A DNA stretch of 64,000 nucleotides, from positions 1-64,000 of the forward strand of contig NZ_CP133089.1 of assembly GCF_030908405.1 (NCBI RefSeq). Direction: 5' to 3'. Below are positions 1 to 64,000 of this stretch, one piece after another (the stretch's first letter is position 1; each line of letters starts with the position of its first letter). Made by a program: the position numbers and the translations under genes. The notes under the pieces were generated by a model. The model was not told where the DNA came from and made no database searches. It worked only from the letters and a program-made list of their open reading frames with translations. Source of the stretch: Aminobacterium sp. MB27-C1. GTDB lineage: Bacteria; Synergistota; Synergistia; Synergistales; Aminobacteriaceae.

Positions 1-664
<664 letters not shown>

Positions 665-925
665 TTGTCACCTCTTTCGATCTCTGACGCCGTTTGCCAT
701 TATAACGTGGAAGATTGTATGTTGCATCTCTTTTTGAAAGCCATGAGAAATGGTATTATTAATATATATGTGCAAGCAAAAGGGGAAGGGGGCGGCCTGC
801 TTTTTTTTCTTCGAAGGCGGCAAAAAAACAAGCAATAGAGCTGCATATTTTAGGATAAAGATAAGGCAGAGTCCTTTTTATTTCGCTTATCTTAGGGGTA
901 TTATTTTACCTTCCTACAGGAGCCT

Positions 926-3498
926 ATGCTCAAGAACGCTTGGATTCTTCTTCTTCATTCTTATCATAAAGGTTTCCCGTGGAGCGATGGAATAAGCAGA
1001 GGAGTATTAAATACTTTTCTTCAAAGTGACATAAACACTAGAGTTTTCATTGAGTATCTTGATGCCAAAAGATCTAGTCCTAAGCGGTATACATTCTTTC
1101 TGGAAAACACTCTTCGTTTAAAGTACCAAAAGAGAACTCCAGATGTTGTGATTTGTAGCGATGATGATGCCTACACTTTTTATGCGTCATGCTGGGCAGG
1201 CGAATTTTCCCTCATGTCCCTGTTGTATTTTTGCGGGGTGAACAGCAGAGATTCTCTGCCAGTGGAAATAGATAGTCTTACAGCACTGGAGTTATAGAAA
1301 AATTGGATATCAAGGGACGATGAATCTTGCCTTAAAAATGTTCCCTTCTACAGAAAATGTTGCTGTTATTTGCGGATTTATCATCAACAGGAATGTGGGT
1401 TATAAATCAGCTACGAGAAGAAATGAGATTTTTAAAGATAAAATTAATGCCAAATTGATTTAATTGGATTGCCTCTCCACGAAAGTTTAGCCACGGAGCT
1501 TCAAAAACTTCCGCCTCAAACAATTATTTTCCTATTAATATACTTTCAAGATGGTGAAAGGACATTTTTTCCCCACCGATGAAACGATTGCTTTATACAA
1601 AAAGAGACTTCTTTCCCGATCTTTTCCGTGTGGGAAATGATGGTTGGAAATGGAGCCATTGGTGGGAGTGTCTTGCGGAGCAGAACATCACGGAAGCAAG
1701 CAAGCAGCGGAGCTTGCCATAGAAATACTTAAAGGTAAGGCACCGGCATCTATTCCAATAGGGGAGGATATCCCTGTCTTTATGGCTAATTATTCGGAAC
1801 TTCGGCAACAATGTGATTTCTATTCGTAGTTTTGCCAAGAAAGACACTTCTGCTTGGTGAACTGGTGAAACTTTTTTATCGGTATAGTATGAATCATAGG
1901 TATAAATATTGCCATAATAATTATTCTTGCAATGCTGGTTCCAGCTCTTCATTTTAATGATAAGTTGCTTAAAAAAGAAATATCAGAATTACGAAAAGAG
2001 ACAGAGCATTTAAGAAAAACTTTTTGAAAAACTCATACCCCCACGGAACTGAATCCTTACAAATGCTTTAAAGGTGAGATTCTGCGGGCTAATCGTGCGC
2101 TTCCTTCGAATGGCTTTGCAGCTATGCGTCGAGATGAAGTTAAAGGTAAAGAAATTGACTTCCTTTTGACAAAAAGGAGGGACATTACAACAACACGCCC
2201 AAAATCTTACACGCATAACGACATTGGGGGGCGTTATATCGGAAAATGAAACATCAAGAGTATGTAAAGATGGAAATGTTATCCCAGTATCAATTTCAGG
2301 TTTTCCCTTAATGATAAACGGGGTATATCGTGGTAGTTACGGTATCTACACTGATATTTCCTCTCGTAAAGAAATGAAAATATTATCCGTAAGCACTTAA
2401 AGTCCGAAGAAATCATTTCCTCCTTTTCAGCTCAACTTGTTAAAGGACAAGAGGTCGAAAATGTTATTTATACATCTCTTCATGAATTGAGACTTTTTTA
2501 AATGCCCGATATATGGCTATATTTCTCTTTAGCGGAAGCGAATATGAAGACGGAAGAGCATATGTCAGGCACGAGAGAGAGAAAGAAAAAGATAGCTTTT
2601 TTACACTCTCTTTTGATGAGACGGAACCTTTGCGGCGAACATTGAAGTCTCAGCCTTTCCTTTCTTTGGATGATAGTCCCTTTACTTGGAACACCTCAGA
2701 GAAGAATGCAATTCTATTGCCTCGTAAGAATGAAACGATGGTTCTTTTTCCTCTTTTAAAAGAAGGGATCACTGCTGGTTGTATCTGTAGCGTTTTTGTG
2801 CGGAATAATGAAAATGAACATATTATTGAGGGGCTTTTAGGAATTTATTCTCATTTGTTGAGTTCTGCTTTTTTACGCAATGAAACAGAAAAGGTGCTTA
2901 AAAAAAATATACAGCTACTATCGAAAACATTTGAAGAGACATTCCACTTAATGAGCCGATTACTTGAAATAAAAGGATCCCTACACAGCAGATCATCAGC
3001 AAAAAGTTGCCTTGCTTGCAAGAAGGATTGCCGAAAAAATGAATCTTACAGAAGAGCAAATAACAGCTGTTTATTACGCAGCCCTTGTTCATGATATAGG
3101 TAAAATCCCTATCCCCTCCTCAATTTTGAGCAAACCTGGACGTCTTAACGAGGCAGAATTTACCATTATTCAAAATCACGTAAATTTGGGGACAAATATC
3201 CTTTCTGCTATTGATTTTCCATGGCCCATTGCTGATATAGTGAGGCAAACATCATGAACATATAGATGGAACTGGGTATCCCCGTAGGTTGAAAGGCGAT
3301 GAGATTTCTATTGAAGCCAGAATAATCTGTGTAGCAGATGTTGTAGAAGCCATGTCTTCTTTTCGTCCCTATCGACCGGCACTGGGCATTGAGGAAGCTT
3401 TGGAAGAAATACAGAAAAAACGGAATATATGGTTTGATAGTAGAGTTGTAGATGCATGTCTTTCAATTTTGAAGAAACAAATGAGTTTTTTGGGATAA
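926..3498 (+). pseudogene. Membrane sensor c-di-GMP phosphodiesterase (substrate-binding sensor-TM-PAS-GAF-HD-GYP), multiply frameshifted
   Basis: One long gene is spread over all three plus frames. From 926 the reading is an ABC-substrate-binding-like sensor domain (WILLLHSYHKGFPW, IEYLDAKR, DVVICSDDDAY, FCGVN), continuing in other frames to AAELAIEILKGKAPASIP near 1700. A membrane helix follows near 1900, then a PAS-like segment (VSISGFPLMINGVYRGSYGI, about 2290), a GAF-like region (2430-2900) and an HD-GYP domain (HDIGKI at about 3090, DGTGYP-like GTGYP at about 3270, ending near 3498). HD-GYP domains hydrolyse cyclic di-GMP, and the periplasmic domain probably senses a small ligand. I count at least seven indels. 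The exact start is unclear: a signal peptide probably begins upstream of 926 in another frame. The stretch 665-925 holds no gene I can support. The intact protein would be about 870 residues. Confidence 0.7.
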
Positions 3499-3578
3499 AA
3501 TATAAAAAGATATTCAATAATATATAAAGTAGAGCAATAGTGAGAGTAGGCAAAATTATAATCAAGGGAGGTCGTTTT

Positions 3579-4681
3579 ATGGCATTCCAAGTGTTAGCCA
3601 TCAATCCTGGATCCACAAGCACGAAGGTTGCCTGGTTTCATGATGATGAGGAACAGTGGAGAGAAACGGTTCGGCATGATCCTGACGAGTTGGCACACTT
3701 TGAAGCCATAGCGGATCAATTTGAATTTCGCCTTGCCACAATTGAAAGAGCGGCTTTTTCTCATGGTTCTTCTTTGATAAACTTAGTGCAGTTGTTGGGC
3801 GAGGAGGTCTTGTTGATCCTATTCCTGGTGGGACTTTTGCCGTTGATGATACATTATTGAAACGTCTAAAGTAGGTAAACCTTGGGAACACGCATCGAAT
3901 CTTGGCGGCATCATCGCTGATGCCATTGCCCGACCTCGTCATATTCCTGCCTTTATTGTCGACCCTGTCGCTGTTGACGAAAATGAACGATATCGCTCGT
4001 ATCACGGGTTTCCCTGAGCTTCCTAAAGTTTCGCTAGCCCATGCCCTTAATATCAAGGCGACAGTTCGTCGTGCTGCTAAAGATCTTGGGCGAGAATGGA
4101 ATAAGTTAAATGTTGTAGTTGCGCATATAGGAGGTGGGTCAACTGTTTGTGCTCATTGTCAGGGGCGAATGGTCGATCTTAACAGCGGAAATGATTTCGG
4201 TCCCTTTTCACCAGAAAGGGCTGGAGGCTTGCCTGCCGGAGATTTAGCCAGGCTTTGTTTTAGTGGTAAATACAGCGAAAAAGACTTACTTCGAAGGTTA
4301 GTTGGTAATGGGGGAATGAAGGCATATCTTGGAACCAGCGATGTTCGAGAGGTAAAAAAGCGAATTGAATCTGGAGATGAAGAAGCCAAGCTTGTTTACG
4401 AAGCAATGGCATATCATTTCTCTAAAGAAATTGCGGCTCAGGCAATTGCTATGTCTGGAGACGTAGACGCTATTCTTATTACTGGTGGAGTCGCTTATGA
4501 TAGTGATTTTGTCGCGTTGTTACAGACGAGAATACAATGGATTGCGCCAGTACTTGTTTACCCAGGGGAAGACGAAATGAAGGCGCTGGCTGAGGGGGCT
4601 CTTCGTGTGTTAAGAGGCGAGGAGCAAGCTCAAAATTATGAACAAAGGGTTGCAGGAGGCGGTGGTAGACATGATGCATAA
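3579..4681 (+). pseudogene. buk: Butyrate kinase, copy 1 (frameshifted)
   Basis: Butyrate kinase phosphorylates butyrate, or in fermentation makes ATP from butyryl phosphate. It belongs to the acetate kinase/ASKHA family. The start ATG follows GGGAGG. Family blocks in order are AINPGSTSTK at the N-terminus, [79 protein letters not shown] and APVLVYPGEDEMKALAEGAL. Three one-base indels are needed to join them: near 3770, near 3870 (AAG TAG GTA instead of AAA GTA GGT) and near 3980 (an extra A in GAAAATG). The repaired length is about 366 residues, close to the usual 355-360. It overlaps the start of the downstream phosphate butyryltransferase. Related acid kinases (branched-chain acyl) cannot be excluded. 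Confidence 0.85.
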
Positions 4682-5581
4682 TCTCGACTTTCTGCTTGAA
4701 TTATGCCAAACAGGAAGACGCATGAATCTAGCTGTAGCTTGCCCTTATGGGGACGATGTTCTTGGAGCAGTTTGCGAAGCCCATAAGAGAGGATTAATTA
4801 ATGGGATTCTTGTTGGAGATTCTGAACAAATTAAGAAAAAAGCGGAAGCGCATGGTTTTGACCTTGAGGGACTTTCTTTTGTAGATGAAAAGAATGACTA
4901 CGCAGCTACAGAAAAAGCGGTGCAAATGGTTTCATCGAAAGATGCTGATTTGTTAATGAAGGGTTTTGTAAAGACAGCTGTTTTGCTTCATGCCGTTTTG
5001 AACAAAGAGTGGGGGCTACGTGCAGGCTCTTTACTTTCTCATCTTTTCCTCTTCGAAATACCACTTCTCGATCGCAGAATTTTAGGAATATCTGATGGTG
5101 GAATGAATATGTATCCTGACCTAAATGCTAAGGTTGGTATTATTGAAAATGCTGTAAAATGTTACCATAAGATTGGTGTGAGCAATCCTCTCATTGCTGC
5201 GTTGGGAGCCGTTGAGGTTGTAAACCCCGATATGCCCGCCACCCTAGATGCTGCGGCTTTGACACAAATGAACCGACGTGGACAAATCAAAGGTTGTACT
5301 GTTGATGGCCCCTTTGCTCTTGATAACGCAGGTAAGCGATGAGGCCGCTCGAATAAAAGAATATAGATTCTCCTGTTGCAGGAAAAGCTGATATGTTGCT
5401 TGTTCCCTCAATTGAAGCAGGAAATATGATCGGAAAAGTATTGCTCTATATGACAGGTGGACGCGGGGCAGGTGTTATCCTTGGAGCGAAAAAACCCATA
5501 GTTTTGACGAGTCGTTTTGATTCAATGGAAACAAAACTGCTCTCCATAGCTTTGGGTGCTGTCGTTGCAAGTAAGGAATAA
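4671..5581 (+). pseudogene. ptb: Phosphate butyryltransferase, copy 1 (frameshifted)
   Basis: Phosphate butyryltransferase converts butyryl-CoA and phosphate into butyryl phosphate, the substrate of the kinase encoded just upstream. The phosphotransacetylase-family body is clear: AVACPYGDDVLGAVCEA, GILVGDSEQIK, DLLMKGFVKTAVLLHAVLN, SDGGMNMYPDLNAKVGIIENA, GAVEVVNPDMPATLDAAALT, QMNRRGQIKGC and VDGPFALDNA. One or two indels near 5330-5370 separate this from the C-terminal part (SPVAGKADMLLVPSIEAGNM to LGAVVASKE). The repaired length is about 300 residues, normal for Ptb. AGGAGG at 4654-4659 favours the ATG at 4671; an in-frame ATG at 4638 would overlap buk further. The gene overlaps buk by about 11 bases, so the two are probably translated together. 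Confidence 0.85.
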
Positions 5582-5619
5582 ATATATTTTTAATCTATAT
5601 AAGGAGGTTCTTTATACTC

Positions 5620-6557
5620 ATGGAACAAATTCGTTCTTTGTCTCAGTTACTTGAATATGCGAAAAAGATAGGTGCAGAAAAAGGGCCGAAAAAACTTTCT
5701 GTTGCAATGGCAGAAGATGCGGGTCTGCTTTCTGCTATTGAAGAGGCTCGTGTTGCTGGCATTGCTGAAGCAATTCTCGTTGGACGCAAAGAGAAGATTG
5801 AAGTAGCAGCTAAAGAAGCAGGTGTTGATCTTGCTAACTATGAGGTTGTGGATGAGCCCAGAGGAGAATCTGCAATGGCTATGACGGCTGTTGAAAAAGT
5901 ATCTTCTGGTCAGGCACACATCTATATGAAAGGACAGCTTCATACCAATCATTTTCTTCGGGGAATGCTTAATAAGGAAGTTGGTCTTAGAAAAGGCAAA
6001 AACACGATTTCACACTGCTATTTCCATTCAGTAGAAGGATATGACAGAGTTTTCTTTGTAGCAGATGCGGCCTTTAATATGTATCCTGACCTTCCCGCTA
6101 AAGCAAATATACTTCAGAACACTGTCAATTTTGCAAGGGCTTTTGGCGTTGAGGAACCTAAAGTTGCTGTTTTAGCAGCTGTCGAAGTAGTTAATCCCGA
6201 TATGCCTTGCACTATAGATGCATCTGCTTTAACTCAGATGAATCGCAGAGGTCAGATAAAGAATTGTGTTGTTGATGGTCCCTTTGCCCTTGATAATGCT
6301 GTAAGTGAAGAGTCTGCTAAAACAAAGGGTCTCGTTTCTCCTGTGGCTGGTAAGGCTGATGTATTGCTTTGTTCCAGATATTGAGGCTGGCAATATGATG
6401 GTCAAGGCTCTTGTTTACTTCTCAAAGAATGAGACAGCAGGATTCTATTCTTGGAGCAGCTGCTCCAGTTATTCTTACAAGCAGAGCAGATTCACCCAGA
6501 GCTAAACTCCTTTCCATTGCAGCAGCAGTTCTCCTTTCATCCTTTGAAGAAAAATAA
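5620..6557 (+). pseudogene. ptb: Phosphate butyryltransferase, copy 2 (frameshifted near the C-terminus)
   Basis: This is a second phosphate butyryltransferase, a diverged relative of the one directly upstream. The N-terminal 245 residues are intact and contain GIAEAILVGRKEKIEVAAKE, AHIYMKGQLHTNHFLRGMLN, VADAAFNMYPDLPAKANILQ, AAVEVVNPDMPCTIDASALT and VVDGPFALDNAVSEESAKT. An extra T near 6370 and another indel near 6435 break the last 60 residues, where PDIEAGNMMVKALVYFSKNE and ILGAAAPVILTSRADSPRAK can still be read. AAGGAGG precedes the start. The start lies 38 bases after copy 1, so both are probably on one transcript. A strong hairpin follows at 6573-6597. Having two Ptb copies suggests different acyl preferences (for example straight- versus branched-chain), which is inference. 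Confidence 0.85.
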
Positions 6558-6572
6558 TAATTTTAATATATG

Positions 6573-6597
6573 GAAGGGCTACATAATGTAGCCCTTC
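6573..6597 (+). terminator. Hairpin between ptb copy 2 and buk copy 2
   Basis: GAAGGGCTACAT pairs with ATGTAGCCCTTC around a very short loop, giving a near-perfect 12-bp stem. Only TT follows before an A-rich stretch, so it may be a partial terminator or an mRNA-stabilising hairpin that separates expression of buk copy 2 from the upstream genes. Confidence 0.55.
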
Positions 6598-6619
6598 TTA
6601 AAAACTGAGGGGGAAAAAA

Positions 6620-7689
6620 ATGAGAGTGCTAGCAATTAACCCTGGTTCCACGAGCACAAAAGTAGCTCTTTATGAAGACGGAACAGAGCTTTGGAGCGAC
6701 ACTCAACGATATAGCGTAGATGACATTAAGCGATTTCCTCAATTTCAGATCAAGAAGAATTCCGTCGCAATGAAATAAGAAAGGCACTAGATTCTCACAA
6801 TACGGATTTATCCTCTCTTGACGCTGCAGTAGGACGTGGCGGCTTGCTAAAACCTATTCCAGGCGGAACGTATGTTGTAAACGAGCCTATGTTAGATGAT
6901 TTACGTTCGTGCCGATATGGTTCTCATGCGTGTAATTTAGGTGCTCCTCTAGCGATTCACTTAGCGCAGGAAGGCGGATGCAACAAAGCATTTATCGTCG
7001 ATCCTGTGGTTGTTGATGAAATGATTCCCGAAGCTCGTCTTTCCGGTTTGCCCGAGATTGAACGGCGGTCTTTATTTCATGCTCTTAATCAGAAAGCTGT
7101 TGCGCGACGTGCTGCAGCAGAGATTGGTAAAAAAGTTGATGACTGTAATTTTATCGTTGCCCACATGGGAGGAGGCGTATCGGTCGGTGCCCATGATCAC
7201 GGCCGAGTCGTTGATGTAAATAATGCCCTTGATGGCGAAGGTCCATTTTCACCTGAAAGATCAGGTTCCCTTCCCGCAGGTGGATTAGTCCATTTAGCCT
7301 TTAGTGGAGAGTATGATCTTAACAGCCTTTTGAAGCGTATGGTTGGTGGAGGAGGTCTTGTTGCCCATCTTGGAACAAACGATTTACGGGAAGTTCAACG
7401 TAGAATCGTTGAAGATCATGACGAGAAGGCATCCCTTATTTTTGAAGCCCAGACATACCAGATTTCTAAAGAAATAGGTGCCTGTTCAGCTGTTCTAAAG
7501 GGATGTGTAGACGCTATAGTCCTAACAGGAGGTTTGGCCTATAGTGAAATGTTCGTTGAGAAAATCCGTCAACGAGTATCATTTATTGCTCCAGTAATAG
7601 TCTATCCTGGCGAGGACGAAATGAAGGCTCTTGCGGAAGGGGCCCTTCGTGTTCTTCAAGGAGTTGAAAAAGCGAAAGAGTACCGCTAA
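6620..7689 (+). pseudogene. buk: Butyrate kinase, copy 2 (one frameshift near the N-terminus)
   Basis: This is a second butyrate kinase. The start MRVLAINPGSTSTKVALYED follows GAGGGGG. A single indel near 6745 (in CCTCAATTTCAGATC) shifts the frame; downstream the protein is intact: AVGRGGLLKPIPGGTYVVNE, GAPLAIHLAQE, FIVDPVVVDEM, RLSGLPEIERRSLFHALNQK, VAHMGGGVSVGAHDHGRVVD, GPFSPERSGSLPAGGL, IVLTGGLAYSEMF and VIVYPGEDEMKALAEGALRV. The repaired length is about 356 residues, the family norm. It closes a buk-ptb-ptb-buk module and is followed by an intrinsic terminator at 7725. It differs clearly from copy 1, so the pair is an old duplication or two separate acquisitions, not a recent tandem copy. 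Confidence 0.87.
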
Positions 7690-7724
7690 AAACAGATAAA
7701 GAATCAGGTTTTAACATGATTTTG

Positions 7725-7757
7725 AGGGACTGTCGTAGCCGGCTGTCCCTTTTTTTA
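7725..7757 (+). terminator. Intrinsic terminator of the butyrate module
   Basis: AGGGAC pairs with GTCCCT across a GC-rich interior and is followed by seven further T residues. It lies 35 bases after the stop of buk copy 2 and before the IclR regulator. Confidence 0.75.
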
Positions 7758-7834
7758 TGTTTACAGAAAATTCGTATAATGTTACCATAGAAATAATTTC
7801 ATATAATAGATTTTAAATTCATGGAGTGAAACGA

Positions 7835-8602
7835 ATGGTCGAAAATAAGGAGAACCCAAACAAAAGTCAGATACGCGTTATAGATCGTGTTTTTTCTATT
7901 CTTTTCTTTATGGGACACGCCAAGGAACCGCTTGAGTAACAGAGATCGCTAAGAGCGTGGATTTGCCGAAGGCAACAGTATATCGCATTCTCGACAGTCT
8001 CATAACACATAGAGTCGTAACAGAGCGTGAAGGGCGATATGAGATAGGGCCCGCTACTCTTTTTTTAGCTGATGCATATCGCTCTCAAGTTGTATTTTCT
8101 GAGATAGCACGTCCCTTTCTTTGAAAATCTGAATCATGAAACCAAAGAGACTATTCATCTCTTTATATTTGACCGCGAAGAACTTTTTTATATCGATAAG
8201 CTTGAAAGTCCTTATCAGGTAAGAATGCATTCTCGTGTAGGAGTAAAAGGTTCTCTTATTAACCTTTCTGCAGGTAAGGCTATTCTGTCCTCTCTTCAGT
8301 GGGAGGATGTTTGTCGTATTTTAGGTGTGGATGCAACACAGGAACTTCATGAAGAGTTAGAAGAAATTCGACTAAGAGGATATGCAGTGGATAACGAACG
8401 AAATGAGAAAGGCCTTCGATGTGTTGGATCTGTTATTGTAAATGGTAGCTTAAAACCATTGGGAGGGTTAAGTCTCTCTGCGCCCGTATATCGTTTTGAT
8501 TCTGCAATGATAACTGACTATGGTGATAAGGTTCATAAAACAGCGCAAGCCATAAGTAGCGCATTGCTTCAATATGAGCAAAAAAGATTTAAAAATAAAT
8601 AA
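7835..8602 (+). pseudogene. IclR-family transcriptional regulator (frameshifted)
   Basis: The protein reads as an IclR regulator: an N-terminal winged helix (RVIDRVFSILFFMGHAKEPL, then VTEIAKSVDLPKATVYRILD and VVTEREGRYEIGPATLFLAD) and an IclR effector domain (NHETKETIHLFIFD, FYIDKLESPYQVRMHSRVG, INLSAGKAILSSL, GYAVDNERNEKGLRCVGS, LGGLSLSAPVYRFD). One indel sits near 7937 (CTTGAGTAACAG, where GVTE is expected) and another near 8125 (CTTTGAAAATC). GGAGTG precedes the ATG. The last codon is 26 bases before the aminotransferase, so it likely regulates the operon it leads. The effector is unknown; IclR proteins often sense the substrate or an intermediate of the adjacent pathway. Confidence 0.8.
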
Positions 8603-8628
8603 GCTTCAAGGCGAAGGAGGAACATGAA

Positions 8629-9785
8629 ATGCTTAAAACCCCTAAGTTAGTAATGATTCCAGGTCCCACTCCCGTAACCCGTTCCATCCAAGATCAAATG
8701 GGCAGAGAGACAGTAGCTTTTGGTGACTCATCCTTTGTTCAGGATTACAAAGAAGTTTTGGCTGATTTGAAAGAACTCTGGAAGTGTAGTGGCGAAGTTT
8801 TCGTTATTGCAGGTTCAGGAACATTAGCTATGGAGATGGCCATAGCTAATATTACCAAACGAGGCGATAGTGTTCTCATTTGTTCCAATGGTTTTTTCGG
8901 AGATCGTTTTATTGATATGTGCCAGAGAAAGGGGCTTGATGTCGAACTTCTTTCTGCCCCATGGGGTACATCTGTTACAGCTGAAGATGTGGAAAAAAAG
9001 CTTGCCGAAAAAAAATACGATGTGGTTACAGTGACTCACGTGGAAACGTCTACTGGCGTTATGGCTCCCATCGAAGCTATTGGAAAAGTTGTTAAAGCCC
9101 ACGGAGCTCTTTATGTTGTCGATGGTGTTGCTGCATCTGCAGGGGCAGAAGAATATGTTGATCCAATGGGAATTGACGTTCTTCTTACATGTTCACAAAA
9201 AGCTTTTGGAGTTGCCCCTGGCCTTGCAATCCTTTGGGCAAGTACCAAAGCAGTGGAAAAAGACGTTCTCTTGAGACAATCCCCGAGTCATACGCAGACT
9301 TTGAAAAATGGCTTCCGGTAATGCATGATCCCTCTAAATATTGGGGAACTCCCGCTGTTAATCTCGTATGGGCACTTAAAGAATCTGTACGAATCATAAA
9401 GGAAGAAGGAATTGCTGAACGCTATGCACGCCATCTTCGCCAGGCCGATCTCTTTGATGGAGCTCTTGAGACGTTAGGTTTTAACGTAGCCGCAGAGAAA
9501 GCATTCCGTGCGCCGACCCTTTCAGTTTACCTTTACCCAGAAGGAAGCGTTGTTGATGACGCCACATTTAGAAAAATATTGGCTGAAGAAGGAGCGCAGA
9601 CAGCTGGTTGTCTTGGAGATTTTGCAGGAAAGGGTTTTAGAATGGGGCATATGGGCAATGTTGATAAACATATTCTAGTTTCTGCTATTGCCGCAGTAGA
9701 GCGAACGGCTATGCGTTGCGGAATGGATATTGAACCAGGGAAAGGATTGGCTGTCTTGCAAAAAGGATTGGTGGAAGAACATTAA
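8629..9785 (+). pseudogene. Class V aminotransferase, alanine-glyoxylate/serine-pyruvate type (one frameshift)
   Basis: The sequence encodes a fold-type I, class V PLP aminotransferase of the alanine-glyoxylate/serine-pyruvate group. Blocks seen are LVMIPGPTPV at the N-terminus, GDSSFVQDYKEVL, VIAGSGTLAMEMAIANI, THVETSTGVMAPIEAIGKVV, LYVVDGVAASAGAEEYVDP and DVLLTCSQKAFGVAPGLAIL, where the Lys of SQKAF should hold PLP. One indel near 9275 breaks the frame; the C-terminal half (WGTPAVNLVWALKESVRIIK to AGCLGDFAGKGFRMGHMG) continues to 9785. The repaired length is about 385 residues, as expected. AAGGAGG lies nine bases before the ATG. The next gene resembles 4-hydroxy-2-oxoglutarate aldolase, which makes glyoxylate, so glyoxylate-to-glycine conversion is an attractive role, by inference. 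Confidence 0.83.
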
Positions 9786-9808
9786 TTTTTAGAGTGGGGG
9801 TATCTCTT

Positions 9809-10726
9809 ATGTTTGAACCACGAGGTATTTTTGCTCCAGTAGCGACGACTTTTAACGACTTAGGTAACATTGATCTTCAGAAATATAAAGAGAATACTGT
9901 GAAATTTAGTAAAACAGGTCTGGCCGGTCTGGTTATTCTCGGAAGTAATGGCGAATTTGTTATGCTTGATATGGGAGAGAAAGTCTCCTTGGTTGAAACG
10001 GCGAGAAAAGCCCTTCCTTCCTCAATGAGAGTTATTGCGGGAACAGGATGTGAGTCTGTTCGAGATACTATAGAACTTACCAGGCGATGTGCAGATGTAG
10101 GGGCAAATGCTGCCCTTGTAATAACGCCTCACTTTTTTAAAAAAGATATGAATTCTCAGACACTTGAAAATTTCTTTATTGCTATAGCTGATGCCTCTCC
10201 TATCCCGATTATGCTTTATAACATGCCTGGAAATGCCGGAGTCAATATCCCCCCATCTCTAGCAGTAGCTCTTTCTAAGCATCCCAATATAGTGGGAATT
10301 AAAGATAGCTCTGGAAATATTGTTCAAATAGCTGAAGTTATTGCTGGGACAAAAGAAAATAAATTTTCGGTTTTTGCAGGATCAGGAAGTTTTCTCCTTC
10401 CTACCCTTCTACTTGGTGGAGTTGGTGGAACTCTCGCAGTTGCTAATGTGGTTCCTGAATATTGTGTATCCCTTTATAACGCCTGGAACAATAAGGAACT
10501 CGATAAAGCCAGGGAACTTCAATTGGGATTGCTTGAGCTTAATGCTGCTGTTACGGGACGTTTTGGTATTGGAGGCATGAAAGCCGCTATGGAAATGGCA
10601 GGATATTGGGGCGGAAAACCAAGATTGCCGATTCTCCCAGCCACTGAGACAATGAGAGAAGAGATTCAAAGAATCTATGACAGGACGATTTCCCATTTCT
10701 CTCGAATTGAAGGAAAAGAATATTGA
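9809..10726 (+). CDS. DapA/HOGA-family aldolase, probably 4-hydroxy-2-oxoglutarate aldolase-like
   Basis: This intact 305-residue protein is a class I pyruvate aldolase of the dihydrodipicolinate synthase superfamily. It shows GSNGEF near residue 45, AGTGCES, the Tyr of MLYNMPGN and the Schiff-base Lys of GIKDSSGN, followed by VFAGSGSFLLPTLLLGGVGG and NAAVTGRFGIGGMKAAMEMA. The GSNGEF, GCES and NAAVT-RFGI blocks resemble animal HOGA1 more than typical DapA, which supports cleavage of 4-hydroxy-2-oxoglutarate to pyruvate and glyoxylate. I chose ATG 9809, behind GTGGGGG, over the GTG at 9794. It follows the aminotransferase by 23 bases in the same operon. A role in lysine synthesis is less likely from the context but not excluded. 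Confidence 0.85.
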   Translation: MFEPRGIFAPVATTFNDLGNIDLQKYKENTVKFSKTGLAGLVILGSNGEFVMLDMGEKVSLVETARKALPSSMRVIAGTGCESVRDTIELTRRCADVGANAALVITPHFFKKDMNSQTLENFFIAIADASPIPIMLYNMPGNAGVNIPPSLAVALSKHPNIVGIKDSSGNIVQIAEVIAGTKENKFSVFAGSGSFLLPTLLLGGVGGTLAVANVVPEYCVSLYNAWNNKELDKARELQLGLLELNAAVTGRFGIGGMKAAMEMAGYWGGKPRLPILPATETMREEIQRIYDRTISHFSRIEGKEY

Positions 10727-10730
10727 AAAT

Positions 10731-10763
10731 AAGAGGCCAGGGATTATCTTTTCCTGGCCTCTT
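10731..10763. terminator. Bidirectional terminator shared by convergent operons
   Basis: AAGAGGCCAGG pairs with CCTGGCCTCTT around GATTATCTTTT. On the plus strand it ends the IclR-aminotransferase-aldolase operon. Its right arm lies inside the last codons of the minus-strand DeoC-like gene, whose stop is at 10744-10746. Confidence 0.75.
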
Positions 10764-11420
10764 CGATTATACTTATGCCCGAGCTTGAACCGAAAATGGT
10801 TGCTCCTACGTCAATGAAAGCCTGAATTTGAGCTAGATTTCTAACACCGCCAGATACTTTTATTCCTTTTTCTCCATTGATTGTTTTTGCGATAACTTCC
10901 ACCTCTTGTAAAGTAGTATCCTTTCCACAAAAACCTGTGCTTGTTTTTATGAAATGGATTCCTTTGTGATTCAGAGCGATACGGCACACTTGTTCTATTT
11001 CTTCATAGGAGAGAAGAGGTGTTTCTATAATCAGTTTAAGAATCTTTCCTTTGGCAGATTTGCAAAGTTCACTCATCTCTTGATCTACTTCGTTCCAGTT
11101 TCCCGACTTCACATTATTAATATTAATAACAACATCAAGGTCCGAAAGAGCGTTATCCAGATTTTTGTACATGTCAATTTCATAACATTTTATGGCAATC
11201 GAAGTATATCCAAGAGGGAACCCAACAACGGCGGAGAAAAACAGGGGATATTTTTAGAAAGAGAAGAGTGAATAACTTTTTCAATAGCAAAAGGAGGAAT
11301 AACGAGAGATCTGAAATGATAAGGTAAGCTTTTTAAAACAAAATTTTTAATATCGGCCCACGTTGCCGTTTGTTTAAGCAGAGTATTGTCTACTATTTTT
11401 TCTACATTTTTGAAATCCAT
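10744..11420 (-). pseudogene. DeoC-like class I aldolase (deoxyribose-phosphate aldolase family), frameshifted
   Basis: The minus strand encodes a DeoC/FbaB-type aldolase. The N-terminus reads VEKIVDNTLLKQTATWADIK and SLVIPPFAIEKV. After indels near 11195-11245 (where a segment equivalent to GFPLGYTSIAIKCYEID can be read in other frames) comes LSDLDVVININNVKSGNW, LKLIIETPLLSYEEIEQVCR, FIKTSTGF and IKVSGGVRNLAQIQAFIDVG, followed by GSSSGISII. The Lys of FIKTSTGF corresponds to the Schiff-base residue of DeoC. The repaired length is about 225 residues, typical for DeoC. The likely start is the ATG at 11420 after GGAGGGG. It is transcribed alone, convergent with the aldolase operon. The real substrate may not be deoxyribose phosphate. 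Confidence 0.78.
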
Positions 11421-11473
11421 GCGAACCCCTCCGATCTTTTTTATAACTATACCATTCTTGATAAAAATGCCTT

Positions 11474-11502
11474 TTGACGGACGCTACGTCACCATGTAGA
11501 AT
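11474..11502 (+). promoter_or_regulatory. Sigma-70-type promoter for the FKBP gene
   Basis: TTGACG at 11474-11479 and TAGAAT at 11497-11502 are separated by 17 bases. The -10 box lies about 40 bases before the start codon at 11544, which itself follows GAGAGGAGG. Confidence 0.6.
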
Positions 11503-11543
11503 AAGACAACACTCCTTATAAAAGGAGATGAGAGGAGGCCCTC

Positions 11544-11975
11544 ATGGTTCAGATAAAAGAAGGTAACACGGTATCAGTGCATTACAAGGGCACTTTAGAT
11601 GATGGTACAGTATTCGACACTTCAGAAGGCCGTGATCCGTTAAAATTTACAGTAGGCGCAGGCCAGGTTATTGAAGGGTTTGATAAAGCGGTTTTAGATA
11701 TGTCTATCGGAGATTCTAAGACAGTTACAATCCCTGCAGCAGAAGCATATGGGGAATATGAGCCTAATTTGATGGCCGAGGTCCCTGCAGAGCATATTCC
11801 AGGTGATCTTGAACCCAAGACTGGAGAAGTGTTACAAGTCCAAACACCAGATGGGCATGTTTTCAATGCTTTAGTTGTGGATGTGAGTGAGAAAGGCATG
11901 ATGCTTGATGCCAATCATCCCCTGGCAGGAAAAGCGCTTACGTTCGAAATAACAATTGTGGAAATCGAAGAATAA
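11544..11975 (+). CDS. FKBP-type peptidyl-prolyl isomerase, SlyD-like
   Basis: This 143-residue cytoplasmic protein is an FKBP with an inserted chaperone flap, as in SlyD. It catalyses proline isomerisation and aids folding. Visible blocks are the FKBP N-terminus (VSVHYKGTLDDGTVFDTSEG), FTVGAGQVIEGFDKAVLDMS, the IF insert between AAEAYGEYEPNLM and VFNALVVDVSE, and the closing NHPLAGKALTFEITIVEI. There is no signal peptide and no His/Cys-rich metal-binding tail, so nickel storage as in E. coli SlyD is unlikely. It has its own promoter at 11474 and a terminator at 11982, so it appears monocistronic. Confidence 0.92.
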   Translation: MVQIKEGNTVSVHYKGTLDDGTVFDTSEGRDPLKFTVGAGQVIEGFDKAVLDMSIGDSKTVTIPAAEAYGEYEPNLMAEVPAEHIPGDLEPKTGEVLQVQTPDGHVFNALVVDVSEKGMMLDANHPLAGKALTFEITIVEIEE

Positions 11976-11981
11976 AAAGGG

Positions 11982-12017
11982 AACCTCCGAAGGAATGCTT
12001 AGCCTCTCGGGGGTTTT
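11982..12017 (+). terminator. Intrinsic terminator after the FKBP gene
   Basis: ACCTCCGA pairs with TCGGGGGT (one G-T pair) and TTTT follows. It begins about 8 bases after the stop codon. Confidence 0.7.
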
Positions 12018-12135
12018 CGCTTATAAAAGGGTGCTATCATACAGAATCATTTCTTTTGTAGGCTTGAGACAAAACTTTTTCCAGTGTAAAGTAAGGGTAG
12101 AATAATAAATAATATGAAAAAGAAAAAATAAAAAA

Positions 12136-12153
12136 GAGGAATATATATTCCTC
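12136..12153. promoter_or_regulatory. Perfect 18-bp palindrome upstream of the first OB-fold gene
   Basis: GAGGAATATATATTCCTC is an exact palindrome, 13 bases before the AAGGAG ribosome site of the next gene. It could be a protein operator or an mRNA 5' hairpin. No T-run follows it, so it is not a terminator. Confidence 0.4.
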
Positions 12154-12182
12154 AAAATCCAGCCGCAAGGAGTGATGTGCAT

Positions 12183-12476
12183 ATGCTGACGGAGAACATC
12201 GTTACGGTGGCCGGGACTCTGCATCACGTCCAGGGTAAAAAGATTCTTCAAAATAGGTTGGGTGAGTATGTGACCTTTGCACTAAAGCAAGAAACCCCTT
12301 GGGACGATGGGAGTACCCGGCGCGATTTTCTACTTATGCGGGCGTATCAACCGGAACTGAGAAAATGGGTTCTGAGCCGTAAGGAGGGCACGACTGTACG
12401 AGTAGAAGGAGATGTTCGTTCGTCACTTGGCAGCGGAGAGATGTATGTTCTTGTTCGGGCGATAGAAGAAATTTAA
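12183..12476 (+). CDS. Small OB-fold-like protein (SSB/PriB-like), tandem copy 1
   Basis: This 97-residue protein has the strand pattern of a single-stranded-DNA-binding OB fold: VTVAGTLHHV at the N-terminus, GEYVTFALKQETPWDDG, RDFLLMRAY, and the closing TTVRVEGDVRSSLGSGEMYV. It lacks the acidic tail of classical SSB and is shorter than SSB, closer to PriB in size. I do not recognise a named family. The ATG at 12183 is 10 bases after AAGGAG; a GTG at 12177 is too close. A strong terminator follows immediately. A close relative lies 115 bases downstream. Nucleic-acid binding is inference from the fold pattern. Confidence 0.7.
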   Translation: MLTENIVTVAGTLHHVQGKKILQNRLGEYVTFALKQETPWDDGSTRRDFLLMRAYQPELRKWVLSRKEGTTVRVEGDVRSSLGSGEMYVLVRAIEEI

Positions 12477-12502
12477 GGGAGGTTTTGTGCCTCCCTTTTT
12501 TC
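12475..12502 (+). terminator. Intrinsic terminator between the OB-fold genes
   Basis: AAGGGAGG pairs with CCTCCCTT around TTTTGTG and a T-run follows. The hairpin starts at the stop codon of copy 1, so the two tandem genes are probably transcribed separately. Confidence 0.75.
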
Positions 12503-12590
12503 GTGGCCTTGTTGCACTTGGCGAAAATGTCCTGTTCGTGGTATATATGTTCTCCATACGAAGCAAGGTAAAGGAGTTGGAAGAGGCAAA

Positions 12591-12887
12591 ATGATGGAAA
12601 ATAACGTAAAAATAACTGGAGTATTACATTTTATTGAAGGCGAAAAAGAGCAAGTCAGCCGTATGGGAAAGTATGTTGCTTTTGCGGTAAAACAGGATAC
12701 GCCATGGGAAGATGGCAACGTTCGCCACGATTTTCTTCTGATGCGGGCGTTTGGTTCCACTGAGCAGGCTTGGGTATTGGCTCATGAGGAAGGGACGCCT
12801 GTTCGCGTCGAAGGGAAACTTCGCTCTTCTGCTGGAAGTGGCGAGATGTATATTCAGGTAGATACAATCGAAGAAGTAAAAGACTAA
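12591..12887 (+). CDS. Small OB-fold-like protein (SSB/PriB-like), tandem copy 2
   Basis: This 98-residue protein is a paralogue of the gene upstream, with roughly half of its residues identical by eye. Shared blocks are VKITGVLHFI, GKYVAFAVKQDTPWEDG, HDFLLMRAF, GTPVRVEGKLRSSAGSGEMY and a final IEEV. The pattern is that of a five-stranded OB barrel with a conserved RSS-GSGEMY turn. AGAGG precedes the ATG. A bidirectional terminator separates it from tpx on the other strand. The function is unknown. Two terminated copies side by side suggest separate regulation of two related DNA- or RNA-binding proteins. Confidence 0.7.
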   Translation: MMENNVKITGVLHFIEGEKEQVSRMGKYVAFAVKQDTPWEDGNVRHDFLLMRAFGSTEQAWVLAHEEGTPVRVEGKLRSSAGSGEMYIQVDTIEEVKD

Positions 12888-12900
12888 TAAGTTATTAAAG

Positions 12901-12951
12901 AAAAAAGGCAGAAAACGGGGTATTTATAAATCCCGGTTTCCTGCCTTTTTG
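12901..12951. terminator. Bidirectional terminator between OB-fold copy 2 and tpx
   Basis: AAAAAAGGCAG, AAAC and GGG on the left pair with CCC, GTTT and CTGCCTTTTT on the right across TATTTATAAA, with small internal mismatches. The A-run and T-run allow function on both strands, as expected between convergent genes. Confidence 0.8.
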
Positions 12952-12958
12952 CGTAGCA

Positions 12959-13474
12959 TCAGCGAACTATTGTTTCGAGAGCTTGAAGAGCTTTTTCATA
13001 ATCTGGTTCGTTAGTAGCTTCTGGAACGATTTCTATATACCTAATAATATCGTCTTTATCTGCAATAAAGACGGCACGAGTAAGTAAACGAAGTTCTTTA
13101 ATCAAAACACCCCAATTTGTGCCGAAAGAGGCATCTCTATGGTCAGAAAGAGCAATAGCGCTTTCAATGCCTTTGGTAGCGCAAAAACGTTTTAAGGCAA
13201 AAGGAAGATCCATTGAAATATTTAAGATGGCTACGTCATCAGGTTGATTGGCAGCATCTTCGTTGAACCAATGGATTTGCAAGTCGCAGACGGGGGTATC
13301 AAGTGACGGGGTTACAGAAATAACTTTAATGCATCCTGAAAAATCGCGTAGAGTTTTCGAAGTTAGATTCTGGTCAAGAACGTTGAATTCAGGAGCTTTG
13401 TCACCTATCGAAAGAGCAGGGCCAATAAGGGTTAACGGATTTCCCTTCATAGTTACGATTCCTGTTTTTTCCAT
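12959..13474 (-). CDS. tpx: Thiol peroxidase (2-Cys peroxiredoxin, Tpx type)
   Basis: Tpx reduces hydrogen and alkyl peroxides with thioredoxin-type electron donors. The 171-residue protein has the Tpx N-terminus (TMKGNPLTLIG), GDKAPEFNVLD, the active site TPSLDTPVC with peroxidatic Cys63, and the resolving Cys98 in RFCATKG. NWGVLIKELRLLTRAVFIAD and the C-terminal EPDYEKALQALETIV are also typical. GGAGGTGA precedes the ATG. It stands alone, between a bidirectional terminator and the HD-GYP gene transcribed the other way. It fits oxygen defence in an anaerobe. Confidence 0.95.
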   Translation of the reverse strand: MEKTGIVTMKGNPLTLIGPALSIGDKAPEFNVLDQNLTSKTLRDFSGCIKVISVTPSLDTPVCDLQIHWFNEDAANQPDDVAILNISMDLPFALKRFCATKGIESAIALSDHRDASFGTNWGVLIKELRLLTRAVFIADKDDIIRYIEIVPEATNEPDYEKALQALETIVR

Positions 13475-13674
13475 AAAAAGTCACCTCCATATACTTCATA
13501 CCAGTATTTAATTTTATCATAAAAATATTTGAATACTGCACCCTGATAAAATAGTGGCGTAAATATGAAAAATGTGTAAAATAAAATAGGTATATGAAAA
13601 AATAACCAAAATGTAATCTAAGGTATTTTTAGAAAACGGGGGCGTAGCGCACACTGTAAAGTGGAGGGCGTTCA

Positions 13675-14851
13675 ATGAACTTGGCACGGCGGATTCCAGT
13701 ATGGGATATCCCTTGTTGTTCTGGCGTGATTATAGAAGACGTATTGTCTCCAGGAGGAGCCTTATTAGTTCCTAAAGGGATGAATCTCTCTAAACTGGGG
13801 GATTCACGCTTGTCTTTTGCCAATACACTTCAGGAGCGCGGAATTTGTTACGTAACTGTTAAAGAGGATGTTGATTTTGTCCTTGGAGAAGTTTTTGATG
13901 TTCTGGAAGCCTTGGATCTTCCTTCAAATCCTGTCGATTCGCGAATTGCCCTTCAAACTATTCATGAAGTTCGTCGTATTTTCAGTGCCATCGCATCAGG
14001 AGAGGTCTCTCAAGTCTGCCTTGTTCCTCTTTTACGAGTTGGAAGGTTGCTTGCGCAATGCATTACAAAGAACCCTCGAATCTTACTTTCATTGGGTAGT
14101 GTAAGAGAGCAGGATCAATATACGTTTGTTCATTCCTTTAATGTAGCGTTATTAAGTGGTTTTCTCGCATATCGTCTTTTTCCAGAAAATCTTGGTCTTG
14201 TAGAAGCTGTAACAACAGGAGGGCTACTTCACGATTTGGGGAAAGCCCGACTTCCTCTTTCCATTTTGAACAAACCATCTCGTTTATCTGAAAATGAATT
14301 CGAAGAAGTAAAAACACCCTGTATATGGTGCGAGTATTGCAAAACAATTAGGTATTGATGATGAACGAATTCTTACAGTGATAGAGTCTCATCACGAGAG
14401 AATTGATGGAACAGGCTACCCCTATGGTCTGAAATTAGGAGAGATACCGATTGAAGCTCGAATTGCTTCTGTAGCTGATGTTTATGATGCTCTTACTACA
14501 GTTCGTATTTATAAAGAATCCGTTCCTTTGCACCGAGCTATTTCTATCATTATAGAAAATACGGAGTATCAATTTGATAGAACAGTAGTTACCGCTTTTT
14601 TGAACGCTGTGGGGATGTACCCTCCGGGAACAATTGTTCAATTATCAGATAATCGTGTTGGTATTGTTATTGCAGCAGGTGAAAAAAGTATTCTTCGCCC
14701 GCGAGTCCTTTTGAAGACAGACGAATATGGAGATCGATATGATGATCATATGGTTTTAGATCTTGCCGATAATGCACACTTGTTTATCCGTTCCACAATA
14801 GATGATATTGGCAAACGTAAAGACTCCTTCACTCTTCGAGAGTTTCACTAA
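13675..14851 (+). pseudogene. HD-GYP domain c-di-GMP phosphodiesterase (one frameshift)
   Basis: The protein has an N-terminal region of about 125 residues without a recognised domain (starting NLARRIPVWDIPCCSGV), then an HD-GYP domain with LLHDLGKARLPLSILNKPSR, an indel near 14320, HHERIDGTGYPYGLKLGEIP, ASVADVYDALTTVRIYK and a C-terminal beta-rich tail (PPGTIVQLSDNRVGIVIA). HD-GYP enzymes hydrolyse cyclic di-GMP; the HD and GYP signatures are both present. The N-terminal half also reads PCCSGVIIEDVLSPGGALLV, as in other PilZ-less HD-GYP proteins. There is no membrane segment, so it is cytoplasmic. Its stop codon overlaps the end of nudC on the other strand by a few bases, with no terminator between. 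The intact length would be about 392 residues. Confidence 0.82.
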
Positions 14852-15630
14852 TATCCATATTTATGTAAATAGTTTAATATAAGACGTCCAGAAATACTTG
14901 CTTGTGTCGGTATTGATGGCAGGTTTTCAGGAGTGTACCATTCAGCAGCTTCTATTTCTTTTTCGTCTATATGTATATTCCCTGATTTCCATTGAGCAGT
15001 GAAACCGACCATAAGAGAGTGGGGAAATGCCCATGGTTGACTTCCAAAATAATGAATATTTTTAATCTCTATTCCTACCTCTTCCATTACTTCCCGAGCC
15101 ACAGCCTCTTCCAGATTTTCGCCTGGTTCAACAAATCCAGCTAGAATACTGTATCTTTTGGGAGGGAAATGGGGGCTTCGAGCAAGCAAAAGCTGCCCAT
15201 CTTTTTCTATGGCTACGGCAATAACCGGTGAAATTGTAGGGTAGATAACTAAATTACATGTGGAACACTCCATAGCTCTATCTACAGCGTGCTCTTGTAG
15301 AGGTTGCCCACAACTGCTACAGTAACGTGTCGTGCGACGCCAATACATTAATTGAAAAGCTTGTCCGGCAATGGGAAAAAGGGCATCTCCCAGAACTTCG
15401 TAAAGCCCACGCAAAGGAACAAATTCCATTCCCGAGGGAGCTTGCTCTTCTGCCGCTGCTTCTGCCCAGAAATGACCGTTCCCTTTAGGTGAGCCGACTT
15501 CTCCCTGGCGAATAAAAGAGATGGGGATACTATCCCTCTCTGAATATTTAGGTATCGTAACAGGGGAATTCTTTCTGACAAGAATGGTCTCCTTTTGAAA
15601 GATAAATAAGAGTGAACTCTTCTTTTCCAT
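14848..15630 (-). CDS. nudC: NADH pyrophosphatase NudC (Nudix hydrolase)
   Basis: NudC hydrolyses NAD(H) to nicotinamide mononucleotide and AMP and can remove NAD caps from RNA. The 260-residue protein has a zinc ribbon (CSSCGQPLQEH with a second pair in MECSTC), YPTISPVIAVAIEKDGQLLL and a full Nudix box (GFVEPGENLEEAVAREVMEE then VGIE), followed by SQPWAFPHSLMVGF, the NudC-specific SQPWPFPxS motif. The ATG at 15630 follows GGAGAGAG; an upstream in-frame ATG has no such site. It starts 14 bases after the stop of opgH and is probably the last gene of the glucan operon. Confidence 0.93.
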   Translation of the reverse strand: MEKKSSLLFIFQKETILVRKNSPVTIPKYSERDSIPISFIRQGEVGSPKGNGHFWAEAAAEEQAPSGMEFVPLRGLYEVLGDALFPIAGQAFQLMYWRRTTRYCSSCGQPLQEHAVDRAMECSTCNLVIYPTISPVIAVAIEKDGQLLLARSPHFPPKRYSILAGFVEPGENLEEAVAREVMEEVGIEIKNIHYFGSQPWAFPHSLMVGFTAQWKSGNIHIDEKEIEAAEWYTPENLPSIPTQASISGRLILNYLHKYGY

Positions 15631-15644
15631 ATAACACTCTCTCC

Positions 15645-17741
15645 TTATTCTATACCCCATTTGGCTGCTTTTTCCCAATTAGGGATCCGCCAAATTTTGC
15701 GGTGAAGTTCTCGTAATTGGTCTGGGTCTCGTAGTAATTCCATCTTTTCTTTGGCTGAAAGTCCCTCTGGTCCTTTCTCAAGGGCTTTTTTCTGAATGTC
15801 TTCCCGTCTTTGCCGTATAGATGGGGCGGCGACGCGATGTCTAAGAATGAGCGATGTGTGTAGAGCAAGAACTTTGGGATCAACGACAGCCCGAACAAAA
15901 CCTTCATTTTGTGAAAGGGGCAAGGGAGAATAGGAAGCTGGTTTTGTCATATTTTCATCCACTGTTGCAAGTTCGCTAGGAGCTTCTGTTTCCTCTGGAG
16001 TTATGAGCAAAAAAAGTTTCTTTAACTTTTGTCCAAAAGAAACACGACTTGAAAAGGCTGAAATAGGTATAGATAGAGCCATGGGGCCTAAAATTGGTAG
16101 CATCCACCAGAAGAAAGACCTATTAAAGACGTAAAGGATGCTTCCCCAGAGCAAAGCAATGAGAGTCTGGCTGATATGGTACTGAAAAGCATCATTCCAC
16201 GTGGTTCCTCTATCATCTCTGGTTTGTGTGCCCCAACCTGTCGCTTTTCCCAAAAGTGTCATTACGACAAAGTGGCTATGAAAAGCCATACGTATCGGTG
16301 CCAACAACGTCGATGTTAGTGTTTCAATGATCATGCTTAGCGTGAGACGAACGCTTCCTCCGTAAAGATGTGCCTTTTTTGTATAGAAAATAATATACGC
16401 GATACTAAGTATTTTGGGAAGAAAGAGAACGATGGCCGTTGATCCTAGAAGAGTGATGGCCCACATTGGGTACCAAACAGGCCACTGCGGGAAGAGAGTC
16501 ATCTCCGCAGAAGGGAAATACTGAGGCTCAATAAGAACCTCGGTAATGGCTTCAGCAGAACTTAGAATCAGAAAAACAAGCCAAAGCAAGGCTGAACCAT
16601 ACGACATTACACCATTCACGAAAAGAGCTCTATGAACAGGGAAAAATCCTCGTGTGAAAATAAGCCGTAAATGTTGCAGATTTCCTTGGCACCACCGTCT
16701 GTCTCGCTTCAGTTCATCAAGAAGAGTGGGTGGAGTTTCCTCATAACTGCCTTCCATATCGTAGGCAAGCCAAACTCCATAACCAGCCCTTCTCATGAGG
16801 GCAGCTTCTACGAAGTCATGGCTCAGAATATCTCCTCCCAATGGGCCCTTTCCTGGTAAACGAGGGAGTTGACAATGTTCCATAAAGGGAGCAACTCGTA
16901 TGATGGCGTTGTGTCCCCAATATTGAGCATCGCCTAAAAGCCAAAAATGAAGGCCCGCTGCAAAAATAGGGCCGTATACTCTATTAGCGAATTGCTGTAC
17001 TCGAGCAATAAGAGATTGCCGATTTACAGCGGCGGGAGGTGTTTGGAGAATCCCTATATCCGGACGAAGTTCCATAGCCTGAACCATTTGTACCAAAGTT
17101 TTTCCAGACATAACACTGTCAGCATCAAATACGATCATATATCGATAATCTTTACCCCATCGTCTGCAGAAATCGGCGACATTTCCACTCTTTCTCTTCA
17201 CATTACTTTTACGATGACGATAAAATATCGTTCCAAAAGCATCTTCATCTTGGCAAAGCTTATACCATGCCATTTCTTCATGAACCCAAATGTCGGGGTT
17301 TGTCGTATCACTGAGAATAAAAATATGAAACATGTGGCTCAATCCGGTTTTGCGCAATGCCTGAAGTGTTGTCTGTACTCCGGCCATAACGCGAGGTACG
17401 TCTTCATTATAAATAGGTATGAGAATAGCCGTTTTTGCCTCAGTGTCTTCTATGGAAAGAGGCTGCTTCTTTAAAGCCTGAGAAAATGAAAATTGGTCTT
17501 TATGGCGAATCAAGACAAAAAGGCCCAGCATAGCTGTCCAGAAACCAATGGATATCCATGCGAAAAGAATTCCAAAAACGACAACAAGGGCTATTTCCAG
17601 AAGGGTTGCTCCTTTATAAGGAAGCACTCCGGCCATATAATGACTTGCCGTAAATGTAGGAAGAAGAATAAGAGCTAAAAGCAGAATTCTTCTCCAACTG
17701 GCGGCTCGAGTCCATTTAATTTCGAGAGTATCAGTGCTCAT
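15645..17741 (-). CDS. opgH: Glucans biosynthesis glucosyltransferase OpgH (membrane glycosyltransferase part)
   Basis: OpgH (MdoH) is the inner-membrane family 2 glycosyltransferase that builds the beta-1,2-glucan backbone of osmoregulated periplasmic glucans from UDP-glucose. The 698 residues from ATG 17741 contain two N-terminal membrane helices, the catalytic loop (PIYNEDVPRVMAG, VKRKSGNVADFCRRWG, FDADSVMSG, GHNAIIRVAPFMEHC, SHDFVEAALMRRAGYGVWLA, RDRRWCQGN) and about six C-terminal helices, then a cytoplasmic tail. GAGAGG lies nine bases before this ATG. E. coli OpgH is about 847 residues; the missing N-terminal cytoplasmic domain is encoded as a separate ORF just upstream. A single missing base near 17760 would fuse the two. 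Confidence 0.92.
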   Translation of the reverse strand: MSTDTLEIKWTRAASWRRILLLALILLPTFTASHYMAGVLPYKGATLLEIALVVVFGILFAWISIGFWTAMLGLFVLIRHKDQFSFSQALKKQPLSIEDTEAKTAILIPIYNEDVPRVMAGVQTTLQALRKTGLSHMFHIFILSDTTNPDIWVHEEMAWYKLCQDEDAFGTIFYRHRKSNVKRKSGNVADFCRRWGKDYRYMIVFDADSVMSGKTLVQMVQAMELRPDIGILQTPPAAVNRQSLIARVQQFANRVYGPIFAAGLHFWLLGDAQYWGHNAIIRVAPFMEHCQLPRLPGKGPLGGDILSHDFVEAALMRRAGYGVWLAYDMEGSYEETPPTLLDELKRDRRWCQGNLQHLRLIFTRGFFPVHRALFVNGVMSYGSALLWLVFLILSSAEAITEVLIEPQYFPSAEMTLFPQWPVWYPMWAITLLGSTAIVLFLPKILSIAYIIFYTKKAHLYGGSVRLTLSMIIETLTSTLLAPIRMAFHSHFVVMTLLGKATGWGTQTRDDRGTTWNDAFQYHISQTLIALLWGSILYVFNRSFFWWMLPILGPMALSIPISAFSSRVSFGQKLKKLFLLITPEETEAPSELATVDENMTKPASYSPLPLSQNEGFVRAVVDPKVLALHTSLILRHRVAAPSIRQRREDIQKKALEKGPEGLSAKEKMELLRDPDQLRELHRKIWRIPNWEKAAKWGIE

Positions 17742-17758
17742 AATTAACAAGCCTCTCT

Positions 17759-18109
17759 TTATCGTGTTCGAGATGGACCGAAGAGATCTCGCATCCATCG
17801 TCGCATAAATTTCTTTGTTGCAGTAAGCCACGGAATGCGATCAAAATTTTTCGAGACCATTGTTCCTCTGTTCATTGGCGGAATCGAAGCAATGTGTTTT
17901 CCCTCTTCGTCAAGAATTTCTGCTTGCAATTCCTTGCTTAAAATACAACGTTCAAGGGCATTCATAGATTCATCAATACTTGAAGCATTTGATTCTTTTA
18001 ATGCTTGCAGCGCAAGTTCCAGCCCTTGAAAAGGGGGAAGATCCATAGCTCGAACGTAAAGAAGCACTCTATCTCTGGCAATTTGCCAACCTTCTGATTT
18101 TTCTATCAT
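17759..18109 (-). CDS. Detached N-terminal cytoplasmic domain of OpgH (116 residues)
   Basis: This short ORF looks like a hypothetical protein, but its C-terminal half (ILDEEGKHIASIPPMNRGTM, then RIPWLTATKKFMRRWMRDLF) lines up with the N-terminal cytoplasmic part of E. coli OpgH as I recall it (DDEGRDQLKAMPEAKRSSMF, then RFWDRLRGR). It sits exactly where that domain belongs, between opgG and the rest of opgH, ends 17 bases before the opgH ATG, and lies in the neighbouring frame. Together the two pieces give about 820 residues. Either OpgH is truly split in this organism or one base has been lost at the junction, as in other genes of this part of the window. It has no membrane segment. Confidence 0.65.
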   Translation of the reverse strand: MIEKSEGWQIARDRVLLYVRAMDLPPFQGLELALQALKESNASSIDESMNALERCILSKELQAEILDEEGKHIASIPPMNRGTMVSKNFDRIPWLTATKKFMRRWMRDLFGPSRTR

Positions 18110-18121
18110 TATGGTTCACCT

Positions 18122-19693
18122 CTAGGGGCGGAAGTCATAGGTCCATATTTCAGTTAAAGGGGTGGGAATGTTTTCCCCTTTTTTGAGAAAAGCAGAAAGT
18201 TTTACGACAGGTTTCCGGTCAGGAACGACACTTTTTATTTTTTCCACGGGAACCGATATCTTAAAACTTAACCGCCAACCACTTGTTACTATATTTTTAA
18301 GCAATTGGCGCTCCACAAGAGTGGCGTCACCCTCAACGTTAAGGTCACTTGCCAGACCAGTATCTGCGGGTATTTCATTGAGCTCTTTCCCTTCAAAATC
18401 AATAATAAAACGATAGGCTCCCTCTTCTTTTTCCTTTACAAGCCGTGTATGGGAAGCTCTGGCTATTCTTTCTTTATCTACATCAGGAGTTAACCATTCC
18501 ATGGTATATGTAAAGGTAAGAGGGTGAAGAGATGTCCCCTCTTCGATTTCGGGAACCCAGTAGGCAACAATATTATCGTTGATTTCACTGTCTGAAGGTA
18601 TTTCTATCAATTCGACATGACCTTTGCCCCAATTGTTTTGCGGGGTAATCCAAAGACTTGGCCGTTTTTCATATCGTGCTTCCAGGTCGAGGTAATGATC
18701 AAAATTAAGATCTCTTTGCATTAATCCAAAACCTTTGATTGGTGTTTCAGTTTGTTTGGTTATCAAAAGACGAGCTGGATTGATAAGAGGACGCCATATT
18801 AACTGCTCGTCCTCTGTTTCTATCAAAAGTCCGTCTGAATCGTGTACTTCAGGTCTAAAATCACCGGGGCGGCCATTCTCTGTTTCCCCATACAAGAACA
18901 TGCTGGTAAAAGGAGCAATACCAATTTTTTGAATTTCTTTGCGTCTATAAATATTACAGATGACATCTATCTGAGTTTCTTTCCCAGGAATAATTGTAAA
19001 TTTATAAGCACCAGTACAACTGGGGCTATCAAGGAGGGCATACATGACCATTGAAGAAGATTGTTTTAATGGTTTTACAAGCCAGAATTCTTTAAACCAA
19101 GGGAATTCTTCCCCTGTTGAGGATCCTGTGTCTAGAGCAAGCCCCCTGGCCGAGAGTCCATACTGCTGATTTTGAGCTACGGCCCTGAAGTAGCTGGCGC
19201 CAAGAAATACGGCGACTTCGTCAGCATATTTTTTCGTGTTAATAGGAAAATGAATACGAAATCCGGCAAACCCCAGATCTGGTGGAAGTTTTTTTAAATC
19301 AAGCTGATTCTTGCCATAATCGAACATTTCAGGGGAGAAGGAAAGAGGGGTAACCTTTTTCCCATCAACAATATGTATCTGAACAGCTCTGTTATAGAAC
19401 ATGCCAAGATGAAAAAATTGTACAGAGAAAGGGAGGTTATCTTCTTGCCAAAGCGCTTTTTCAGAACGAAATCTAATATCTCTCCATTGATCGTAGCTTA
19501 ACTTCATGAGTTCTTCTGGCACGGAGTCTTTAGGCTCTTCAAAAGGTTTTGAGGCTAAATCCTGAGCTTTATGGCTTACGAAAGCAAGGCCGAAACCTTC
19601 CTGAGATGAGGCAAAAATTGGTGTAGATATAAAAGAGAGAGTAAGAATAACTAAACATAGAACTGTATAGGTTTTCATTTTCATTAAACACAT
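18122..19693 (-). CDS. opgG: Periplasmic glucans biosynthesis protein OpgG
   Basis: OpgG (MdoG) is the periplasmic partner of OpgH and is needed for glucan branching or release. The 523-residue protein has a signal peptide (YTVLCLVILTLSFISTPIFA) followed by the OpgG beta-sandwich: FGLAFVSHKAQDLASKPFEE, LSYDQWRDIRFRSEKALW, FSVQFFHLGMFYNRAVQIHI, GFAGFRIHFPIN, EVAVFLGASYFRAVAQNQQY, GLSARGLALDTGSSTGEEFP, LFYG-like FLYGETENGRPGDFRPEVHD and FGLMQRDLNFDHYLDLEARY. The ATG at 19693 is ten bases from TAAGGAG. It follows the MarR regulator by 7 bases and precedes the OpgH pieces, so the order MATE-MarR-OpgG-OpgH-NudC looks like one operon. Confidence 0.94.
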   Translation of the reverse strand: MCLMKMKTYTVLCLVILTLSFISTPIFASSQEGFGLAFVSHKAQDLASKPFEEPKDSVPEELMKLSYDQWRDIRFRSEKALWQEDNLPFSVQFFHLGMFYNRAVQIHIVDGKKVTPLSFSPEMFDYGKNQLDLKKLPPDLGFAGFRIHFPINTKKYADEVAVFLGASYFRAVAQNQQYGLSARGLALDTGSSTGEEFPWFKEFWLVKPLKQSSSMVMYALLDSPSCTGAYKFTIIPGKETQIDVICNIYRRKEIQKIGIAPFTSMFLYGETENGRPGDFRPEVHDSDGLLIETEDEQLIWRPLINPARLLITKQTETPIKGFGLMQRDLNFDHYLDLEARYEKRPSLWITPQNNWGKGHVELIEIPSDSEINDNIVAYWVPEIEEGTSLHPLTFTYTMEWLTPDVDKERIARASHTRLVKEKEEGAYRFIIDFEGKELNEIPADTGLASDLNVEGDATLVERQLLKNIVTSGWRLSFKISVPVEKIKSVVPDRKPVVKLSAFLKKGENIPTPLTEIWTYDFRP

Positions 19694-19700
19694 ATATCCA

Positions 19701-20173
19701 TCACTCCTTATTAAACAAACATGACGTCTTGCCTCCTTCTGAATGCTTGAGTGAAAGGGCATTTGACGCCATTCTATAGATTAATGAGCAAGCAATTTGT
19801 CTTTCTTTCGCAGTCATATCTCCTAAAATTTCTGTCATGAGATCTGCTAGAATTTGCTCAACGAATGGTAGCACATTTTGCCCTTTATGAGTAAGAAAAA
19901 CTTGATTTGCTCTTCCATCTATTTTACTTCGTTTTCGTTGAATATAACCAAGCTGTTCTAACTTTTTAAGAGACCTCGCTGTTGTCCCCTTGTCAAAGCC
20001 AAGTTCACTACTTAAATATTCTTGTGTCTGACCATCTTGACGCCGAAGAACCAATAAAAAGCATAATTGCCATATCCAAGCCCAAAAGGCTCAAAAGCTC
20101 GGTCAAGTAAGCATTGCATTTGCCTGTATAGACATGATATCCATCGCCCAATATGAGGCTGTTTGGAATCCAT
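19701..20173 (-). pseudogene. MarR-family transcriptional regulator (one frameshift)
   Basis: A MarR-type winged helix is encoded on the minus strand. The N-terminus (DSKQPHIGRWISCLYRQMQC, then FEPFGLGYGNYAFYW) lies in one frame and, after an indel near 20050, continues as LRRQDGQTQEYLSSELGFDK, TTARSLKKLEQLGYIQRKRS, DGRANQVFLTHKGQNVLP. The DGR wing and the recognition helix are intact. The repaired length is about 155 residues. Its ATG shares one base with the TAA stop of the MATE gene (TAATG), so translation is coupled. By position it may control both the MATE pump and the downstream glucan genes, which is inference. Confidence 0.8.
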
Positions 20174-21527
20174 TATTTAGAAATACCCCTTTCTACTTTG
20201 AGCACTTTTAGCTGTTTAGAAACCAGGAAAAATGTTACAAGAAAAGCCAAAGTGTCAGCTATGGGAAAAGAATACCAAATCCCTTGAAGATTGAAAAAAC
20301 GCGGAAGAACGACGAGAAAGGGGATAAGGAAAATAACTTGTCGGCTCAAAGATAAAATGAGAGATGCCCGAGCTTTTCCCAAAGCTTGAAACATTGAAGA
20401 GCCTGTAATCTGAAAACCAGCTAAAAAATAGGTCATGGTAACAATTCTAAGAGCCCAACTTGCCTCTTCTAAAAGAAGAGAATCTGTTGTAAAAGTCCCA
20501 CGACCTTTTCAGGCATAAACCAGCAAATGACAGAAGCAATAAAAGCTATGATAGAAGCAGCACCTATGGCAAGGTGGGTAACATCTCGTGCTCTTTTATA
20601 GTCTCCTGCACCGTAGTTAAAGCCGAGAATAGGTTGCAGGCCTTGTGCTACACCAATAATAGGCATAAAGAAAAAGGAGAGTGCTCTATGCAAAATACCA
20701 TACACAGCAACAGAGATGTCACTTCCATAATAAATGAGACTATTGTTGAGAAAAACAATAATAATGCTTCCAGAAGCCATTCGTACAAATTCAGATACTC
20801 CTACAGAAAGAATTTCTTTTATAGTCTCCCATTGTGGAGTAATTGATGATAAAGAAAGGGAAAGCAGGCTCTTTTTCGAAAAGAAGAAGTAATGGACCAT
20901 CCATATTGCCATTGCTATTTGAGAAAGCACTGTAGCAATAGCGGCTCCCCGAATTCCTAATTTTAATTTGAAGATAAAAATAGGATCGAGAATAATATTA
21001 AGAATAGCCGATATAAGCATGCTTATCATGGCTACTCGGGCATTTCCTTCCGATCGCGCCGCGTGATTGGCTGCCATTCCAAATCCGACAAAGGGTAATC
21101 CGAACAGTATGACTTCAAGGTATTCTTCCGCGTAAGGAAAAATTGCTGGCGTTGCGCCGAAAAGGCGAAGAATATATTGACGCGTAAAAAAGCCTATGGA
21201 AAAAAGAGAAAAACTAAAAATGAAGGAAAGAAATACCATATTACCAAGGGCCTTGTTTGCATAAGAATGTTTTCCGGCCCCTAGACTTCTTGAAATAAGA
21301 GAGGAGCCGCCTACTCCTATTGTGATAGCCAAAGATGTGGATAGAAGCTGAAGAGGAAAAACAATAGCTGTTCCAGCAAGACCGAGTGGGCCGACGCCCC
21401 GACCGATAAAAATAGCATCTACAATATTATATGATGCTTGTACGAGCATTCCGATAATGGCAGGCAGAGAAAGTCTCCACAATAATCGTCCTATTTGTTC
21501 GTTTGCAAGTAAATCCCGCCGATCCAT
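20173..21527 (-). pseudogene. MATE-family multidrug/Na+ antiporter (one frameshift)
   Basis: The protein is a MATE exporter with about twelve membrane helices. It starts MDRRDLLANEQIGRLLWRLS, followed by LPAIIGMLVQASYNIVDAIF, VFPLQLLSTSLAITIGVGGS, LISRSLGAGKHSYANKALGN and GFGMAANHAARSEGNARVAM, all typical MATE blocks. One indel near 20450 breaks the frame inside helix 10; the remaining 85 residues (YFLAGFQITGSSMFQALGKA onward) are clear. The repaired length is about 450 residues. GGGGGAA precedes the ATG at 21527. Such proteins export cationic drugs or metabolites with Na+ or H+ exchange. It heads the apparent MarR-glucan operon. Confidence 0.85.
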
Positions 21528-21587
21528 ACACATTCCCCCCATGTTAATTGAGAGAAATAGTATAGATTATATTCGTTGCATGCGCAA

Positions 21588-23273
21588 CTATCTTTCTGTG
21601 TCGGCCATGCTCTTCTTACGATGAGCCTTAAATTCATACATTCTTTTGTCTGCAACTTTAACTGTTTCTGTGAGAGTCGGTGCATTAGACGGACAATGAG
21701 CAACTCCATAATCGGGGTAAATAGCGAAATCGGCCCCCGCAATATGTCGTTGCGTAATTCTTTTATAGACTCGCTCCATTATTTTTTCAGCTTTTTTAAG
21801 AGGAAGGTCAGCAAAATAAATTAAAAATTCATCTCCTCCCGAACGAGCAACATAATCTGTTTGCCGCAACCCTTTTCTTAGAATAGATGCTATTTCTACA
21901 AGCGCTTTGTCACCACGTGCGTGACCATACGTATCATTAATTTTTTTAAAATTTCCCAAGTCTATAATGGCGATACATGCACTTCCTTGGGTATGTTCTA
22001 TGCGTGTATCTTCTTCATCAAGACGCTTAATCATATACCGCCGATTCCATAACTCAGTAAGGGGGTCTATCATGGCATCATATTCGGTCTTTTTAACCAT
22101 TGCATTGAGTGTGAGATTGACCTTCTCTAATTCACGGGTTTTATCTTTTAAGTCAGCAAGAATTTTTTTGCGACGTTCATATTCCATAATAAAAAGAGTT
22201 GCGCCGAGAGAGAAGAGAACTACAATTATCCCGGCCATAATCTTGAAACGATTTCGAATAGAGGCCCTTCGCCCTTCAAGAATAAGAGAAGGAATCATCG
22301 AAACCAGTTTCCATCTATAAAAAGTTGATCCTTGCGCTGACAATTTAGTCTGAAGAGGGTCTATCGTTACAAATGTAAAAAGACCCCGTGGCGACTCAAT
22401 TTGACCTTGTTCCTGGGCGTAGATAATCGCTGCTTCTTCAGGGTATATTTTAAAAAAGTTATTTTCTTTTCTTTCTGGAATTTGGAACCCCCATTCAAGG
22501 TTATGGTTTGTGTTTTTTAACCAATAACCATCACTATTAAGGAGCATTACATCCGCCACAGTAGATGAAGATTCGAGAAGGGAAAATAAATCGTTAGCAA
22601 GATAGTTTAAAACAAAAATTCCTGCCTTTTGATGATCTTGAGTAAAGATGGGGGTAGCAATTCTAAGCATAGGTTTATAAGGCATTTCTAATACCCCTTT
22701 TTCTATATTTAAATCTAGGGGAGACATATAAACTTCATTGCTTTCGAGTTTTATCGTATCTTTGAAGTAGTACCTATTGGCCTTATTCTGAAGTTCCGAC
22801 TGAGGAACGACTATCGGATTCTCAGGGCCTGCGTTGAGACGAACAAGTTCCTGTCCAGACGCATTTAGTACGCGAATTTGATCGTAGAGGGGATTATTTT
22901 TCATAAAAGAAAAGAAAATTTTTTTTAGTTCTTCCTGCTCGGCAGATGTCATAACACCATCATTGTATTGATGATTGCATATCCGTCCTAAAAAGAGAAG
23001 ATCTCTATAGACGGTATTCATCCGTTGACGAACAACTTCAAGCCTTGAAAGACTAAATTGCTGTTCAAGGCTCTCTAAAAGACCTTGTTGTTGGGAGATC
23101 TCTAAAGAATAGAGATGGCCTATTAGCCATAGTATGACTAATAAAAGGGGAATAACCCAAACAAAACGGCGCAAAAATTTTTTGCCTACTTCCCAACGCA
23201 TACTGTTATTGCTCGTGTTAGGCAAAAGATCACACTCCTGGTAGGGAAAAGTCAAAATATCTTTAAAAGACAC
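21588..23273 (-). CDS. Membrane diguanylate cyclase with periplasmic Cache domain
   Basis: The 561-residue protein makes cyclic di-GMP in response to an external signal. A first membrane helix (VWVIPLLLVILWLIGHLYSL, about residues 38-57) is followed by a periplasmic double-Cache-type domain to about residue 340 (LRIATPIFTQDHQKAGIFVL is typical), a second helix (IMAGIIVVLFSLGATLFIME), a short coiled coil and a GGDEF domain with DPLTELWNRRYMIKRL, KKINDTYGHARGDKAL and SGGDEF. An RQTD inhibitory site lies five residues before GGDEF, so product inhibition is likely. The GTG start at 23273 follows AGGAATT. With two HD-GYP genes in the window it forms part of a cyclic di-GMP network. Confidence 0.92.
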   Translation of the reverse strand: MSFKDILTFPYQECDLLPNTSNNSMRWEVGKKFLRRFVWVIPLLLVILWLIGHLYSLEISQQQGLLESLEQQFSLSRLEVVRQRMNTVYRDLLFLGRICNHQYNDGVMTSAEQEELKKIFFSFMKNNPLYDQIRVLNASGQELVRLNAGPENPIVVPQSELQNKANRYYFKDTIKLESNEVYMSPLDLNIEKGVLEMPYKPMLRIATPIFTQDHQKAGIFVLNYLANDLFSLLESSSTVADVMLLNSDGYWLKNTNHNLEWGFQIPERKENNFFKIYPEEAAIIYAQEQGQIESPRGLFTFVTIDPLQTKLSAQGSTFYRWKLVSMIPSLILEGRRASIRNRFKIMAGIIVVLFSLGATLFIMEYERRKKILADLKDKTRELEKVNLTLNAMVKKTEYDAMIDPLTELWNRRYMIKRLDEEDTRIEHTQGSACIAIIDLGNFKKINDTYGHARGDKALVEIASILRKGLRQTDYVARSGGDEFLIYFADLPLKKAEKIMERVYKRITQRHIAGADFAIYPDYGVAHCPSNAPTLTETVKVADKRMYEFKAHRKKSMADTER

Positions 23274-23434
23274 AATAATTCCTAAAATTTTACTGAAAAT
23301 GGGAGGATGTGAAAAGAGGCTGGAGACTTGTTTTATTCGTTTTTAATTTTTAAGGATAGAAATCATTATATATTCAATGTTATTTTAATGTTACATGCTT
23401 TTCAGGGCGGAAAATAAAAGAATATGTATTTATT

Positions 23435-23470
23435 AAAAGCTGTTGTTTCTTCTAAGAAACAACAGCTTTT
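23435..23470 (-). terminator. Strong hairpin terminator after the EIIC-like gene
   Basis: AAAAGCTGTTGTTTC pairs perfectly with GAAACAACAGCTTTT around a six-base loop. It lies just after the stop of the minus-strand membrane protein gene and upstream of the diguanylate cyclase, separating the two. Confidence 0.75.
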
Positions 23471-23486
23471 ATCTTTTGGCAAGTTT

Positions 23487-24500
23487 TTATAACAACTTCA
23501 TATCTCCAGGTTTAATTTTGTTGCTTTTTTCGAGCGCATAGCAGAAAAAGAGACTTATACATGCTGGGAGTAAAAAATGGAGAAAGATTATTCCTGTCCA
23601 GCCGGCTTTCCCCATAACAGCTAATGTGCCGAATTGTCCCACCAATCCGCTTGTTCCCATTCCTGCGCCGATTTTATTATTCTCCATAGAGAAAAGAGTA
23701 GTGGAAAGAGGGCCCAAGATTGCAGAAGATAGAATTGGAGGAACCCAAATCCAGGGGTTACGAATAATGTTGGGTATTTGTAACATAGAGGTTCCTATAC
23801 CTTGAGAAATAAGTCCTCCGACTCCATTATCTTTATAGCTTTGAACGGCAAAACCTATCATTTGGCAACAACATCCCACTGTTGCAGCTCCAGCAGCAAG
23901 TCCGTTAAGCCCAAGAGCAATGGCCAGGGCGGCGCTGCTTATGGGAAGCGTAAGGATAATGCCCATAAAAACAGAGACTAAAATTCCCATTGGAAAAGGA
24001 TGAAGCTGAGTTGCTGTATTGATTAGTGCTCCAAGAAAGTTCATTCCCTGCGCGATCCAGGGGCCGGCAATATGACCAACAAAACCTCCTGCAAGAATTG
24101 TTACTGCTGGAATGGCAACAATATCCACCTTAGTTTTGCCGGAGAAAAACTTAGCTGTTTCAGCTCCGACTAAACTTCCTACAAGAGCTCCCATAGGTTC
24201 TCCAATAGAAAGGAGTGCTCCTTGAGCAGATAGATGTATGCTCCCTGCCCCGATTGTTGCCGCAATAGTTGATGCGAAAATACCCAAAGATGGAGCTTTT
24301 ACGCTTATGGCAACTCCTGCTCCTATGGCAGGGGCCATCAATAATTGGGCAATCTGTCCAAAATTTTGTAAGAGTTGAATGGAAAAAATAACTCCCAGTT
24401 GTTTAAGAATAAGTCCAATAATGAGAGAAGCGAATAATCCTAAAGCCATGCCGTTCAAAACTGAACTAGCGTAAGTGCGAATATTTTTATGGATCGACAT
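23487..24500 (-). CDS. EIIC-like membrane protein (PTS_EIIC_2 type), possible vitamin/pyridine transporter
   Basis: This 337-residue polytopic membrane protein has about nine to ten helices rich in Gly and Ala, with LMAPAIGAGVAISVKAPSLG, IGEPMGALVGSLVGAETAKF and GMGTSGLVGQFGTLAVMGKA. The pattern fits the stand-alone PTS_EIIC_2 group, which lacks other PTS subunits; no EIIA, EIIB or HPr lies nearby. The ATG at 24500 follows AAGGAG. The preceding gene is a 3H-domain repressor of the NiaR type, and a 30-base inverted repeat lies in the spacer and overlaps the ribosome site. This suggests NAD-precursor-controlled expression and perhaps niacin uptake, which is inference only. Confidence 0.7.
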   Translation of the reverse strand: MSIHKNIRTYASSVLNGMALGLFASLIIGLILKQLGVIFSIQLLQNFGQIAQLLMAPAIGAGVAISVKAPSLGIFASTIAATIGAGSIHLSAQGALLSIGEPMGALVGSLVGAETAKFFSGKTKVDIVAIPAVTILAGGFVGHIAGPWIAQGMNFLGALINTATQLHPFPMGILVSVFMGIILTLPISSAALAIALGLNGLAAGAATVGCCCQMIGFAVQSYKDNGVGGLISQGIGTSMLQIPNIIRNPWIWVPPILSSAILGPLSTTLFSMENNKIGAGMGTSGLVGQFGTLAVMGKAGWTGIIFLHFLLPACISLFFCYALEKSNKIKPGDMKLL

Positions 24501-24510
24501 TTCAACAGCT

Positions 24511-24540
24511 CCTTTACAGGTGTCTTGACACATGTAAAGG
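24511..24540. promoter_or_regulatory. 30-base inverted repeat, candidate NiaR-type operator
   Basis: CCTTTACAGGTGTC, a TT spacer, then GACACATGTAAAGG form two 14-base arms with one mismatch. The site lies between the 3H-domain regulator gene and the membrane protein gene, and its distal arm contains the AAAGG of the latter's ribosome site. A bound repressor would block transcription or translation initiation. The binding protein is inferred from the neighbour. Confidence 0.65.
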
Positions 24541-24557
24541 AGTATAAGCTGTTTATT

Positions 24558-25073
24558 CTAATCCATCAAGTACCCTTTTCCTTTTAAACTGGCAATAATA
24601 CGTTGGAAAGAGTCTTCATCAGAAACTTCCAGTGTGTGGAAGTGGACTCCTCCAGTGAGGATAGAGAGGGGTTCTGCCTTCGTATGGATAACTTTAGAAA
24701 TAAAATTTTGAACATCAATGCGATTTTTAAGCATGAGGTTTCCTGCAATTTCTCCATATACAGGATGTTCAACTGTAACATCAACAACTGTAGCTCCATT
24801 ATCGACCATAATATATAATTCGTCTCTCATCTCTTCGATTCCCGTATGGGCACACATCACAGATTTCATAAAAGATGGACGTTTCAGAGTCATAATCATA
24901 TATCCTTGAGGCGTTGCTACTATAGAGTGTCCTTCGGCTCGCAAGAGGGCTATATCCTGAACGATGACTTGTCGGCTTACTCCTAAAATTTCAGCAAGCT
25001 CACTTCCTTTTATGGCATCATTTCGTTCTTTTAAGAGTTCGAAAATTTGTTCTCTCCGTTTGGTCCCATTCAC
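24558..25073 (-). CDS. niaR: 3H-domain transcriptional repressor (NiaR-like)
   Basis: The 171-residue protein has an N-terminal winged helix (RREQIFELLKERNDAIKGSE, LAEILGVSRQVIVQDIALLR, then GHSIVATPQGYMI) and a C-terminal 3H domain with its conserved histidines in MCAHTGIEEMRDELY, DVTVEHPVYGEI, VIHTKAEPLSILTGGVHFHT. The family prototype is the niacin-responsive NiaR (YrxA), which represses NAD-synthesis and niacin-uptake genes when nicotinic acid binds. The GTG start at 25073 follows AAGGAGG. No nad genes lie in the window; the only adjacent co-directional target is the EIIC-like membrane protein, with a strong inverted repeat in the spacer. Confidence 0.85.
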   Translation of the reverse strand: MNGTKRREQIFELLKERNDAIKGSELAEILGVSRQVIVQDIALLRAEGHSIVATPQGYMIMTLKRPSFMKSVMCAHTGIEEMRDELYIMVDNGATVVDVTVEHPVYGEIAGNLMLKNRIDVQNFISKVIHTKAEPLSILTGGVHFHTLEVSDEDSFQRIIASLKGKGYLMD

Positions 25074-25190
25074 GTCTTATACCTCCTTACGTATCTTTTT
25101 AATTATAGCCCATAAACATATTTCTTCACAAAAAAGACTTTACAAAGAGAGAGGCGGGTCGTATGGTGTCTAAAAAGGAGGTGAAAGGCG

Positions 25191-26375
25191 ATGACAACAG
25201 GAGAACCAGCACTTTCCACATGGCGAGGCAGAATAATTCTTATTCTTCTTACTTATTTCTCTGTTTTTTCTTATTCTCATATCTTTTTTATGCTGCCGCC
25301 TTTTTTGCGTAATATAGGTTTTCAGCCTCAGTGTGTTGGTTGGATTATCAGTGCCTTTTATCTTGCTGCTACTGTAACGCGTCCTTCTGCGGGATGGTTC
25401 ATAGAACGTATTGGCATTCGAAAAACAATGGTTACTGCTGGAAGTATTTGTTTCTTTTCCTCCCTTTCTCTTGCTTTAACGAGGCATACTCCTGCAGTCC
25501 TTTATTTTATTCGGCTTTTTATGGGGGCAGGGTTCAGTGTATTTGTTGTAGCGACGACAACATATCAATCTCTTGTTATCCCAGAGCAAATTCGAGGAAC
25601 AGCTTTTTCTATTACAAGTATAGGTGGAGTTTTAACTTCTTTTACTGTTATACCCCTTTCTGAATTTTTCATTTGTAGGGGGTGGAATTTGCCCTATTTG
25701 CTTATGGCTCCCGTAGCAGCTCTTGCTGCTATATGCATGGCCTTTTTTTTACCACCGGTGCAAGATGAACTTTCTTTCAGCCAACAGAATAAAACATCGT
25801 ATCTTATGCTTTTTAAAGAGACACCTGTAAAATTCCTTTTAATTTCATGCCTTTTTTTAGGGTTAACAGATGCATCTATTGCCTATGTTTCGAGTCTTGC
25901 CTTAGGCAGAGGGCTTAATCCTTCTATTTTTATGATGGCTATTTCTGTAGGGGCTATTATCGTTCGCCTTTTCTGTACGGGAGTCTATCGCCATTTTTCA
26001 CGAATGATGATTGCGGCACCTTCCTTCGGAGGAATGGGACTTGCCCTTTTCGGGGCATCTTTTGCAAATAGTAATATTGTAATTGCTCTATTTGGTCTTT
26101 TGTATGGGGCGGCAGTAGGGTATGGATACCCTACTCATCTGGCTCTAATTGGAGATATGATCCCAGAACGATTTAGGGGGCGAGCTTCTTCGATGGTTTA
26201 TTTCTCGATGGATATTAGTTGGACGCTTTTACCCATATATATTGGATATGCGTCAGCATTAGTTGGCATTTCATGGGCCTTCAGAGGATTTTCTCTTTTT
26301 GCGTGTGGGGCTTCATTCTTCGTTTATTTTTTGGTCTGGAAAAGAATCAGCGAGAAGAAGGGCGTACATTTCTAG
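25191..26375 (+). CDS. MFS transporter
   Basis: The 394-residue protein is a 12-helix major facilitator. It has the motif-A-like loop GWFIERIGIRKTM between helices 2 and 3, VVATTTYQSLVIPEQIRGTA in the middle and GDMIPERFRGRASSMVYFSM in the second half, typical of drug or metabolite MFS carriers. AAAAGGAGGTG lies nine bases before the ATG. It is divergent from the NiaR-like gene, and its last 63 bases overlap the 3' end of the minus-strand B12-fold/DUF2284 gene. No neighbour reveals the substrate. Its codon use is like that of the surrounding genes. Confidence 0.85.
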   Translation: MTTGEPALSTWRGRIILILLTYFSVFSYSHIFFMLPPFLRNIGFQPQCVGWIISAFYLAATVTRPSAGWFIERIGIRKTMVTAGSICFFSSLSLALTRHTPAVLYFIRLFMGAGFSVFVVATTTYQSLVIPEQIRGTAFSITSIGGVLTSFTVIPLSEFFICRGWNLPYLLMAPVAALAAICMAFFLPPVQDELSFSQQNKTSYLMLFKETPVKFLLISCLFLGLTDASIAYVSSLALGRGLNPSIFMMAISVGAIIVRLFCTGVYRHFSRMMIAAPSFGGMGLALFGASFANSNIVIALFGLLYGAAVGYGYPTHLALIGDMIPERFRGRASSMVYFSMDISWTLLPIYIGYASALVGISWAFRGFSLFACGASFFVYFLVWKRISEKKGVHF

Positions 26376-27293
26376 AGTAGAACGGTCTCCTGCAATTGTA
26401 CGAGCTGTTTCCATCATATCAATATTGTATTCTTCATGCATGGGAAATTGATAGTCTGGTTGGCGACACTCTTTTTCTGGGATAAGGCAGTCTTGAGGTT
26501 CGCAAAGTGGACATTGTATAGGGAGCTTAAAGAGGAGGATATCAGAATAACGTTTGGAGAATAGCAGCTCAAAATTTTTCATACCAAGCCATATTTCTTT
26601 TCGCCTTTCTCGTTGTATTTCTCGTTCTTCTTTTGAGAGGACAGGCAGACAAATAAGAAAGACTTTTCGAAAGTGTCGGATGAAAGTTTTACTTTCCTCA
26701 AGTGACTTTTGAATGGTATATCCACTGCTTAAGGGACACGTATGATTAAGGTTGCCCGGACAATTTCCACACCATTGGCGGGTTCCTTCTCGAATAACGA
26801 TATCTTCTATATTTCCTTCCAAAATTGAAAATCCCAAAGCGTCAGATATATTTTTTTCTTTGCCAGAAAGCTCAAAAACTCTTCCCGTACCGGATTTGGG
26901 CGAATCGGGTTTCTCATGTTTTAATGCTTTTTCAATCACTGAAAGAACATCGCTAGCATTGCGGCTATAATAGACAAACGGAGTATGTAAAGCCGTGCGT
27001 AAAAGTGCGATATGGTGAAGAGAAGCGGCGGCTCCTCCGATGAGAACAGGGATGTTATTTTTATCTGCTATGACAATAATCTTTTCCATGTTTTCGAAAC
27101 AGCTTGTATCAGAACACGATAACGCTATAAGATCTGGATTAGTTTTAGAGATAACTTTGTCAATTTTTTGAGCAGTAACATTTTCTCCAAGATCTATAAC
27201 TGTATACCCTGTTTTTCGGAGGCATCTTGTAATTATTTCCCCTCCGACATTTTCTAAAGAGGGTGCAACTGTTCCGAAACAAATTGTTACCAT
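26313..27293 (-). CDS. B12-binding-fold domain fused to a Cys-rich DUF2284-like metal-binding domain
   Basis: The 326-residue protein has two parts. Residues 1-130 follow the corrinoid-protein/B12-binding fold (VTICFGTVAPSLENVGGEII, then GYTVIDLGENVTAQKIDKVI, PDLIALSCSDTSCFEN, IPVLIGGAA), but the DxHxxG cobalt-ligand motif is replaced by SLENVGG, so His-on cobalamin binding is not expected. The C-terminal half is Cys-rich (WCGNCPGNLNHTCPLSSGY, then PIQCPLCEPQDCLIPEKECR with PDYQFPMHEEYNIDMMETAR), the pattern of DUF2284 predicted metal-binding proteins that probably hold an iron-sulfur cluster. The ATG at 27293 follows AGGAGG and overlaps the permease stop (ATGGTAA), so the two are co-translated. 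I know of no described function for this combination. Confidence 0.72.
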   Translation of the reverse strand: MVTICFGTVAPSLENVGGEIITRCLRKTGYTVIDLGENVTAQKIDKVISKTNPDLIALSCSDTSCFENMEKIIVIADKNNIPVLIGGAAASLHHIALLRTALHTPFVYYSRNASDVLSVIEKALKHEKPDSPKSGTGRVFELSGKEKNISDALGFSILEGNIEDIVIREGTRQWCGNCPGNLNHTCPLSSGYTIQKSLEESKTFIRHFRKVFLICLPVLSKEEREIQRERRKEIWLGMKNFELLFSKRYSDILLFKLPIQCPLCEPQDCLIPEKECRQPDYQFPMHEEYNIDMMETARTIAGDRSTLEMYALLLADSFPDQKINEE

Positions 27294-28525
27294 ACTTTTC
27301 CTCCTACAAGAATCCATCCCCAGGCGATAAAAAGAGTTGCCAGTGTAACGGGAATGCCGAGTCGTGCGTGGTCTTTCCATGATATGGAAAGTCCCATCTC
27401 TCTGGCTCCATTTATAACAATAATATTAGCAATACTTCCAACGACGAGTAGATTTCCTGCAAATGTACTGCTGAGGGCTAAGATTGGTCCAGCCATATGA
27501 GTCTTTGCGAGGGGAAGAAGGAGCATTGTTGCAGGAACATTTGAAACCATATTCGAGAGAGTAGCTGTACACCAGAATAGCCAGCTCGGATGGTGTAAAG
27601 AAATTCCAACATAGTGGAGACCTCTTTCTATAGCGTCAAGTCCTCCGACTTTGGCGAAGGCTCCATTGATAATGAACAGTCCAATGAAAAGAATGATTAG
27701 CTGCCAATCAACTAGATTAAGCGCTTTGTGAGAAGCCATTGTTCTGCTTGTAAGAAGAATGGCGGCAGCTCCTAAAGCAATGTAGTCTCGGGGGAGAGGG
27801 GAAAAGAGGAACAGGAGCATAACCCCGCTAAGTATCGTAATTCCTTTTACAGTTTGCCAAGCATGAAAAGGAAGTTCAACATTTTGAGGCAAAGAAAGGT
27901 GTTTATCCCACTTTTTTCTATATAGTAGGCATACAAGCCCCCAAAGAGTAAGAAGAGAAAGTCCCACAGGTAGAAGGACAAAAAACATATAATGAGCAAA
28001 AGGAAGATTAAGTCCTTGTCCTATAAGCATATTTTGAGGATTGCCGATAAGAGTTAAAGCAGATCCTATATTTGCAGAGCAGGCTAGCGCAAGAAAAAAT
28101 GGAAGAGGGTTCAATTCTTTCCTTATACAAATTTCTCCTAAAACAGGCGTAATTGCAAGGCATACAATATCGTTTGACAGAAGAGCAGAAAGCGACCCTG
28201 ATACAATAATGAGAATAGCCAGAAATTTTTGAGGAGAGCCATTGAAAGCGGCTATTTTCCGGGTTATAAGAGTGTAAAAACCTCCGAGACGAAGTTGAGC
28301 AGAGATAATCATAAATCCGAATAAAAGCATAATAGTAGAGATATCTATATTACATAAAAGTGATTCTTTGGAAAAAGGACCAGCAATAAGCAGAAAAATA
28401 GTTCCGAGTAAAACTATACCTGCTCGGTCGAGAGCTAACTTGGGAAAGCGACCGATGATCATGCCAAGATATACGAGAATGAAAATAACATATACAAGTC
28501 CATTTTCAACCATTAGAGTTGTCAT
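27287..28525 (-). CDS. ArsB/NhaD/SLC13-like ion permease
   Basis: This 412-residue protein with about eleven helices belongs to the ion-transporter superfamily that includes ArsB, NhaD and CitMHS. Characteristic stretches are LLFGFMIISAQLRLGGFYTL, LSALLSNDIVCLAITPVLGE, ANIGSALTLIGNPQNMLIGQ and SNMVSNVPATMLLLPLAKTH, with the two pseudo-symmetric SN-D/SN-P hairpins. The substrate could be arsenite, an organic anion or Na+. The TTA stop overlaps the start of the B12-fold/DUF2284 gene by seven bases, linking their roles. It is divergent from yhaO with a spacer of 35 bases. No arsenate reductase or ArsR is adjacent, so arsenic resistance is only a possibility. Confidence 0.8.
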   Translation of the reverse strand: MTTLMVENGLVYVIFILVYLGMIIGRFPKLALDRAGIVLLGTIFLLIAGPFSKESLLCNIDISTIMLLFGFMIISAQLRLGGFYTLITRKIAAFNGSPQKFLAILIIVSGSLSALLSNDIVCLAITPVLGEICIRKELNPLPFFLALACSANIGSALTLIGNPQNMLIGQGLNLPFAHYMFFVLLPVGLSLLTLWGLVCLLYRKKWDKHLSLPQNVELPFHAWQTVKGITILSGVMLLFLFSPLPRDYIALGAAAILLTSRTMASHKALNLVDWQLIILFIGLFIINGAFAKVGGLDAIERGLHYVGISLHHPSWLFWCTATLSNMVSNVPATMLLLPLAKTHMAGPILALSSTFAGNLLVVGSIANIIVINGAREMGLSISWKDHARLGIPVTLATLFIAWGWILVGGKVW

Positions 28526-28560
28526 GTAGAAGAGTCTAGCAGAAGATAGGAGGCAATAAA

Positions 28561-29874
28561 ATGGGACTCCAACAAGATTTTACTTTTCTTCATTGTGCTG
28601 ATTTACATCTAGATAGTCCTTTTCGAGGAATTCGCTCATATTCGCCAGTTATTGCTCAAAAATTGAGTAAAGCTGTATTTCGTTCTTTTGAAAGGATTAT
28701 AGATTTAGCACTTCAGGAAAAAGTAGATTTTGTACTTCTTGCAGGGGACCTTTATGATAGCGCAGATCGAAGTCTTAGTGCTCAGATTGCTCTCAGAGAG
28801 CAACTTGTTCGCTTAAGTTATGCCGGAATTTCTGCCTATATAGTTCATGGAAACCATGATCCTCTCAATGGAGACCAGGCAAAACTAGCCCTTCCTGATA
28901 AGGTCTTTCGTTTTAAGAATGAGGTAGAAGTTTTTCCATTGCAGACAAAAGATGGTTTGAACATTGGCAATATTATTGGATATAGCTATCCAGAGAGTGA
29001 AGAGAATAAGAATATTGCTCGTAAAATGGCGGAATCTATTCAGGGTGCAGAAGGTTTTAATATAGCTCTTCTTCACTGCAATGCAGGCGGAATACAAGAT
29101 TACGCGAATTATGCTCCTTGTGTTCTCGATGACCTCCGACAATCTTCAATAGATTATTGGGCTTTAGGGCATATCCATAGACCTCTTGTAATATCTCGGC
29201 AAGATCCTGTTGTTGTTTATCCAGGAACGATTCAGGGAAGAAGTATTCGTGAGACAGGGGCTCATGGATGCTATCTTGTAAAAGTCAGTGCAGGAAGGGC
29301 AATTCAATCTATTTTTTGTCCCACGGATCAGATTCGTTGGGAAGAAGAAGAAATAGATACCTCTCATTTAGAATCAGATCAAGATATTTTTGAAGCCCTC
29401 CATGCACTTCGAGAAAAACATCGGACAATAGCTGAGAAAAGAGGCATTATGCTTCGAGTTACTCTTACAGGGAATACATCTCTTTCCCGCCGTTTATCAC
29501 GCGAAGGGTATTTGGAAGAAATGGCTGAAGAACTTAATAAAACAGAAGAAACGCTTTCTGATTTTGTTTGGTTTGAACGCATTCAGAATAGAGTGCATCC
29601 ACTCTATCCAATAGAAAATATGCGGAAGACAGAATCATTTATTGGTGATTTTATTCGTGAAATGGATACTTTCAAGTCAGAATGTTGCGGCAGAGAAAAC
29701 TTTTTCTCCGTTATAGATGAAGCACTTGGAACCACACGGTGGAGAGGCAGAGAACTTGATTCTTTTTTAGAAGAACTTAGCGCAGAAGAAATAAGAGAAA
29801 TTGTTGAAAAAGCAATGGTACAAGGATTAGATGGGTTGCTTCAAGGGGAGGATAACCTCTTATGCGATTTGTAG
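28561..29874 (+). CDS. YhaO-type metallophosphoesterase (SbcD-like DNA repair nuclease)
   Basis: The 437-residue protein is a calcineurin-type metallophosphoesterase of the SbcD/Mre11 group. Metal ligands appear in order as CADLHLDSPF, LAGDLYDSAD, VHGNHDP, ALLHCNAG and WALGHIHRP. The C-terminal half (residues 270-437) is the family's capping and partner-binding region. AGGAGGC lies six bases before the ATG. It overlaps the following YhaN-type ATPase by 13 bases, the arrangement seen for yhaO-yhaN in Bacillus. The pair should act as an SMC-like ATPase-nuclease on DNA ends. It is divergent from the ion permease. Confidence 0.88.
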   Translation: MGLQQDFTFLHCADLHLDSPFRGIRSYSPVIAQKLSKAVFRSFERIIDLALQEKVDFVLLAGDLYDSADRSLSAQIALREQLVRLSYAGISAYIVHGNHDPLNGDQAKLALPDKVFRFKNEVEVFPLQTKDGLNIGNIIGYSYPESEENKNIARKMAESIQGAEGFNIALLHCNAGGIQDYANYAPCVLDDLRQSSIDYWALGHIHRPLVISRQDPVVVYPGTIQGRSIRETGAHGCYLVKVSAGRAIQSIFCPTDQIRWEEEEIDTSHLESDQDIFEALHALREKHRTIAEKRGIMLRVTLTGNTSLSRRLSREGYLEEMAEELNKTEETLSDFVWFERIQNRVHPLYPIENMRKTESFIGDFIREMDTFKSECCGRENFFSVIDEALGTTRWRGRELDSFLEELSAEEIREIVEKAMVQGLDGLLQGEDNLLCDL

Positions 29875-32800
29875 AATTCAATATTGAAGGTTTTGGTCAG
29901 TTAAAAAATGTAACGGGTCGTTTCCCTCCAGGGTTATCCCTCATTCTTGGAGAGAATGAAAGTGGCAAAACAACCCTTATGAATTTCTTTCGCTATTGTC
30001 TTTTCGGGTGTCCTGACGGGCGTTCAAATCGTAATTTATATCTTCCTCTAGATGGAGGAAATCAACGAGGGCAGTTAACTATAGAAGCTTTCAATGGAGA
30101 GTCTTTGTGTTTGAGCATGAACGGGAAAAAAATTAGTTTTTCAGAAAAAAACAGAAAAAGGACAATAGAAGACATTTTAGGATATATAGATCAAGAAGCG
30201 TATGAGCGTATTTTTGCTATTGGGCTTGAAGATATGCAAAAAATCAAGCCACTTAACGAACAAGCAATACAGAGTCGTTTCTTTTCTGCCGGAGCTGGTT
30301 TGGGAACGGCCTCTCTCCCCGCATTCATTTCTTCACTTTTAGAAAGAGAGAAAAAACTTTATAAAGAGCAAGGTCGTGGGCGGTCTTCGACGGAAGTAAA
30401 TATTCTTTTAGAGAAAATAAGGGGAGCGAATAAGCGTATAGAAAGTCTTCAACAGTATAAAGATGAGTATCTTCAAAAAAAGAAAGAGATAGAAGCAAAT
30501 AGTCTTGGCATAGAAAAAATACGCAAAGAACTCTCATCTCTTTATCATGATGTATCTCTTGTTGAATGGGCAGAGAAAGCACGCACCCCGTGGGTAGAGA
30601 TGCTTGAAGCCCAAAAAAAATTGAAGAAGATACAGTTTGCTATTTCTTTTCCTGATGATGGTTGCCAACGTTTTCTTGAGATGCAGAATGAAGAAATAAA
30701 AAGAAAAGAAGAATTGGAAGAACTTGAGACGAAAACATGCAAACTTGAAGAGAGATTGAAAGAGTTTGACCTCCCTTCCATTGAAAAAGTTCTTCAGTGC
30801 AAAGAGAGTATTCGTTCTATTTCACAAGACAGAAACAGAATAGTTCGAGAAGAGGAGTGTATTAAAAGAAAAGGGGATGAAATTGAAGATGATGAGCTAC
30901 ATCTTGTAAAAAAAATAAAAGAACTGTGTAAAGATTGGACAGTAAACGATCTGGAGTCTTTAGATGTTTCCTTTAGTATATCGAAAAAAGGAAGCGACAT
31001 AAAAGAAAAAAACGACAAACTTGAGCTTCAATACTTAACGAGAAACGAGGCACTAGAACAGGCACAAAAAGAATTAGAGGGGAAAAAGAGTCTTTATTTA
31101 TCGCATGAAAACCAGGTAGAAAAAAGGAAGGAACAATTGCCCCCCATGTCTGTTGAAGAAATAAAAAAGAGCAGGTCAATTTTGCGACAAATTGTAAAAG
31201 AGCGAGATCAACTTCAAGCTCAAATGGAAGCAGAAGCAAAGAATATAGATATTTTATTGTCAAAAATGAAATATAAAAATTTGAGTTTTTTGATGATTCT
31301 TTTGGGATTTGTAATGTTAGTCTTAGGCTTTTTTGGTACGTGGTCCCCATCTTTTATAGTTGGGAGTACGCTTTTTGTTGCAGCTTTTACTCTTTTGATA
31401 CCGTACATTCGCGCAAAACGGGAAATCATAATTAAAGAAGATTTTTCTTCTTCTTTACAAAAAAGAGATAAGGAGCAAGAAAAGGAGTTTCTTAGAAGGC
31501 TGCAAGAGATAAACTTCCTTTCTTCTCCACAAGAATCTGTATGCTTTGAAGAAGTAGAAGAATATATCGATAGTTGTTTTGAGAATGTACAAGCATATTT
31601 GCAATCCCTACAGCTGCGAGATGCTTTTGCAGAGGAGGTAGCATCTTGCGAAAAGAAAATGAATCATTGTCAGAGAGAACTTGATGAAACAGCAGACCTT
31701 TTACACAATCTCAGACAAGAATGGACTTCTTTTCTTGAAGAAACAGGTTCTCCTAAACAGTTGAAAATTGAGCATTGGAGTGAATTTGAAAGTCATATAA
31801 AACAGCTTCGCCAGAATCTTGAAAAAATTAAGGAGATGAAAAAAGATTACTCTTCCTCACAGGAATATATTGAGAAAAAAAGAAGACAACTTCAAACTAT
31901 ATTAGAAGTTTTGCCGTTGTCTTCCGTTTTTGAAAATAGCTCTCTTGTCTCTTGTATCGACACTCTTACTTCTTTGCTTGATGAGACTGAGCTACAAAAA
32001 GAGAAACTAACGGCTATAAAAATAGAAAAAGAGCAGTTAATAGAGTCTCACAAGAGAAACGTTCTTTTTTTGAGTCAAATTCAAGAAAGTAAGTTAAAGC
32101 TTTTCGAAGAAACAGGTGTCAGAAATGAGAATGAATTTACAAATATGGCTGAAAAATGGCAAGAAGCCAAGAAATTAAAAGAGGCAATTGAAAATAATAA
32201 AATGTCTCTTCTTGCTATATCTGGTGGAAAAGAATATCTAGAGCAGGTTCTAAGTCAACTTGAAAAAAGATCTCCGGCAGAAGCCCATCTCTATAAACAG
32301 GAGAAAGAGGAGAAAAAAGGATTCCTTGCAGATAAATTAGAAGAACTAAACCAAAAACAAGGTCATTTGAAAAATAGGCTCGAAGAACTCGAAAAAAATA
32401 AAGAACTTGGTGGGCTATTCTTAGAAAGAGAAGCGTTAACAGAAGAACTTCGACGTACTTTGAAAGAATGGCTATCCGTTGTTATATGTCGCTATGTTCT
32501 GGAACAAACCCGGCAAAAACATGAAAAAGAAAGACAACCGGAAGTTTTTAAAAAGGCAGGAAAATACTTGCAACTTATGACGGATGATAGATATACGCTT
32601 CTTTCTACAGCTTCGGAGCAGGGAGGCTTTTCAGTGGAACTAGAAGAAAAAAACGGATTGCTTCGCAAAAAAGAAGATATTTGGAGCAGTGGTCTTGCCG
32701 ATCAAGTCTATCTCTCTATTCGGCTTGCTTTGGCGACTCTTTATGGGAAAAGGATGGAACCTCTTCCTCTTGTTCTTGATGACGTTCTTGTTCGTTTTGA

Positions 32801-32987
32801 TGAGAAAAGACAGATAGGTGCTCTAAAAGCACTTATGGAAATTGCATTACACCAACAAGTGCTCCTTTTCTCATGTCGAAGAGATTTAGTAAACATTTTT
32901 TATCAAGCTAAGGAAAATTTAGAAAATAATGTCAGTGTTTTTACAATGAATAACGGTAGTTTTTCTCATTTAGAGGATGTAGTATGA
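29862..32987 (+). CDS. YhaN-type SMC-like ATPase with membrane hairpin in the coiled coil
   Basis: The 1041-residue partner of the nuclease has a Walker A motif near residue 31 (GENESGKTTLMNFF), a Q-loop region, two long coiled-coil arms (about 180-465 and 530-870), and a C-terminal ABC signature (WSSGLADQVYLSIRLALATL) with Walker B (PLVLDDVLVRFDEKR). Where SbcC/Rad50 has a zinc hook, this protein has two hydrophobic helices at about residues 472-516 (FLMILLGFVMLVLGFFGTW, then FIVGSTLFVAAFTLLIPYI), so the coil tip is probably anchored in the membrane. No CxxC hook is visible. It overlaps the nuclease gene by 13 bases and precedes the response regulator by 7. Confidence 0.88.
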   Translation: MRFVEFNIEGFGQLKNVTGRFPPGLSLILGENESGKTTLMNFFRYCLFGCPDGRSNRNLYLPLDGGNQRGQLTIEAFNGESLCLSMNGKKISFSEKNRKRTIEDILGYIDQEAYERIFAIGLEDMQKIKPLNEQAIQSRFFSAGAGLGTASLPAFISSLLEREKKLYKEQGRGRSSTEVNILLEKIRGANKRIESLQQYKDEYLQKKKEIEANSLGIEKIRKELSSLYHDVSLVEWAEKARTPWVEMLEAQKKLKKIQFAISFPDDGCQRFLEMQNEEIKRKEELEELETKTCKLEERLKEFDLPSIEKVLQCKESIRSISQDRNRIVREEECIKRKGDEIEDDELHLVKKIKELCKDWTVNDLESLDVSFSISKKGSDIKEKNDKLELQYLTRNEALEQAQKELEGKKSLYLSHENQVEKRKEQLPPMSVEEIKKSRSILRQIVKERDQLQAQMEAEAKNIDILLSKMKYKNLSFLMILLGFVMLVLGFFGTWSPSFIVGSTLFVAAFTLLIPYIRAKREIIIKEDFSSSLQKRDKEQEKEFLRRLQEINFLSSPQESVCFEEVEEYIDSCFENVQAYLQSLQLRDAFAEEVASCEKKMNHCQRELDETADLLHNLRQEWTSFLEETGSPKQLKIEHWSEFESHIKQLRQNLEKIKEMKKDYSSSQEYIEKKRRQLQTILEVLPLSSVFENSSLVSCIDTLTSLLDETELQKEKLTAIKIEKEQLIESHKRNVLFLSQIQESKLKLFEETGVRNENEFTNMAEKWQEAKKLKEAIENNKMSLLAISGGKEYLEQVLSQLEKRSPAEAHLYKQEKEEKKGFLADKLEELNQKQGHLKNRLEELEKNKELGGLFLEREALTEELRRTLKEWLSVVICRYVLEQTRQKHEKERQPEVFKKAGKYLQLMTDDRYTLLSTASEQGGFSVELEEKNGLLRKKEDIWSSGLADQVYLSIRLALATLYGKRMEPLPLVLDDVLVRFDEKRQIGALKALMEIALHQQVLLFSCRRDLVNIFYQAKENLENNVSVFTMNNGSFSHLEDVV

Positions 32988-32994
32988 TGTAAAA

Positions 32995-33681
32995 ATGACT
33001 CCAGTATGGATTGCTCTTTATGATCCAGATCCGAAGGCTCTTTCTATAACATACAACGTTGTGGGTTCTGTCGAAGGAATAGAAATAGTTGGTCATGGGG
33101 ATACGATCTCTCGTTTTGAGCAGATATTAAACCGATATTCTGTGAACCTCGCTATTATAGATCCTTTTAGTTCTGAAGAGAGCTTTGAGCAGTTAGCTGT
33201 TCTTTTTCAGGATCTCAGGCCTAAGGTTGATGTTATAGTTGTTTCCCATGAACTTGGGGGAGACTCCATTGTTAGTGCATTTCGTATGGGAGCTTTCGAT
33301 TATATTGCCAAACCTTTTACATATGAACGGTACCGAGAAAGTTTATACAGATATCGTTGTTACCATTCTTTTCTTGTCAATACTTCCCCAAAATGGAATC
33401 AAAAAAATATTGATCTTTTAAAACGAATTCGAATGTCATCTCACTTTACATCTCAAGGTCTACCCAAAGGACTTCATAATGAGACTCTTTCTCGTATACG
33501 AGACGTTTTACGGCAAACCAACGTTCCCTTATCTGCGTCAGATATCGCTAAAAAAACGAAATTAGCCCGGTCAACTGTTTGGAAATATTTATCGTATTTA
33601 TGCCAAATTGGTGAAGTAATGAGTTTCAATCAATACACGCCGAAAGGGCGCCCCCTCCGTTTATATTCTTTACTGCATTGA
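32995..33681 (+). CDS. Orphan response regulator, CitB/DcuR-like
   Basis: The 228-residue protein has a receiver domain with the acidic pair Asp10/Asp12 (ALYDPDP), a phospho-acceptor Asp56 (AIIDPFS), Ser in VIVVSHE and the Lys of YIAKPFTYERY, so phosphorylation looks possible. The C-terminal 75 residues contain a helix-turn-helix (SASDIAKKTKLARSTVWKYL) and a wing with TPKGRPLRLYSLL, as in CitB/DcuR regulators of organic-acid metabolism. No histidine kinase is adjacent. The ATG follows the yhaN stop by 7 bases with only a weak ribosome site, suggesting translational coupling. Its operonic link to a DNA-repair pair is unusual. Confidence 0.78.
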   Translation: MTPVWIALYDPDPKALSITYNVVGSVEGIEIVGHGDTISRFEQILNRYSVNLAIIDPFSSEESFEQLAVLFQDLRPKVDVIVVSHELGGDSIVSAFRMGAFDYIAKPFTYERYRESLYRYRCYHSFLVNTSPKWNQKNIDLLKRIRMSSHFTSQGLPKGLHNETLSRIRDVLRQTNVPLSASDIAKKTKLARSTVWKYLSYLCQIGEVMSFNQYTPKGRPLRLYSLLH

Positions 33682-33808
33682 TGACAAAAAGAACTAAAAT
33701 AAAACAAAAAGAACTAAAATTGTTTTCCCACACTTTCTTTGATTAAATATGCCTTTAAGTTCGTCTTTATGGTGGACAATGTATATTGTATTTTTGGAGG
33801 GGAAAGAA

Positions 33809-35923
33809 GTGGGATTCAACAGGTTGGGAACACGCATCGTTGCTCTTGTCGTAGGCTTTTTAATAATAAGTGTGGGGATAATCGCAGTTGGTTCTGTAAG
33901 AATCAGTAGTCGCGGTTTAACGAACATGTCGATTTATTACGAATCAGCAGTAGCAAAGGAAAATGCAGAAAATCTCAATGGTGTTTTTATGGAATTTACA
34001 CAAGCTGTTCGAGATATCCAGAATAATGTTGCTGCGTACTTCGATAAAAGCGATATGGCTTCAATTCCATCGCAATGGTCTGCATTTACATCGGATATTT
34101 CTTTAATTCTTCAACTTTTAGCAGAGGATTTTCCTCATGTGAGACAAGTCTTTATTACCTTAAACCCCGAAGTTTTAAAGACGCAAATGATATGTGATTT
34201 AACACTATCTCGTAAAGATGCAAAATCTTCTTTTAAATCTATTGAGGATAGTGAAAGTATTACAAATTTGCTTAATCGCAATAACCCTGAGACAGAGTGG
34301 TTTTGGGGAGCTTTGGATAGTAAAAAACCAGTATGGGGAGACCCACAAGAGGCAAATGGCATGTATGTTATGACTCTTTCTATGCCAGTATTGAAAGATG
34401 GCAAAGTCTTTGCCGTAGTGGGGATGGATTTTGACGCGCAATTTATTCCTGACAAGCTACGGGAAGAAAAAATTTATGATACGGGATATGTGTGGCTTTT
34501 GAATGAAGAAGGAAATTTCCTTTACCATCCTGTCGAGGCCTTTATGGGCAAAGGGCTGGATGAGATAGAGAATGGTTACTACGCCCAATATTGGGATCAA
34601 ATAAAACGAGAGCCCCAGGGGCGTTTCAAATCAAAGTTGCGTGGAGATATTATTGCTGTTTCTTACGCAACCCTTCCCAATGGAATGGTTTTAGGTACTC
34701 AGGCTTCGGCATCAGAAGCCCTTGCTCCAGTAGCTGCTTTAAAGAAGGCTACCCTTCTTATTGCGGTTGTTGTTTTATTCGTGGCGATTATCATAACGTC
34801 ATGGGTTATCAGAAAAATGACAAAGCCTCTGCAGGATGTGGCCAAAAAGGCTCTATATATTACAGAGAATAGCGATCTTTCTGTTCGACTAGAGACAGAC
34901 TCGAAAATAGTAGAAATAAGGGCAATAGTAGACGCGCTCAACGCTATGGTCGTAGGCATATCTGGCATAGTTTCTGCAATTGTGAGAAGCTCGAAAACAG
35001 TTTTGAACAAGGCTGAAGATATGAGCGCTGCCTCAGAGGAGTCTGCTGCTGCTGTAGAGCAGGTTTCTGAATTGGTTAAACAGTCAGAAATGAAAACACA
35101 AGATTCTGCTGCTGCCACACAGCAGGCTAATGCAGGCATTCAAGAAGTTGCTGCCGCTGCCCAGACAGGAGCAAAAGCTGCATCTGAAGCTGGAGAAAGC
35201 GCAGTAAATATTGCTAATGCAGCTGAACGAGGCGGAGATGCGGTACGAAAAATGAGCACTCTGATCGACGAAACATCGACTGCTGGGGGTAATGTCGGTC
35301 AGGCTATTCGTCTTCTTGCCGATACTGTCGAGAAAATATCAAGTTTTGTCAGTACTATTACCGCTATTGCAGATCAGACGAATTTACTCGCATTAAATGC
35401 TGCCATTGAGGCTGCAAGAGCTGGCGATGCGGGCAGAGGTTTTGCTGTTGTAGCAGAGGAAGTTCGTAAACTTGCCGAGGAATCGGCGAAATCTGCGGAA
35501 GAAGTAAATCACGTTATTATTGAAATTAGCGAAAGAAGTCGAAAAGCGCTGACTGACCAGGAAGGTGCAGAAAAATACATGGTTCAATTGGTGCAAGAGG
35601 CAAAAGAGACTAAAGATATTATTGATCATGTTGTTGTTCAGGTTGCCCAGGTTTCGGATCATGTCCAGAGCATTGCAGCTACGATGGAAGAACAATCCGC
35701 AAGTGCAGAGGAGATGACAGCTGGAATGGATAGCGTTGCACGTACGGGACAGGAAATATCTGATCAAATGAAGCAGATTACTCAGGCAACTGAGGATCAG
35801 GCCAAAGTAACAGAGTCTATTGCTCAGTCGGCAGAAGAGATGGTTACTCTCAGCCGTGCAATGGAAGATGCCGTTGCTCGTTTTAAATTAGAAGAGGAAG
35901 AAAAGTCTTTAGCTACCTTATAG
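33809..35923 (+). CDS. Methyl-accepting chemotaxis protein with dCache sensor
   Basis: The roughly 704-residue chemoreceptor has an N-terminal membrane helix ([20 protein letters not shown]), a periplasmic double-Cache domain ([58 protein letters not shown]), a second helix near residue 330 ([20 protein letters not shown]), a HAMP domain ([20 protein letters not shown]) and the MCP signalling coil with the conserved tip [41 protein letters not shown] start it at GTG 33809 behind GGAGGGG; an upstream ATG lacks a ribosome site. No che genes are nearby. It ends at a strong terminator. The Cache domain suggests amino-acid or organic-acid sensing. Confidence 0.93.
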
Positions 35924-35950
35924 ACAGTCTTGACTGAAACTTTTTCTCTG

Positions 35951-35997
35951 AAGCTACGATGGGACATGTTTATGATAAATCCCATCGTAGCTTTTTT
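35951..35997. terminator. Bidirectional terminator between the chemoreceptor and rpiR-type genes
   Basis: AAGCTACGATGGGA pairs with TCCCATCGTAGCTT around a 19-base loop, followed by a T-run. It lies between convergent genes and its distal end touches the stop codon of the RpiR-family gene. Confidence 0.8.
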
Positions 35998-36895
35998 AAA
36001 CTGAAATATCATTTTTTAACAAGAGCTCACCGAGCTCTTCAAGTTTGGGCCTTGCGTCTTCGGCTTTAACACGTCCAAGTTGAAAAACTAGGGCATCAAT
36101 AATTGTTAAAAGTGTTACTGTTGAATAATGGTTCGTATTTTGTGGAGCAAGAAGCACCACTGAAGCAAGAGGAGCCGCAACATTTGAAAGGTTGTTAGTA
36201 ATGAGTACAACAGGAATTGAATGCTCATGAGCATACTTCACAGCATTAATAGTCCTCTTCGTATAGTGCGGACTTCCCGCCATCAGAGCGATAAGCACAT
36301 CGTTTTCATCCATATCATAAAGTTCATCAAAGAGATTATCCGATCCTGATGCATCCCCAAGATAGATATTTTTAAAGAGTTGGTGTAGCAGTGCATGAAG
36401 ATAAACAGCTAATCCTCGAGTTGAACGGAGTCCGAGAATATAGATTCTCGAAGCTTTTTTTATCGTACGAATCGCTTGAGGAAAGCTTTCTGCTAAATGT
36501 TGGCTATAAAGAGATTGCAAGCTTTGTATATTATCTTTTATTACTTGTTCCAGAACGTTCAAACTTGAATCTCCTGTAATATTCTCTCTCAAACGATCAA
36601 GAGGAGGGGGTGTTGTAGATGAAACAAGCACGTGCTGCAGTTCTTCTTTGAGTGCTGTGTAACTTTTGAATCCAAGGCTTCCTGCTGTTCGAATAACAGT
36701 AGCTGTACTCGTTTGTGTAGCTGCTGCTACTTCCTCAGCTTTCATGAATGCTGTTTGTTGATAGTGGGCAAGAATATAATCGCAGACATTTTTCTGCTGA
36801 GAGGGCAAGTTTTGACGAATGGCCCGTATATGCTCAAAAATATCTTTCCCATTCTCATTTCTATCGATTAAATTTTTGTTTTTCCGATTATGCAT
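35996..36895 (-). CDS. RpiR/MurR-family transcriptional regulator with SIS domain
   Basis: The 299-residue protein has an N-terminal HTH_6 domain (QNLPSQQKNVCDYILAHYQQ, then EEVAAATQTSTATVIRTAGS and LGFKSYTALKEELQ) and a C-terminal SIS domain (SRIYILGLRSTRGLAVYLHA, LIALMAGSPHYTKRTINAVK, PVVLITNN, LAPQNTNHYSTVTLLTIID). RpiR proteins usually sense phosphosugars, but in this setting the ligand may be an amino acid or opine. The ATG at 36895 follows GGGAGG; the upstream in-frame ATG has none. It is divergent from the TRAP operon with a 249-base AT-rich spacer that contains repeated TATCA/TGATA elements, so it probably controls that operon. Confidence 0.87.
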   Translation of the reverse strand: MHNRKNKNLIDRNENGKDIFEHIRAIRQNLPSQQKNVCDYILAHYQQTAFMKAEEVAAATQTSTATVIRTAGSLGFKSYTALKEELQHVLVSSTTPPPLDRLRENITGDSSLNVLEQVIKDNIQSLQSLYSQHLAESFPQAIRTIKKASRIYILGLRSTRGLAVYLHALLHQLFKNIYLGDASGSDNLFDELYDMDENDVLIALMAGSPHYTKRTINAVKYAHEHSIPVVLITNNLSNVAAPLASVVLLAPQNTNHYSTVTLLTIIDALVFQLGRVKAEDARPKLEELGELLLKNDISV

Positions 36896-36954
36896 AATAT
36901 GCCTCCCTTCATTGATGGATAATGTATACTTGAACAAATAACCTGCCGATTATG

Positions 36955-37052
36955 TTGACTTTCGGTGCCAATAAAATTATAGTGTCCGTAATATGAATCT
37001 AGAAATATCATTTTATATCATGTTGATACTTTTATATATCAAAAGATTGATA
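36955..37052 (+). promoter_or_regulatory. Promoter and TATCA/TGATA repeats of the TRAP operon
   Basis: TTGACT at 36955-36960 and TATAGT at 36978-36983 are 17 bases apart. Downstream are two inverted repeats, TATCA-TGT-TGATA at 37016-37028 and TATCA-AAAGAT-TGATA at 37037-37052, plus a further TATCA at 37006. They are candidate operators for the divergent RpiR-type regulator. Confidence 0.45.
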
Positions 37053-37144
37053 AATCTGTTTGTTATTTATATCTCAAATCCCTTTTGTGGCAAAGATCAA
37101 CTTTGTATTTAATAAATATATCATTATTTTAAGGGGGAAAAAGG

Positions 37145-38122
37145 ATGCGTAAGTACGGAAAAGGTTTTGTTGTTTTTCTCACGATGGTTTTGGTTTTGGG
37201 AATGTCATTTTCAGCCATGGCCGTAGAGCGTTATTCGCTTGCTACCGGGGGAACGGCCGGAACGTATTACCCTATAGGTTCAGCTATTGCTTCTATCATA
37301 ACCAAATATGTACCGGATATTGAAGTTACGGCAGAATCAACGGGCGCTTCTGTTGCGAATCTGAAAATGATTCGTGAGGGCAACGTCGAAATGATGATGG
37401 GTGCTTCTAACACGAGTTACGGTGCCTTTAGCGGACAGCCTCCCTTTGAAAAAGAACCTGTGGAAAATATTCGTGGCATTACATGTCTCTATCCTGAAAT
37501 TTTCCAATTTGTCGTTTTAAAAGATTCCAATTTAAAGAGCATTAAGGATTTGGCTGGTAAAAAGGTGGCCGTAGGTGCTCCTGGAAGCGGAACCGAAAGA
37601 ACTGCCAAGATGGTTCTTGAAGCTCACGGCCTAGGCTATGATAAAATTTCCCCTCAATTCCTGAATTTTGGTGAAGCTGTTACAGCTTTGAAAGATCGTC
37701 TTATTGACTGTGCCATTATAGGGTCGGGTATTCCTACATCTGCAGTTGTCGATGCTTCTACTACCCTTGACGTTAACCTTCTTTCTCTTGATTCCAATAT
37801 CATGAAAGATTTTTTGAAAGATCGCTCTTATTTGACAATGGTTACCATTCCTGGTGGAACCTATCGTGGTGTTAACGAAGATGTTTCTGCGGTAGCAAGC
37901 CCGGCTTTGCTTATTGCTCGTAAAGATTTGAGCGAAGAATCCGTCTATCAAATAACAAAGGCTCTTTTCGAACATCTTGACGTTCTTGCCGATTCTCATG
38001 CTCAGGGAAAAATGATCAGATTTGAGACGGCTCTGAGCGCTATGTCTATTCCTCTTCATGCAGGTGCCGCAAGATACTACAAAGAAAAAGGTGTAGATGT
38101 AAGCGGTTGGGTTATCGAATAA
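37145..38122 (+). CDS. TRAP transporter solute receptor, TAXI family
   Basis: The 325-residue periplasmic binding protein starts with a signal peptide (FVVFLTMVLVLGMSFSAMA). The mature part has the TAXI blocks YSLATGGTAGTYYPIGSAIA, EVTAESTGASVANLKMIREG, LAGKKVAVGAPGSGTERTAK and PQFLNFGEAVTALKDRLID. TAXI receptors bind glutamate or other organic acids and deliver them to a fused TRAP permease, encoded two genes downstream. AGGGGGAAAAAGG lies just before the ATG. A hairpin after the stop probably sets a higher level of this receptor than of the permease. The downstream dehydrogenases suggest an amino acid or opine ligand. Confidence 0.93.
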   Translation: MRKYGKGFVVFLTMVLVLGMSFSAMAVERYSLATGGTAGTYYPIGSAIASIITKYVPDIEVTAESTGASVANLKMIREGNVEMMMGASNTSYGAFSGQPPFEKEPVENIRGITCLYPEIFQFVVLKDSNLKSIKDLAGKKVAVGAPGSGTERTAKMVLEAHGLGYDKISPQFLNFGEAVTALKDRLIDCAIIGSGIPTSAVVDASTTLDVNLLSLDSNIMKDFLKDRSYLTMVTIPGGTYRGVNEDVSAVASPALLIARKDLSEESVYQITKALFEHLDVLADSHAQGKMIRFETALSAMSIPLHAGAARYYKEKGVDVSGWVIE

Positions 38123-38141
38123 GGTTTCGATAACGACTTCT

Positions 38142-38171
38142 GAAGAGGGGTATGCCCTTGTGCCCCTCTTC
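38142..38171 (+). other. Intra-operon hairpin after the receptor gene
   Basis: GAAGAGGGG pairs exactly with CCCCTCTTC around a 12-base loop, 19 bases after the receptor stop. No T-run follows, so it most likely stabilises the upstream mRNA or partly attenuates transcription. Confidence 0.5.
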
Positions 38172-38190
38172 ATCATTGGGGATGAAAAAA

Positions 38191-38736
38191 ATGAGAAAAA
38201 GACTTTGGGGAAGTCTCATTTTTTCGAGTGTAATTTTAATTTGTTATTTTCTTTTCTTTTATCCCGTTCTTGTTCTCAATATAAAAAATTACAAGACAGG
38301 TCGCGTGTTGTATCGGCAAAAAGTATCTGTGGGGTACTCCTTCGCTACGTATATCAGGCACTCTGTTCACCTGACGCCTGTATATGAATATTACAAAGTT
38401 AACGATGATGGCATGCTTCATGTAGTTGAAACACGATTGCAGGATTTAGGGTGGGGTGTTCCTTCTACATGTAAGCAGGAAGTACGCTTTGAAAATGGAT
38501 TTATGGTTATCCGTGGCCTTAATATCCCGTTGAGCCTGCTTCCTTTCAGAGTTAGTTACGTAGCAGCCCCACGCCTGCTCTTGGATGGAGGGCACAGAGA
38601 TATCAATTTAAAAAATTACTTTAATGATATGGAACGCATGGATATATCAGCCGAGAAAATGTCGTATTTCGAGTACTTGACGCGAGGTGAGTCCGATGTT
38701 TTTCAAGAAAAAAGAACAGGAGAATCTTACTCCTGA
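38191..38736 (+). CDS. DUF1850 membrane-anchored protein of the TRAP-TAXI operon
   Basis: The 181-residue protein has one N-terminal membrane helix (SLIFSSVILICYFLFFYPVL) and an extracytoplasmic DUF1850 domain: VSVGYSFATYIRHSVHLTPV, YYKVNDDGMLHVVETRLQDL and GWGVPST. DUF1850 genes typically sit beside TAXI-type TRAP permeases, as here, and may be an accessory subunit replacing the small DctQ-like component; no function has been established that I know of. GGGGATG lies before ATG 38191; another in-frame ATG at 38182 is too close to it. The gene overlaps the permease gene by 41 bases. Confidence 0.8.
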   Translation: MRKRLWGSLIFSSVILICYFLFFYPVLVLNIKNYKTGRVLYRQKVSVGYSFATYIRHSVHLTPVYEYYKVNDDGMLHVVETRLQDLGWGVPSTCKQEVRFENGFMVIRGLNIPLSLLPFRVSYVAAPRLLLDGGHRDINLKNYFNDMERMDISAEKMSYFEYLTRGESDVFQEKRTGESYS

Positions 38737-40657
38737 GGAAAAACTTAAAGAACTCAATGAAAAGTTTGAAAAAAAGAGGAATTTGACGGGGATAGCCGCA
38801 AAAATATGTTCTATCTTGGCAATATGTATGTCGTTATATCACATGTACTCGTCAGGGATACATATGCTTCCTCAATTTCAACACCGGGCTATACACTTAG
38901 CATTTGCCTTGGCATTGACGTTTTTCATTTTTCCTGCAACAAGTAAACAAAAAAACAGACTCCCTATCTGGGATATAGTTGCAATAGTTTTTAGTTTGGC
39001 TGTGGGGGCTTACCTCACATTGGACTATATGAATATTGTTTTCCGAATGGGAGATCCTATCGCAAGAGATATTGTAATAGGGGCAGTTATGATTTTTCTT
39101 GTATTGGAGGCAACTCGTCGAACTATGGGATGGCCCCTTGTTATTGTCGCGATATGTTTTCTTCTCTACGCTTTTTTCGGTCACTTGATACCTGGAACCC
39201 TTGGGCACAGACAGTACGGAGTCGAACGTATTGTTGAACATATGTTCCTGACAAGTGAAGGTATATACGGCGTAGCTATTTATGTAACTGCGACTTTTGT
39301 GTTTCTATTTATTCTTCTCGGGGCATTCCTCACAGAAACTGGTGGTGCACAGGCCTTTATCGACTTGGCTTTTTCTCTGACAGGGCGTTTCAGAGGAGGT
39401 CCTGCAAAAGCTGCGGTTCTTGCAAGTGGGTTAATGGGAACGATTTCGGGCAGTTCTTTTGCAAATGTAGCAGGCACCGGAACATTTACCATTCCATTGA
39501 TGAAAAGCGTAGGGTATAAACCGGAATTTGCTGGTGGTGTAGAGGCTTCTGCTTCCACTGGAGGACAAATTATGCCTCCTATAATGGGAGCCGCTGCTTT
39601 TATCATGGCAGAAATGACAGGTGTCCCTTATGGGAAACTCATTGTTCATGCTGCAATACCGGCTATTTTGTATTACGTTGCCGTTTTTATCATGGTCGAT
39701 ATGGAGGCTGCGAAGCTCGGTCTCTTTGGAATGAAAAAGAGTGAACTGCCGGTCTTTTCAAAGGTGTTTAAAGATGGAGCATTCTTGCTTTTAGCTCCCT
39801 TCAGCATAGTGTATATGTTGCTTGCGGGATATTCTCCGATTAAGGCTTCTGTTACAGCGGTGCTCATTGTAATCATTACAAGCTCTTTCAGAAAGGCAAC
39901 ACGAATGTCTCTTAAATCTTTTTTAAGGGCTTTGGACTTAGGGGCACGAGGTGCTTTAAGTGTTATTGCAGCATGCGCAGTTGCAGGTCTTATTGTCGGA
40001 ACCGTTACATTGACAGGTTTGGGCCTTAAATTTGCTGATTTTATTATCGCTCTATCAGGAGGTCAGCTTCACTTGGCCTTGTTACTTACCATGATTGCTT
40101 CCATTATCATGGGAATGGGCATGCCTACCACAGCTCTTTACATTATTTTAGGCTCTATGGTTGCTCCGGCCCTTGTAAAACTCAGCGTTCCAGTTGTAGC
40201 CGCCCACCTTTTCATTTTCTATTTCGGATGTATGGCGTCAGTAACGCCTCCTGTTGCTCTAAGCTCATATCTTGCCGCAGCTATAGCCAAGGCCGATTCT
40301 GTAAAGACAGCACTTCAAGGGCTTAAGCTTTCTTCCTCCGCTTTTATTTTGCCCTTTGTTTTTGCACTTTCTCCTCGAATTTTATTGCTGAACACCTCTC
40401 TTGGTTCGGCCACAACAGCTATTATTACCGCCACTTTAGGGGTCGTAGCCCTTTCCGCTTCATTGGAGGGGTATTTAATGGGACGACTTCCCCTCTTGTT
40501 AAGAGCTGTTGCTGGAGTAGCGGCAATATGTCTTATTGATCCAGGTTGGCTTGGCGACGTCATTGGTCTGGTGATTCTTTCTGTAATTCTTTTATCTCAA
40601 ATTATTGCTAGAAAAAAGCGATATGAAGCTAGGGACGAGGTGAATTCTCTTGAATAA
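38696..40657 (+). CDS. TRAP transporter fused permease, TAXI type
   Basis: The 653-residue membrane protein fuses the small and large TRAP permease subunits, with about sixteen to eighteen helices. Family stretches include GDPIARDIVIGAVMIFLVLE, ATRRTMGWPLVIVAICFLLY, MGTISGSSFANVAGTGTFTI, PLMKSVGYKPEFAGGVEASA, STGGQIMPPIMGAAAFIMAE and MGMGMPTTALYIILGSMVAP. It works as an Na+- or H+-driven importer with the TAXI receptor. GAGGTGA lies six bases before ATG 38696. Its stop overlaps the start of the opine dehydrogenase, indicating tight coupling of uptake and catabolism. Confidence 0.93.
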   Translation: MFFKKKEQENLTPEEKLKELNEKFEKKRNLTGIAAKICSILAICMSLYHMYSSGIHMLPQFQHRAIHLAFALALTFFIFPATSKQKNRLPIWDIVAIVFSLAVGAYLTLDYMNIVFRMGDPIARDIVIGAVMIFLVLEATRRTMGWPLVIVAICFLLYAFFGHLIPGTLGHRQYGVERIVEHMFLTSEGIYGVAIYVTATFVFLFILLGAFLTETGGAQAFIDLAFSLTGRFRGGPAKAAVLASGLMGTISGSSFANVAGTGTFTIPLMKSVGYKPEFAGGVEASASTGGQIMPPIMGAAAFIMAEMTGVPYGKLIVHAAIPAILYYVAVFIMVDMEAAKLGLFGMKKSELPVFSKVFKDGAFLLLAPFSIVYMLLAGYSPIKASVTAVLIVIITSSFRKATRMSLKSFLRALDLGARGALSVIAACAVAGLIVGTVTLTGLGLKFADFIIALSGGQLHLALLLTMIASIIMGMGMPTTALYIILGSMVAPALVKLSVPVVAAHLFIFYFGCMASVTPPVALSSYLAAAIAKADSVKTALQGLKLSSSAFILPFVFALSPRILLLNTSLGSATTAIITATLGVVALSASLEGYLMGRLPLLLRAVAGVAAICLIDPGWLGDVIGLVILSVILLSQIIARKKRYEARDEVNSLE

Positions 40658-41780
40658 AGTCGCAGTACTTGGAGCTGGCAATGGTGGTTTAAGTATGGGG
40701 GCATATTTGTCCCTGCGTGGATGTAGCGTACATGTTTTTGATAAATTTCCAGCAGCTATTGAAGATATACAGGCTGCAGGTGGGGTGACTTTGAAAGGCG
40801 TTTCTCTCACGGGTTTTGCAAAGTTTGATGTAATCACAACAAGTATTCCGGAAGTTATGGATGGATGCGATGTCATTTTGGTTGTGACTCCCGCTTTTGC
40901 ACATAGAGAACTTGCTACGAAGATGGCACCATATTTGACAAAGGGTCAAAAAGTTATTCTGAACCCTGGACGAACAGCTGGTGCTCTAGAGTTTTATTTG
41001 ACTGCAAAAGATGTAAATCCCGAGGCTGACTTTATTGTTGCCGAGACTCAATCTCTAATTTACGCGTGTCGAAAGACAGGAGCGGCAGAAGTTACTATCT
41101 ATAAAGTGAAAAAAGAAATGGAACTTGCTGCTTTACCTGCGTATAAAACAAAAGAAATTTTGGCGGAAATGCTGCCATATTATCCGCAATTTATTGCCGC
41201 TGAAAATGTGCTGGAGACAAGCTTCTTAAATATTGGAGCAATTTTCCACCCTACACCGGCATTGCTCAATATTGCAAGAATAGAGGGAAAAGATCTCTTT
41301 GAGTATTACATGGATGGAATTACTCCTTGTGTCAGCAATGTTTTAGAACGGATAGATGCAGAACGTGTTGCTGTTGCTTCGGCACTCGGTATTGAGACAA
41401 TGACATGTATTGAATGGCTTGAAGATGTCTATGAAATTCCTCATATGGATGGAACGTCGATATATGAAGCAGTTCAGAAACAGGAAGGATATCGTGGCAT
41501 AGAAGCGCCAAAAAATCCTTTCGCACGATATATTTCAGAAGATGTTCCAATGAGCCTTGTTCCATTAGCAGAGTTTGGACGTATTGTTGGAGTTCCCACT
41601 CCCACAATGAATCTTATGATTGATCTTGCAAATTTAGTTCATAAAACGGATTACCGAGAGAGAGGCAGAACTCTTGCACGTCTTAAACTTGAAGGCGTAT
41701 CTGTTGAAGACTTAAAAAAATTTGTTACTGACGGTACTCCATTTCCTAAAGATGTGGAGAAAGGGAGGGAAATAGCATGA
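40650..41780 (+). CDS. NAD/NADP octopine/nopaline dehydrogenase-family protein
   Basis: The 376-residue protein has an N-terminal Rossmann fold (VAVLGAGNGGLSMGAYLSLR, DVILVVTPAFAHRELA, VILNPGRTAGALEF) and the octopine-dehydrogenase C-terminal domain (VLETSFLNIGAIFHPTPALL, with the catalytic His in FHP). These enzymes join or split an amino acid and a 2-oxo acid by reductive amination. A TTG start at 40650 follows GAGGTGA and overlaps the permease stop. The 3' end overlaps the next gene by ATGA. In an operon with a solute importer, oxidation of an imported opine or amino acid is likelier than biosynthesis, but either is possible. Confidence 0.85.
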   Translation: MNKVAVLGAGNGGLSMGAYLSLRGCSVHVFDKFPAAIEDIQAAGGVTLKGVSLTGFAKFDVITTSIPEVMDGCDVILVVTPAFAHRELATKMAPYLTKGQKVILNPGRTAGALEFYLTAKDVNPEADFIVAETQSLIYACRKTGAAEVTIYKVKKEMELAALPAYKTKEILAEMLPYYPQFIAAENVLETSFLNIGAIFHPTPALLNIARIEGKDLFEYYMDGITPCVSNVLERIDAERVAVASALGIETMTCIEWLEDVYEIPHMDGTSIYEAVQKQEGYRGIEAPKNPFARYISEDVPMSLVPLAEFGRIVGVPTPTMNLMIDLANLVHKTDYRERGRTLARLKLEGVSVEDLKKFVTDGTPFPKDVEKGREIA

Positions 41781-42820
41781 CTCAACGACGCGTAGAATTT
41801 TTATATTTGACGCAACAGGATGTAATAGATTGTGGAGTAACTAACATGGCAATGGTGATGAATAAGATAGAAAAACTTTTTTCCCTCCGTGATAAGGGAG
41901 AGACGATTTTGCCAGATAAAGTTGCCCTGCGTTGGGGAGATGCCGATTCCGAAGCACAGACGGGGCGTATTAATGCCATGCCGGGCTATGTTGGAGGAGA
42001 TGTAGATGTCGCAGGCATAAAATGGATAGCCAGTAAGCCTATGAATCCGCGTCACTATAATATGCCAAGAGCCTCAGCCCTTACCATTCTCAATAATGCT
42101 GAAACAGGTTTCCCTCTTTCTGTAATGGACGGTACAGTGATTAGTGCCATGCGTACAGGGGCTGCTACTGGTGTCGCTGCAAAATATCTTGCCAGAAAAG
42201 ATTCAAAAGTCCTCTGTCTGATCGGTGCAGGAACGCAGAATCATACCCAAATGATGGCTGTTAAGACAGCTCTTCCCGGAATTAATGAAATTCATGTCTA
42301 TGATATATCGATGGACCGTGTAAAAGCTTTTATCGAGAAAGCGAGAGAAGAAGTTCCAGATGCTCACATAGAAGCCTGCGTATCTGCTCCTGAAGCTTTA
42401 AAGGGAGCAGATGTTATTGTTAGTGCCACAACGGCAGTTTCTCCTATTGTCAAAGCTGAGTGGGTAGAAGATGGGGTTTTTATTTCAAATGTAGGTAACT
42501 ATGAATACGAATTTGATGTGGTGAGAAAGGCCCAAAAGATTGTTACTGATGATTGGGATGGAGTTATTCATAGGGGAATACAGACTATTGCCAAAATGGT
42601 TTTGGCCGGGGAACTTTCTAAAGAGCGATTCCATGGGAATATAGGGGAAATAATCAATGGTAAAAAAGCGGCCAGGGAAAATGATAACGAGATTATTTTC
42701 TATAACGCAATAGGAATGGGCATAGAAGATATTATTGTTGCAAAAGAGATTTATGATCGTGCATTAACGCTCAGGAAAGGTCAAAAACTTACATTGTGGG
42801 AAGAACCCTATTGGGTTTGA
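41777..42820 (+). CDS. Ornithine cyclodeaminase/mu-crystallin family dehydrogenase
   Basis: The 347-residue protein belongs to the OCD/mu-crystallin/alanine dehydrogenase group. It has an N-terminal part with GRINAMPGYVGGDVDVAGIK, WIASKPMNPRHYNMPRASAL and MDGTVISAMRTGAATGVAAK, and a Rossmann fold with LCLIGAGTQNHTQMMAVKTA, HVYDIS and DVIVSATTAVSPIVKAEWV. Members act as amino-acid dehydrogenases, cyclodeaminases or imine reductases. It is longer in its N-terminal region than ornithine cyclodeaminase proper. The ATGA overlap with the opine dehydrogenase suggests the two act in sequence on one substrate. A terminator follows, ending the operon. Confidence 0.87.
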   Translation: MTQRRVEFLYLTQQDVIDCGVTNMAMVMNKIEKLFSLRDKGETILPDKVALRWGDADSEAQTGRINAMPGYVGGDVDVAGIKWIASKPMNPRHYNMPRASALTILNNAETGFPLSVMDGTVISAMRTGAATGVAAKYLARKDSKVLCLIGAGTQNHTQMMAVKTALPGINEIHVYDISMDRVKAFIEKAREEVPDAHIEACVSAPEALKGADVIVSATTAVSPIVKAEWVEDGVFISNVGNYEYEFDVVRKAQKIVTDDWDGVIHRGIQTIAKMVLAGELSKERFHGNIGEIINGKKAARENDNEIIFYNAIGMGIEDIIVAKEIYDRALTLRKGQKLTLWEEPYWV

Positions 42821-42853
42821 TGGCTTATTCTGATCTGTATTTATATGCAATTT

Positions 42854-42885
42854 GGGGGAAAGGATTTACGCTCTTTCCCCTTTTT
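42854..42885 (+). terminator. Intrinsic terminator of the TRAP-opine operon
   Basis: GGGGAAAG pairs with CTTTCCCC around ATTTACGCT-like loop sequence and a T-run follows, about 35 bases after the OCD gene stop. Confidence 0.8.
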
Positions 42886-42901
42886 ATTTAGATGTAAAAC
42901 A

Positions 42902-43711
42902 TTAGTAATCTTGAGGAAGAATTTTATGAGAAGAAGATTTCCGCTTTTGCATGAGTTGAACTATATCCTCGTTTTCTTCGTTGTCTGTTGTCTGGCGAAT
43001 GGCTACTTTTGTTCCGTAGACAATTGAAAACCCGGTATACCCTCCCTTAATAGCATACCCATAATATCCCATGGAAAGCAGTGCGAGGTGGCTATCGTAA
43101 TCTTCGAGAGGAACTTCAATATGCTCGTGAGTGTATATATGAGGTAATGTCCGAATGTCCTTATGCAGAATAAAACGAAGATAGCCTCCGTATTTTTCTT
43201 TTAAATCAACAATCAAAAACCCGGAACGGAGTACATTCCTGAGGCTGAAAATATTCAAAGGAGATATAGTACTATGAAGGTGATATCGTTCAGGGTAGAG
43301 GATTTCTTCGGCTTTCAGGAATGTAAAATGTTGAATGTAATTCCCGCGAAAAGCTTTTTCCGTTATACAAAAATCCATTACGGCAATATGATCTCGTTCA
43401 GAGGGATGAAGTTGTAAATCTTTTTGAGCTTCCTCCATATATTTTCCCCCGTAAGAGATGGCTCGTATCGCAACAAGATAATCACTATCGAAAATACCAA
43501 TAACAAAACCTTTGCCAAGAATACTTTCTTCAATAGTATGCTCTGCACAAAAAATATTTTCGTCGCCAATTTCCAGAGTAATTTTTCTATGGAGGTCAAG
43601 GGCCGAAGGTGTGTCTTTTTCTGCAAGCAATCGCATAGTACATAATACATTCTTGCGAATTCCCTTTTCTTTTTTCACTAGAAAGAATCTCTCGTTAAGC
43701 GCATGCTCCAT
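42902..43711 (-). CDS. GNAT-like acetyltransferase
   Basis: The 269-residue soluble protein resembles a GNAT acyltransferase: GKGFVIGIFDSDYLVAIRAI (strands 2-3), HIAVMDFCITEKAFRGNYIQ (strand 4 and the CoA-binding turn), then HSTISPLNIFSLRNVLRSGF (the helix with Asn that follows strand 5). The CoA loop is RGNYIQ instead of the classical Q/RxxGxG/A, so it is a diverged member. The C-terminal 80 residues are specific and unassigned. AGAGGTGA lies before the ATG at 43711. It is transcribed alone, away from dnaK. I do not know its substrate. Confidence 0.6.
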   Translation of the reverse strand: MEHALNERFFLVKKEKGIRKNVLCTMRLLAEKDTPSALDLHRKITLEIGDENIFCAEHTIEESILGKGFVIGIFDSDYLVAIRAISYGGKYMEEAQKDLQLHPSERDHIAVMDFCITEKAFRGNYIQHFTFLKAEEILYPERYHLHSTISPLNIFSLRNVLRSGFLIVDLKEKYGGYLRFILHKDIRTLPHIYTHEHIEVPLEDYDSHLALLSMGYYGYAIKGGYTGFSIVYGTKVAIRQTTDNEENEDIVQLMQKRKSSSHKILPQDY

Positions 43712-43805
43712 ACGTTCACCTCTTTTCTCAGAATCATGAGATAATTATACATGAAAGAATTAAGCACAAAAATATTTTGTTTATGTTTTATTTTTAAAAT
43801 TTGCT

Positions 43806-43866
43806 TTGACCAATATTGACAATAAAGGGGGAAGAAGTGTAATATTTATTGGTCAACAAAGGTCAG
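43806..43866 (+). promoter_or_regulatory. dnaK promoter bracketed by an inverted repeat
   Basis: TTGACA at 43816-43821 and TAATAT at 43840-43845 are separated by 18 bases. TTGACCAAT at 43806-43814 and ATTGGTCAA at 43848-43856 form an exact 9-base inverted repeat around the promoter, and another GGTCA lies at 43861. This is neither a CIRCE nor a HAIR element. Confidence 0.65.
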
Positions 43867-43888
43867 TAATACCGGGAGGGATGATTAG

Positions 43889-45772
43889 ATGAAGAAAGCA
43901 GTCGGTATTGATCTTGGAACGACCAATTCTGTCATTTCTGTAGTAGAGGGAGGATCTCCTATTGTCATTGCAAATGCTGAGGGAAGTCGAACAACGCCAT
44001 CGGTGGTTGCTTATACGAGAGACGATGAGCGATTAGTAGGAGCAATGGCCAAGAGGCAGGCAACCTTAAATCCTGATGGCACTCTTTTTTCTGTAAAACG
44101 TTTTATTGGACGAACTTTTGATGAAGTAACTTCAGAGATGAAAATCGTTCCATATAAAGTTAAGGAAGGTCCGAATAGGGCCGTACGTTTTGAAGTGTTT
44201 GGTAAGGAATATGCTCCTGAAGAGATAAGTGCACAGATTCTTAAAAAGTTGGTTAATGACGCAAGTAGCTATCTGGGAGAAAATATCACAGATGTTGTTA
44301 TTACTATTCCTGCATATTTTAACGATGCCCAGCGCCAGGCAACGAAGGATGCCGCAACAATAGCCGGGTTAAACGTACTTCGTATCATTAACGAACCTAC
44401 GGCGGCTGCCCTAGCCTATGGACTGGATAAGCAAAAAGAGCAAAAGATTCTAGTTTTTGACCTTGGCGGAGGAACTTTCGATGTCTCTATTCTTGATATA
44501 GGGGAAGGGGTTGTTGAAGTCCTCTCTACCTCTGGAGATACCCATCTTGGCGGTGATGATTTCGATAAGGTGGTAGTTGATTACATCGCTGACGAATTTA
44601 AGAAAGAAAATGGCATAGATTTAAGAAACGACAGGCAGGCCTTGCAACGGCTTTATGAAGCGGCTGAAAAAGCGAAGTGCGAACTTTCGGGTAGAACATC
44701 TACGGAAATCAGCTTACCCTTTATAACAGCTGACGCCACGGGCCCTAAACATCTCAGTATGAACTTTACACGGGCCAAATTCGATCAGCTTACAGAGCTT
44801 CTTGTAAAACGTTGTATTAAGCCGATGCAAGATGCATTAGCAGCGGCAAAACTTTCTCCTTCAGATATAGACGAAGTTGTTCTTGTCGGTGGTTCTACGC
44901 GAATACCGGCGGTACAGGCTCTTATAAGGAAGTTTACGGGTGGAAAAAATCCGAATATGTCAGTTAATCCCGATGAAGTGGTAGCTGTAGGTGCTGCTAT
45001 ACAGGGTGGTATTTTAAAGGGCGAAATGAAGGATGTCCTTTTGCTTGATGTTATTCCTCTTTCTCTTGGCGTTGAAACCATGGGCGGAGTAATGACAAAA
45101 ATTATAGATAAAAATACGACGATTCCCTATAGAAAAACAGAGATATTTACGACAGCGGAAGATAGCCAGCCCGCAGTAGATATTGTCGTTCTTCAGGGAG
45201 AGCGGGAAATGGCGGCAGATAATAGAATCCTTGGCAACTTTAAACTTGAAGGGATCAGAAAAGCTCCTCGGGGCATTCCTCAGATAGAAGTTACCTTTGA
45301 TGTTGATGCTAACGGAATTCTCAAGGTGTCTGCCAAAGATAAAGATACAGGTAAGGTTCAACAGATCACCATTGCAGGGTCTACCAATCTCGATAAAAGT
45401 GAAGTTGAGCGAATGATACATGAGGCACAGGAACACTCTGCCGAAGACAGGAAAAAACGAGAAAAAGCTGACGCAAGAAACGAACTTGAAACTCTCGCTT
45501 ACAGGTTGGAAAAAGAGTTGGCGGACAAAGAGAGTGTTTTAGAAGAAACGCAGAAAGCAAGAGCACGTAACGTGCTGGAAGAATCAAAGGAACTGCTTAA
45601 AAATTCTGAAGCAAATGCAGAAAGTATGAGAGTTAATATTTCAGAATTACAGCAGGTTTTACAGGTTGTATCTTCAGTAAGTGGAAAGCAAGAATCTCAG
45701 GATCAGAACAAACAAACGGAAGATGTTGTCGATGCAGAATTTACTGATCCCGATCAAGATTGTAACAGTTGA
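43889..45772 (+). CDS. dnaK: Molecular chaperone DnaK (Hsp70)
   Basis: DnaK binds unfolded proteins in an ATP-dependent cycle. The 627-residue protein has the complete nucleotide-binding domain ([115 protein letters not shown]), the linker [20 protein letters not shown], the substrate domain ([40 protein letters not shown]) and the helical lid, ending with [19 protein letters not shown] precedes the start. There is no grpE, dnaJ or hrcA next to it. A terminator follows, so it is monocistronic, controlled by the promoter with flanking inverted repeat. Confidence 0.97.
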
Positions 45773-45805
45773 GGAATATAGTTGAGGTTTGGTAAGCCTC
45801 AGAAG

Positions 45806-45834
45806 GGCCGGTGAAAGAGCACCGGCCTTTTTTT
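45806..45834 (+). terminator. Intrinsic terminator after dnaK
   Basis: GGCCGGTG pairs exactly with CACCGGCC around AAAGAG, followed by seven T residues. Confidence 0.85.
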
Positions 45835-45879
45835 GTACATCTTAAAGGTATAATACCTATATATGAAGGGGGGAGACGA

Positions 45880-46764
45880 GTGACCATTGCTTTTGAACCT
45901 ATAACGTTAGAGAGACGAGATGATTATCTCCATTTATACAATCTCACTCCTCAGAAGGCCTCTGATTATAGCTTTATTAATCTTTGGGCCTGGCATAATG
46001 ACAGAAAGTATGAATGGGCTTTTGAAGCTGATCTTTGCTGGCTTCGAACTACTTCTTCAGAATCTATTCAGTGGGCTCCTGTAGGATCATGGCATAGTAT
46101 AGACTGGCGAAATGTTCTTTCAAAACTCTTTCCCAACGGTGTTGTATTTGATAGAGTTCCTGAAAATTTGGCAAATATTTTACAGCAAAGTCTGGGTGAC
46201 GATATACAATTAGAAGAAGAACGAGAAGAGTGGGAGTATATTTATCGAGTATCTGATCTTATTGAACTTTCAGGTAATCGTTTCCATAAGAAAAAAAATC
46301 TTTTGCAACAATTTATTCGTAGCTATGACTATTCTTATTCCCCAATAACCCTAGCAAACATAGGGCATATCATAGAATTACAAAAAGAATGGTGTGAGTG
46401 GCGTAATTGTGATGATTCTCCAGGGTTAAAAGCAGAAAGTTGCGCTATTCGCCGTGTACTAGAGCATTGGGGAGAAATGCCGTCTATTTCAGGTGGTGTT
46501 CTCTCTGTGAAGGATCAAATGGTTGCCTATACAGTGGCCGAGAGTATTGATAACGAAACAATTGTTATTCATTTCGAAAAGGGAATGACTGATTATAAAG
46601 GCGTCTATCAGGCGATTAACCAGATTTTTCTTGATCAGAGCGCCCATTCTTTTGAGTGGGTCAACCGTGAGCAGGATATGGGAAGCGAAGGCATCAGAAA
46701 GGCTAAAATGTCGTATAACCCTGCTACTTTTCTTAAGAAATATCGAGTAACGTGGGGTGCATAA
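45880..46764 (+). CDS. DUF2156 protein (phosphatidylglycerol lysyltransferase C-terminal-like)
   Basis: The 294-residue soluble protein corresponds to the DUF2156/LPG-synthase C-terminal acyltransferase fold: two GNAT-like domains. Visible blocks are SDYSFINLWAWHNDRKYEWA, RVSDLIELSGNRFHKKKNLL, LQKEWCEWR and ISGGVLSVKDQMVAYTVAES, with HFEKGMTDYKGVYQAINQIF and WVNREQDMGSEGIRKAKMSY near the end. It lacks the membrane domain of MprF. Stand-alone family members are thought to transfer aminoacyl groups, but no substrate is proven here. GGGGGGAGACGA precedes the GTG at 45880; TATAAT at 45849-45854 may be its -10 box. It precedes a PepV-type dipeptidase by 31 bases. Confidence 0.8.
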   Translation: MTIAFEPITLERRDDYLHLYNLTPQKASDYSFINLWAWHNDRKYEWAFEADLCWLRTTSSESIQWAPVGSWHSIDWRNVLSKLFPNGVVFDRVPENLANILQQSLGDDIQLEEEREEWEYIYRVSDLIELSGNRFHKKKNLLQQFIRSYDYSYSPITLANIGHIIELQKEWCEWRNCDDSPGLKAESCAIRRVLEHWGEMPSISGGVLSVKDQMVAYTVAESIDNETIVIHFEKGMTDYKGVYQAINQIFLDQSAHSFEWVNREQDMGSEGIRKAKMSYNPATFLKKYRVTWGA

Positions 46765-46795
46765 TATATATATAAACGATCTAGGAGGGACATAC

Positions 46796-48187
46796 ATGCT
46801 CAACCAAGCCATCGACGGGCTGAAAGACGATCTTATTTCAGCTATACAAGAATCTGTTCGCATTCCAAGTGTTGCAGGAACACCAGAGAAAGATGCTCCT
46901 TTTGGACAGGAAGTGAAACGTGCTCTCGACCATGCGTTAAATTTAGCGGGAAGTATGGGTTTCCGAACGAAGAACGTAGATAATATGGCAGGGTACGCTG
47001 AGTGGGGTGACGGCGAGGAGATAGTTGCTGTTTTAGGACACCTTGATGTTGTTCCAGAAGGAAGTGGATGGACCTACGCTCCATATGGCGGCGATATTCA
47101 TGATGAAAAAATATGGGGACGTGGCGTTCTCGATGATAAGGGGCCGACTATTGGAGCTCTTTTCGCACTTAAAGCTATTAAAGAGCTTGGTATTCCTTTA
47201 AAACGACGTATTCGAGTTATTTTCGGAACGAATGAAGAGTCGGGAAGTCAGTGTATGGAGCGATATGTTCAGACAGAGGAACTTCCGGCTGCAGGTTTTA
47301 CTCCAGATGCTGAATATCCGATTATCTATGCCGAGAAGGGTGTTTTGACAATAACATGCAAGGCTCCTTTTAAAGGGGAAGGGGCTGTCAGCGTAGTATC
47401 TATAGAGGGAGGAGTGGCTCCTAACGTAGTGGCTGCTACTGCTCGTGTTCTTCTTAAGGCGTCGGCTGAGGATAGAAAACGTCTTGCCTCTATTGTTGAT
47501 TCATGGAATGGACCCGAAAAGAGCGGATTTAAAATTGTAGAGGATAGCTCTAGCGGAACCCTTGATATTGCAATTCAAGGACTTCCAGCTCATGGGAGCA
47601 CTCCTGAACTTGGTGTAAACGCTTTACTTTGTCTTATCGATATTTTGTCAAAAGTAAACTTAGGTGGAGAACAAGCATCTTTTGTGAAGGCTCTTCAAAA
47701 GGTTGTTGGTTTTGAAACTGATGGGACTTCGCTGGGAGTTGCTATGGAAGACAGCATTTCTGGGCCATTGACTGTCTGTCTTGGAACCATGCATGGCGAC
47801 GATTCAGGCATTTCATTTACTTTGAACCTACGCTATCCCGTAACGAAAAAGCGGGAAGAAGTGTTGCCCTTTCTTACGGAAACACTGGAAAATGCAGGTA
47901 TAGAGGTTGCAGATGTTCGACATGCAGCACCCCTTTATGTTGATCCGGAATCGGAATTGATTCAGACTCTCAAAAAGGTCTATGAGGATCAGACAGGGTT
48001 GAAAGCAGAATTATTGGCTATTGGCGGTGGAACGTATGCTAAAGCTATGCCAAACGTAGTTGCATTTGGGCCAATTTTCCCCGGACAAACATATACGATT
48101 CATGAAGAAAACGAATGTTGGTCTATTGAAGATTTGGTGAAAAACGTAAAAATAATGGCTCACGCCATGGTGGAATTAGCTCGTTAA
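46796..48187 (+). CDS. M20 dipeptidase, PepV/Sapep type
   Basis: The 463-residue zinc or manganese metallopeptidase of family M20A cleaves dipeptides. Metal and catalytic residues lie in VAVLGHLDVVPEGSGW (His and Asp), WGRGVLDDKGPTIGALFALK, IFGTNEESGSQCMERY (Glu-Glu) and FTPDAEYPIIYAEKG, with a dimerisation or lid insert in the middle and IGGGTYAKAMPNVVAFGPIF at the C-terminal end. GGAGGG lies seven bases before ATG 46796. It fits peptide feeding in an amino-acid fermenter. It overlaps nothing; an MFS transporter follows after 17 bases and may move its product. Confidence 0.92.
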   Translation: MLNQAIDGLKDDLISAIQESVRIPSVAGTPEKDAPFGQEVKRALDHALNLAGSMGFRTKNVDNMAGYAEWGDGEEIVAVLGHLDVVPEGSGWTYAPYGGDIHDEKIWGRGVLDDKGPTIGALFALKAIKELGIPLKRRIRVIFGTNEESGSQCMERYVQTEELPAAGFTPDAEYPIIYAEKGVLTITCKAPFKGEGAVSVVSIEGGVAPNVVAATARVLLKASAEDRKRLASIVDSWNGPEKSGFKIVEDSSSGTLDIAIQGLPAHGSTPELGVNALLCLIDILSKVNLGGEQASFVKALQKVVGFETDGTSLGVAMEDSISGPLTVCLGTMHGDDSGISFTLNLRYPVTKKREEVLPFLTETLENAGIEVADVRHAAPLYVDPESELIQTLKKVYEDQTGLKAELLAIGGGTYAKAMPNVVAFGPIFPGQTYTIHEENECWSIEDLVKNVKIMAHAMVELAR

Positions 48188-48204
48188 CGTAAGGAGTAGA
48201 CGTT

Positions 48205-49503
48205 ATGAACGAAAAAAGGCCTTGTTGGAAAGGGTTTGATCTGTATTGTGAGAGGTTACAACAATTAAGCAGGGCTCTTCGCCACAGGAATTACAGGCTT
48301 TTTTTCGGAGGAGAGGTCGTATCTTTATCTGGCCTCTGGATGCAGAGAGTAGCTATGAGCTGGTTAGTCTATCGATTGACCAGCTCTGTTTTTCTTCTTG
48401 GTGCCGTTGATTTTGTTGGACAGCTTCCTGTTTTTTTTCTGGCTTCCTTTGCAGGCGTATATCTTGAAGGCTGGGATTTACGCCGAGTCATTATCATTTG
48501 TCAGATTTTAAGCATGGTACACGCCTTTCTTCTCGCAATTCTTACTCTTTCCGGAGTAGTTACCTATTGGCATATTATTGTTCTCAGTGTGTTGTTGGGA
48601 GTGGTAAATGCCTTTGAAATTCCTGCGCGACAGGCTTTTATTATTCATATGGTGGAAGACAGGCAAGATTTAGGAAATGCCATCGCATTAAATTCGTCTT
48701 TATTCAATGTGGCCCGTCTGCTTGGACCTTCTCTGGCTGGTGTTGTTATAGCGTTAGTAGGGGAAGGAATTTGTTTCTTGATGAATGGTTTCAGTTACGG
48801 TGCGACACTTTGGGCTCTTTTTGCGATGAGATTGAAACGTGGAGGTCGTACCTTTACGGAGAAAAGGCCTCTCCTTGAAAATTTTTTCGAAGGGATTGCC
48901 TATGTTCGGGGTTTTTTCCCTATTCGTGCTGCGCTGATGGCCCTTGTTGTCGTAAGCTTTTTTGGACTTCCCTACCTTGTTTTGCTTCCGGTTTTTGCTA
49001 AGGATATTTTGTCAGGTGGTCCTCAGACACTGGGATTTCTTACAGCTGCAAGTGGAATGGGAGCATTGGGTGGTTCCTTTATGCTTGCTCTTCGTAAAAC
49101 CCCTGTAGGTTTAGGAAAAATAATGGCTCTCGCCATGTCTGGATTCGGCATATGCGTTGCTCTTTTTGCCTTCTCGCGGTGGTTCCCTTTTTCTTTGCTT
49201 CTTATGGCAGGCATAGGGTTTACCATGATCTCTTCTATGGTTGCCGGAAACACGCTGATTCAAACACTTGTAGACGATGATAAGAGGGGGCGCGTTATGA
49301 GTCTCTTCATCGTAGCATTAACGGGAATCGCTCCTTTCGGAAGTCTTTTCGCCGGTTGGTTGGCCTCAAAAATAGATGCTCCTCTTACTTTGGCATGTGG
49401 CGGCTTTATATGTGTTGGTATGGGAGGATGGTTATGGAAAAAATATCCCGTTCTTTGGGAATATGCTGAACCCGTCTACAAAAAGCTTCATCTTATTGAT
49501 TAA
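48205..49503 (+). CDS. MFS transporter, MFS_3/enterobactin-exporter-like
   Basis: The 432-residue protein has 12 predicted helices and the layout of the MFS_3 group: RALRHRNYRLFFGGEVVSLS at the N-terminus, GLWMQRVAMSWLVYRLTSSV, GVVNAFEIPARQAFIIHMVE, NAIALNSSLFNVARLLGPSL and AGNTLIQTLVDDDKRGRVMS. This group includes EntS and macrolide exporters. GTAAGGAG precedes the ATG. It sits in a run with the dipeptidase upstream and an NADH oxidase-type flavoprotein downstream at 14 bases. The substrate cannot be deduced, and nearby genes give no siderophore context. Confidence 0.87.
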   Translation: MNEKRPCWKGFDLYCERLQQLSRALRHRNYRLFFGGEVVSLSGLWMQRVAMSWLVYRLTSSVFLLGAVDFVGQLPVFFLASFAGVYLEGWDLRRVIIICQILSMVHAFLLAILTLSGVVTYWHIIVLSVLLGVVNAFEIPARQAFIIHMVEDRQDLGNAIALNSSLFNVARLLGPSLAGVVIALVGEGICFLMNGFSYGATLWALFAMRLKRGGRTFTEKRPLLENFFEGIAYVRGFFPIRAALMALVVVSFFGLPYLVLLPVFAKDILSGGPQTLGFLTAASGMGALGGSFMLALRKTPVGLGKIMALAMSGFGICVALFAFSRWFPFSLLLMAGIGFTMISSMVAGNTLIQTLVDDDKRGRVMSLFIVALTGIAPFGSLFAGWLASKIDAPLTLACGGFICVGMGGWLWKKYPVLWEYAEPVYKKLHLID

Positions 49504-49517
49504 AAGGAGGTGCCCTG

Positions 49518-50864
49518 GTGAAACGGGAGAAGTACGTTATTATCGGTGGCGATGCGGCGGGAATGACAGCAGCAGGACAAATACGAAAGTTACAGCCTAA
49601 ATCTCAAATTGTTGTATACGAACGCTCCCCTCACACATCCTATTCAGCATGCGGTATGCCATATCTTATAGGCGGGCTTGTTGAAAATGACACAAAACTC
49701 ATTGTTCGTACGCCAGAAGAATTCATGGCGAAAAAAAATATTGAAGCCTTTGTTTTCCATGAAGTTCTTAGTGTCGATATTAAAGCCCGGACACTGGAAG
49801 TCTTAAATATACAGACAGGTAAACTTTTTACAGAGTCTTTTGATTCTCTGCTTTTTGCTACTGGGGCTGAGCCAATTCGTCCCCCCATAGAAGGAATTGA
49901 CGGAGAGGGCGTTTTTTCGTTAAGTGTCTTGCAGGATGGTCTCAGACTTCAGCGTTTTATTGAAGAAAACAATCCTCAAAAAGCTGTAATTGTAGGAGGC
50001 GGCTACATTGGTCTTGAAATGGCGGAGGCTTTCTGCCGACGAGGTATGAATGTTAGTCTCGTAGACCGTTCTTTTCAGGTTATGAATACTTTCGATATAG
50101 ATATGGCAGACCATATTGCCGATGCTATTCAGCACGTAGGAACATCTCTCTACCTTGGAGAAACCCTTAAGGCTATTGAATATAATAATAATCGTATTAA
50201 GGCTGCTATAACTGACCAGCGAAATATTCCTGCTGATATTGTTATTCTTGGACTCGGCGTTCGTCCGCACTCTAAATTGGCTAAAGAGGCCGGATTACCC
50301 CTAGGCGTGAAGGATTCTATTTTGGTAAACCAAATGATGGAAACGGAGATCGAGGATATCTGGGCTGCTGGCGATTGTGCGCAGACGTGGCATCTCGTTA
50401 CAAATAAGCCTTTTTGGGTGGCCCTAGGATCTGTTGCCAATAAGACGGGCAGAATTGCCGGTATAAATATGGCTGGCGGAAAAGAGCATTTCCCAGGAGT
50501 TGTAGGAACTGCGGTAAGTAAGCACTGTGATCTCGAAGTGGCCAGAACGGGTTTATCTGAAAAGGAACTTGAAGATCTCGATTTCCATTACGAAACGGTG
50601 ACAATAAAGAGCAAAGTTCAAGCAGGATATTATCCCGGTGCGGGAGATATTCATGTGAAAATGATTGCAGAAGTTCCTGGTGGGCGTGTTCTCGGAGCTC
50701 AGATTGTTGGCGCTCATGGAGCAGCTAAAAGAATAGACGTTGTGGCTACGGCTATTAGTGCTCAAATGACTGTTCGTCAGCTAATTGATCTGGACTTAGG
50801 CTATGCGCCGCCTTTTTCTCTACCGTGGGATCCTATTCAAATTGCGGCACGTCAGCTATTGTAA
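49518..50864 (+). CDS. FAD-dependent CoA-disulfide reductase/NADH oxidase-type flavoprotein
   Basis: The 448-residue protein is a pyridine nucleotide-disulfide oxidoreductase of the single-cysteine group. It has the FAD motif YVIIGGDAAGMTAAGQIRKL, the redox Cys45 in HTSYSACGMPYLIGGL, an NAD motif (KAVIVGGGYIGLEMAEAFCR), the second FAD motif DIWAAGDCAQTWH and the dimerisation domain. These enzymes reduce CoA disulfide, polysulfide or oxygen with NAD(P)H. AAAGGAGGTG precedes the GTG. A terminator follows. A second, longer member with a rhodanese tail lies nearby on the other strand, which suggests an active low-molecular-weight thiol or sulfur metabolism. Confidence 0.9.
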   Translation: MKREKYVIIGGDAAGMTAAGQIRKLQPKSQIVVYERSPHTSYSACGMPYLIGGLVENDTKLIVRTPEEFMAKKNIEAFVFHEVLSVDIKARTLEVLNIQTGKLFTESFDSLLFATGAEPIRPPIEGIDGEGVFSLSVLQDGLRLQRFIEENNPQKAVIVGGGYIGLEMAEAFCRRGMNVSLVDRSFQVMNTFDIDMADHIADAIQHVGTSLYLGETLKAIEYNNNRIKAAITDQRNIPADIVILGLGVRPHSKLAKEAGLPLGVKDSILVNQMMETEIEDIWAAGDCAQTWHLVTNKPFWVALGSVANKTGRIAGINMAGGKEHFPGVVGTAVSKHCDLEVARTGLSEKELEDLDFHYETVTIKSKVQAGYYPGAGDIHVKMIAEVPGGRVLGAQIVGAHGAAKRIDVVATAISAQMTVRQLIDLDLGYAPPFSLPWDPIQIAARQLL

Positions 50865-50886
50865 AATACACTGTAATCAGGCAAGA

Positions 50887-50912
50887 AAAGAGGGCCCTTA
50901 AAGGCCCTCTTT
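50887..50912. terminator. Bidirectional terminator
   Basis: AAAGAGGGCC pairs exactly with GGCCCTCTTT around CTTAAA. It separates the flavoprotein gene from the convergent Spy-like gene. Confidence 0.8.
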
Positions 50913-50917
50913 CAAAT

Positions 50918-51337
50918 TTAATTCGATTGTGGAGTTGTAGCATCAAGTCTCTGGTTGAACATCCAGCGAGAAACTTCCTGTCGAAAGCCTAGAATTTTCT
51001 CATGAAGAGATCTGGCTTTTTCTCTATTGATCTGAGGCTGTGAAAGTTCCAGCTGCATTTCCAATCTAGCTCTTCTCATTTCATTCCACTTATTCTGTAT
51101 CTCTTGTGGAACATTTACGTTTCTATTATAGCGATATCCGTCGGAGTTCCTGAAATGTGCTCTAGGACCGTACCCAGGGCCGTATCCTGGTCCCTCCGAA
51201 TTGTAATATCCCATATTGCAACCAGCGCTGGGACCAAATCCAAAACTTCTGTTGCTCCAGTTCCCTCCATGAGCCCAAGCTGCTCCAGCTAACGCTACGA
51301 GAGCCACAATTGTAATAAGAAAAATAGTCTTCTTCAT
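50918..51337 (-). CDS. Small periplasmic Spy/ZraP-like protein
   Basis: The 139-residue protein has a signal peptide (TIFLITIVALVALAGAAWA) and a mature region that begins with His/Asn/Gly-rich sequence (HGGNWSNRSFGFG), a GPGYGPGYGPR stretch, then a helical part (PQEIQNKWNEMRRARLEMQL, ELSQPQINREKARSLHEKIL). This resembles the Spy/CpxP/ZraP group of small periplasmic chaperones or zinc-responsive proteins, which form helical cradles. The LTxxQ motif is not clear; LSQPQINREKA is the nearest equivalent. GGAGGAG precedes the ATG. It is a lone gene between a terminator and the rhodanese flavoprotein. Confidence 0.65.
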   Translation of the reverse strand: MKKTIFLITIVALVALAGAAWAHGGNWSNRSFGFGPSAGCNMGYYNSEGPGYGPGYGPRAHFRNSDGYRYNRNVNVPQEIQNKWNEMRRARLEMQLELSQPQINREKARSLHEKILGFRQEVSRWMFNQRLDATTPQSN

Positions 51338-51441
51338 AGTTAAAAACTCCTCCTTTTCAGTTGGTAATCATATTTTAAAACCCTGGGGGAGTTTAGGTAT
51401 CGTGAGAATATGCAATGATGATTAAGCATTTCTACCGACTT

Positions 51442-53127
51442 CTAGTTTAAGGAATAGGGCCAGCCCATAATGCCACCTTCCAGAATCGCAATGTTTTTAA
51501 ATCCAAGGCGTTTGAGAATGGAGTAGGCATCCCATCCGCGTACGGAAATTTTACAGAAAGCAATAATTTCACGATCTTTTGGCAACTCTGGAGCTTTATC
51601 CCACAAAGCTCCCAACGGAATATGAACGAATTCATAAGGGATGCGTCCCTGACTTTCTAATTCAGGTGCTGTTCGTACGTCGAGAAGAAGTGGCGTCGAA
51701 GATCCTTTCATTCGTTCTTGCAACTGAGAGGGGCTATAACTTTTGAGAAGTCCGTCAAGTTTGTTGCGAAGTACATTTGCGCCATGGGTAAGAGGATCGA
51801 GAGCCGTGGAATAGGGCGGCGCGTAAGCAAGATCTGTATCTGCTAATTGGTCTACCGTAAGTTCTCCAGTTACGGCAGCTGCCAAAACGTCAAGACGTTT
51901 ATCAATTTTTCCCGGACCAAAAAATTGGCCTCCGATTACTTTTCGTGTTTTTCGATCTGCTACAAGTCTGAAAGTAAGCATGCTCGCACCTGGCATGAAG
52001 TGGGGTATATCAGCATCAACTACCGTAACTGCTACTGGATCATATCCGGATTTTCGGGCTTGAGCTTCATTTAAACCGGTTTTTCCTGCTGTATATTCAA
52101 AGAGTTTCATAACGGCTGTACCGATAACGCCATTAAAAGTTGAATTCATGCCAGCTATATTGTCTGCGATTACCCGACCATGACGATTGGCAGCAGACCC
52201 CATAGGTTGCCATGTTGTTGCTCCTGTTAATGTATTTCGTACCTCAACGCAATCCCCTCCAGCATAAATATAGGGATCGCTTGTTCTCATATGTTCATCA
52301 ACAAGAATACCTCCGCGGTCTCCTATATCAAGGCCTGCTTCTTTAGCCATAAGAGTGTTAGGACGAACGCCAATGGCCATTAAAACCATATCTGCATCAA
52401 TGATGCGCTGATCGGTTTTAACTCCCGTAACAACGCCACCTTCCCCCATAATTTCAGTTACTCGTTCTCCACCATAAAAATCAATGTTCTTTTGTGCGAG
52501 AACTTTCATCATAAGGTGACCGAAATCTTCATTCAGCATCGCTGGTAGGGGGGTTTTCAGAACGTCGATAACAGATACGTGAATTCCTCTGTTATGAAGT
52601 GCTTCTACAACTTCCATCCCAATAAGCCCACCACCGATGACGACAGCACTTTTAATAGATCCGCTGTCAATTGCTGCTTTCATGGCCAGGGCGTCTGGCA
52701 TGTTCCAAAGGGTAAAAACTTGTTCCAGATCAGCACCTTGAATGGGGGGTCTTATGGGGCTTGCTCCTGTGGCCAGCACTAGAGTGTCATAAGAGAGCTT
52801 TTTTTCTTCCCCGGAATTCAGGTCAGTAACAGCTACTTTTTTATTTTCGCGATCAATGCGTGTAGCCATATGGCGAACGAGAACATCAACGTGCTTAACC
52901 TTTCGGAAAAATCCTGCGTCGCGTACAACGCCGATAGGCGTAGACGTTAATTCCTTATAGTCTTTTACGACGTCTCCAACGTAATACGGTAATCCACATC
53001 CTGCATAACTTAGAAAATCACCTTTTTCGATCATTGTAACGTCTGCATCAGGATCGATTCTCATAAGACGAGCGGCTGTCTTTGCACCGCACGCGACGCC
53101 ACCTACGATAACTATTTTTTTAGACAC
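51442..53127 (-). CDS. CoA-disulfide reductase with C-terminal rhodanese domain
   Basis: The 561-residue protein fuses a CoA-disulfide/polysulfide reductase with a rhodanese. The N-terminal flavoprotein has IVIVGGVACGAKTAARLMRI, Cys44 in LSYAGCGLPYYVGD, KSAVVIGGGLIGMEVVEALH and YIYAGGDCVEVRNT. The rhodanese part (about residues 455-561) has TPLLLDVRTAPELESQGRIP, FVHIPLGALWD and the catalytic Cys in EIIAFCKISVRGWDAYSIL. Such CoADR-Rhd enzymes use CoA persulfide or elemental sulfur and NADH. The GTG start at 53127 follows AAGGGAGGG. It lies 76 bases downstream of a DUF3343 gene, a predicted sulfur or selenium carrier, so a sulfur-transfer unit is likely. Confidence 0.92.
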   Translation of the reverse strand: MSKKIVIVGGVACGAKTAARLMRIDPDADVTMIEKGDFLSYAGCGLPYYVGDVVKDYKELTSTPIGVVRDAGFFRKVKHVDVLVRHMATRIDRENKKVAVTDLNSGEEKKLSYDTLVLATGASPIRPPIQGADLEQVFTLWNMPDALAMKAAIDSGSIKSAVVIGGGLIGMEVVEALHNRGIHVSVIDVLKTPLPAMLNEDFGHLMMKVLAQKNIDFYGGERVTEIMGEGGVVTGVKTDQRIIDADMVLMAIGVRPNTLMAKEAGLDIGDRGGILVDEHMRTSDPYIYAGGDCVEVRNTLTGATTWQPMGSAANRHGRVIADNIAGMNSTFNGVIGTAVMKLFEYTAGKTGLNEAQARKSGYDPVAVTVVDADIPHFMPGASMLTFRLVADRKTRKVIGGQFFGPGKIDKRLDVLAAAVTGELTVDQLADTDLAYAPPYSTALDPLTHGANVLRNKLDGLLKSYSPSQLQERMKGSSTPLLLDVRTAPELESQGRIPYEFVHIPLGALWDKAPELPKDREIIAFCKISVRGWDAYSILKRLGFKNIAILEGGIMGWPYSLN

Positions 53128-53203
53128 GCGATTCCCTCCCTTTTATACCCCACCGTGTATTATCTCCTCATTGTTATACAGGATGGAGGTTTTGTCTAGG
53201 GGG

Positions 53204-53428
53204 TTATTCTTCTTCCATAGTATGAAAACCGGCAACTTCGATTTTTTTCTTATCACAAAGGGCACGTACAGTTTCCTCTTTATCGCAAGGATAGCTGCAT
53301 GCCAGGCCGCAACTTGCTGAAATTTTACGAGGAACGGGAACGATTTTTACGTCCATTCCTTCCTTTCGGCATAGTTTTTCAAACATAAGAGCCATACTTG
53401 TTACGTAGAATGTTGCAAGACATTTCAT
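53204..53428 (-). CDS. DUF3343 protein, predicted Se/S-carrier-like
   Basis: The 74-residue protein matches the DUF3343 pattern: an N-terminal strand with the family's small-residue turn (ATFYVTSMALMFEKLC), KIVPVPRKISASCGLACSYP and CDKEETVRALCDKKKIEVAG. The Cys-Gly-Leu-Ala motif and further Cys residues fit its annotation as a possible sulfur or selenium carrier, though no activity is proven. GAGGAGG precedes the ATG. It is the first gene of a unit with the CoA-disulfide reductase/rhodanese fusion, which supports a role in persulfide handling. Confidence 0.8.
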   Translation of the reverse strand: MKCLATFYVTSMALMFEKLCRKEGMDVKIVPVPRKISASCGLACSYPCDKEETVRALCDKKKIEVAGFHTMEEE

Positions 53429-53610
53429 AAGAATAAATCCTCCTCAATTCGGTATAAAAACTATGTTATAGAGAATATCATGAAAAGGAATTCTTGACGG
53501 CATGAAAGAATCGTGGTAAGAAAAGAGAAACTTTTCAAAAGAGGTTCGATATTTTGATGATACATTTTGATTTTATAAATAGGAAGGCAATTTCTTTCTT
53601 TTTTGGATTT

Positions 53611-53707
53611 TGGTACCGAAGCGAGGGGGCTTTCTAGCCACTGGCGCAGGTACTGTTTGCGCTTCTAGGCCAGGACCCCCAAAGGCGGGGGCCCTGGCTT
53701 TTTTTTT
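53611..53707 (+). ncRNA. Candidate structured leader RNA with terminator (attenuator/riboswitch-like)
   Basis: In the 313-base spacer before the transporter gene is a GC-rich element unlike its AT-rich surroundings. A 5-bp stem GCGCA/TGCGC (53644-53648 with 53658-53662) holds GGTAC in its loop, which can pair with GTACC at 53613-53617 as a pseudoknot. GAAGCG at 53618-53623 can pair with CGCTTC at 53660-53665 as an alternative. A terminator follows: GCCAGG-A-CCCCC, loop AAAGGC, GGGGG-C-CCTGGC and nine T residues. GGGGG at 53625-53629 could pair with CCCCC at 53676-53680 and so act as an antiterminator. The operon must read through this terminator, 34 bases before its start codon. I do not recognise a known riboswitch class. 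TTGATG and TATAAA near 53554-53579 may be part of the promoter. Confidence 0.6.
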
Positions 53708-53741
53708 CTTTAATAACTTATACTTTTAAGGAGGAGTCTCT

Positions 53742-54923
53742 ATGAATTCAGTAACAGCACTTCTGGTCATAGCGTTGGTCTACGCTATAGGCGATTTTGT
53801 CGCTCAAAAAACAAAGGCCATATGTTCAATGCTTTTTGTGTCAGGCATTATTTTTATGGTGGGATTTTGGTTTGGCATTCCTAAAACTCTCTTTGAAGAT
53901 GCCGTTATTGTTAAGTTTGCCTTGGCCCTTATTCCTACGTTGATGATCCATATGGGAACATTAATGAAACTTCGTGATCTTAAGGATGAATGGAAAACTG
54001 TTATCATTGCTCTTGCTGCTATTGTAGCTGCAGCTATTGCTCTTTTTGTCATTGGATCGCCTATAATAGGAAAACAATTTGCAGTAACTGCAGCAGGACC
54101 AATTTCTGGAGGTGTTGTCGCTACCCTTATTATGAGCGAAGCTGCTAAAGCGAAAGGTCTTGAAACCGTTCTCGTTTTTATAACGTTGCTTCTTGTCCTT
54201 CAGAATTTTGTAGGACTTCCCATCGCTTCTGTCTGTCTTTCCAGAGAAGGTCGACGTTTACGCCAGCGTTTCATAAATGGAGAAGCCTTTGCTGGTGATA
54301 AGGAAGGCAAGGCAAAAAGTAACCCCGAAGAGCCGACATGGAGGTTATTCCCTGCTACTCCGAAAAACTTACAGACACCTTTTATTCTCATCATGAAAGC
54401 AATGCTTGCAGGCTGGCTTGCTGTCATATGTGCCAAGGCTCTCGGCGGTGTGATCAATCAATTTGTTATGGCTCTTATTTTCGGCATTATTTTTTACGAA
54501 ATCGGTTTTCTTGAGCATAAGATTCTCGATAAGGCGAATGCTACCGGACTCGCTCTTTTTGCCCTTTTAGTTCCCATTTTTATGAGCCTAAGCAAAGCAA
54601 CTCCTCAAATGGTTGCTTCATTAATTACGCCTATAGCCATTGCCTTTGTTATTGCCCTTGTCGGAATTATTATTGTTTCGTTTGCAGCATCCAAACTTTT
54701 GGGGTATACATGGGAAATGTGTCTTGCCGTTGGTGTTTGCTGCCTTTTTGGCTTCCCCGGAACTTTTATTGTTTCACAGGAAGTAGCTAACGCCGTAGGA
54801 GAAACACCAGAGGAGAGAGAATATATTTTGACAGGTATTCTTCCTAAAATGCTTGTCTCTGGTTTTACGACAGTGACCATCGCTTCAGTATTCCTTGCGG
54901 GATTCTTGGTGAAACTTCTTTAA
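53742..54923 (+). CDS. Predicted membrane transporter, DUF3100-like
   Basis: The 393-residue integral membrane protein has about ten helices in two halves joined by a basic cytoplasmic loop (residues about 165-205: CLSREGRRLRQRFING and KEGKAKSNPEEPTWRLFPAT). It starts with ALLVIALVYAIGDFVAQKTK and contains TAAGPISGGVVATLIMSEAA in the first half and GVCCLFGFPGTFIVSQEVAN in the second, which suggests an inverted-repeat carrier. It resembles the DUF3100 group; this assignment is from memory and moderate. AAGGAGGAG precedes the ATG. It leads an operon with an M20D amidohydrolase and a D-threonine-aldolase-type enzyme, so an N-acyl amino acid or D-amino-acid derivative is a plausible cargo. Confidence 0.6.
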   Translation: MNSVTALLVIALVYAIGDFVAQKTKAICSMLFVSGIIFMVGFWFGIPKTLFEDAVIVKFALALIPTLMIHMGTLMKLRDLKDEWKTVIIALAAIVAAAIALFVIGSPIIGKQFAVTAAGPISGGVVATLIMSEAAKAKGLETVLVFITLLLVLQNFVGLPIASVCLSREGRRLRQRFINGEAFAGDKEGKAKSNPEEPTWRLFPATPKNLQTPFILIMKAMLAGWLAVICAKALGGVINQFVMALIFGIIFYEIGFLEHKILDKANATGLALFALLVPIFMSLSKATPQMVASLITPIAIAFVIALVGIIIVSFAASKLLGYTWEMCLAVGVCCLFGFPGTFIVSQEVANAVGETPEEREYILTGILPKMLVSGFTTVTIASVFLAGFLVKLL

Positions 54924-54942
54924 TTTGAAAGGAGCTATAACG

Positions 54943-56142
54943 GTGAATAAAGAAAAAGTATGTGCTTTAGCCTCTGAGATAGAGCAGAAAGTTATAGAGT
55001 TTCGTCATGATTTTCATGCTCACCCAGAGCTGTCATGGAAAGAAGAAGAGACTTCAAAAAAGATTGAATCTGTTTTGCGTGAATTGGGCTATGAGAATAT
55101 CCGCCGTGGTTTTGGTGGTACAGGGTCAGGTGTAACCGCAGATCTTACAGGAAAAGAAGATGGCCCCATGATTGCTCTTCGAGCAGATATAGACGCATTG
55201 CCTCTTAAGGAAGCTGTTGACGATCCATGGAAATCTACGTGTGATGGAGTTATGCATGCATGCGGACACGATGCTCATGCCGCTATCCTTTTAGGGGTTG
55301 CCAATGTACTTGCCTCTTTAAAGAACGAGTTGCCAGGTCGAGTTCGACTTATTTTCCAGCCAGCAGAAGAATCTGGAGTGCGCTCTGGAGCAAAGCAGCT
55401 TCGAGAGGAAGGGGTTCTTGACGGTGTCGATGGTATTTGCGGTCTTCACGTTTGGAGCACTCTTGAAGCGGGAAAGGTTGGTTTTCGTAGTGGAGCAATG
55501 ATGGCCTCTGCCGATATTTGGGAAATAGAAGTTAAAGGACGGGGAGGACACGGCTCACGGCCTCATGAAGCTATTGATCCGACTATCGCTGCTGCTACCA
55601 TTATTACAACAGCTCAGACAGTGGTGAGTCGAGAAATAGATCCTCTGGAAACTGTAGTGTTAAGCGTAGGAAAAGTCGAATCGGGAAGTGCTCCCAACAT
55701 TATTCCTGAAACAGCTTATATTCAGGGGAACGTTCGTACAACAAATCCTGAGATCAGAGCAAGTATGGGCGACCGGATACGCCGAATTGCAGAAGGAATT
55801 GCTTCTGCTCTTCGTTGCGAGGTTAAAGTAGATTTTATCCCTGTCTACCCTGTAACTGTGAATGATGAAGCAATGGTAAACATCCTTAAAGGTGTCACAG
55901 GAAAAATAATGGGGGAAGAGGCTCTTGAAGAACTTCCCATAGTTATGGGATCAGAAGATTTCAGTTTCTACCAGGAAGAGGTTCCCGGAGTCATGTTCTT
56001 CCTTGGAATGGGGGACTCGGAAAAAGGGACAGAGGCGCAGCATCATAATCCGAAGTTCCGAACGAATGACGAAGTTTTAGTTAATGGAGTTGCGTTATTA
56101 TCGTCTTTTGCCTGTCATTTTCTTGAGACCTTCAAAAAGTAG
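54943..56142 (+). CDS. M20D amidohydrolase (HipO/IAA-amino-acid hydrolase type)
   Basis: The 399-residue enzyme hydrolyses N-acyl amino acids or related amides with two metal ions. Motifs in order are FRHDFHAHPELSWKEEETSK, ALRADIDALPLKE, VMHACGHDAHAAILLGVANV (metal-binding Cys and His residues), LIFQPAEESGVRSGAKQLRE (catalytic Glu-Glu), ICGLHVWSTLEAGKVGFRSG and GRGGHGSRPHEAIDP (dimerisation domain), with IVMGSEDFSFYQEEVPGVMF near the C-terminus. GTG 54943 follows AAGGAG. It lies 19 bases after the transporter gene and 45 before the PLP enzyme, all on one transcript. Deacylation of an imported compound before PLP-dependent cleavage is the likely pathway order. Confidence 0.92.
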   Translation: MNKEKVCALASEIEQKVIEFRHDFHAHPELSWKEEETSKKIESVLRELGYENIRRGFGGTGSGVTADLTGKEDGPMIALRADIDALPLKEAVDDPWKSTCDGVMHACGHDAHAAILLGVANVLASLKNELPGRVRLIFQPAEESGVRSGAKQLREEGVLDGVDGICGLHVWSTLEAGKVGFRSGAMMASADIWEIEVKGRGGHGSRPHEAIDPTIAAATIITTAQTVVSREIDPLETVVLSVGKVESGSAPNIIPETAYIQGNVRTTNPEIRASMGDRIRRIAEGIASALRCEVKVDFIPVYPVTVNDEAMVNILKGVTGKIMGEEALEELPIVMGSEDFSFYQEEVPGVMFFLGMGDSEKGTEAQHHNPKFRTNDEVLVNGVALLSSFACHFLETFKK

Positions 56143-56187
56143 AGGGGATTAGAGAAACGCTTTTTGAAGAAAGATGAGGTGGAAAAT

Positions 56188-57321
56188 ATGATGAGGTGTC
56201 TTCATGAACCGTTCAGAGGTTGTCAGGTTATGGATATTGATACGCCATCGCTTCTTGTAGATCTTGATGTTATGGAGAGAAACCTTCACTGGATGCAACA
56301 AAAAGCGCAAAATGCCGGTGTCTCTCTCCGTCCTCATATAAAGACACACAGAACGCCAGATATTGCCAAAAAGCAACTGATTGCTGGAGCGAAGGGAATT
56401 ACAGTGGCCAAACTTGGAGAGGCTGAAGTTATGGCTGCTGCGGGGATAACTGACATTTTTATTGCTAACGAAATTGTTGGAGATATAAAGATGGATCGTC
56501 TTCTCGCTTTGGCTCGTAAAACAAATCTTGCTGTTGGTGTCGATAGCGCTGAACATATTAAGATGCTTGCAGAAACCTTTGACGGGGAACCTCATCCCCT
56601 CAATGTCATGATAGACATAGATACTGGATATCATCGTACCGGTGTTTTTTCAAAAGAGACAGCCCTTGAATTGGCAAAGCTTATTCGTTATAGGGATTCC
56701 GTTACATTGATGGGAATTTTTACCCATGACGGTCAAAGTTATAATGCCGAGTCATTATCTGCGATCAGGGCAATTTCTCAACAAAGTCAAAGTCAAATGC
56801 TTGAAACGGCAGAGTACATTAGGAGTGTGGGTATTCCCGTAGAAGTTGTCAGTATAGGATCTACGCCCTCTCTTCTCGTTTCAGAGATTTTGGCGGGAGT
56901 TACCGAAATCAGGCCGGGTACGTATATATTCTTAGACGCTGATCAGGCAGGAATTCTTGGAACCTATGACCATTGCGCGCTCTCTGTTCTTGCTACGGTA
57001 ATAAGTCGTCCTGCTCCTGATAGAGTTGTACTTGATGCTGGAACAAAAGCTCTTACATACTACACTCATCATGGAGGAATGACATCAAGCCACGGGTTTG
57101 GCGTGTTGAAGAATCGTCCATCTGTTACATTGCAGAGTTTGTCAGACGAACACGCTCTCTTTACGCCCCCTCACGATATGTCTTTTGAAATCGGGGATAA
57201 AGTGGAAATAATACCTAACCATGCCTGCCCTACATGTAATCTATATTCGGTTATTTATGGGGTGAGGAATGGCGAAGTAGCAGAAGAGTACGAAATTTTG
57301 GCCAGAGGAATGTCTCGATAA
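56188..57321 (+). CDS. DSD1/D-threonine aldolase-family PLP enzyme
   Basis: The 377-residue protein is a fold-type III PLP enzyme of the D-threonine aldolase/D-serine dehydratase/D-3-hydroxyaspartate group. The N-terminal alanine-racemase-like barrel has DIDTPSLLVDLDVMERNLHW and the PLP Lys in LRPHIKTHRTPDIA, with IDTGYHRTGVFS further on. The C-terminal domain has the metal site of this family, NHACPTCNLY, and a TSSHGFGVLKN loop. Enzymes of this kind cleave beta-hydroxy D-amino acids or eliminate water from D-serine. ATG 56188 follows GAGGTGG. It is the third gene of the attenuated operon and a terminator follows it. Confidence 0.9.
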   Translation: MMRCLHEPFRGCQVMDIDTPSLLVDLDVMERNLHWMQQKAQNAGVSLRPHIKTHRTPDIAKKQLIAGAKGITVAKLGEAEVMAAAGITDIFIANEIVGDIKMDRLLALARKTNLAVGVDSAEHIKMLAETFDGEPHPLNVMIDIDTGYHRTGVFSKETALELAKLIRYRDSVTLMGIFTHDGQSYNAESLSAIRAISQQSQSQMLETAEYIRSVGIPVEVVSIGSTPSLLVSEILAGVTEIRPGTYIFLDADQAGILGTYDHCALSVLATVISRPAPDRVVLDAGTKALTYYTHHGGMTSSHGFGVLKNRPSVTLQSLSDEHALFTPPHDMSFEIGDKVEIIPNHACPTCNLYSVIYGVRNGEVAEEYEILARGMSR

Positions 57322-57357
57322 AAAAAGAAGTGTAATAATGACAGAACAAAGAAAAGT

Positions 57358-57407
57358 GAAAGCCCTTCTCCATGCTGATTTTCTCTAGGGAAGGGCTTTT
57401 CTTTTTA
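57358..57407 (+). terminator. Intrinsic terminator of the transporter-amidohydrolase operon
   Basis: AAAGCCCTTC pairs exactly with GAAGGGCTTT around a 21-base loop, and a T-rich run follows. It lies between the convergent PLP-enzyme and larC genes and may serve both. Confidence 0.8.
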
Positions 57408-57418
57408 ACGCGTCTCTT

Positions 57419-58672
57419 TTAGTGTATTTCTCCAATTTGCTTTAGTATCTCTTCTCGCAAACTGTGTAGAGGAATACCCGTTTCTTTTGAAATTCGTTTA
57501 AGGTCATCGTATTCTGGATTCAGGCGAAGTCTTTCGTCTCCCCACCAAGCTTCTTTTATGCGGACAAGACCAAAGGCTGTCTCTATAGGAGTAATGTGGT
57601 GGTGAAGCTTTATCCGATCTACGGTGTAACGACGAAGGCCTAACGTTGTCGTTCCCTTCAAGATGATTTCCGCAGCTTTTTCTTCAAGAGAAGAAGGAAT
57701 AAGACAGCAAAGCCTAATGGCCGGACGTCCTTTTTTCATAATAATGGGATCAAGCCAGACATCCATAGCCCCTGCAGCAAAGAGACGTTCCATTACAGGT
57801 TCGTAGTATTGAGGATTCATATCATCAATATTTGTTTCCAGAACAATGCCTGTGTCTCGAAGAAAGGGCTCTTTCCCCCCTTTTGAAGCACAGTCTTTTC
57901 CCTCCATTCCCTTTAGAAGGGATACTCGTAAAAAGTTTGGAATATCGCTGTCTCTATCACCCAGTCCACGTCCATTTTTGAGCATCGTTCCTTCGGGTAA
58001 CGTCCCAAAACGACTAACAAATGTTTTTACCAGAAGTGCGCCAGTGGGAGTAACTCGTTCCATGGGGGTTCCTGCGGAATAAATAGGTATTCCACAGAGT
58101 AGGTTTTCAGTGGCAGGCGCTGGTACGGGAAGAATGCCGTGAGCACACTGCACTGTTCCGCTCCCAACGTTAAGGGGAGACGAGATAACAATATCTGGTG
58201 AAAGCATTTCCATAAGAACAAAAGCTCCGACAATATCAATGATAGAGTCAACAGCTCCTACTTCGTGAAAATGTATTTCTTCAGGAGGAAGCCCATGAAC
58301 TTTCCCTTCTGCTTCAGCAAGTACTTTGAAGGCGAGCTTGCTCTTCTCTTTTACATCGTCAGAAAGTCCACTATTATCTATAATGGCGCAGACATCAGAT
58401 AAACCTCTGTGTGGATGCTCTTCTGCTGTGGTAACAGTAACATTAACACCTGAAAATCCTTTTTTCACAGCGTCTTCTATATGAATTTCGTAGCCGACAA
58501 CATCGTGATGATGATGGTGGTCATGATCATGGTGATGGTGATGCCCCGGAAACATTTGAATTGTCTCCATTTTTCTGAGAAACTCGTTTCTGTCGAGTCC
58601 TAAATCAAGAAGAGCCCCAAGAAACATATCTCCGGAGATACCGGAAAAGCAATCCAGATAAAGAATTTTCAT
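57419..58672 (-). CDS. larC: Nickel pincer cofactor biosynthesis protein LarC
   Basis: LarC inserts nickel into the pincer nucleotide cofactor of lactate-racemase-type enzymes. The 417-residue protein is encoded in one frame. It begins ILYLDCFSGISGDMFLGALL, has a His-rich loop at about residues 43-55 (GHHHHHDHDHHHHHDVVGYE) that probably binds nickel, then IHFHEVGAVDSIIDIVGAFV, TPTGALLVKTFVSRFG, and a C-terminal domain with LETNIDDMNPQYYEPVMERL and FAAGAMDVWLDPIIMKKGRP. In Lactobacillus, LarC needs a programmed frameshift; here no shift is needed. The start overlaps the larE stop by ATGA. larA and larB are not in the window. Confidence 0.94.
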   Translation of the reverse strand: MKILYLDCFSGISGDMFLGALLDLGLDRNEFLRKMETIQMFPGHHHHHDHDHHHHHDVVGYEIHIEDAVKKGFSGVNVTVTTAEEHPHRGLSDVCAIIDNSGLSDDVKEKSKLAFKVLAEAEGKVHGLPPEEIHFHEVGAVDSIIDIVGAFVLMEMLSPDIVISSPLNVGSGTVQCAHGILPVPAPATENLLCGIPIYSAGTPMERVTPTGALLVKTFVSRFGTLPEGTMLKNGRGLGDRDSDIPNFLRVSLLKGMEGKDCASKGGKEPFLRDTGIVLETNIDDMNPQYYEPVMERLFAAGAMDVWLDPIIMKKGRPAIRLCCLIPSSLEEKAAEIILKGTTTLGLRRYTVDRIKLHHHITPIETAFGLVRIKEAWWGDERLRLNPEYDDLKRISKETGIPLHSLREEILKQIGEIH

Positions 58673-59559
58673 TCAGAGTCCGTCCTTCCTGCGATTTCTT
58701 TTTCTTTGATCCACTTTCTGCCCCATTCATACCCCTGAAGATCGAGCATAACGTGGTTGTATCCTTCTTGAGTTATTATCCCCAGAATCTCTTCTCTTTT
58801 GGCAAGAGCTTCTTTCAAGAGAGGAACGGGTACTTGTACACACGCCATTTCTCCGAACACCCGAACACGAACTTGGGGTAAGCCTGCCTGACGTAGGGCC
58901 CATTCAGATCTTGCGACCTTCGAACATTCCACAGCGGAAAGACGGTGCCCCTCAGGAAATCGAGTGGCAAGACACGCTGTAGCTGCTTCGTTCCACCATG
59001 TTATTCCCAATTCTTTCGCGAGCATCCGAACTTCATTTTTAGAAAGGTCAGCCTTTGCAAGAGGTGAGTAAATTTCAGGCATTTTTTGAAGCACTTTTGT
59101 TCCCAGACGAGTAGAATCCTTAAGATCGTCAGCGTTTGAGCCCTCTAAAACAAGGTCAGCATCAAGCTTTTTGGCGAAATCAAGAAGTTCTCTTGCACGG
59201 GCTTCTTTGCAAAAGCCACAACGAGCTCTGCTATTATTCATAACCTCAAGTACATCAATTTCAGGACCAGGAATTTGATGAAGGGTTGTGCCAAGACCCA
59301 AACAGTATAATCGTCCTCGTTCCATCTCTTCGGGAAAATGTAAAAAGGATCGGAACATGACGGCATGAACTTCTTTAGGAGAAAGAATAGAGGCCATTGC
59401 AGCTACAATTACAGTGCTGTCAACTCCGCCAGAAAAGGAAACAACGCATCGTTGAGACTGTTTCAGCTTTTTTAGCACACTCTCGGGAAAATATCTTTTT
59501 AAGATGGTATAACTCAACTCTCTCACCTGCTCTCTTTCAAACATCCATGATTGTATCAT
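58669..59559 (-). CDS. larE: Pyridinium biscarboxylate sulfurtransferase LarE
   Basis: LarE adds sulfur to the pyridinium bis-carboxylic acid precursor of the nickel pincer cofactor, using ATP. The 296-residue protein has the PP-loop (CVVSFSGGVDSTVIVAAMAS), RCGFCKEARARELLDFAK, VLEGSNADDLKDSTRLGTK, SPLAKADLSKNEVRMLAKEL and ATACLATRFPEGHRL, where the Cys of ACLATR matches the sacrificial Cys of the Lactobacillus enzyme. The ATG at 59559 lacks a strong ribosome site; the ATG at 59544 is equally weak. The gene overlaps larC, so the two are translated together. It is divergent from the acyl-CoA synthetase gene. Confidence 0.92.
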   Translation of the reverse strand: MIQSWMFEREQVRELSYTILKRYFPESVLKKLKQSQRCVVSFSGGVDSTVIVAAMASILSPKEVHAVMFRSFLHFPEEMERGRLYCLGLGTTLHQIPGPEIDVLEVMNNSRARCGFCKEARARELLDFAKKLDADLVLEGSNADDLKDSTRLGTKVLQKMPEIYSPLAKADLSKNEVRMLAKELGITWWNEAATACLATRFPEGHRLSAVECSKVARSEWALRQAGLPQVRVRVFGEMACVQVPVPLLKEALAKREEILGIITQEGYNHVMLDLQGYEWGRKWIKEKEIAGRTDSE

Positions 59560-59635
59560 TTTATATTGCTCTGGTTCACCACATTTTCCATCCGTGGTAT
59601 TCTATTACCATTTGATAGGGAAAGAAGGGGCTCGT

Positions 59636-61120
59636 ATGACAAAACGCTTAGAAGAAATTGCTTTAGCCCATTTAGAAAAGGATAGAGAAAGTGGAATTCT
59701 TTGGTGGAATGGCTCCTGGATAACAGGAGATGCTATTTTGAATGCAGTACAGTTATGCAAAAAAAACCTGGAAGAAAAAGGATTTACAGCAGGAGATCGC
59801 CTTGTTGTTTTTCTTCCTAACTCACCCCTCGTCCTTTATCTTTCTCTAGCCGTATGGGTGCTTGGCGGAACGATCGTTCCATTAAACAGTCGCACGGGAA
59901 AAGATTCAGTTCTCGCTATGCTTGATCATATACGACCCTGGGGGGCTGTAACAGCAAGTGATACAGGTGTGATTGCCGAGGCCCTTGCCCTCTCTTCGTA
60001 CCCTTGGACAGTTGCTTCCCTTGATGGGGTGATTCCTTCTCTTGAAGGCAAACATATTGAAAAGGGTGACTCTGACATTGCCGTAATTTTTGCCACATCA
60101 GGTACGACTGGCGATCCGAAAGCTGTTCCTCTTACCCATGCTAATCTTTATGACAATACATCGAAAGTCCAGACAACAATAGAAGGTTTTGAGCAGGGAA
60201 AGGTTTTATTAAACGTATTACCTAATTTCCACTCATTGGGATATACCATTTGTGGTTTGCTCCCTATATTATGGGGACTTAAAGAAGTTATTGTCTCTTC
60301 ATTTATGCCTGTGCGTAACTTTTTCAATGCTCTTCGTGAATCTGAAACAAACGTTCTTATTGCAGTTCCATCCATGTTGCCTTTTCTTTTGGGGGCAGTC
60401 AGCAGAGGAGAAATTTTACCATCATCTCTCCAATATATACTGACAGGCGGTGGAGCTCTGGAACCAGAATTGGAACAACGTGTTCGCGATACCTTTGGCG
60501 TTATTATTTATCAAGGTTATGGGCTCACCGAGTGTTCTCCAGTGGTTTCGTGCAACCCTAACGACTCTATGAGAAAAGAAGGAACGGTAGGGCCGGCTCT
60601 GCCTGGTTACTCTCTCGATGTACGAGATGAAGAAGGGCATTCTCTTCCCAAAGGTTCGGAAGGTGTTCTTTGGGTTAAAGGACCATCAGTAACTTCGGGA
60701 TACTTAAAAGCCCCAACTCTGACTGAACAACGTTTTTCCGATGGCTGGTTTAACACAGGAGACATGGTTAACCTTGATGAAGATGGTTTCATTACTATTC
60801 TCGACAGGGTGAGCGATATGCTTATCGTTAGTGGTTTCAATGTCTTTCCTCAGGAAATTGAGCGTGTTATCAAGCGTCATCCTGATGTGAAAGAAGCCGC
60901 TGTTATTGGAGAAAGGCACTCTGTAAGTGGTGAAATCCCGGTTGCTTTTGTTATTAGAGAGGAAAATAGCGGTCTTTCTTCTGCAGAACTTACTTCATTT
61001 TGTAAGGAACAATTGGCCTATTATAAAATTCCTCGAAAGATACGTTTTGTTCGAGAACTTCCACTTTCAAGTGTAGGTAAAGTCTTAAAGCGAAAATTGA
61101 GAGAACAACAAGAAGAATAA
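59636..61120 (+). CDS. AMP-dependent acyl-CoA synthetase/ligase
   Basis: The 494-residue protein belongs to the ANL superfamily and activates a carboxylic acid to an acyl-AMP and then an acyl-CoA. Core motifs are A3 IFATSGTTGDPKAVPLTHAN, A5 YQGYGLTECSPVVSCNPND, A7 FNTGDMVNLDEDGFITILDR with SDMLIVSGFNVFPQEIERVI (A8), and the C-terminal Lys in SSVGKVLKRKLRE (A10). These resemble medium- or long-chain fatty acyl-CoA ligases. AAGAAGGGG precedes ATG 59636. It stands alone, between larE on the other strand and a bidirectional terminator. The substrate could be a fatty acid or an aromatic acid from amino-acid breakdown. Confidence 0.9.
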   Translation: MTKRLEEIALAHLEKDRESGILWWNGSWITGDAILNAVQLCKKNLEEKGFTAGDRLVVFLPNSPLVLYLSLAVWVLGGTIVPLNSRTGKDSVLAMLDHIRPWGAVTASDTGVIAEALALSSYPWTVASLDGVIPSLEGKHIEKGDSDIAVIFATSGTTGDPKAVPLTHANLYDNTSKVQTTIEGFEQGKVLLNVLPNFHSLGYTICGLLPILWGLKEVIVSSFMPVRNFFNALRESETNVLIAVPSMLPFLLGAVSRGEILPSSLQYILTGGGALEPELEQRVRDTFGVIIYQGYGLTECSPVVSCNPNDSMRKEGTVGPALPGYSLDVRDEEGHSLPKGSEGVLWVKGPSVTSGYLKAPTLTEQRFSDGWFNTGDMVNLDEDGFITILDRVSDMLIVSGFNVFPQEIERVIKRHPDVKEAAVIGERHSVSGEIPVAFVIREENSGLSSAELTSFCKEQLAYYKIPRKIRFVRELPLSSVGKVLKRKLREQQEE

Positions 61121-61160
61121 TATAAAGAGGGAAAAGCAAAATGCCTTTCCCTCTTTATAT
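61120..61160. terminator. Bidirectional terminator between acyl-CoA synthetase and malic enzyme genes
   Basis: ATATAAAGAGGGAAA pairs exactly with TTTCCCTCTTTATAT around an 11-base loop. It starts at the stop codon of the acyl-CoA synthetase gene and precedes the end of the convergent malic enzyme gene. Confidence 0.8.
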
Positions 61161-61175
61161 GTCTCTTTATGAGTA

Positions 61176-62360
61176 TTAAATACGAGCTACACCTGTTTTT
61201 CTGGCTGCCTCTGCGACAGCTTTGGCAACAGCCGGAGCAACGCGAGGATCGAGAGCTTCGGGAATAATTCTTTCAGCTGTGAGTTCATCATCAGAAATGA
61301 GCTCAGCGATAGCCTTACTGGCAGCAAGTTTCATCTCTTCGTTGATTGTGCTTGCGCGAACATCAAGAGTGCCTCTGAAAATGCCAGGGAAACCAAGACA
61401 GTTGTTGATCTGGTTCGGGAAATCGCTTCTCCCTGTAGCAATAACAGCAGCACCGCCAGCCTGAGCTTCATCAGGATAAATTTCAGGCGTAGGATTGGCC
61501 ATAGCAAAGATAATGGCATCTTTGCCCATTGTCTTTACCATGTCAGTGGTGAGAACTCCAGGCGCGGATATGCCGAGAAATACGTCGGCTCCTTTCAAAA
61601 CATCTGCAAGAGAACCTTTCTCTTTGTTGGGGTTGGTCTCTTTGGCGATCTCTTCCTTGGCCCAGTTCATATGCTCCGGACGGCCATCATAAATGGCGCC
61701 GCTACGGTCACACAAAATAACATTCACAGCCCCGGCAGAAAGAAGGAAACGACAAATAGCCATTCCCGCCGCTCCGGCACCACTCATAACAATTTTCACA
61801 TCTTCTATCTTTTTCTTCACCAATCTAAAGGCATTGAGGAGACCGGCGAGAACGATAACGGCTGTTCCATGCTGATCATCGTGAAAAACGGGGATATCGC
61901 AGATCTCTTTTAAGCGTCGCTCAATCTCGAAACACCGAGGAGCAGAGATATCTTCAAGGTTGATGCCACCGAATGCTGGTGTAATAAGAGCTGTAGTCCG
62001 AACAATTTCGTCAGGGTCCTGTGATTTGATGCAGATAGGAAAGGCATCGACTCCGGCAAAACGTTTGAAAAGAACAGCTTTTCCCTCCATAACGGGCAAT
62101 GCTGCTTCAGGTCCGATATCGCCGAGTCCGAGAACGGCAGAACCATCGGTAACGACGGCAACCATATTCCCTTTTGACGTAACGTCATAGACGGCTTCAG
62201 GATTCCTTTCTATTTCACGGCAAGGTTCGGCAACTCCTGGAGTATAGGCAATGGCCAGATCGGCCATGCTCTCTACGGGAAGCTTGCTCGTAATGGCAAC
62301 TTTCCCTTTGGATTCCTGATGGGCAGATAGTGCTTTAGCGTAAATTTCCTCTTTGCGCAT
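61176..62360 (-). CDS. NAD-dependent malic enzyme (malate dehydrogenase, decarboxylating)
   Basis: The 394-residue enzyme converts malate to pyruvate and CO2 with reduction of NAD(P). Sequence blocks are LAIAYTPGVAEPCREIERNP, YDVTSKGNMVAVVTDGSAVL, GLGDIGPEAALPVMEGKAVL, FKRFAGVDAFPICIKSQDPD, GINLEDISAPRCFEIERRLK, PVFHDDQHGTAVIVLAGLLN, KIVMSGAGAAGMAICRFLLS and FAMANPTPEIYPDEA. This is the short bacterial form without a phosphotransacetylase tail. ATG 62360 follows GAGGAGG; the ORF's earlier ATG has none. It is transcribed alone. It would feed pyruvate into fermentation or supply reducing power. Confidence 0.94.
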   Translation of the reverse strand: MRKEEIYAKALSAHQESKGKVAITSKLPVESMADLAIAYTPGVAEPCREIERNPEAVYDVTSKGNMVAVVTDGSAVLGLGDIGPEAALPVMEGKAVLFKRFAGVDAFPICIKSQDPDEIVRTTALITPAFGGINLEDISAPRCFEIERRLKEICDIPVFHDDQHGTAVIVLAGLLNAFRLVKKKIEDVKIVMSGAGAAGMAICRFLLSAGAVNVILCDRSGAIYDGRPEHMNWAKEEIAKETNPNKEKGSLADVLKGADVFLGISAPGVLTTDMVKTMGKDAIIFAMANPTPEIYPDEAQAGGAAVIATGRSDFPNQINNCLGFPGIFRGTLDVRASTINEEMKLAASKAIAELISDDELTAERIIPEALDPRVAPAVAKAVAEAARKTGVARI

Positions 62361-62515
62361 AAAAATCCTCCTCATTTATAATACATAATAGTTCTTGTTA
62401 AATTTGCAATAATGAATGTCTAAATTATCATACGGCGTGAAAAATTTCTTTATCCTGATATTCTACACGTCTTACCGTTCTTTCGTCAGAAAATATTTAT
62501 AAAGAGGTGATATTG

Positions 62516-63109
62516 ATGGTAAAAAGGCTCCTTCATCTGTTGTCTGTTTGTTGTGTTTGCTGTGTATTCTTTTTCTTGCCATTTGCTTCTTGGGCACAAT
62601 CGTCAGAACAAACAGAAAAAATAGAGATTCCTGAATCGCTTCAAACTCCTAATACTCCATTGACATTTTTTATTGAGGAAGATGAGAGTTCTTTCCCTCA
62701 AGGTCTTCGTCAGAAGTTGACCTATTCGGCTAAGGGAACTCGCTCAGAAGCCAGACATAGTTTCCTCTACATAGAAGATAATCTTGTTCCTGATACTTTT
62801 ACCTACGTGGAATATAAAAAATCTGCATGGTTTTTTGAAAGCCGGAATTATATGTGGGGAGATGACGGCTATTGGCCCACAGAAGCGCATAATGTGATTG
62901 AAAGTTCTCAAAAGTTTACAGAGGAGATGGAAAAACAAGGTTGGTATAAAGGGAATCAGATTTTACGGGGAACTCCTGATCATTGGGTATATGTTGAATG
63001 GAGAGGCGGCAGTGCGTTTATAGCTCCTGATAAAATTGAGTCCTTTTTAGAAAATTATAGTCTGCCCATTCTCCCCAGAGAAGGACAAGTAGAGATACGA
63101 CGTTCTTGA
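62516..63109 (+). CDS. Secreted protein of unknown function
   Basis: The 197-residue protein has a long hydrophobic signal (LLHLLSVCCVCCVFFFLPFA, cleavage probably after SWA) and a mature region without a family I recognise. It is rich in aromatic and acidic residues, with SFLYIEDNLVPDTFTYVEYK and NYMWGDDGYWPTEAHNVIES in the middle and DHWVYVEWRGGSAFIAPDKI near the end. It may be a periplasmic or cell-envelope protein. GAGGTGA precedes ATG 62516. A small hairpin follows, and then the propeller sensor gene in the same direction. No function can be assigned. Confidence 0.6.
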   Translation: MVKRLLHLLSVCCVCCVFFFLPFASWAQSSEQTEKIEIPESLQTPNTPLTFFIEEDESSFPQGLRQKLTYSAKGTRSEARHSFLYIEDNLVPDTFTYVEYKKSAWFFESRNYMWGDDGYWPTEAHNVIESSQKFTEEMEKQGWYKGNQILRGTPDHWVYVEWRGGSAFIAPDKIESFLENYSLPILPREGQVEIRRS

Positions 63110-63120
63110 TAAAGAAAAGA

Positions 63121-63139
63121 AGACTCCGGTTCGGAGTCT
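63121..63139 (+). terminator. Short hairpin after the secreted protein gene
   Basis: AGACTCCG pairs with CGGAGTCT around a three-base loop. Only TGTT follows, so it is a weak terminator at best. Confidence 0.45.
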
Positions 63140-63215
63140 GTTAAAGATAATAGCTATAAGTGATCATGATAGAATAGGCAATATCCATTCTACCTTTATT
63201 CAAGGGGGCACATAT

Positions 63216-64000
63216 GTGACGTGGCTCAAGATAAGAAATAAGGTTTTTCTCATAAGCCTTTTCTTTCTGTTGCTTTTTTTGCCTTCCTCTGCTCAAGGAC
63301 GGGATGAGATTATTTTCGAACATCTCTCCCTTGAGGAGGGACTCTCGCAAACGACAGTAAATACTATTCTAAAAGACCATAAAGGGTATCTCTGGTTTGG
63401 AACAAATGGTGGCTTAAATCGCTATGACGGGTATAGTTTCAGGGTTTACCGTCATGAACCTTTTTCTTCAAATAGTCTCTCGAACAATATGGTCACGTCT
63501 CTTTATGAAGATAAAAATGGTATTTTCTGGATAGGAACATTTGGAGGGGGTCTTAATAGATTTGATCCCTCTCGAGAAATTTTTCAATCATATAGATACT
63601 CGAAAGATGCTTCTTCTCCACCTGACGATCTCATTTCTCATGTAATAGGAGATAAAAAGGGGTATATCTGGGTTGGTACGTTTCAGAATGGTCTGGGGTG
63701 TTTTGACCCTGAAAGAGAGACGTGGAATATATACCTTGATGATGATTCTTCAGGATTTAGCGGAGAGGGAGTGTTAAACCTCTATGTTGATTCAAAGCAT
63801 CAATTGTGGGTTGGTACCAATAAGGCACTGAACTTCCACACGAAACGAGATACGTTTATCCCATATTATGCTCATTCAAAAGAAGCCCTACCTGTTACTG
63901 CCATAACTGAGGGTAGAAAAGGCTTCTTATGGATTGGTACCGCTTCTGGAAAACTCTATCGATTCTACCCCCAAGAGGAAAAATTTGAAGAAGTTCCCCT
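63216..64000 (+). CDS. Two-component-type sensor with periplasmic propeller repeats (partial)
   Basis: The gene runs off the right edge; 261 residues are visible. After a signal peptide (VFLISLFFLLLFLPSSAQG is similar to the read FLISLFFLLLFLPSSAQ) come Reg_prop-type propeller blades: IFEHLSLEEGLSQTTVNTIL, GYLWFGTNGGLNRYDGYSFR, GIFWIGTFGGGLNRFDP, GYIWVGTFQNGLGCFDPERE and QLWVGTNKALNFHTKRDTFI, and GFLWIGTASGKLYRFYPQEE. Proteins starting this way are usually hybrid histidine kinases or diguanylate cyclases with a Y_Y_Y domain. A GTG at 63216 follows AAGGGGG five bases upstream; the ATG at 63214 is followed at once by a stop. The output domain is outside the window. Confidence 0.8.
   Translation, partial: MTWLKIRNKVFLISLFFLLLFLPSSAQGRDEIIFEHLSLEEGLSQTTVNTILKDHKGYLWFGTNGGLNRYDGYSFRVYRHEPFSSNSLSNNMVTSLYEDKNGIFWIGTFGGGLNRFDPSREIFQSYRYSKDASSPPDDLISHVIGDKKGYIWVGTFQNGLGCFDPERETWNIYLDDDSSGFSGEGVLNLYVDSKHQLWVGTNKALNFHTKRDTFIPYYAHSKEALPVTAITEGRKGFLWIGTASGKLYRFYPQEEKFEEVP

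Follow-up and report, generated by a model that had tools for sequence, protein, structure and literature searches.

At position 53742 of the window (the whole 64,000-nucleotide stretch of DNA that we analysed), an operon for a transporter, an amidohydrolase and a PLP enzyme begins just behind a structured leader (Table 1), and this raises the question of how the leader controls the operon and which signal it senses. The first-pass annotation had described a GC-rich element ending in a strong terminator, several competing pairings and a transcription-attenuation layout operated by a riboswitch or a protein, with a ligand probably related to the operon's substrate. The element, the terminator and all of the pairings are present in the sequence, and attenuation by mutually exclusive structures, including the competition of GGGGG for the terminator's CCCCC, was borne out, whereas riboswitch or protein control was not. 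The annotation had overlooked an open reading frame (ORF) that spans the 5' half of the structured element and has its stop codon inside it. We conclude that the leader is very probably a ribosome-mediated transcription attenuator of the trp/phe type that senses charged aromatic tRNA, because its ORF carries the run FFF-G-FWY and the corresponding residues in the ORFs of relatives match the downstream genes; on the same evidence, charged aromatic tRNA replaces the substrate-related ligand. This reading is wholly computational, with the ORF, alternative structures, conservation and leader-gene match computed, and the start site, stalling, effect in vivo and operon's substrate inferred.

Table 1. 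Coordinates of the leader and operon features in the window
Feature	Position	Strand	Description
Promoter-like sequence	53494-53522	+	TTGACG, 17 nt, TAAGAA; TGG before the -10
Shine-Dalgarno-like AGAGG of leader ORF	53540-53544	+	GAGG kept in all three species
Leader ORF	53557-53637	+	MIHFDFINRKAISFFFGFWYRSEGAF*; 26 codons, stop TAG 53635-53637
Control codons	53596-53616	+	TTC TTT TTT GGA TTT TGG TAC (F14-F15-F16-G17-F18-W19-Y20)
1:2 hairpin	53612-53654	+	Minimum free energy structure, closed by GGTACC 53612-53617 / GGTACT 53649-53654
2:3 antiterminator	53625-53680	+	Minimum free energy structure of RNA free of the stalled ribosome
3:4 intrinsic terminator	53669-53707	+	11 pairs, nine T
First gene	53742-54923	+	393-aa membrane transporter, predicted CitS-like (2HCT/elevator) fold
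Second gene	54925-56142	+	M20 amidohydrolase; PF01546 and TIGR01891 above cut-off
Third gene	56164-57321	+	PLP enzyme, D-threonine aldolase-like; Ala_racemase_N and D-ser_dehydrat (Pfam, above cut-off)

Alternative structures of the leader RNA

The terminator stem (53669-53698; GCCAGG-A-CCCCC / GGGGG-C-CCTGGC) is built around a single A.C mismatch and is directly followed by its T run at 53699-53707, with the ATG of the first gene 34 nt beyond. Besides the pairs that close the 1:2 hairpin, GAAGCG (53618-53623) is complementary to CGCTTC (53660-53665), and GGGGG (53625-53629) to the terminator's CCCCC (53676-53680). This last pairing forms the antiterminator together with TTCT 53632-53635/AGGA 53672-53675 and GCC 53637-53639/GGC 53668-53670, around an inner hairpin at 53643-53663. 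Compared with shuffled sequences, the whole element gave a folding z of -2.8 (1 of 200 shuffles was as good), and the element minus its terminator gave a z of -0.6, not distinct from shuffles. The upstream part thus had no folding signal of its own, and comparison with relatives had to decide its relevance. A DNA similarity search found leaders about 80% identical in two congeners (G001 and G002) and reached no further. The same 1:2 hairpin also folds in G001, where GGGGG/CCCCC is replaced by GGAGG/CCTCC, Watson-Crick in the antiterminator and mere wobble in the terminator.

We searched the leader against Rfam at gathering and permissive thresholds. The results showed no matching family, known riboswitch classes included, with only chance-level matches at E up to 10. 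No Rfam T-box match was found in the window, and representative relatives of the leader matched no Rfam class either.

A plausibly translatable leader ORF and the predicted effect of ribosome position

The control run consists largely of aromatic codons (6 of 7). Phe, Trp and Tyr make up 9 of the 25 residues of the leader peptide, against a background of 6.9% for neighbouring proteins (P 2.5e-5); a comparable run occurred in only 0.1% of open base-shuffles. The orthologous leader ORFs of G001 and G002 (MKKSLVREFFSFFFAYWYPCEEAL and MNLSLFISFVFSFFFFAFWYRRGGAF, respectively) carry the control runs FFFAYWY and FFFFAFWY. The stop lies at the same place in the three species and is encoded by three different codons, TAG in the window and TAA and TGA in G001 and G002. 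The Shine-Dalgarno-like AGAGG lies 12 nt before ATG 53557, which appears long, and 9 nt before the in-frame TTG 53554, an alternative start at which the spacing would be good. With a start codon and a Shine-Dalgarno site, the ORF is plausibly translatable, as a leader-peptide attenuator demands.

Both congeners have the promoter-like sequence as well (TAAGAA, TATGAA), again with a 17-nt spacer, and its position would place the transcription start near 53529. Were the hairpin merely the end of another transcript, the operon would have to start downstream of 53707, where a TATACT-like hexamer indeed lies at 53719-53724. We consider this highly unlikely. The nearest long upstream gene (51442-53127) runs in the opposite direction, so the hairpin has no known transcript to terminate, and the congeners lack the TATACT but retain TTGACG-17-TAAGAA/TATGAA ahead of the leader ORF.

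We then placed a ribosome on the leader, taking its 3' edge as A-site +13, and folded the part of the RNA that stays free, as far as the terminator's 5' arm. An A-site at F14 left GGTACC exposed, and the 1:2 hairpin formed instead of the antiterminator. With the A-site at F16, F18 or W19, all or part of GGTACC was covered and the free RNA folded into the antiterminator (-23.1 kcal/mol); the 1:2 hairpin did not form at F16 or beyond. A ribosome at the leader stop codon left only the terminator (-25.7 kcal/mol). In full-length folds with region 4 present, the terminator was always preferred, so antitermination has to arise kinetically, as it does in classical attenuators. Across 77 loci, the ORF-end segment paired more strongly with the terminator arm of its own leader (-26.2) than with an arm swapped in from another leader (-21.06, sd 0.37), a trend kept in most gene classes. 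The lowest-energy pairing of the window in this test was GAAGCG/CGCTTC, not GGGGG/CCCCC, so the exact antiterminator rests on ribosome-position folding and on the three species. In these models, antiterminator and terminator are mutually exclusive, and the position of the ribosome would set the outcome.

In the proposed mechanism, transcription would start near the predicted site and a ribosome would translate the leader ORF just behind RNA polymerase. With ample charged tRNA-Phe, tRNA-Trp and tRNA-Tyr, the ribosome would get to the stop codon and cover the segment-2 strand, whereupon the terminator would form and transcription would stop. When aromatic aminoacyl-tRNA is scarce, the ribosome would stall at F16-F18-W19 and cover GGTACC; the 1:2 hairpin could not form, the 2:3 antiterminator would take the terminator's 5' arm, and the operon would be transcribed. 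If the leader were not translated at all, the 1:2 hairpin would form and protect the terminator, and termination would prevail.

Related leaders across Synergistota and the genes behind them

Members of this transporter family from other families of the order have leaders that share the core GYGUGGGA-N13-CCGACGY, with a strong terminator behind it. This sequence is one main form of the core, which overlaps the last codons of the ORF; the window's own copy deviates from it. A covariation-type search, which had been proposed as a check, was carried out with a covariance model (R1) for which eight of these leaders were used, none of them from the window's genus, and it detected the window leader at E 1.4e-6. 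At E<=1e-5, 68 of 188 Synergistota genomes contained an R1 match. None of the 149 Spirochaetota genomes did, in a control run at one threshold and with strict filters, which Synergistota members pass, and with no positive control within the phylum. Nearly all matches contain a short ORF with a run of particular residues; it ends in the hairpin and usually follows a Shine-Dalgarno site. A Shine-Dalgarno-preceded ORF ending in the hairpin was found in 66 of 75 relatives, compared with 4.5% of dinucleotide shuffles. Some matches (L154, L159, L160 and L164) were false positives, with a terminator alone and no matching leader, and matches in the own genome at E>=0.03 showed no plausible leader.

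The genes downstream of the relatives were clustered and then named. Leaders such as VVVLVLIS (Val/Leu/Ile) precede ilvN-ilvC (17 loci), SLSLLLLG (Leu) precedes leuA (3 loci) and AIIIIT (Ile) precedes threonine dehydratase (2 loci). The Met leaders MMMC and MSMMMC stand before metQ/metN (8 loci) and O-acetylhomoserine sulfhydrylase (1 locus), respectively. Aromatic runs were found before paaK for phenylacetate-CoA ligase (20 loci, FFxYYY-type, Phe/Tyr) and sodium:solute symporters (5 loci, LFWYGYYF-type), and aromatic or leucine-rich runs before 6 unnamed membrane proteins, which presumably resemble YkvI-type permeases. The window's own transporter family (15 loci) has FFFGFWY, FYFSFYY, FYFWY and WW, with mixed Y/I/L in a few. 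Control codons thus match the metabolism of the regulated genes in relatives of known function, and the residue-gene match of 13.6 was never reached in 20000 shuffles of the gene labels (mean 8.0, sd 0.72), although related genomes inflate the permutation tests, whose loci are less independent than they appear.

These leaders bear on both remaining explanations. A metabolite-binding riboswitch, whose core would bind a small molecule and control the terminator, would account for a core conserved in sequence and structure across families and for a terminator and alternative pairing like those of an expression platform. We judge it very improbable: the same core stands before ilvNC, leuA, metQ/metN, paaK and transporters, to which no single ligand fits, it is crossed by an ORF whose residues match the downstream gene, and neither the missing Rfam match nor the deviating copy of the window favours it. 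The probability of an RNA-binding antiterminator or repressor protein acting on the hairpin is slighter still; a hairpin with a conserved internal loop upstream of several genes might well be a protein site, but a common protein leaves the gene-dependent ORF residues and the kept stop position unexplained. The conserved internal-loop core was the candidate pursued first, as a riboswitch aptamer, and it was dropped once the R1 matches could be recognised as leader peptides of the ilv, met and leu types.

We lean somewhat towards a Synergistota-wide set of leader-peptide attenuators of common descent, a reading drawn from sequence comparison. The RNA core would have been kept and the control codons swapped (Phe/Tyr/Trp, Val/Leu/Ile, Leu, Ile, Met). 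The resulting modular sensor would also act on paaK and on uncharacterised transporters and so give a hint of their substrates.

Further leaders were observed in the window's own genome. Before trpB, ATG TTC TGG TGG TGG CGC AGA TAG (MFWWWRR*) is followed by a hairpin and a T run (L185:7822-7845; G000:C1, about 1607321). This leader was missed by R1. It is a plain trp-type leader peptide with a layout unlike the window's and independently makes attenuation by leader peptides plausible in this organism. An attenuator of the FFxYYY type precedes paaK (L117, G000:C1:1605007-1605106), as at 19 other loci; induction of paaK by aromatic shortage, if true, would point to a role of PaaK in an aryl-acid route to Phe/Tyr, not in degradation. 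The aromatic leaders SFYFYFWF (L169, G000:C1:764366-764471) and FFYYWF (L103, 848311-848412) precede a sodium:solute-symporter-like protein and an unnamed multi-pass membrane protein, respectively, both candidate aromatic amino-acid transporters. Separately, VVVxLII-type attenuators stand before a tiny ORF of about 50-90 aa (L111, L112, L114, L137 and L145; in the own genome at G000:C1:2166597-2166702, minus strand) with the conserved C-terminus R-G-P-F-E-G-[YF]-R*. Two examples gave no meaningful Pfam match, and the product may be a small uncharacterised protein under branched-chain amino-acid control.

The operon and comparison with known attenuators

The transporter matched no Pfam family even at E<=10, so the former label of a DUF3100-type transporter was not confirmed, and it received no name from NCBIfam. 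Its AlphaFold model (pLDDT 82.6) resembled the sodium-citrate symporter CitS in Foldseek (E 1e-5, TM 0.62-0.65, 17-18% identity). At most of the loci examined, the M20 amidohydrolase gene is found near the transporter gene, and the PLP enzyme gene adjoins the M20 gene in G001 and G002 also. With an aromatic attenuator on the operon, the most economical reading is that it probably supplies aromatic amino acids, e.g. by uptake and hydrolysis of an N-acylated or peptide-like precursor. Two other genera have mixed leaders before this transporter family (PYIIIL, L076 in G043; YFEIVIYL, L075 in G052), so the substrate assignment is uncertain; sensing may have moved to another amino acid, or the range of substrates may be wider, and for some genera the leaders point to a broader hydrophobic range. 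Aromatic amino-acid shortage as the signal makes the substrate of the CitS-fold transporter and the M20 amidohydrolase testable. More widely, RNA-based amino-acid control would extend across Synergistota, a phylum of amino-acid fermenters, and control codons could serve to annotate the function of other genes, among them paaK and those for sodium:solute symporters and unnamed permeases.

Leader-peptide attenuation is a textbook mechanism, and the enterobacterial pheA, pheST and trp leaders are Phe/Trp leader-peptide attenuators. The window leader shares with them a short ORF with a run of the regulated residue, the 1:2, 2:3 and 3:4 hairpins and an intrinsic terminator just before the first gene. 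It differs in that its operon encodes a transporter and an amidohydrolase rather than biosynthetic enzymes, its run mixes Phe, Trp and Tyr, the 5' strand of its antiterminator begins inside the ORF, and it has no Rfam match.

The VVVLVLIS and SLSLLLLG leaders of relatives before ilvNC and leuA resemble the ilv/leu attenuators of Proteobacteria and Corynebacterium (e.g. PMC10272879, PMC1262725); they differ in belonging to another phylum and in using one RNA core across amino-acid specificities. The uORFC-13-1 motif before aroF, confined to Acholeplasma (PMC8632094), and two shikimate-gene uORF motifs (PMC6429828) likewise place a uORF with Phe (and Tyr) codons beside a terminator; the main text on the shikimate motifs gives no taxon, and overlap with Synergistota is possible. 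Novel His leader-peptide attenuators in Firmicutes (PMC9413887) were similarly found by comparative genomics outside Proteobacteria, but for Synergistetes that study reported the HisR repressor, not attenuators. The main text of a Thermovirga lienii ncRNA screen names no such family, and a full-text literature search, restricted to the main texts of openly available papers, returned no description of leader-peptide attenuation in Synergistetes/Synergistota. What looks new is not the mechanism, which is known, but the phylum-wide set and the pointer to the substrate of the CitS-fold transporter.
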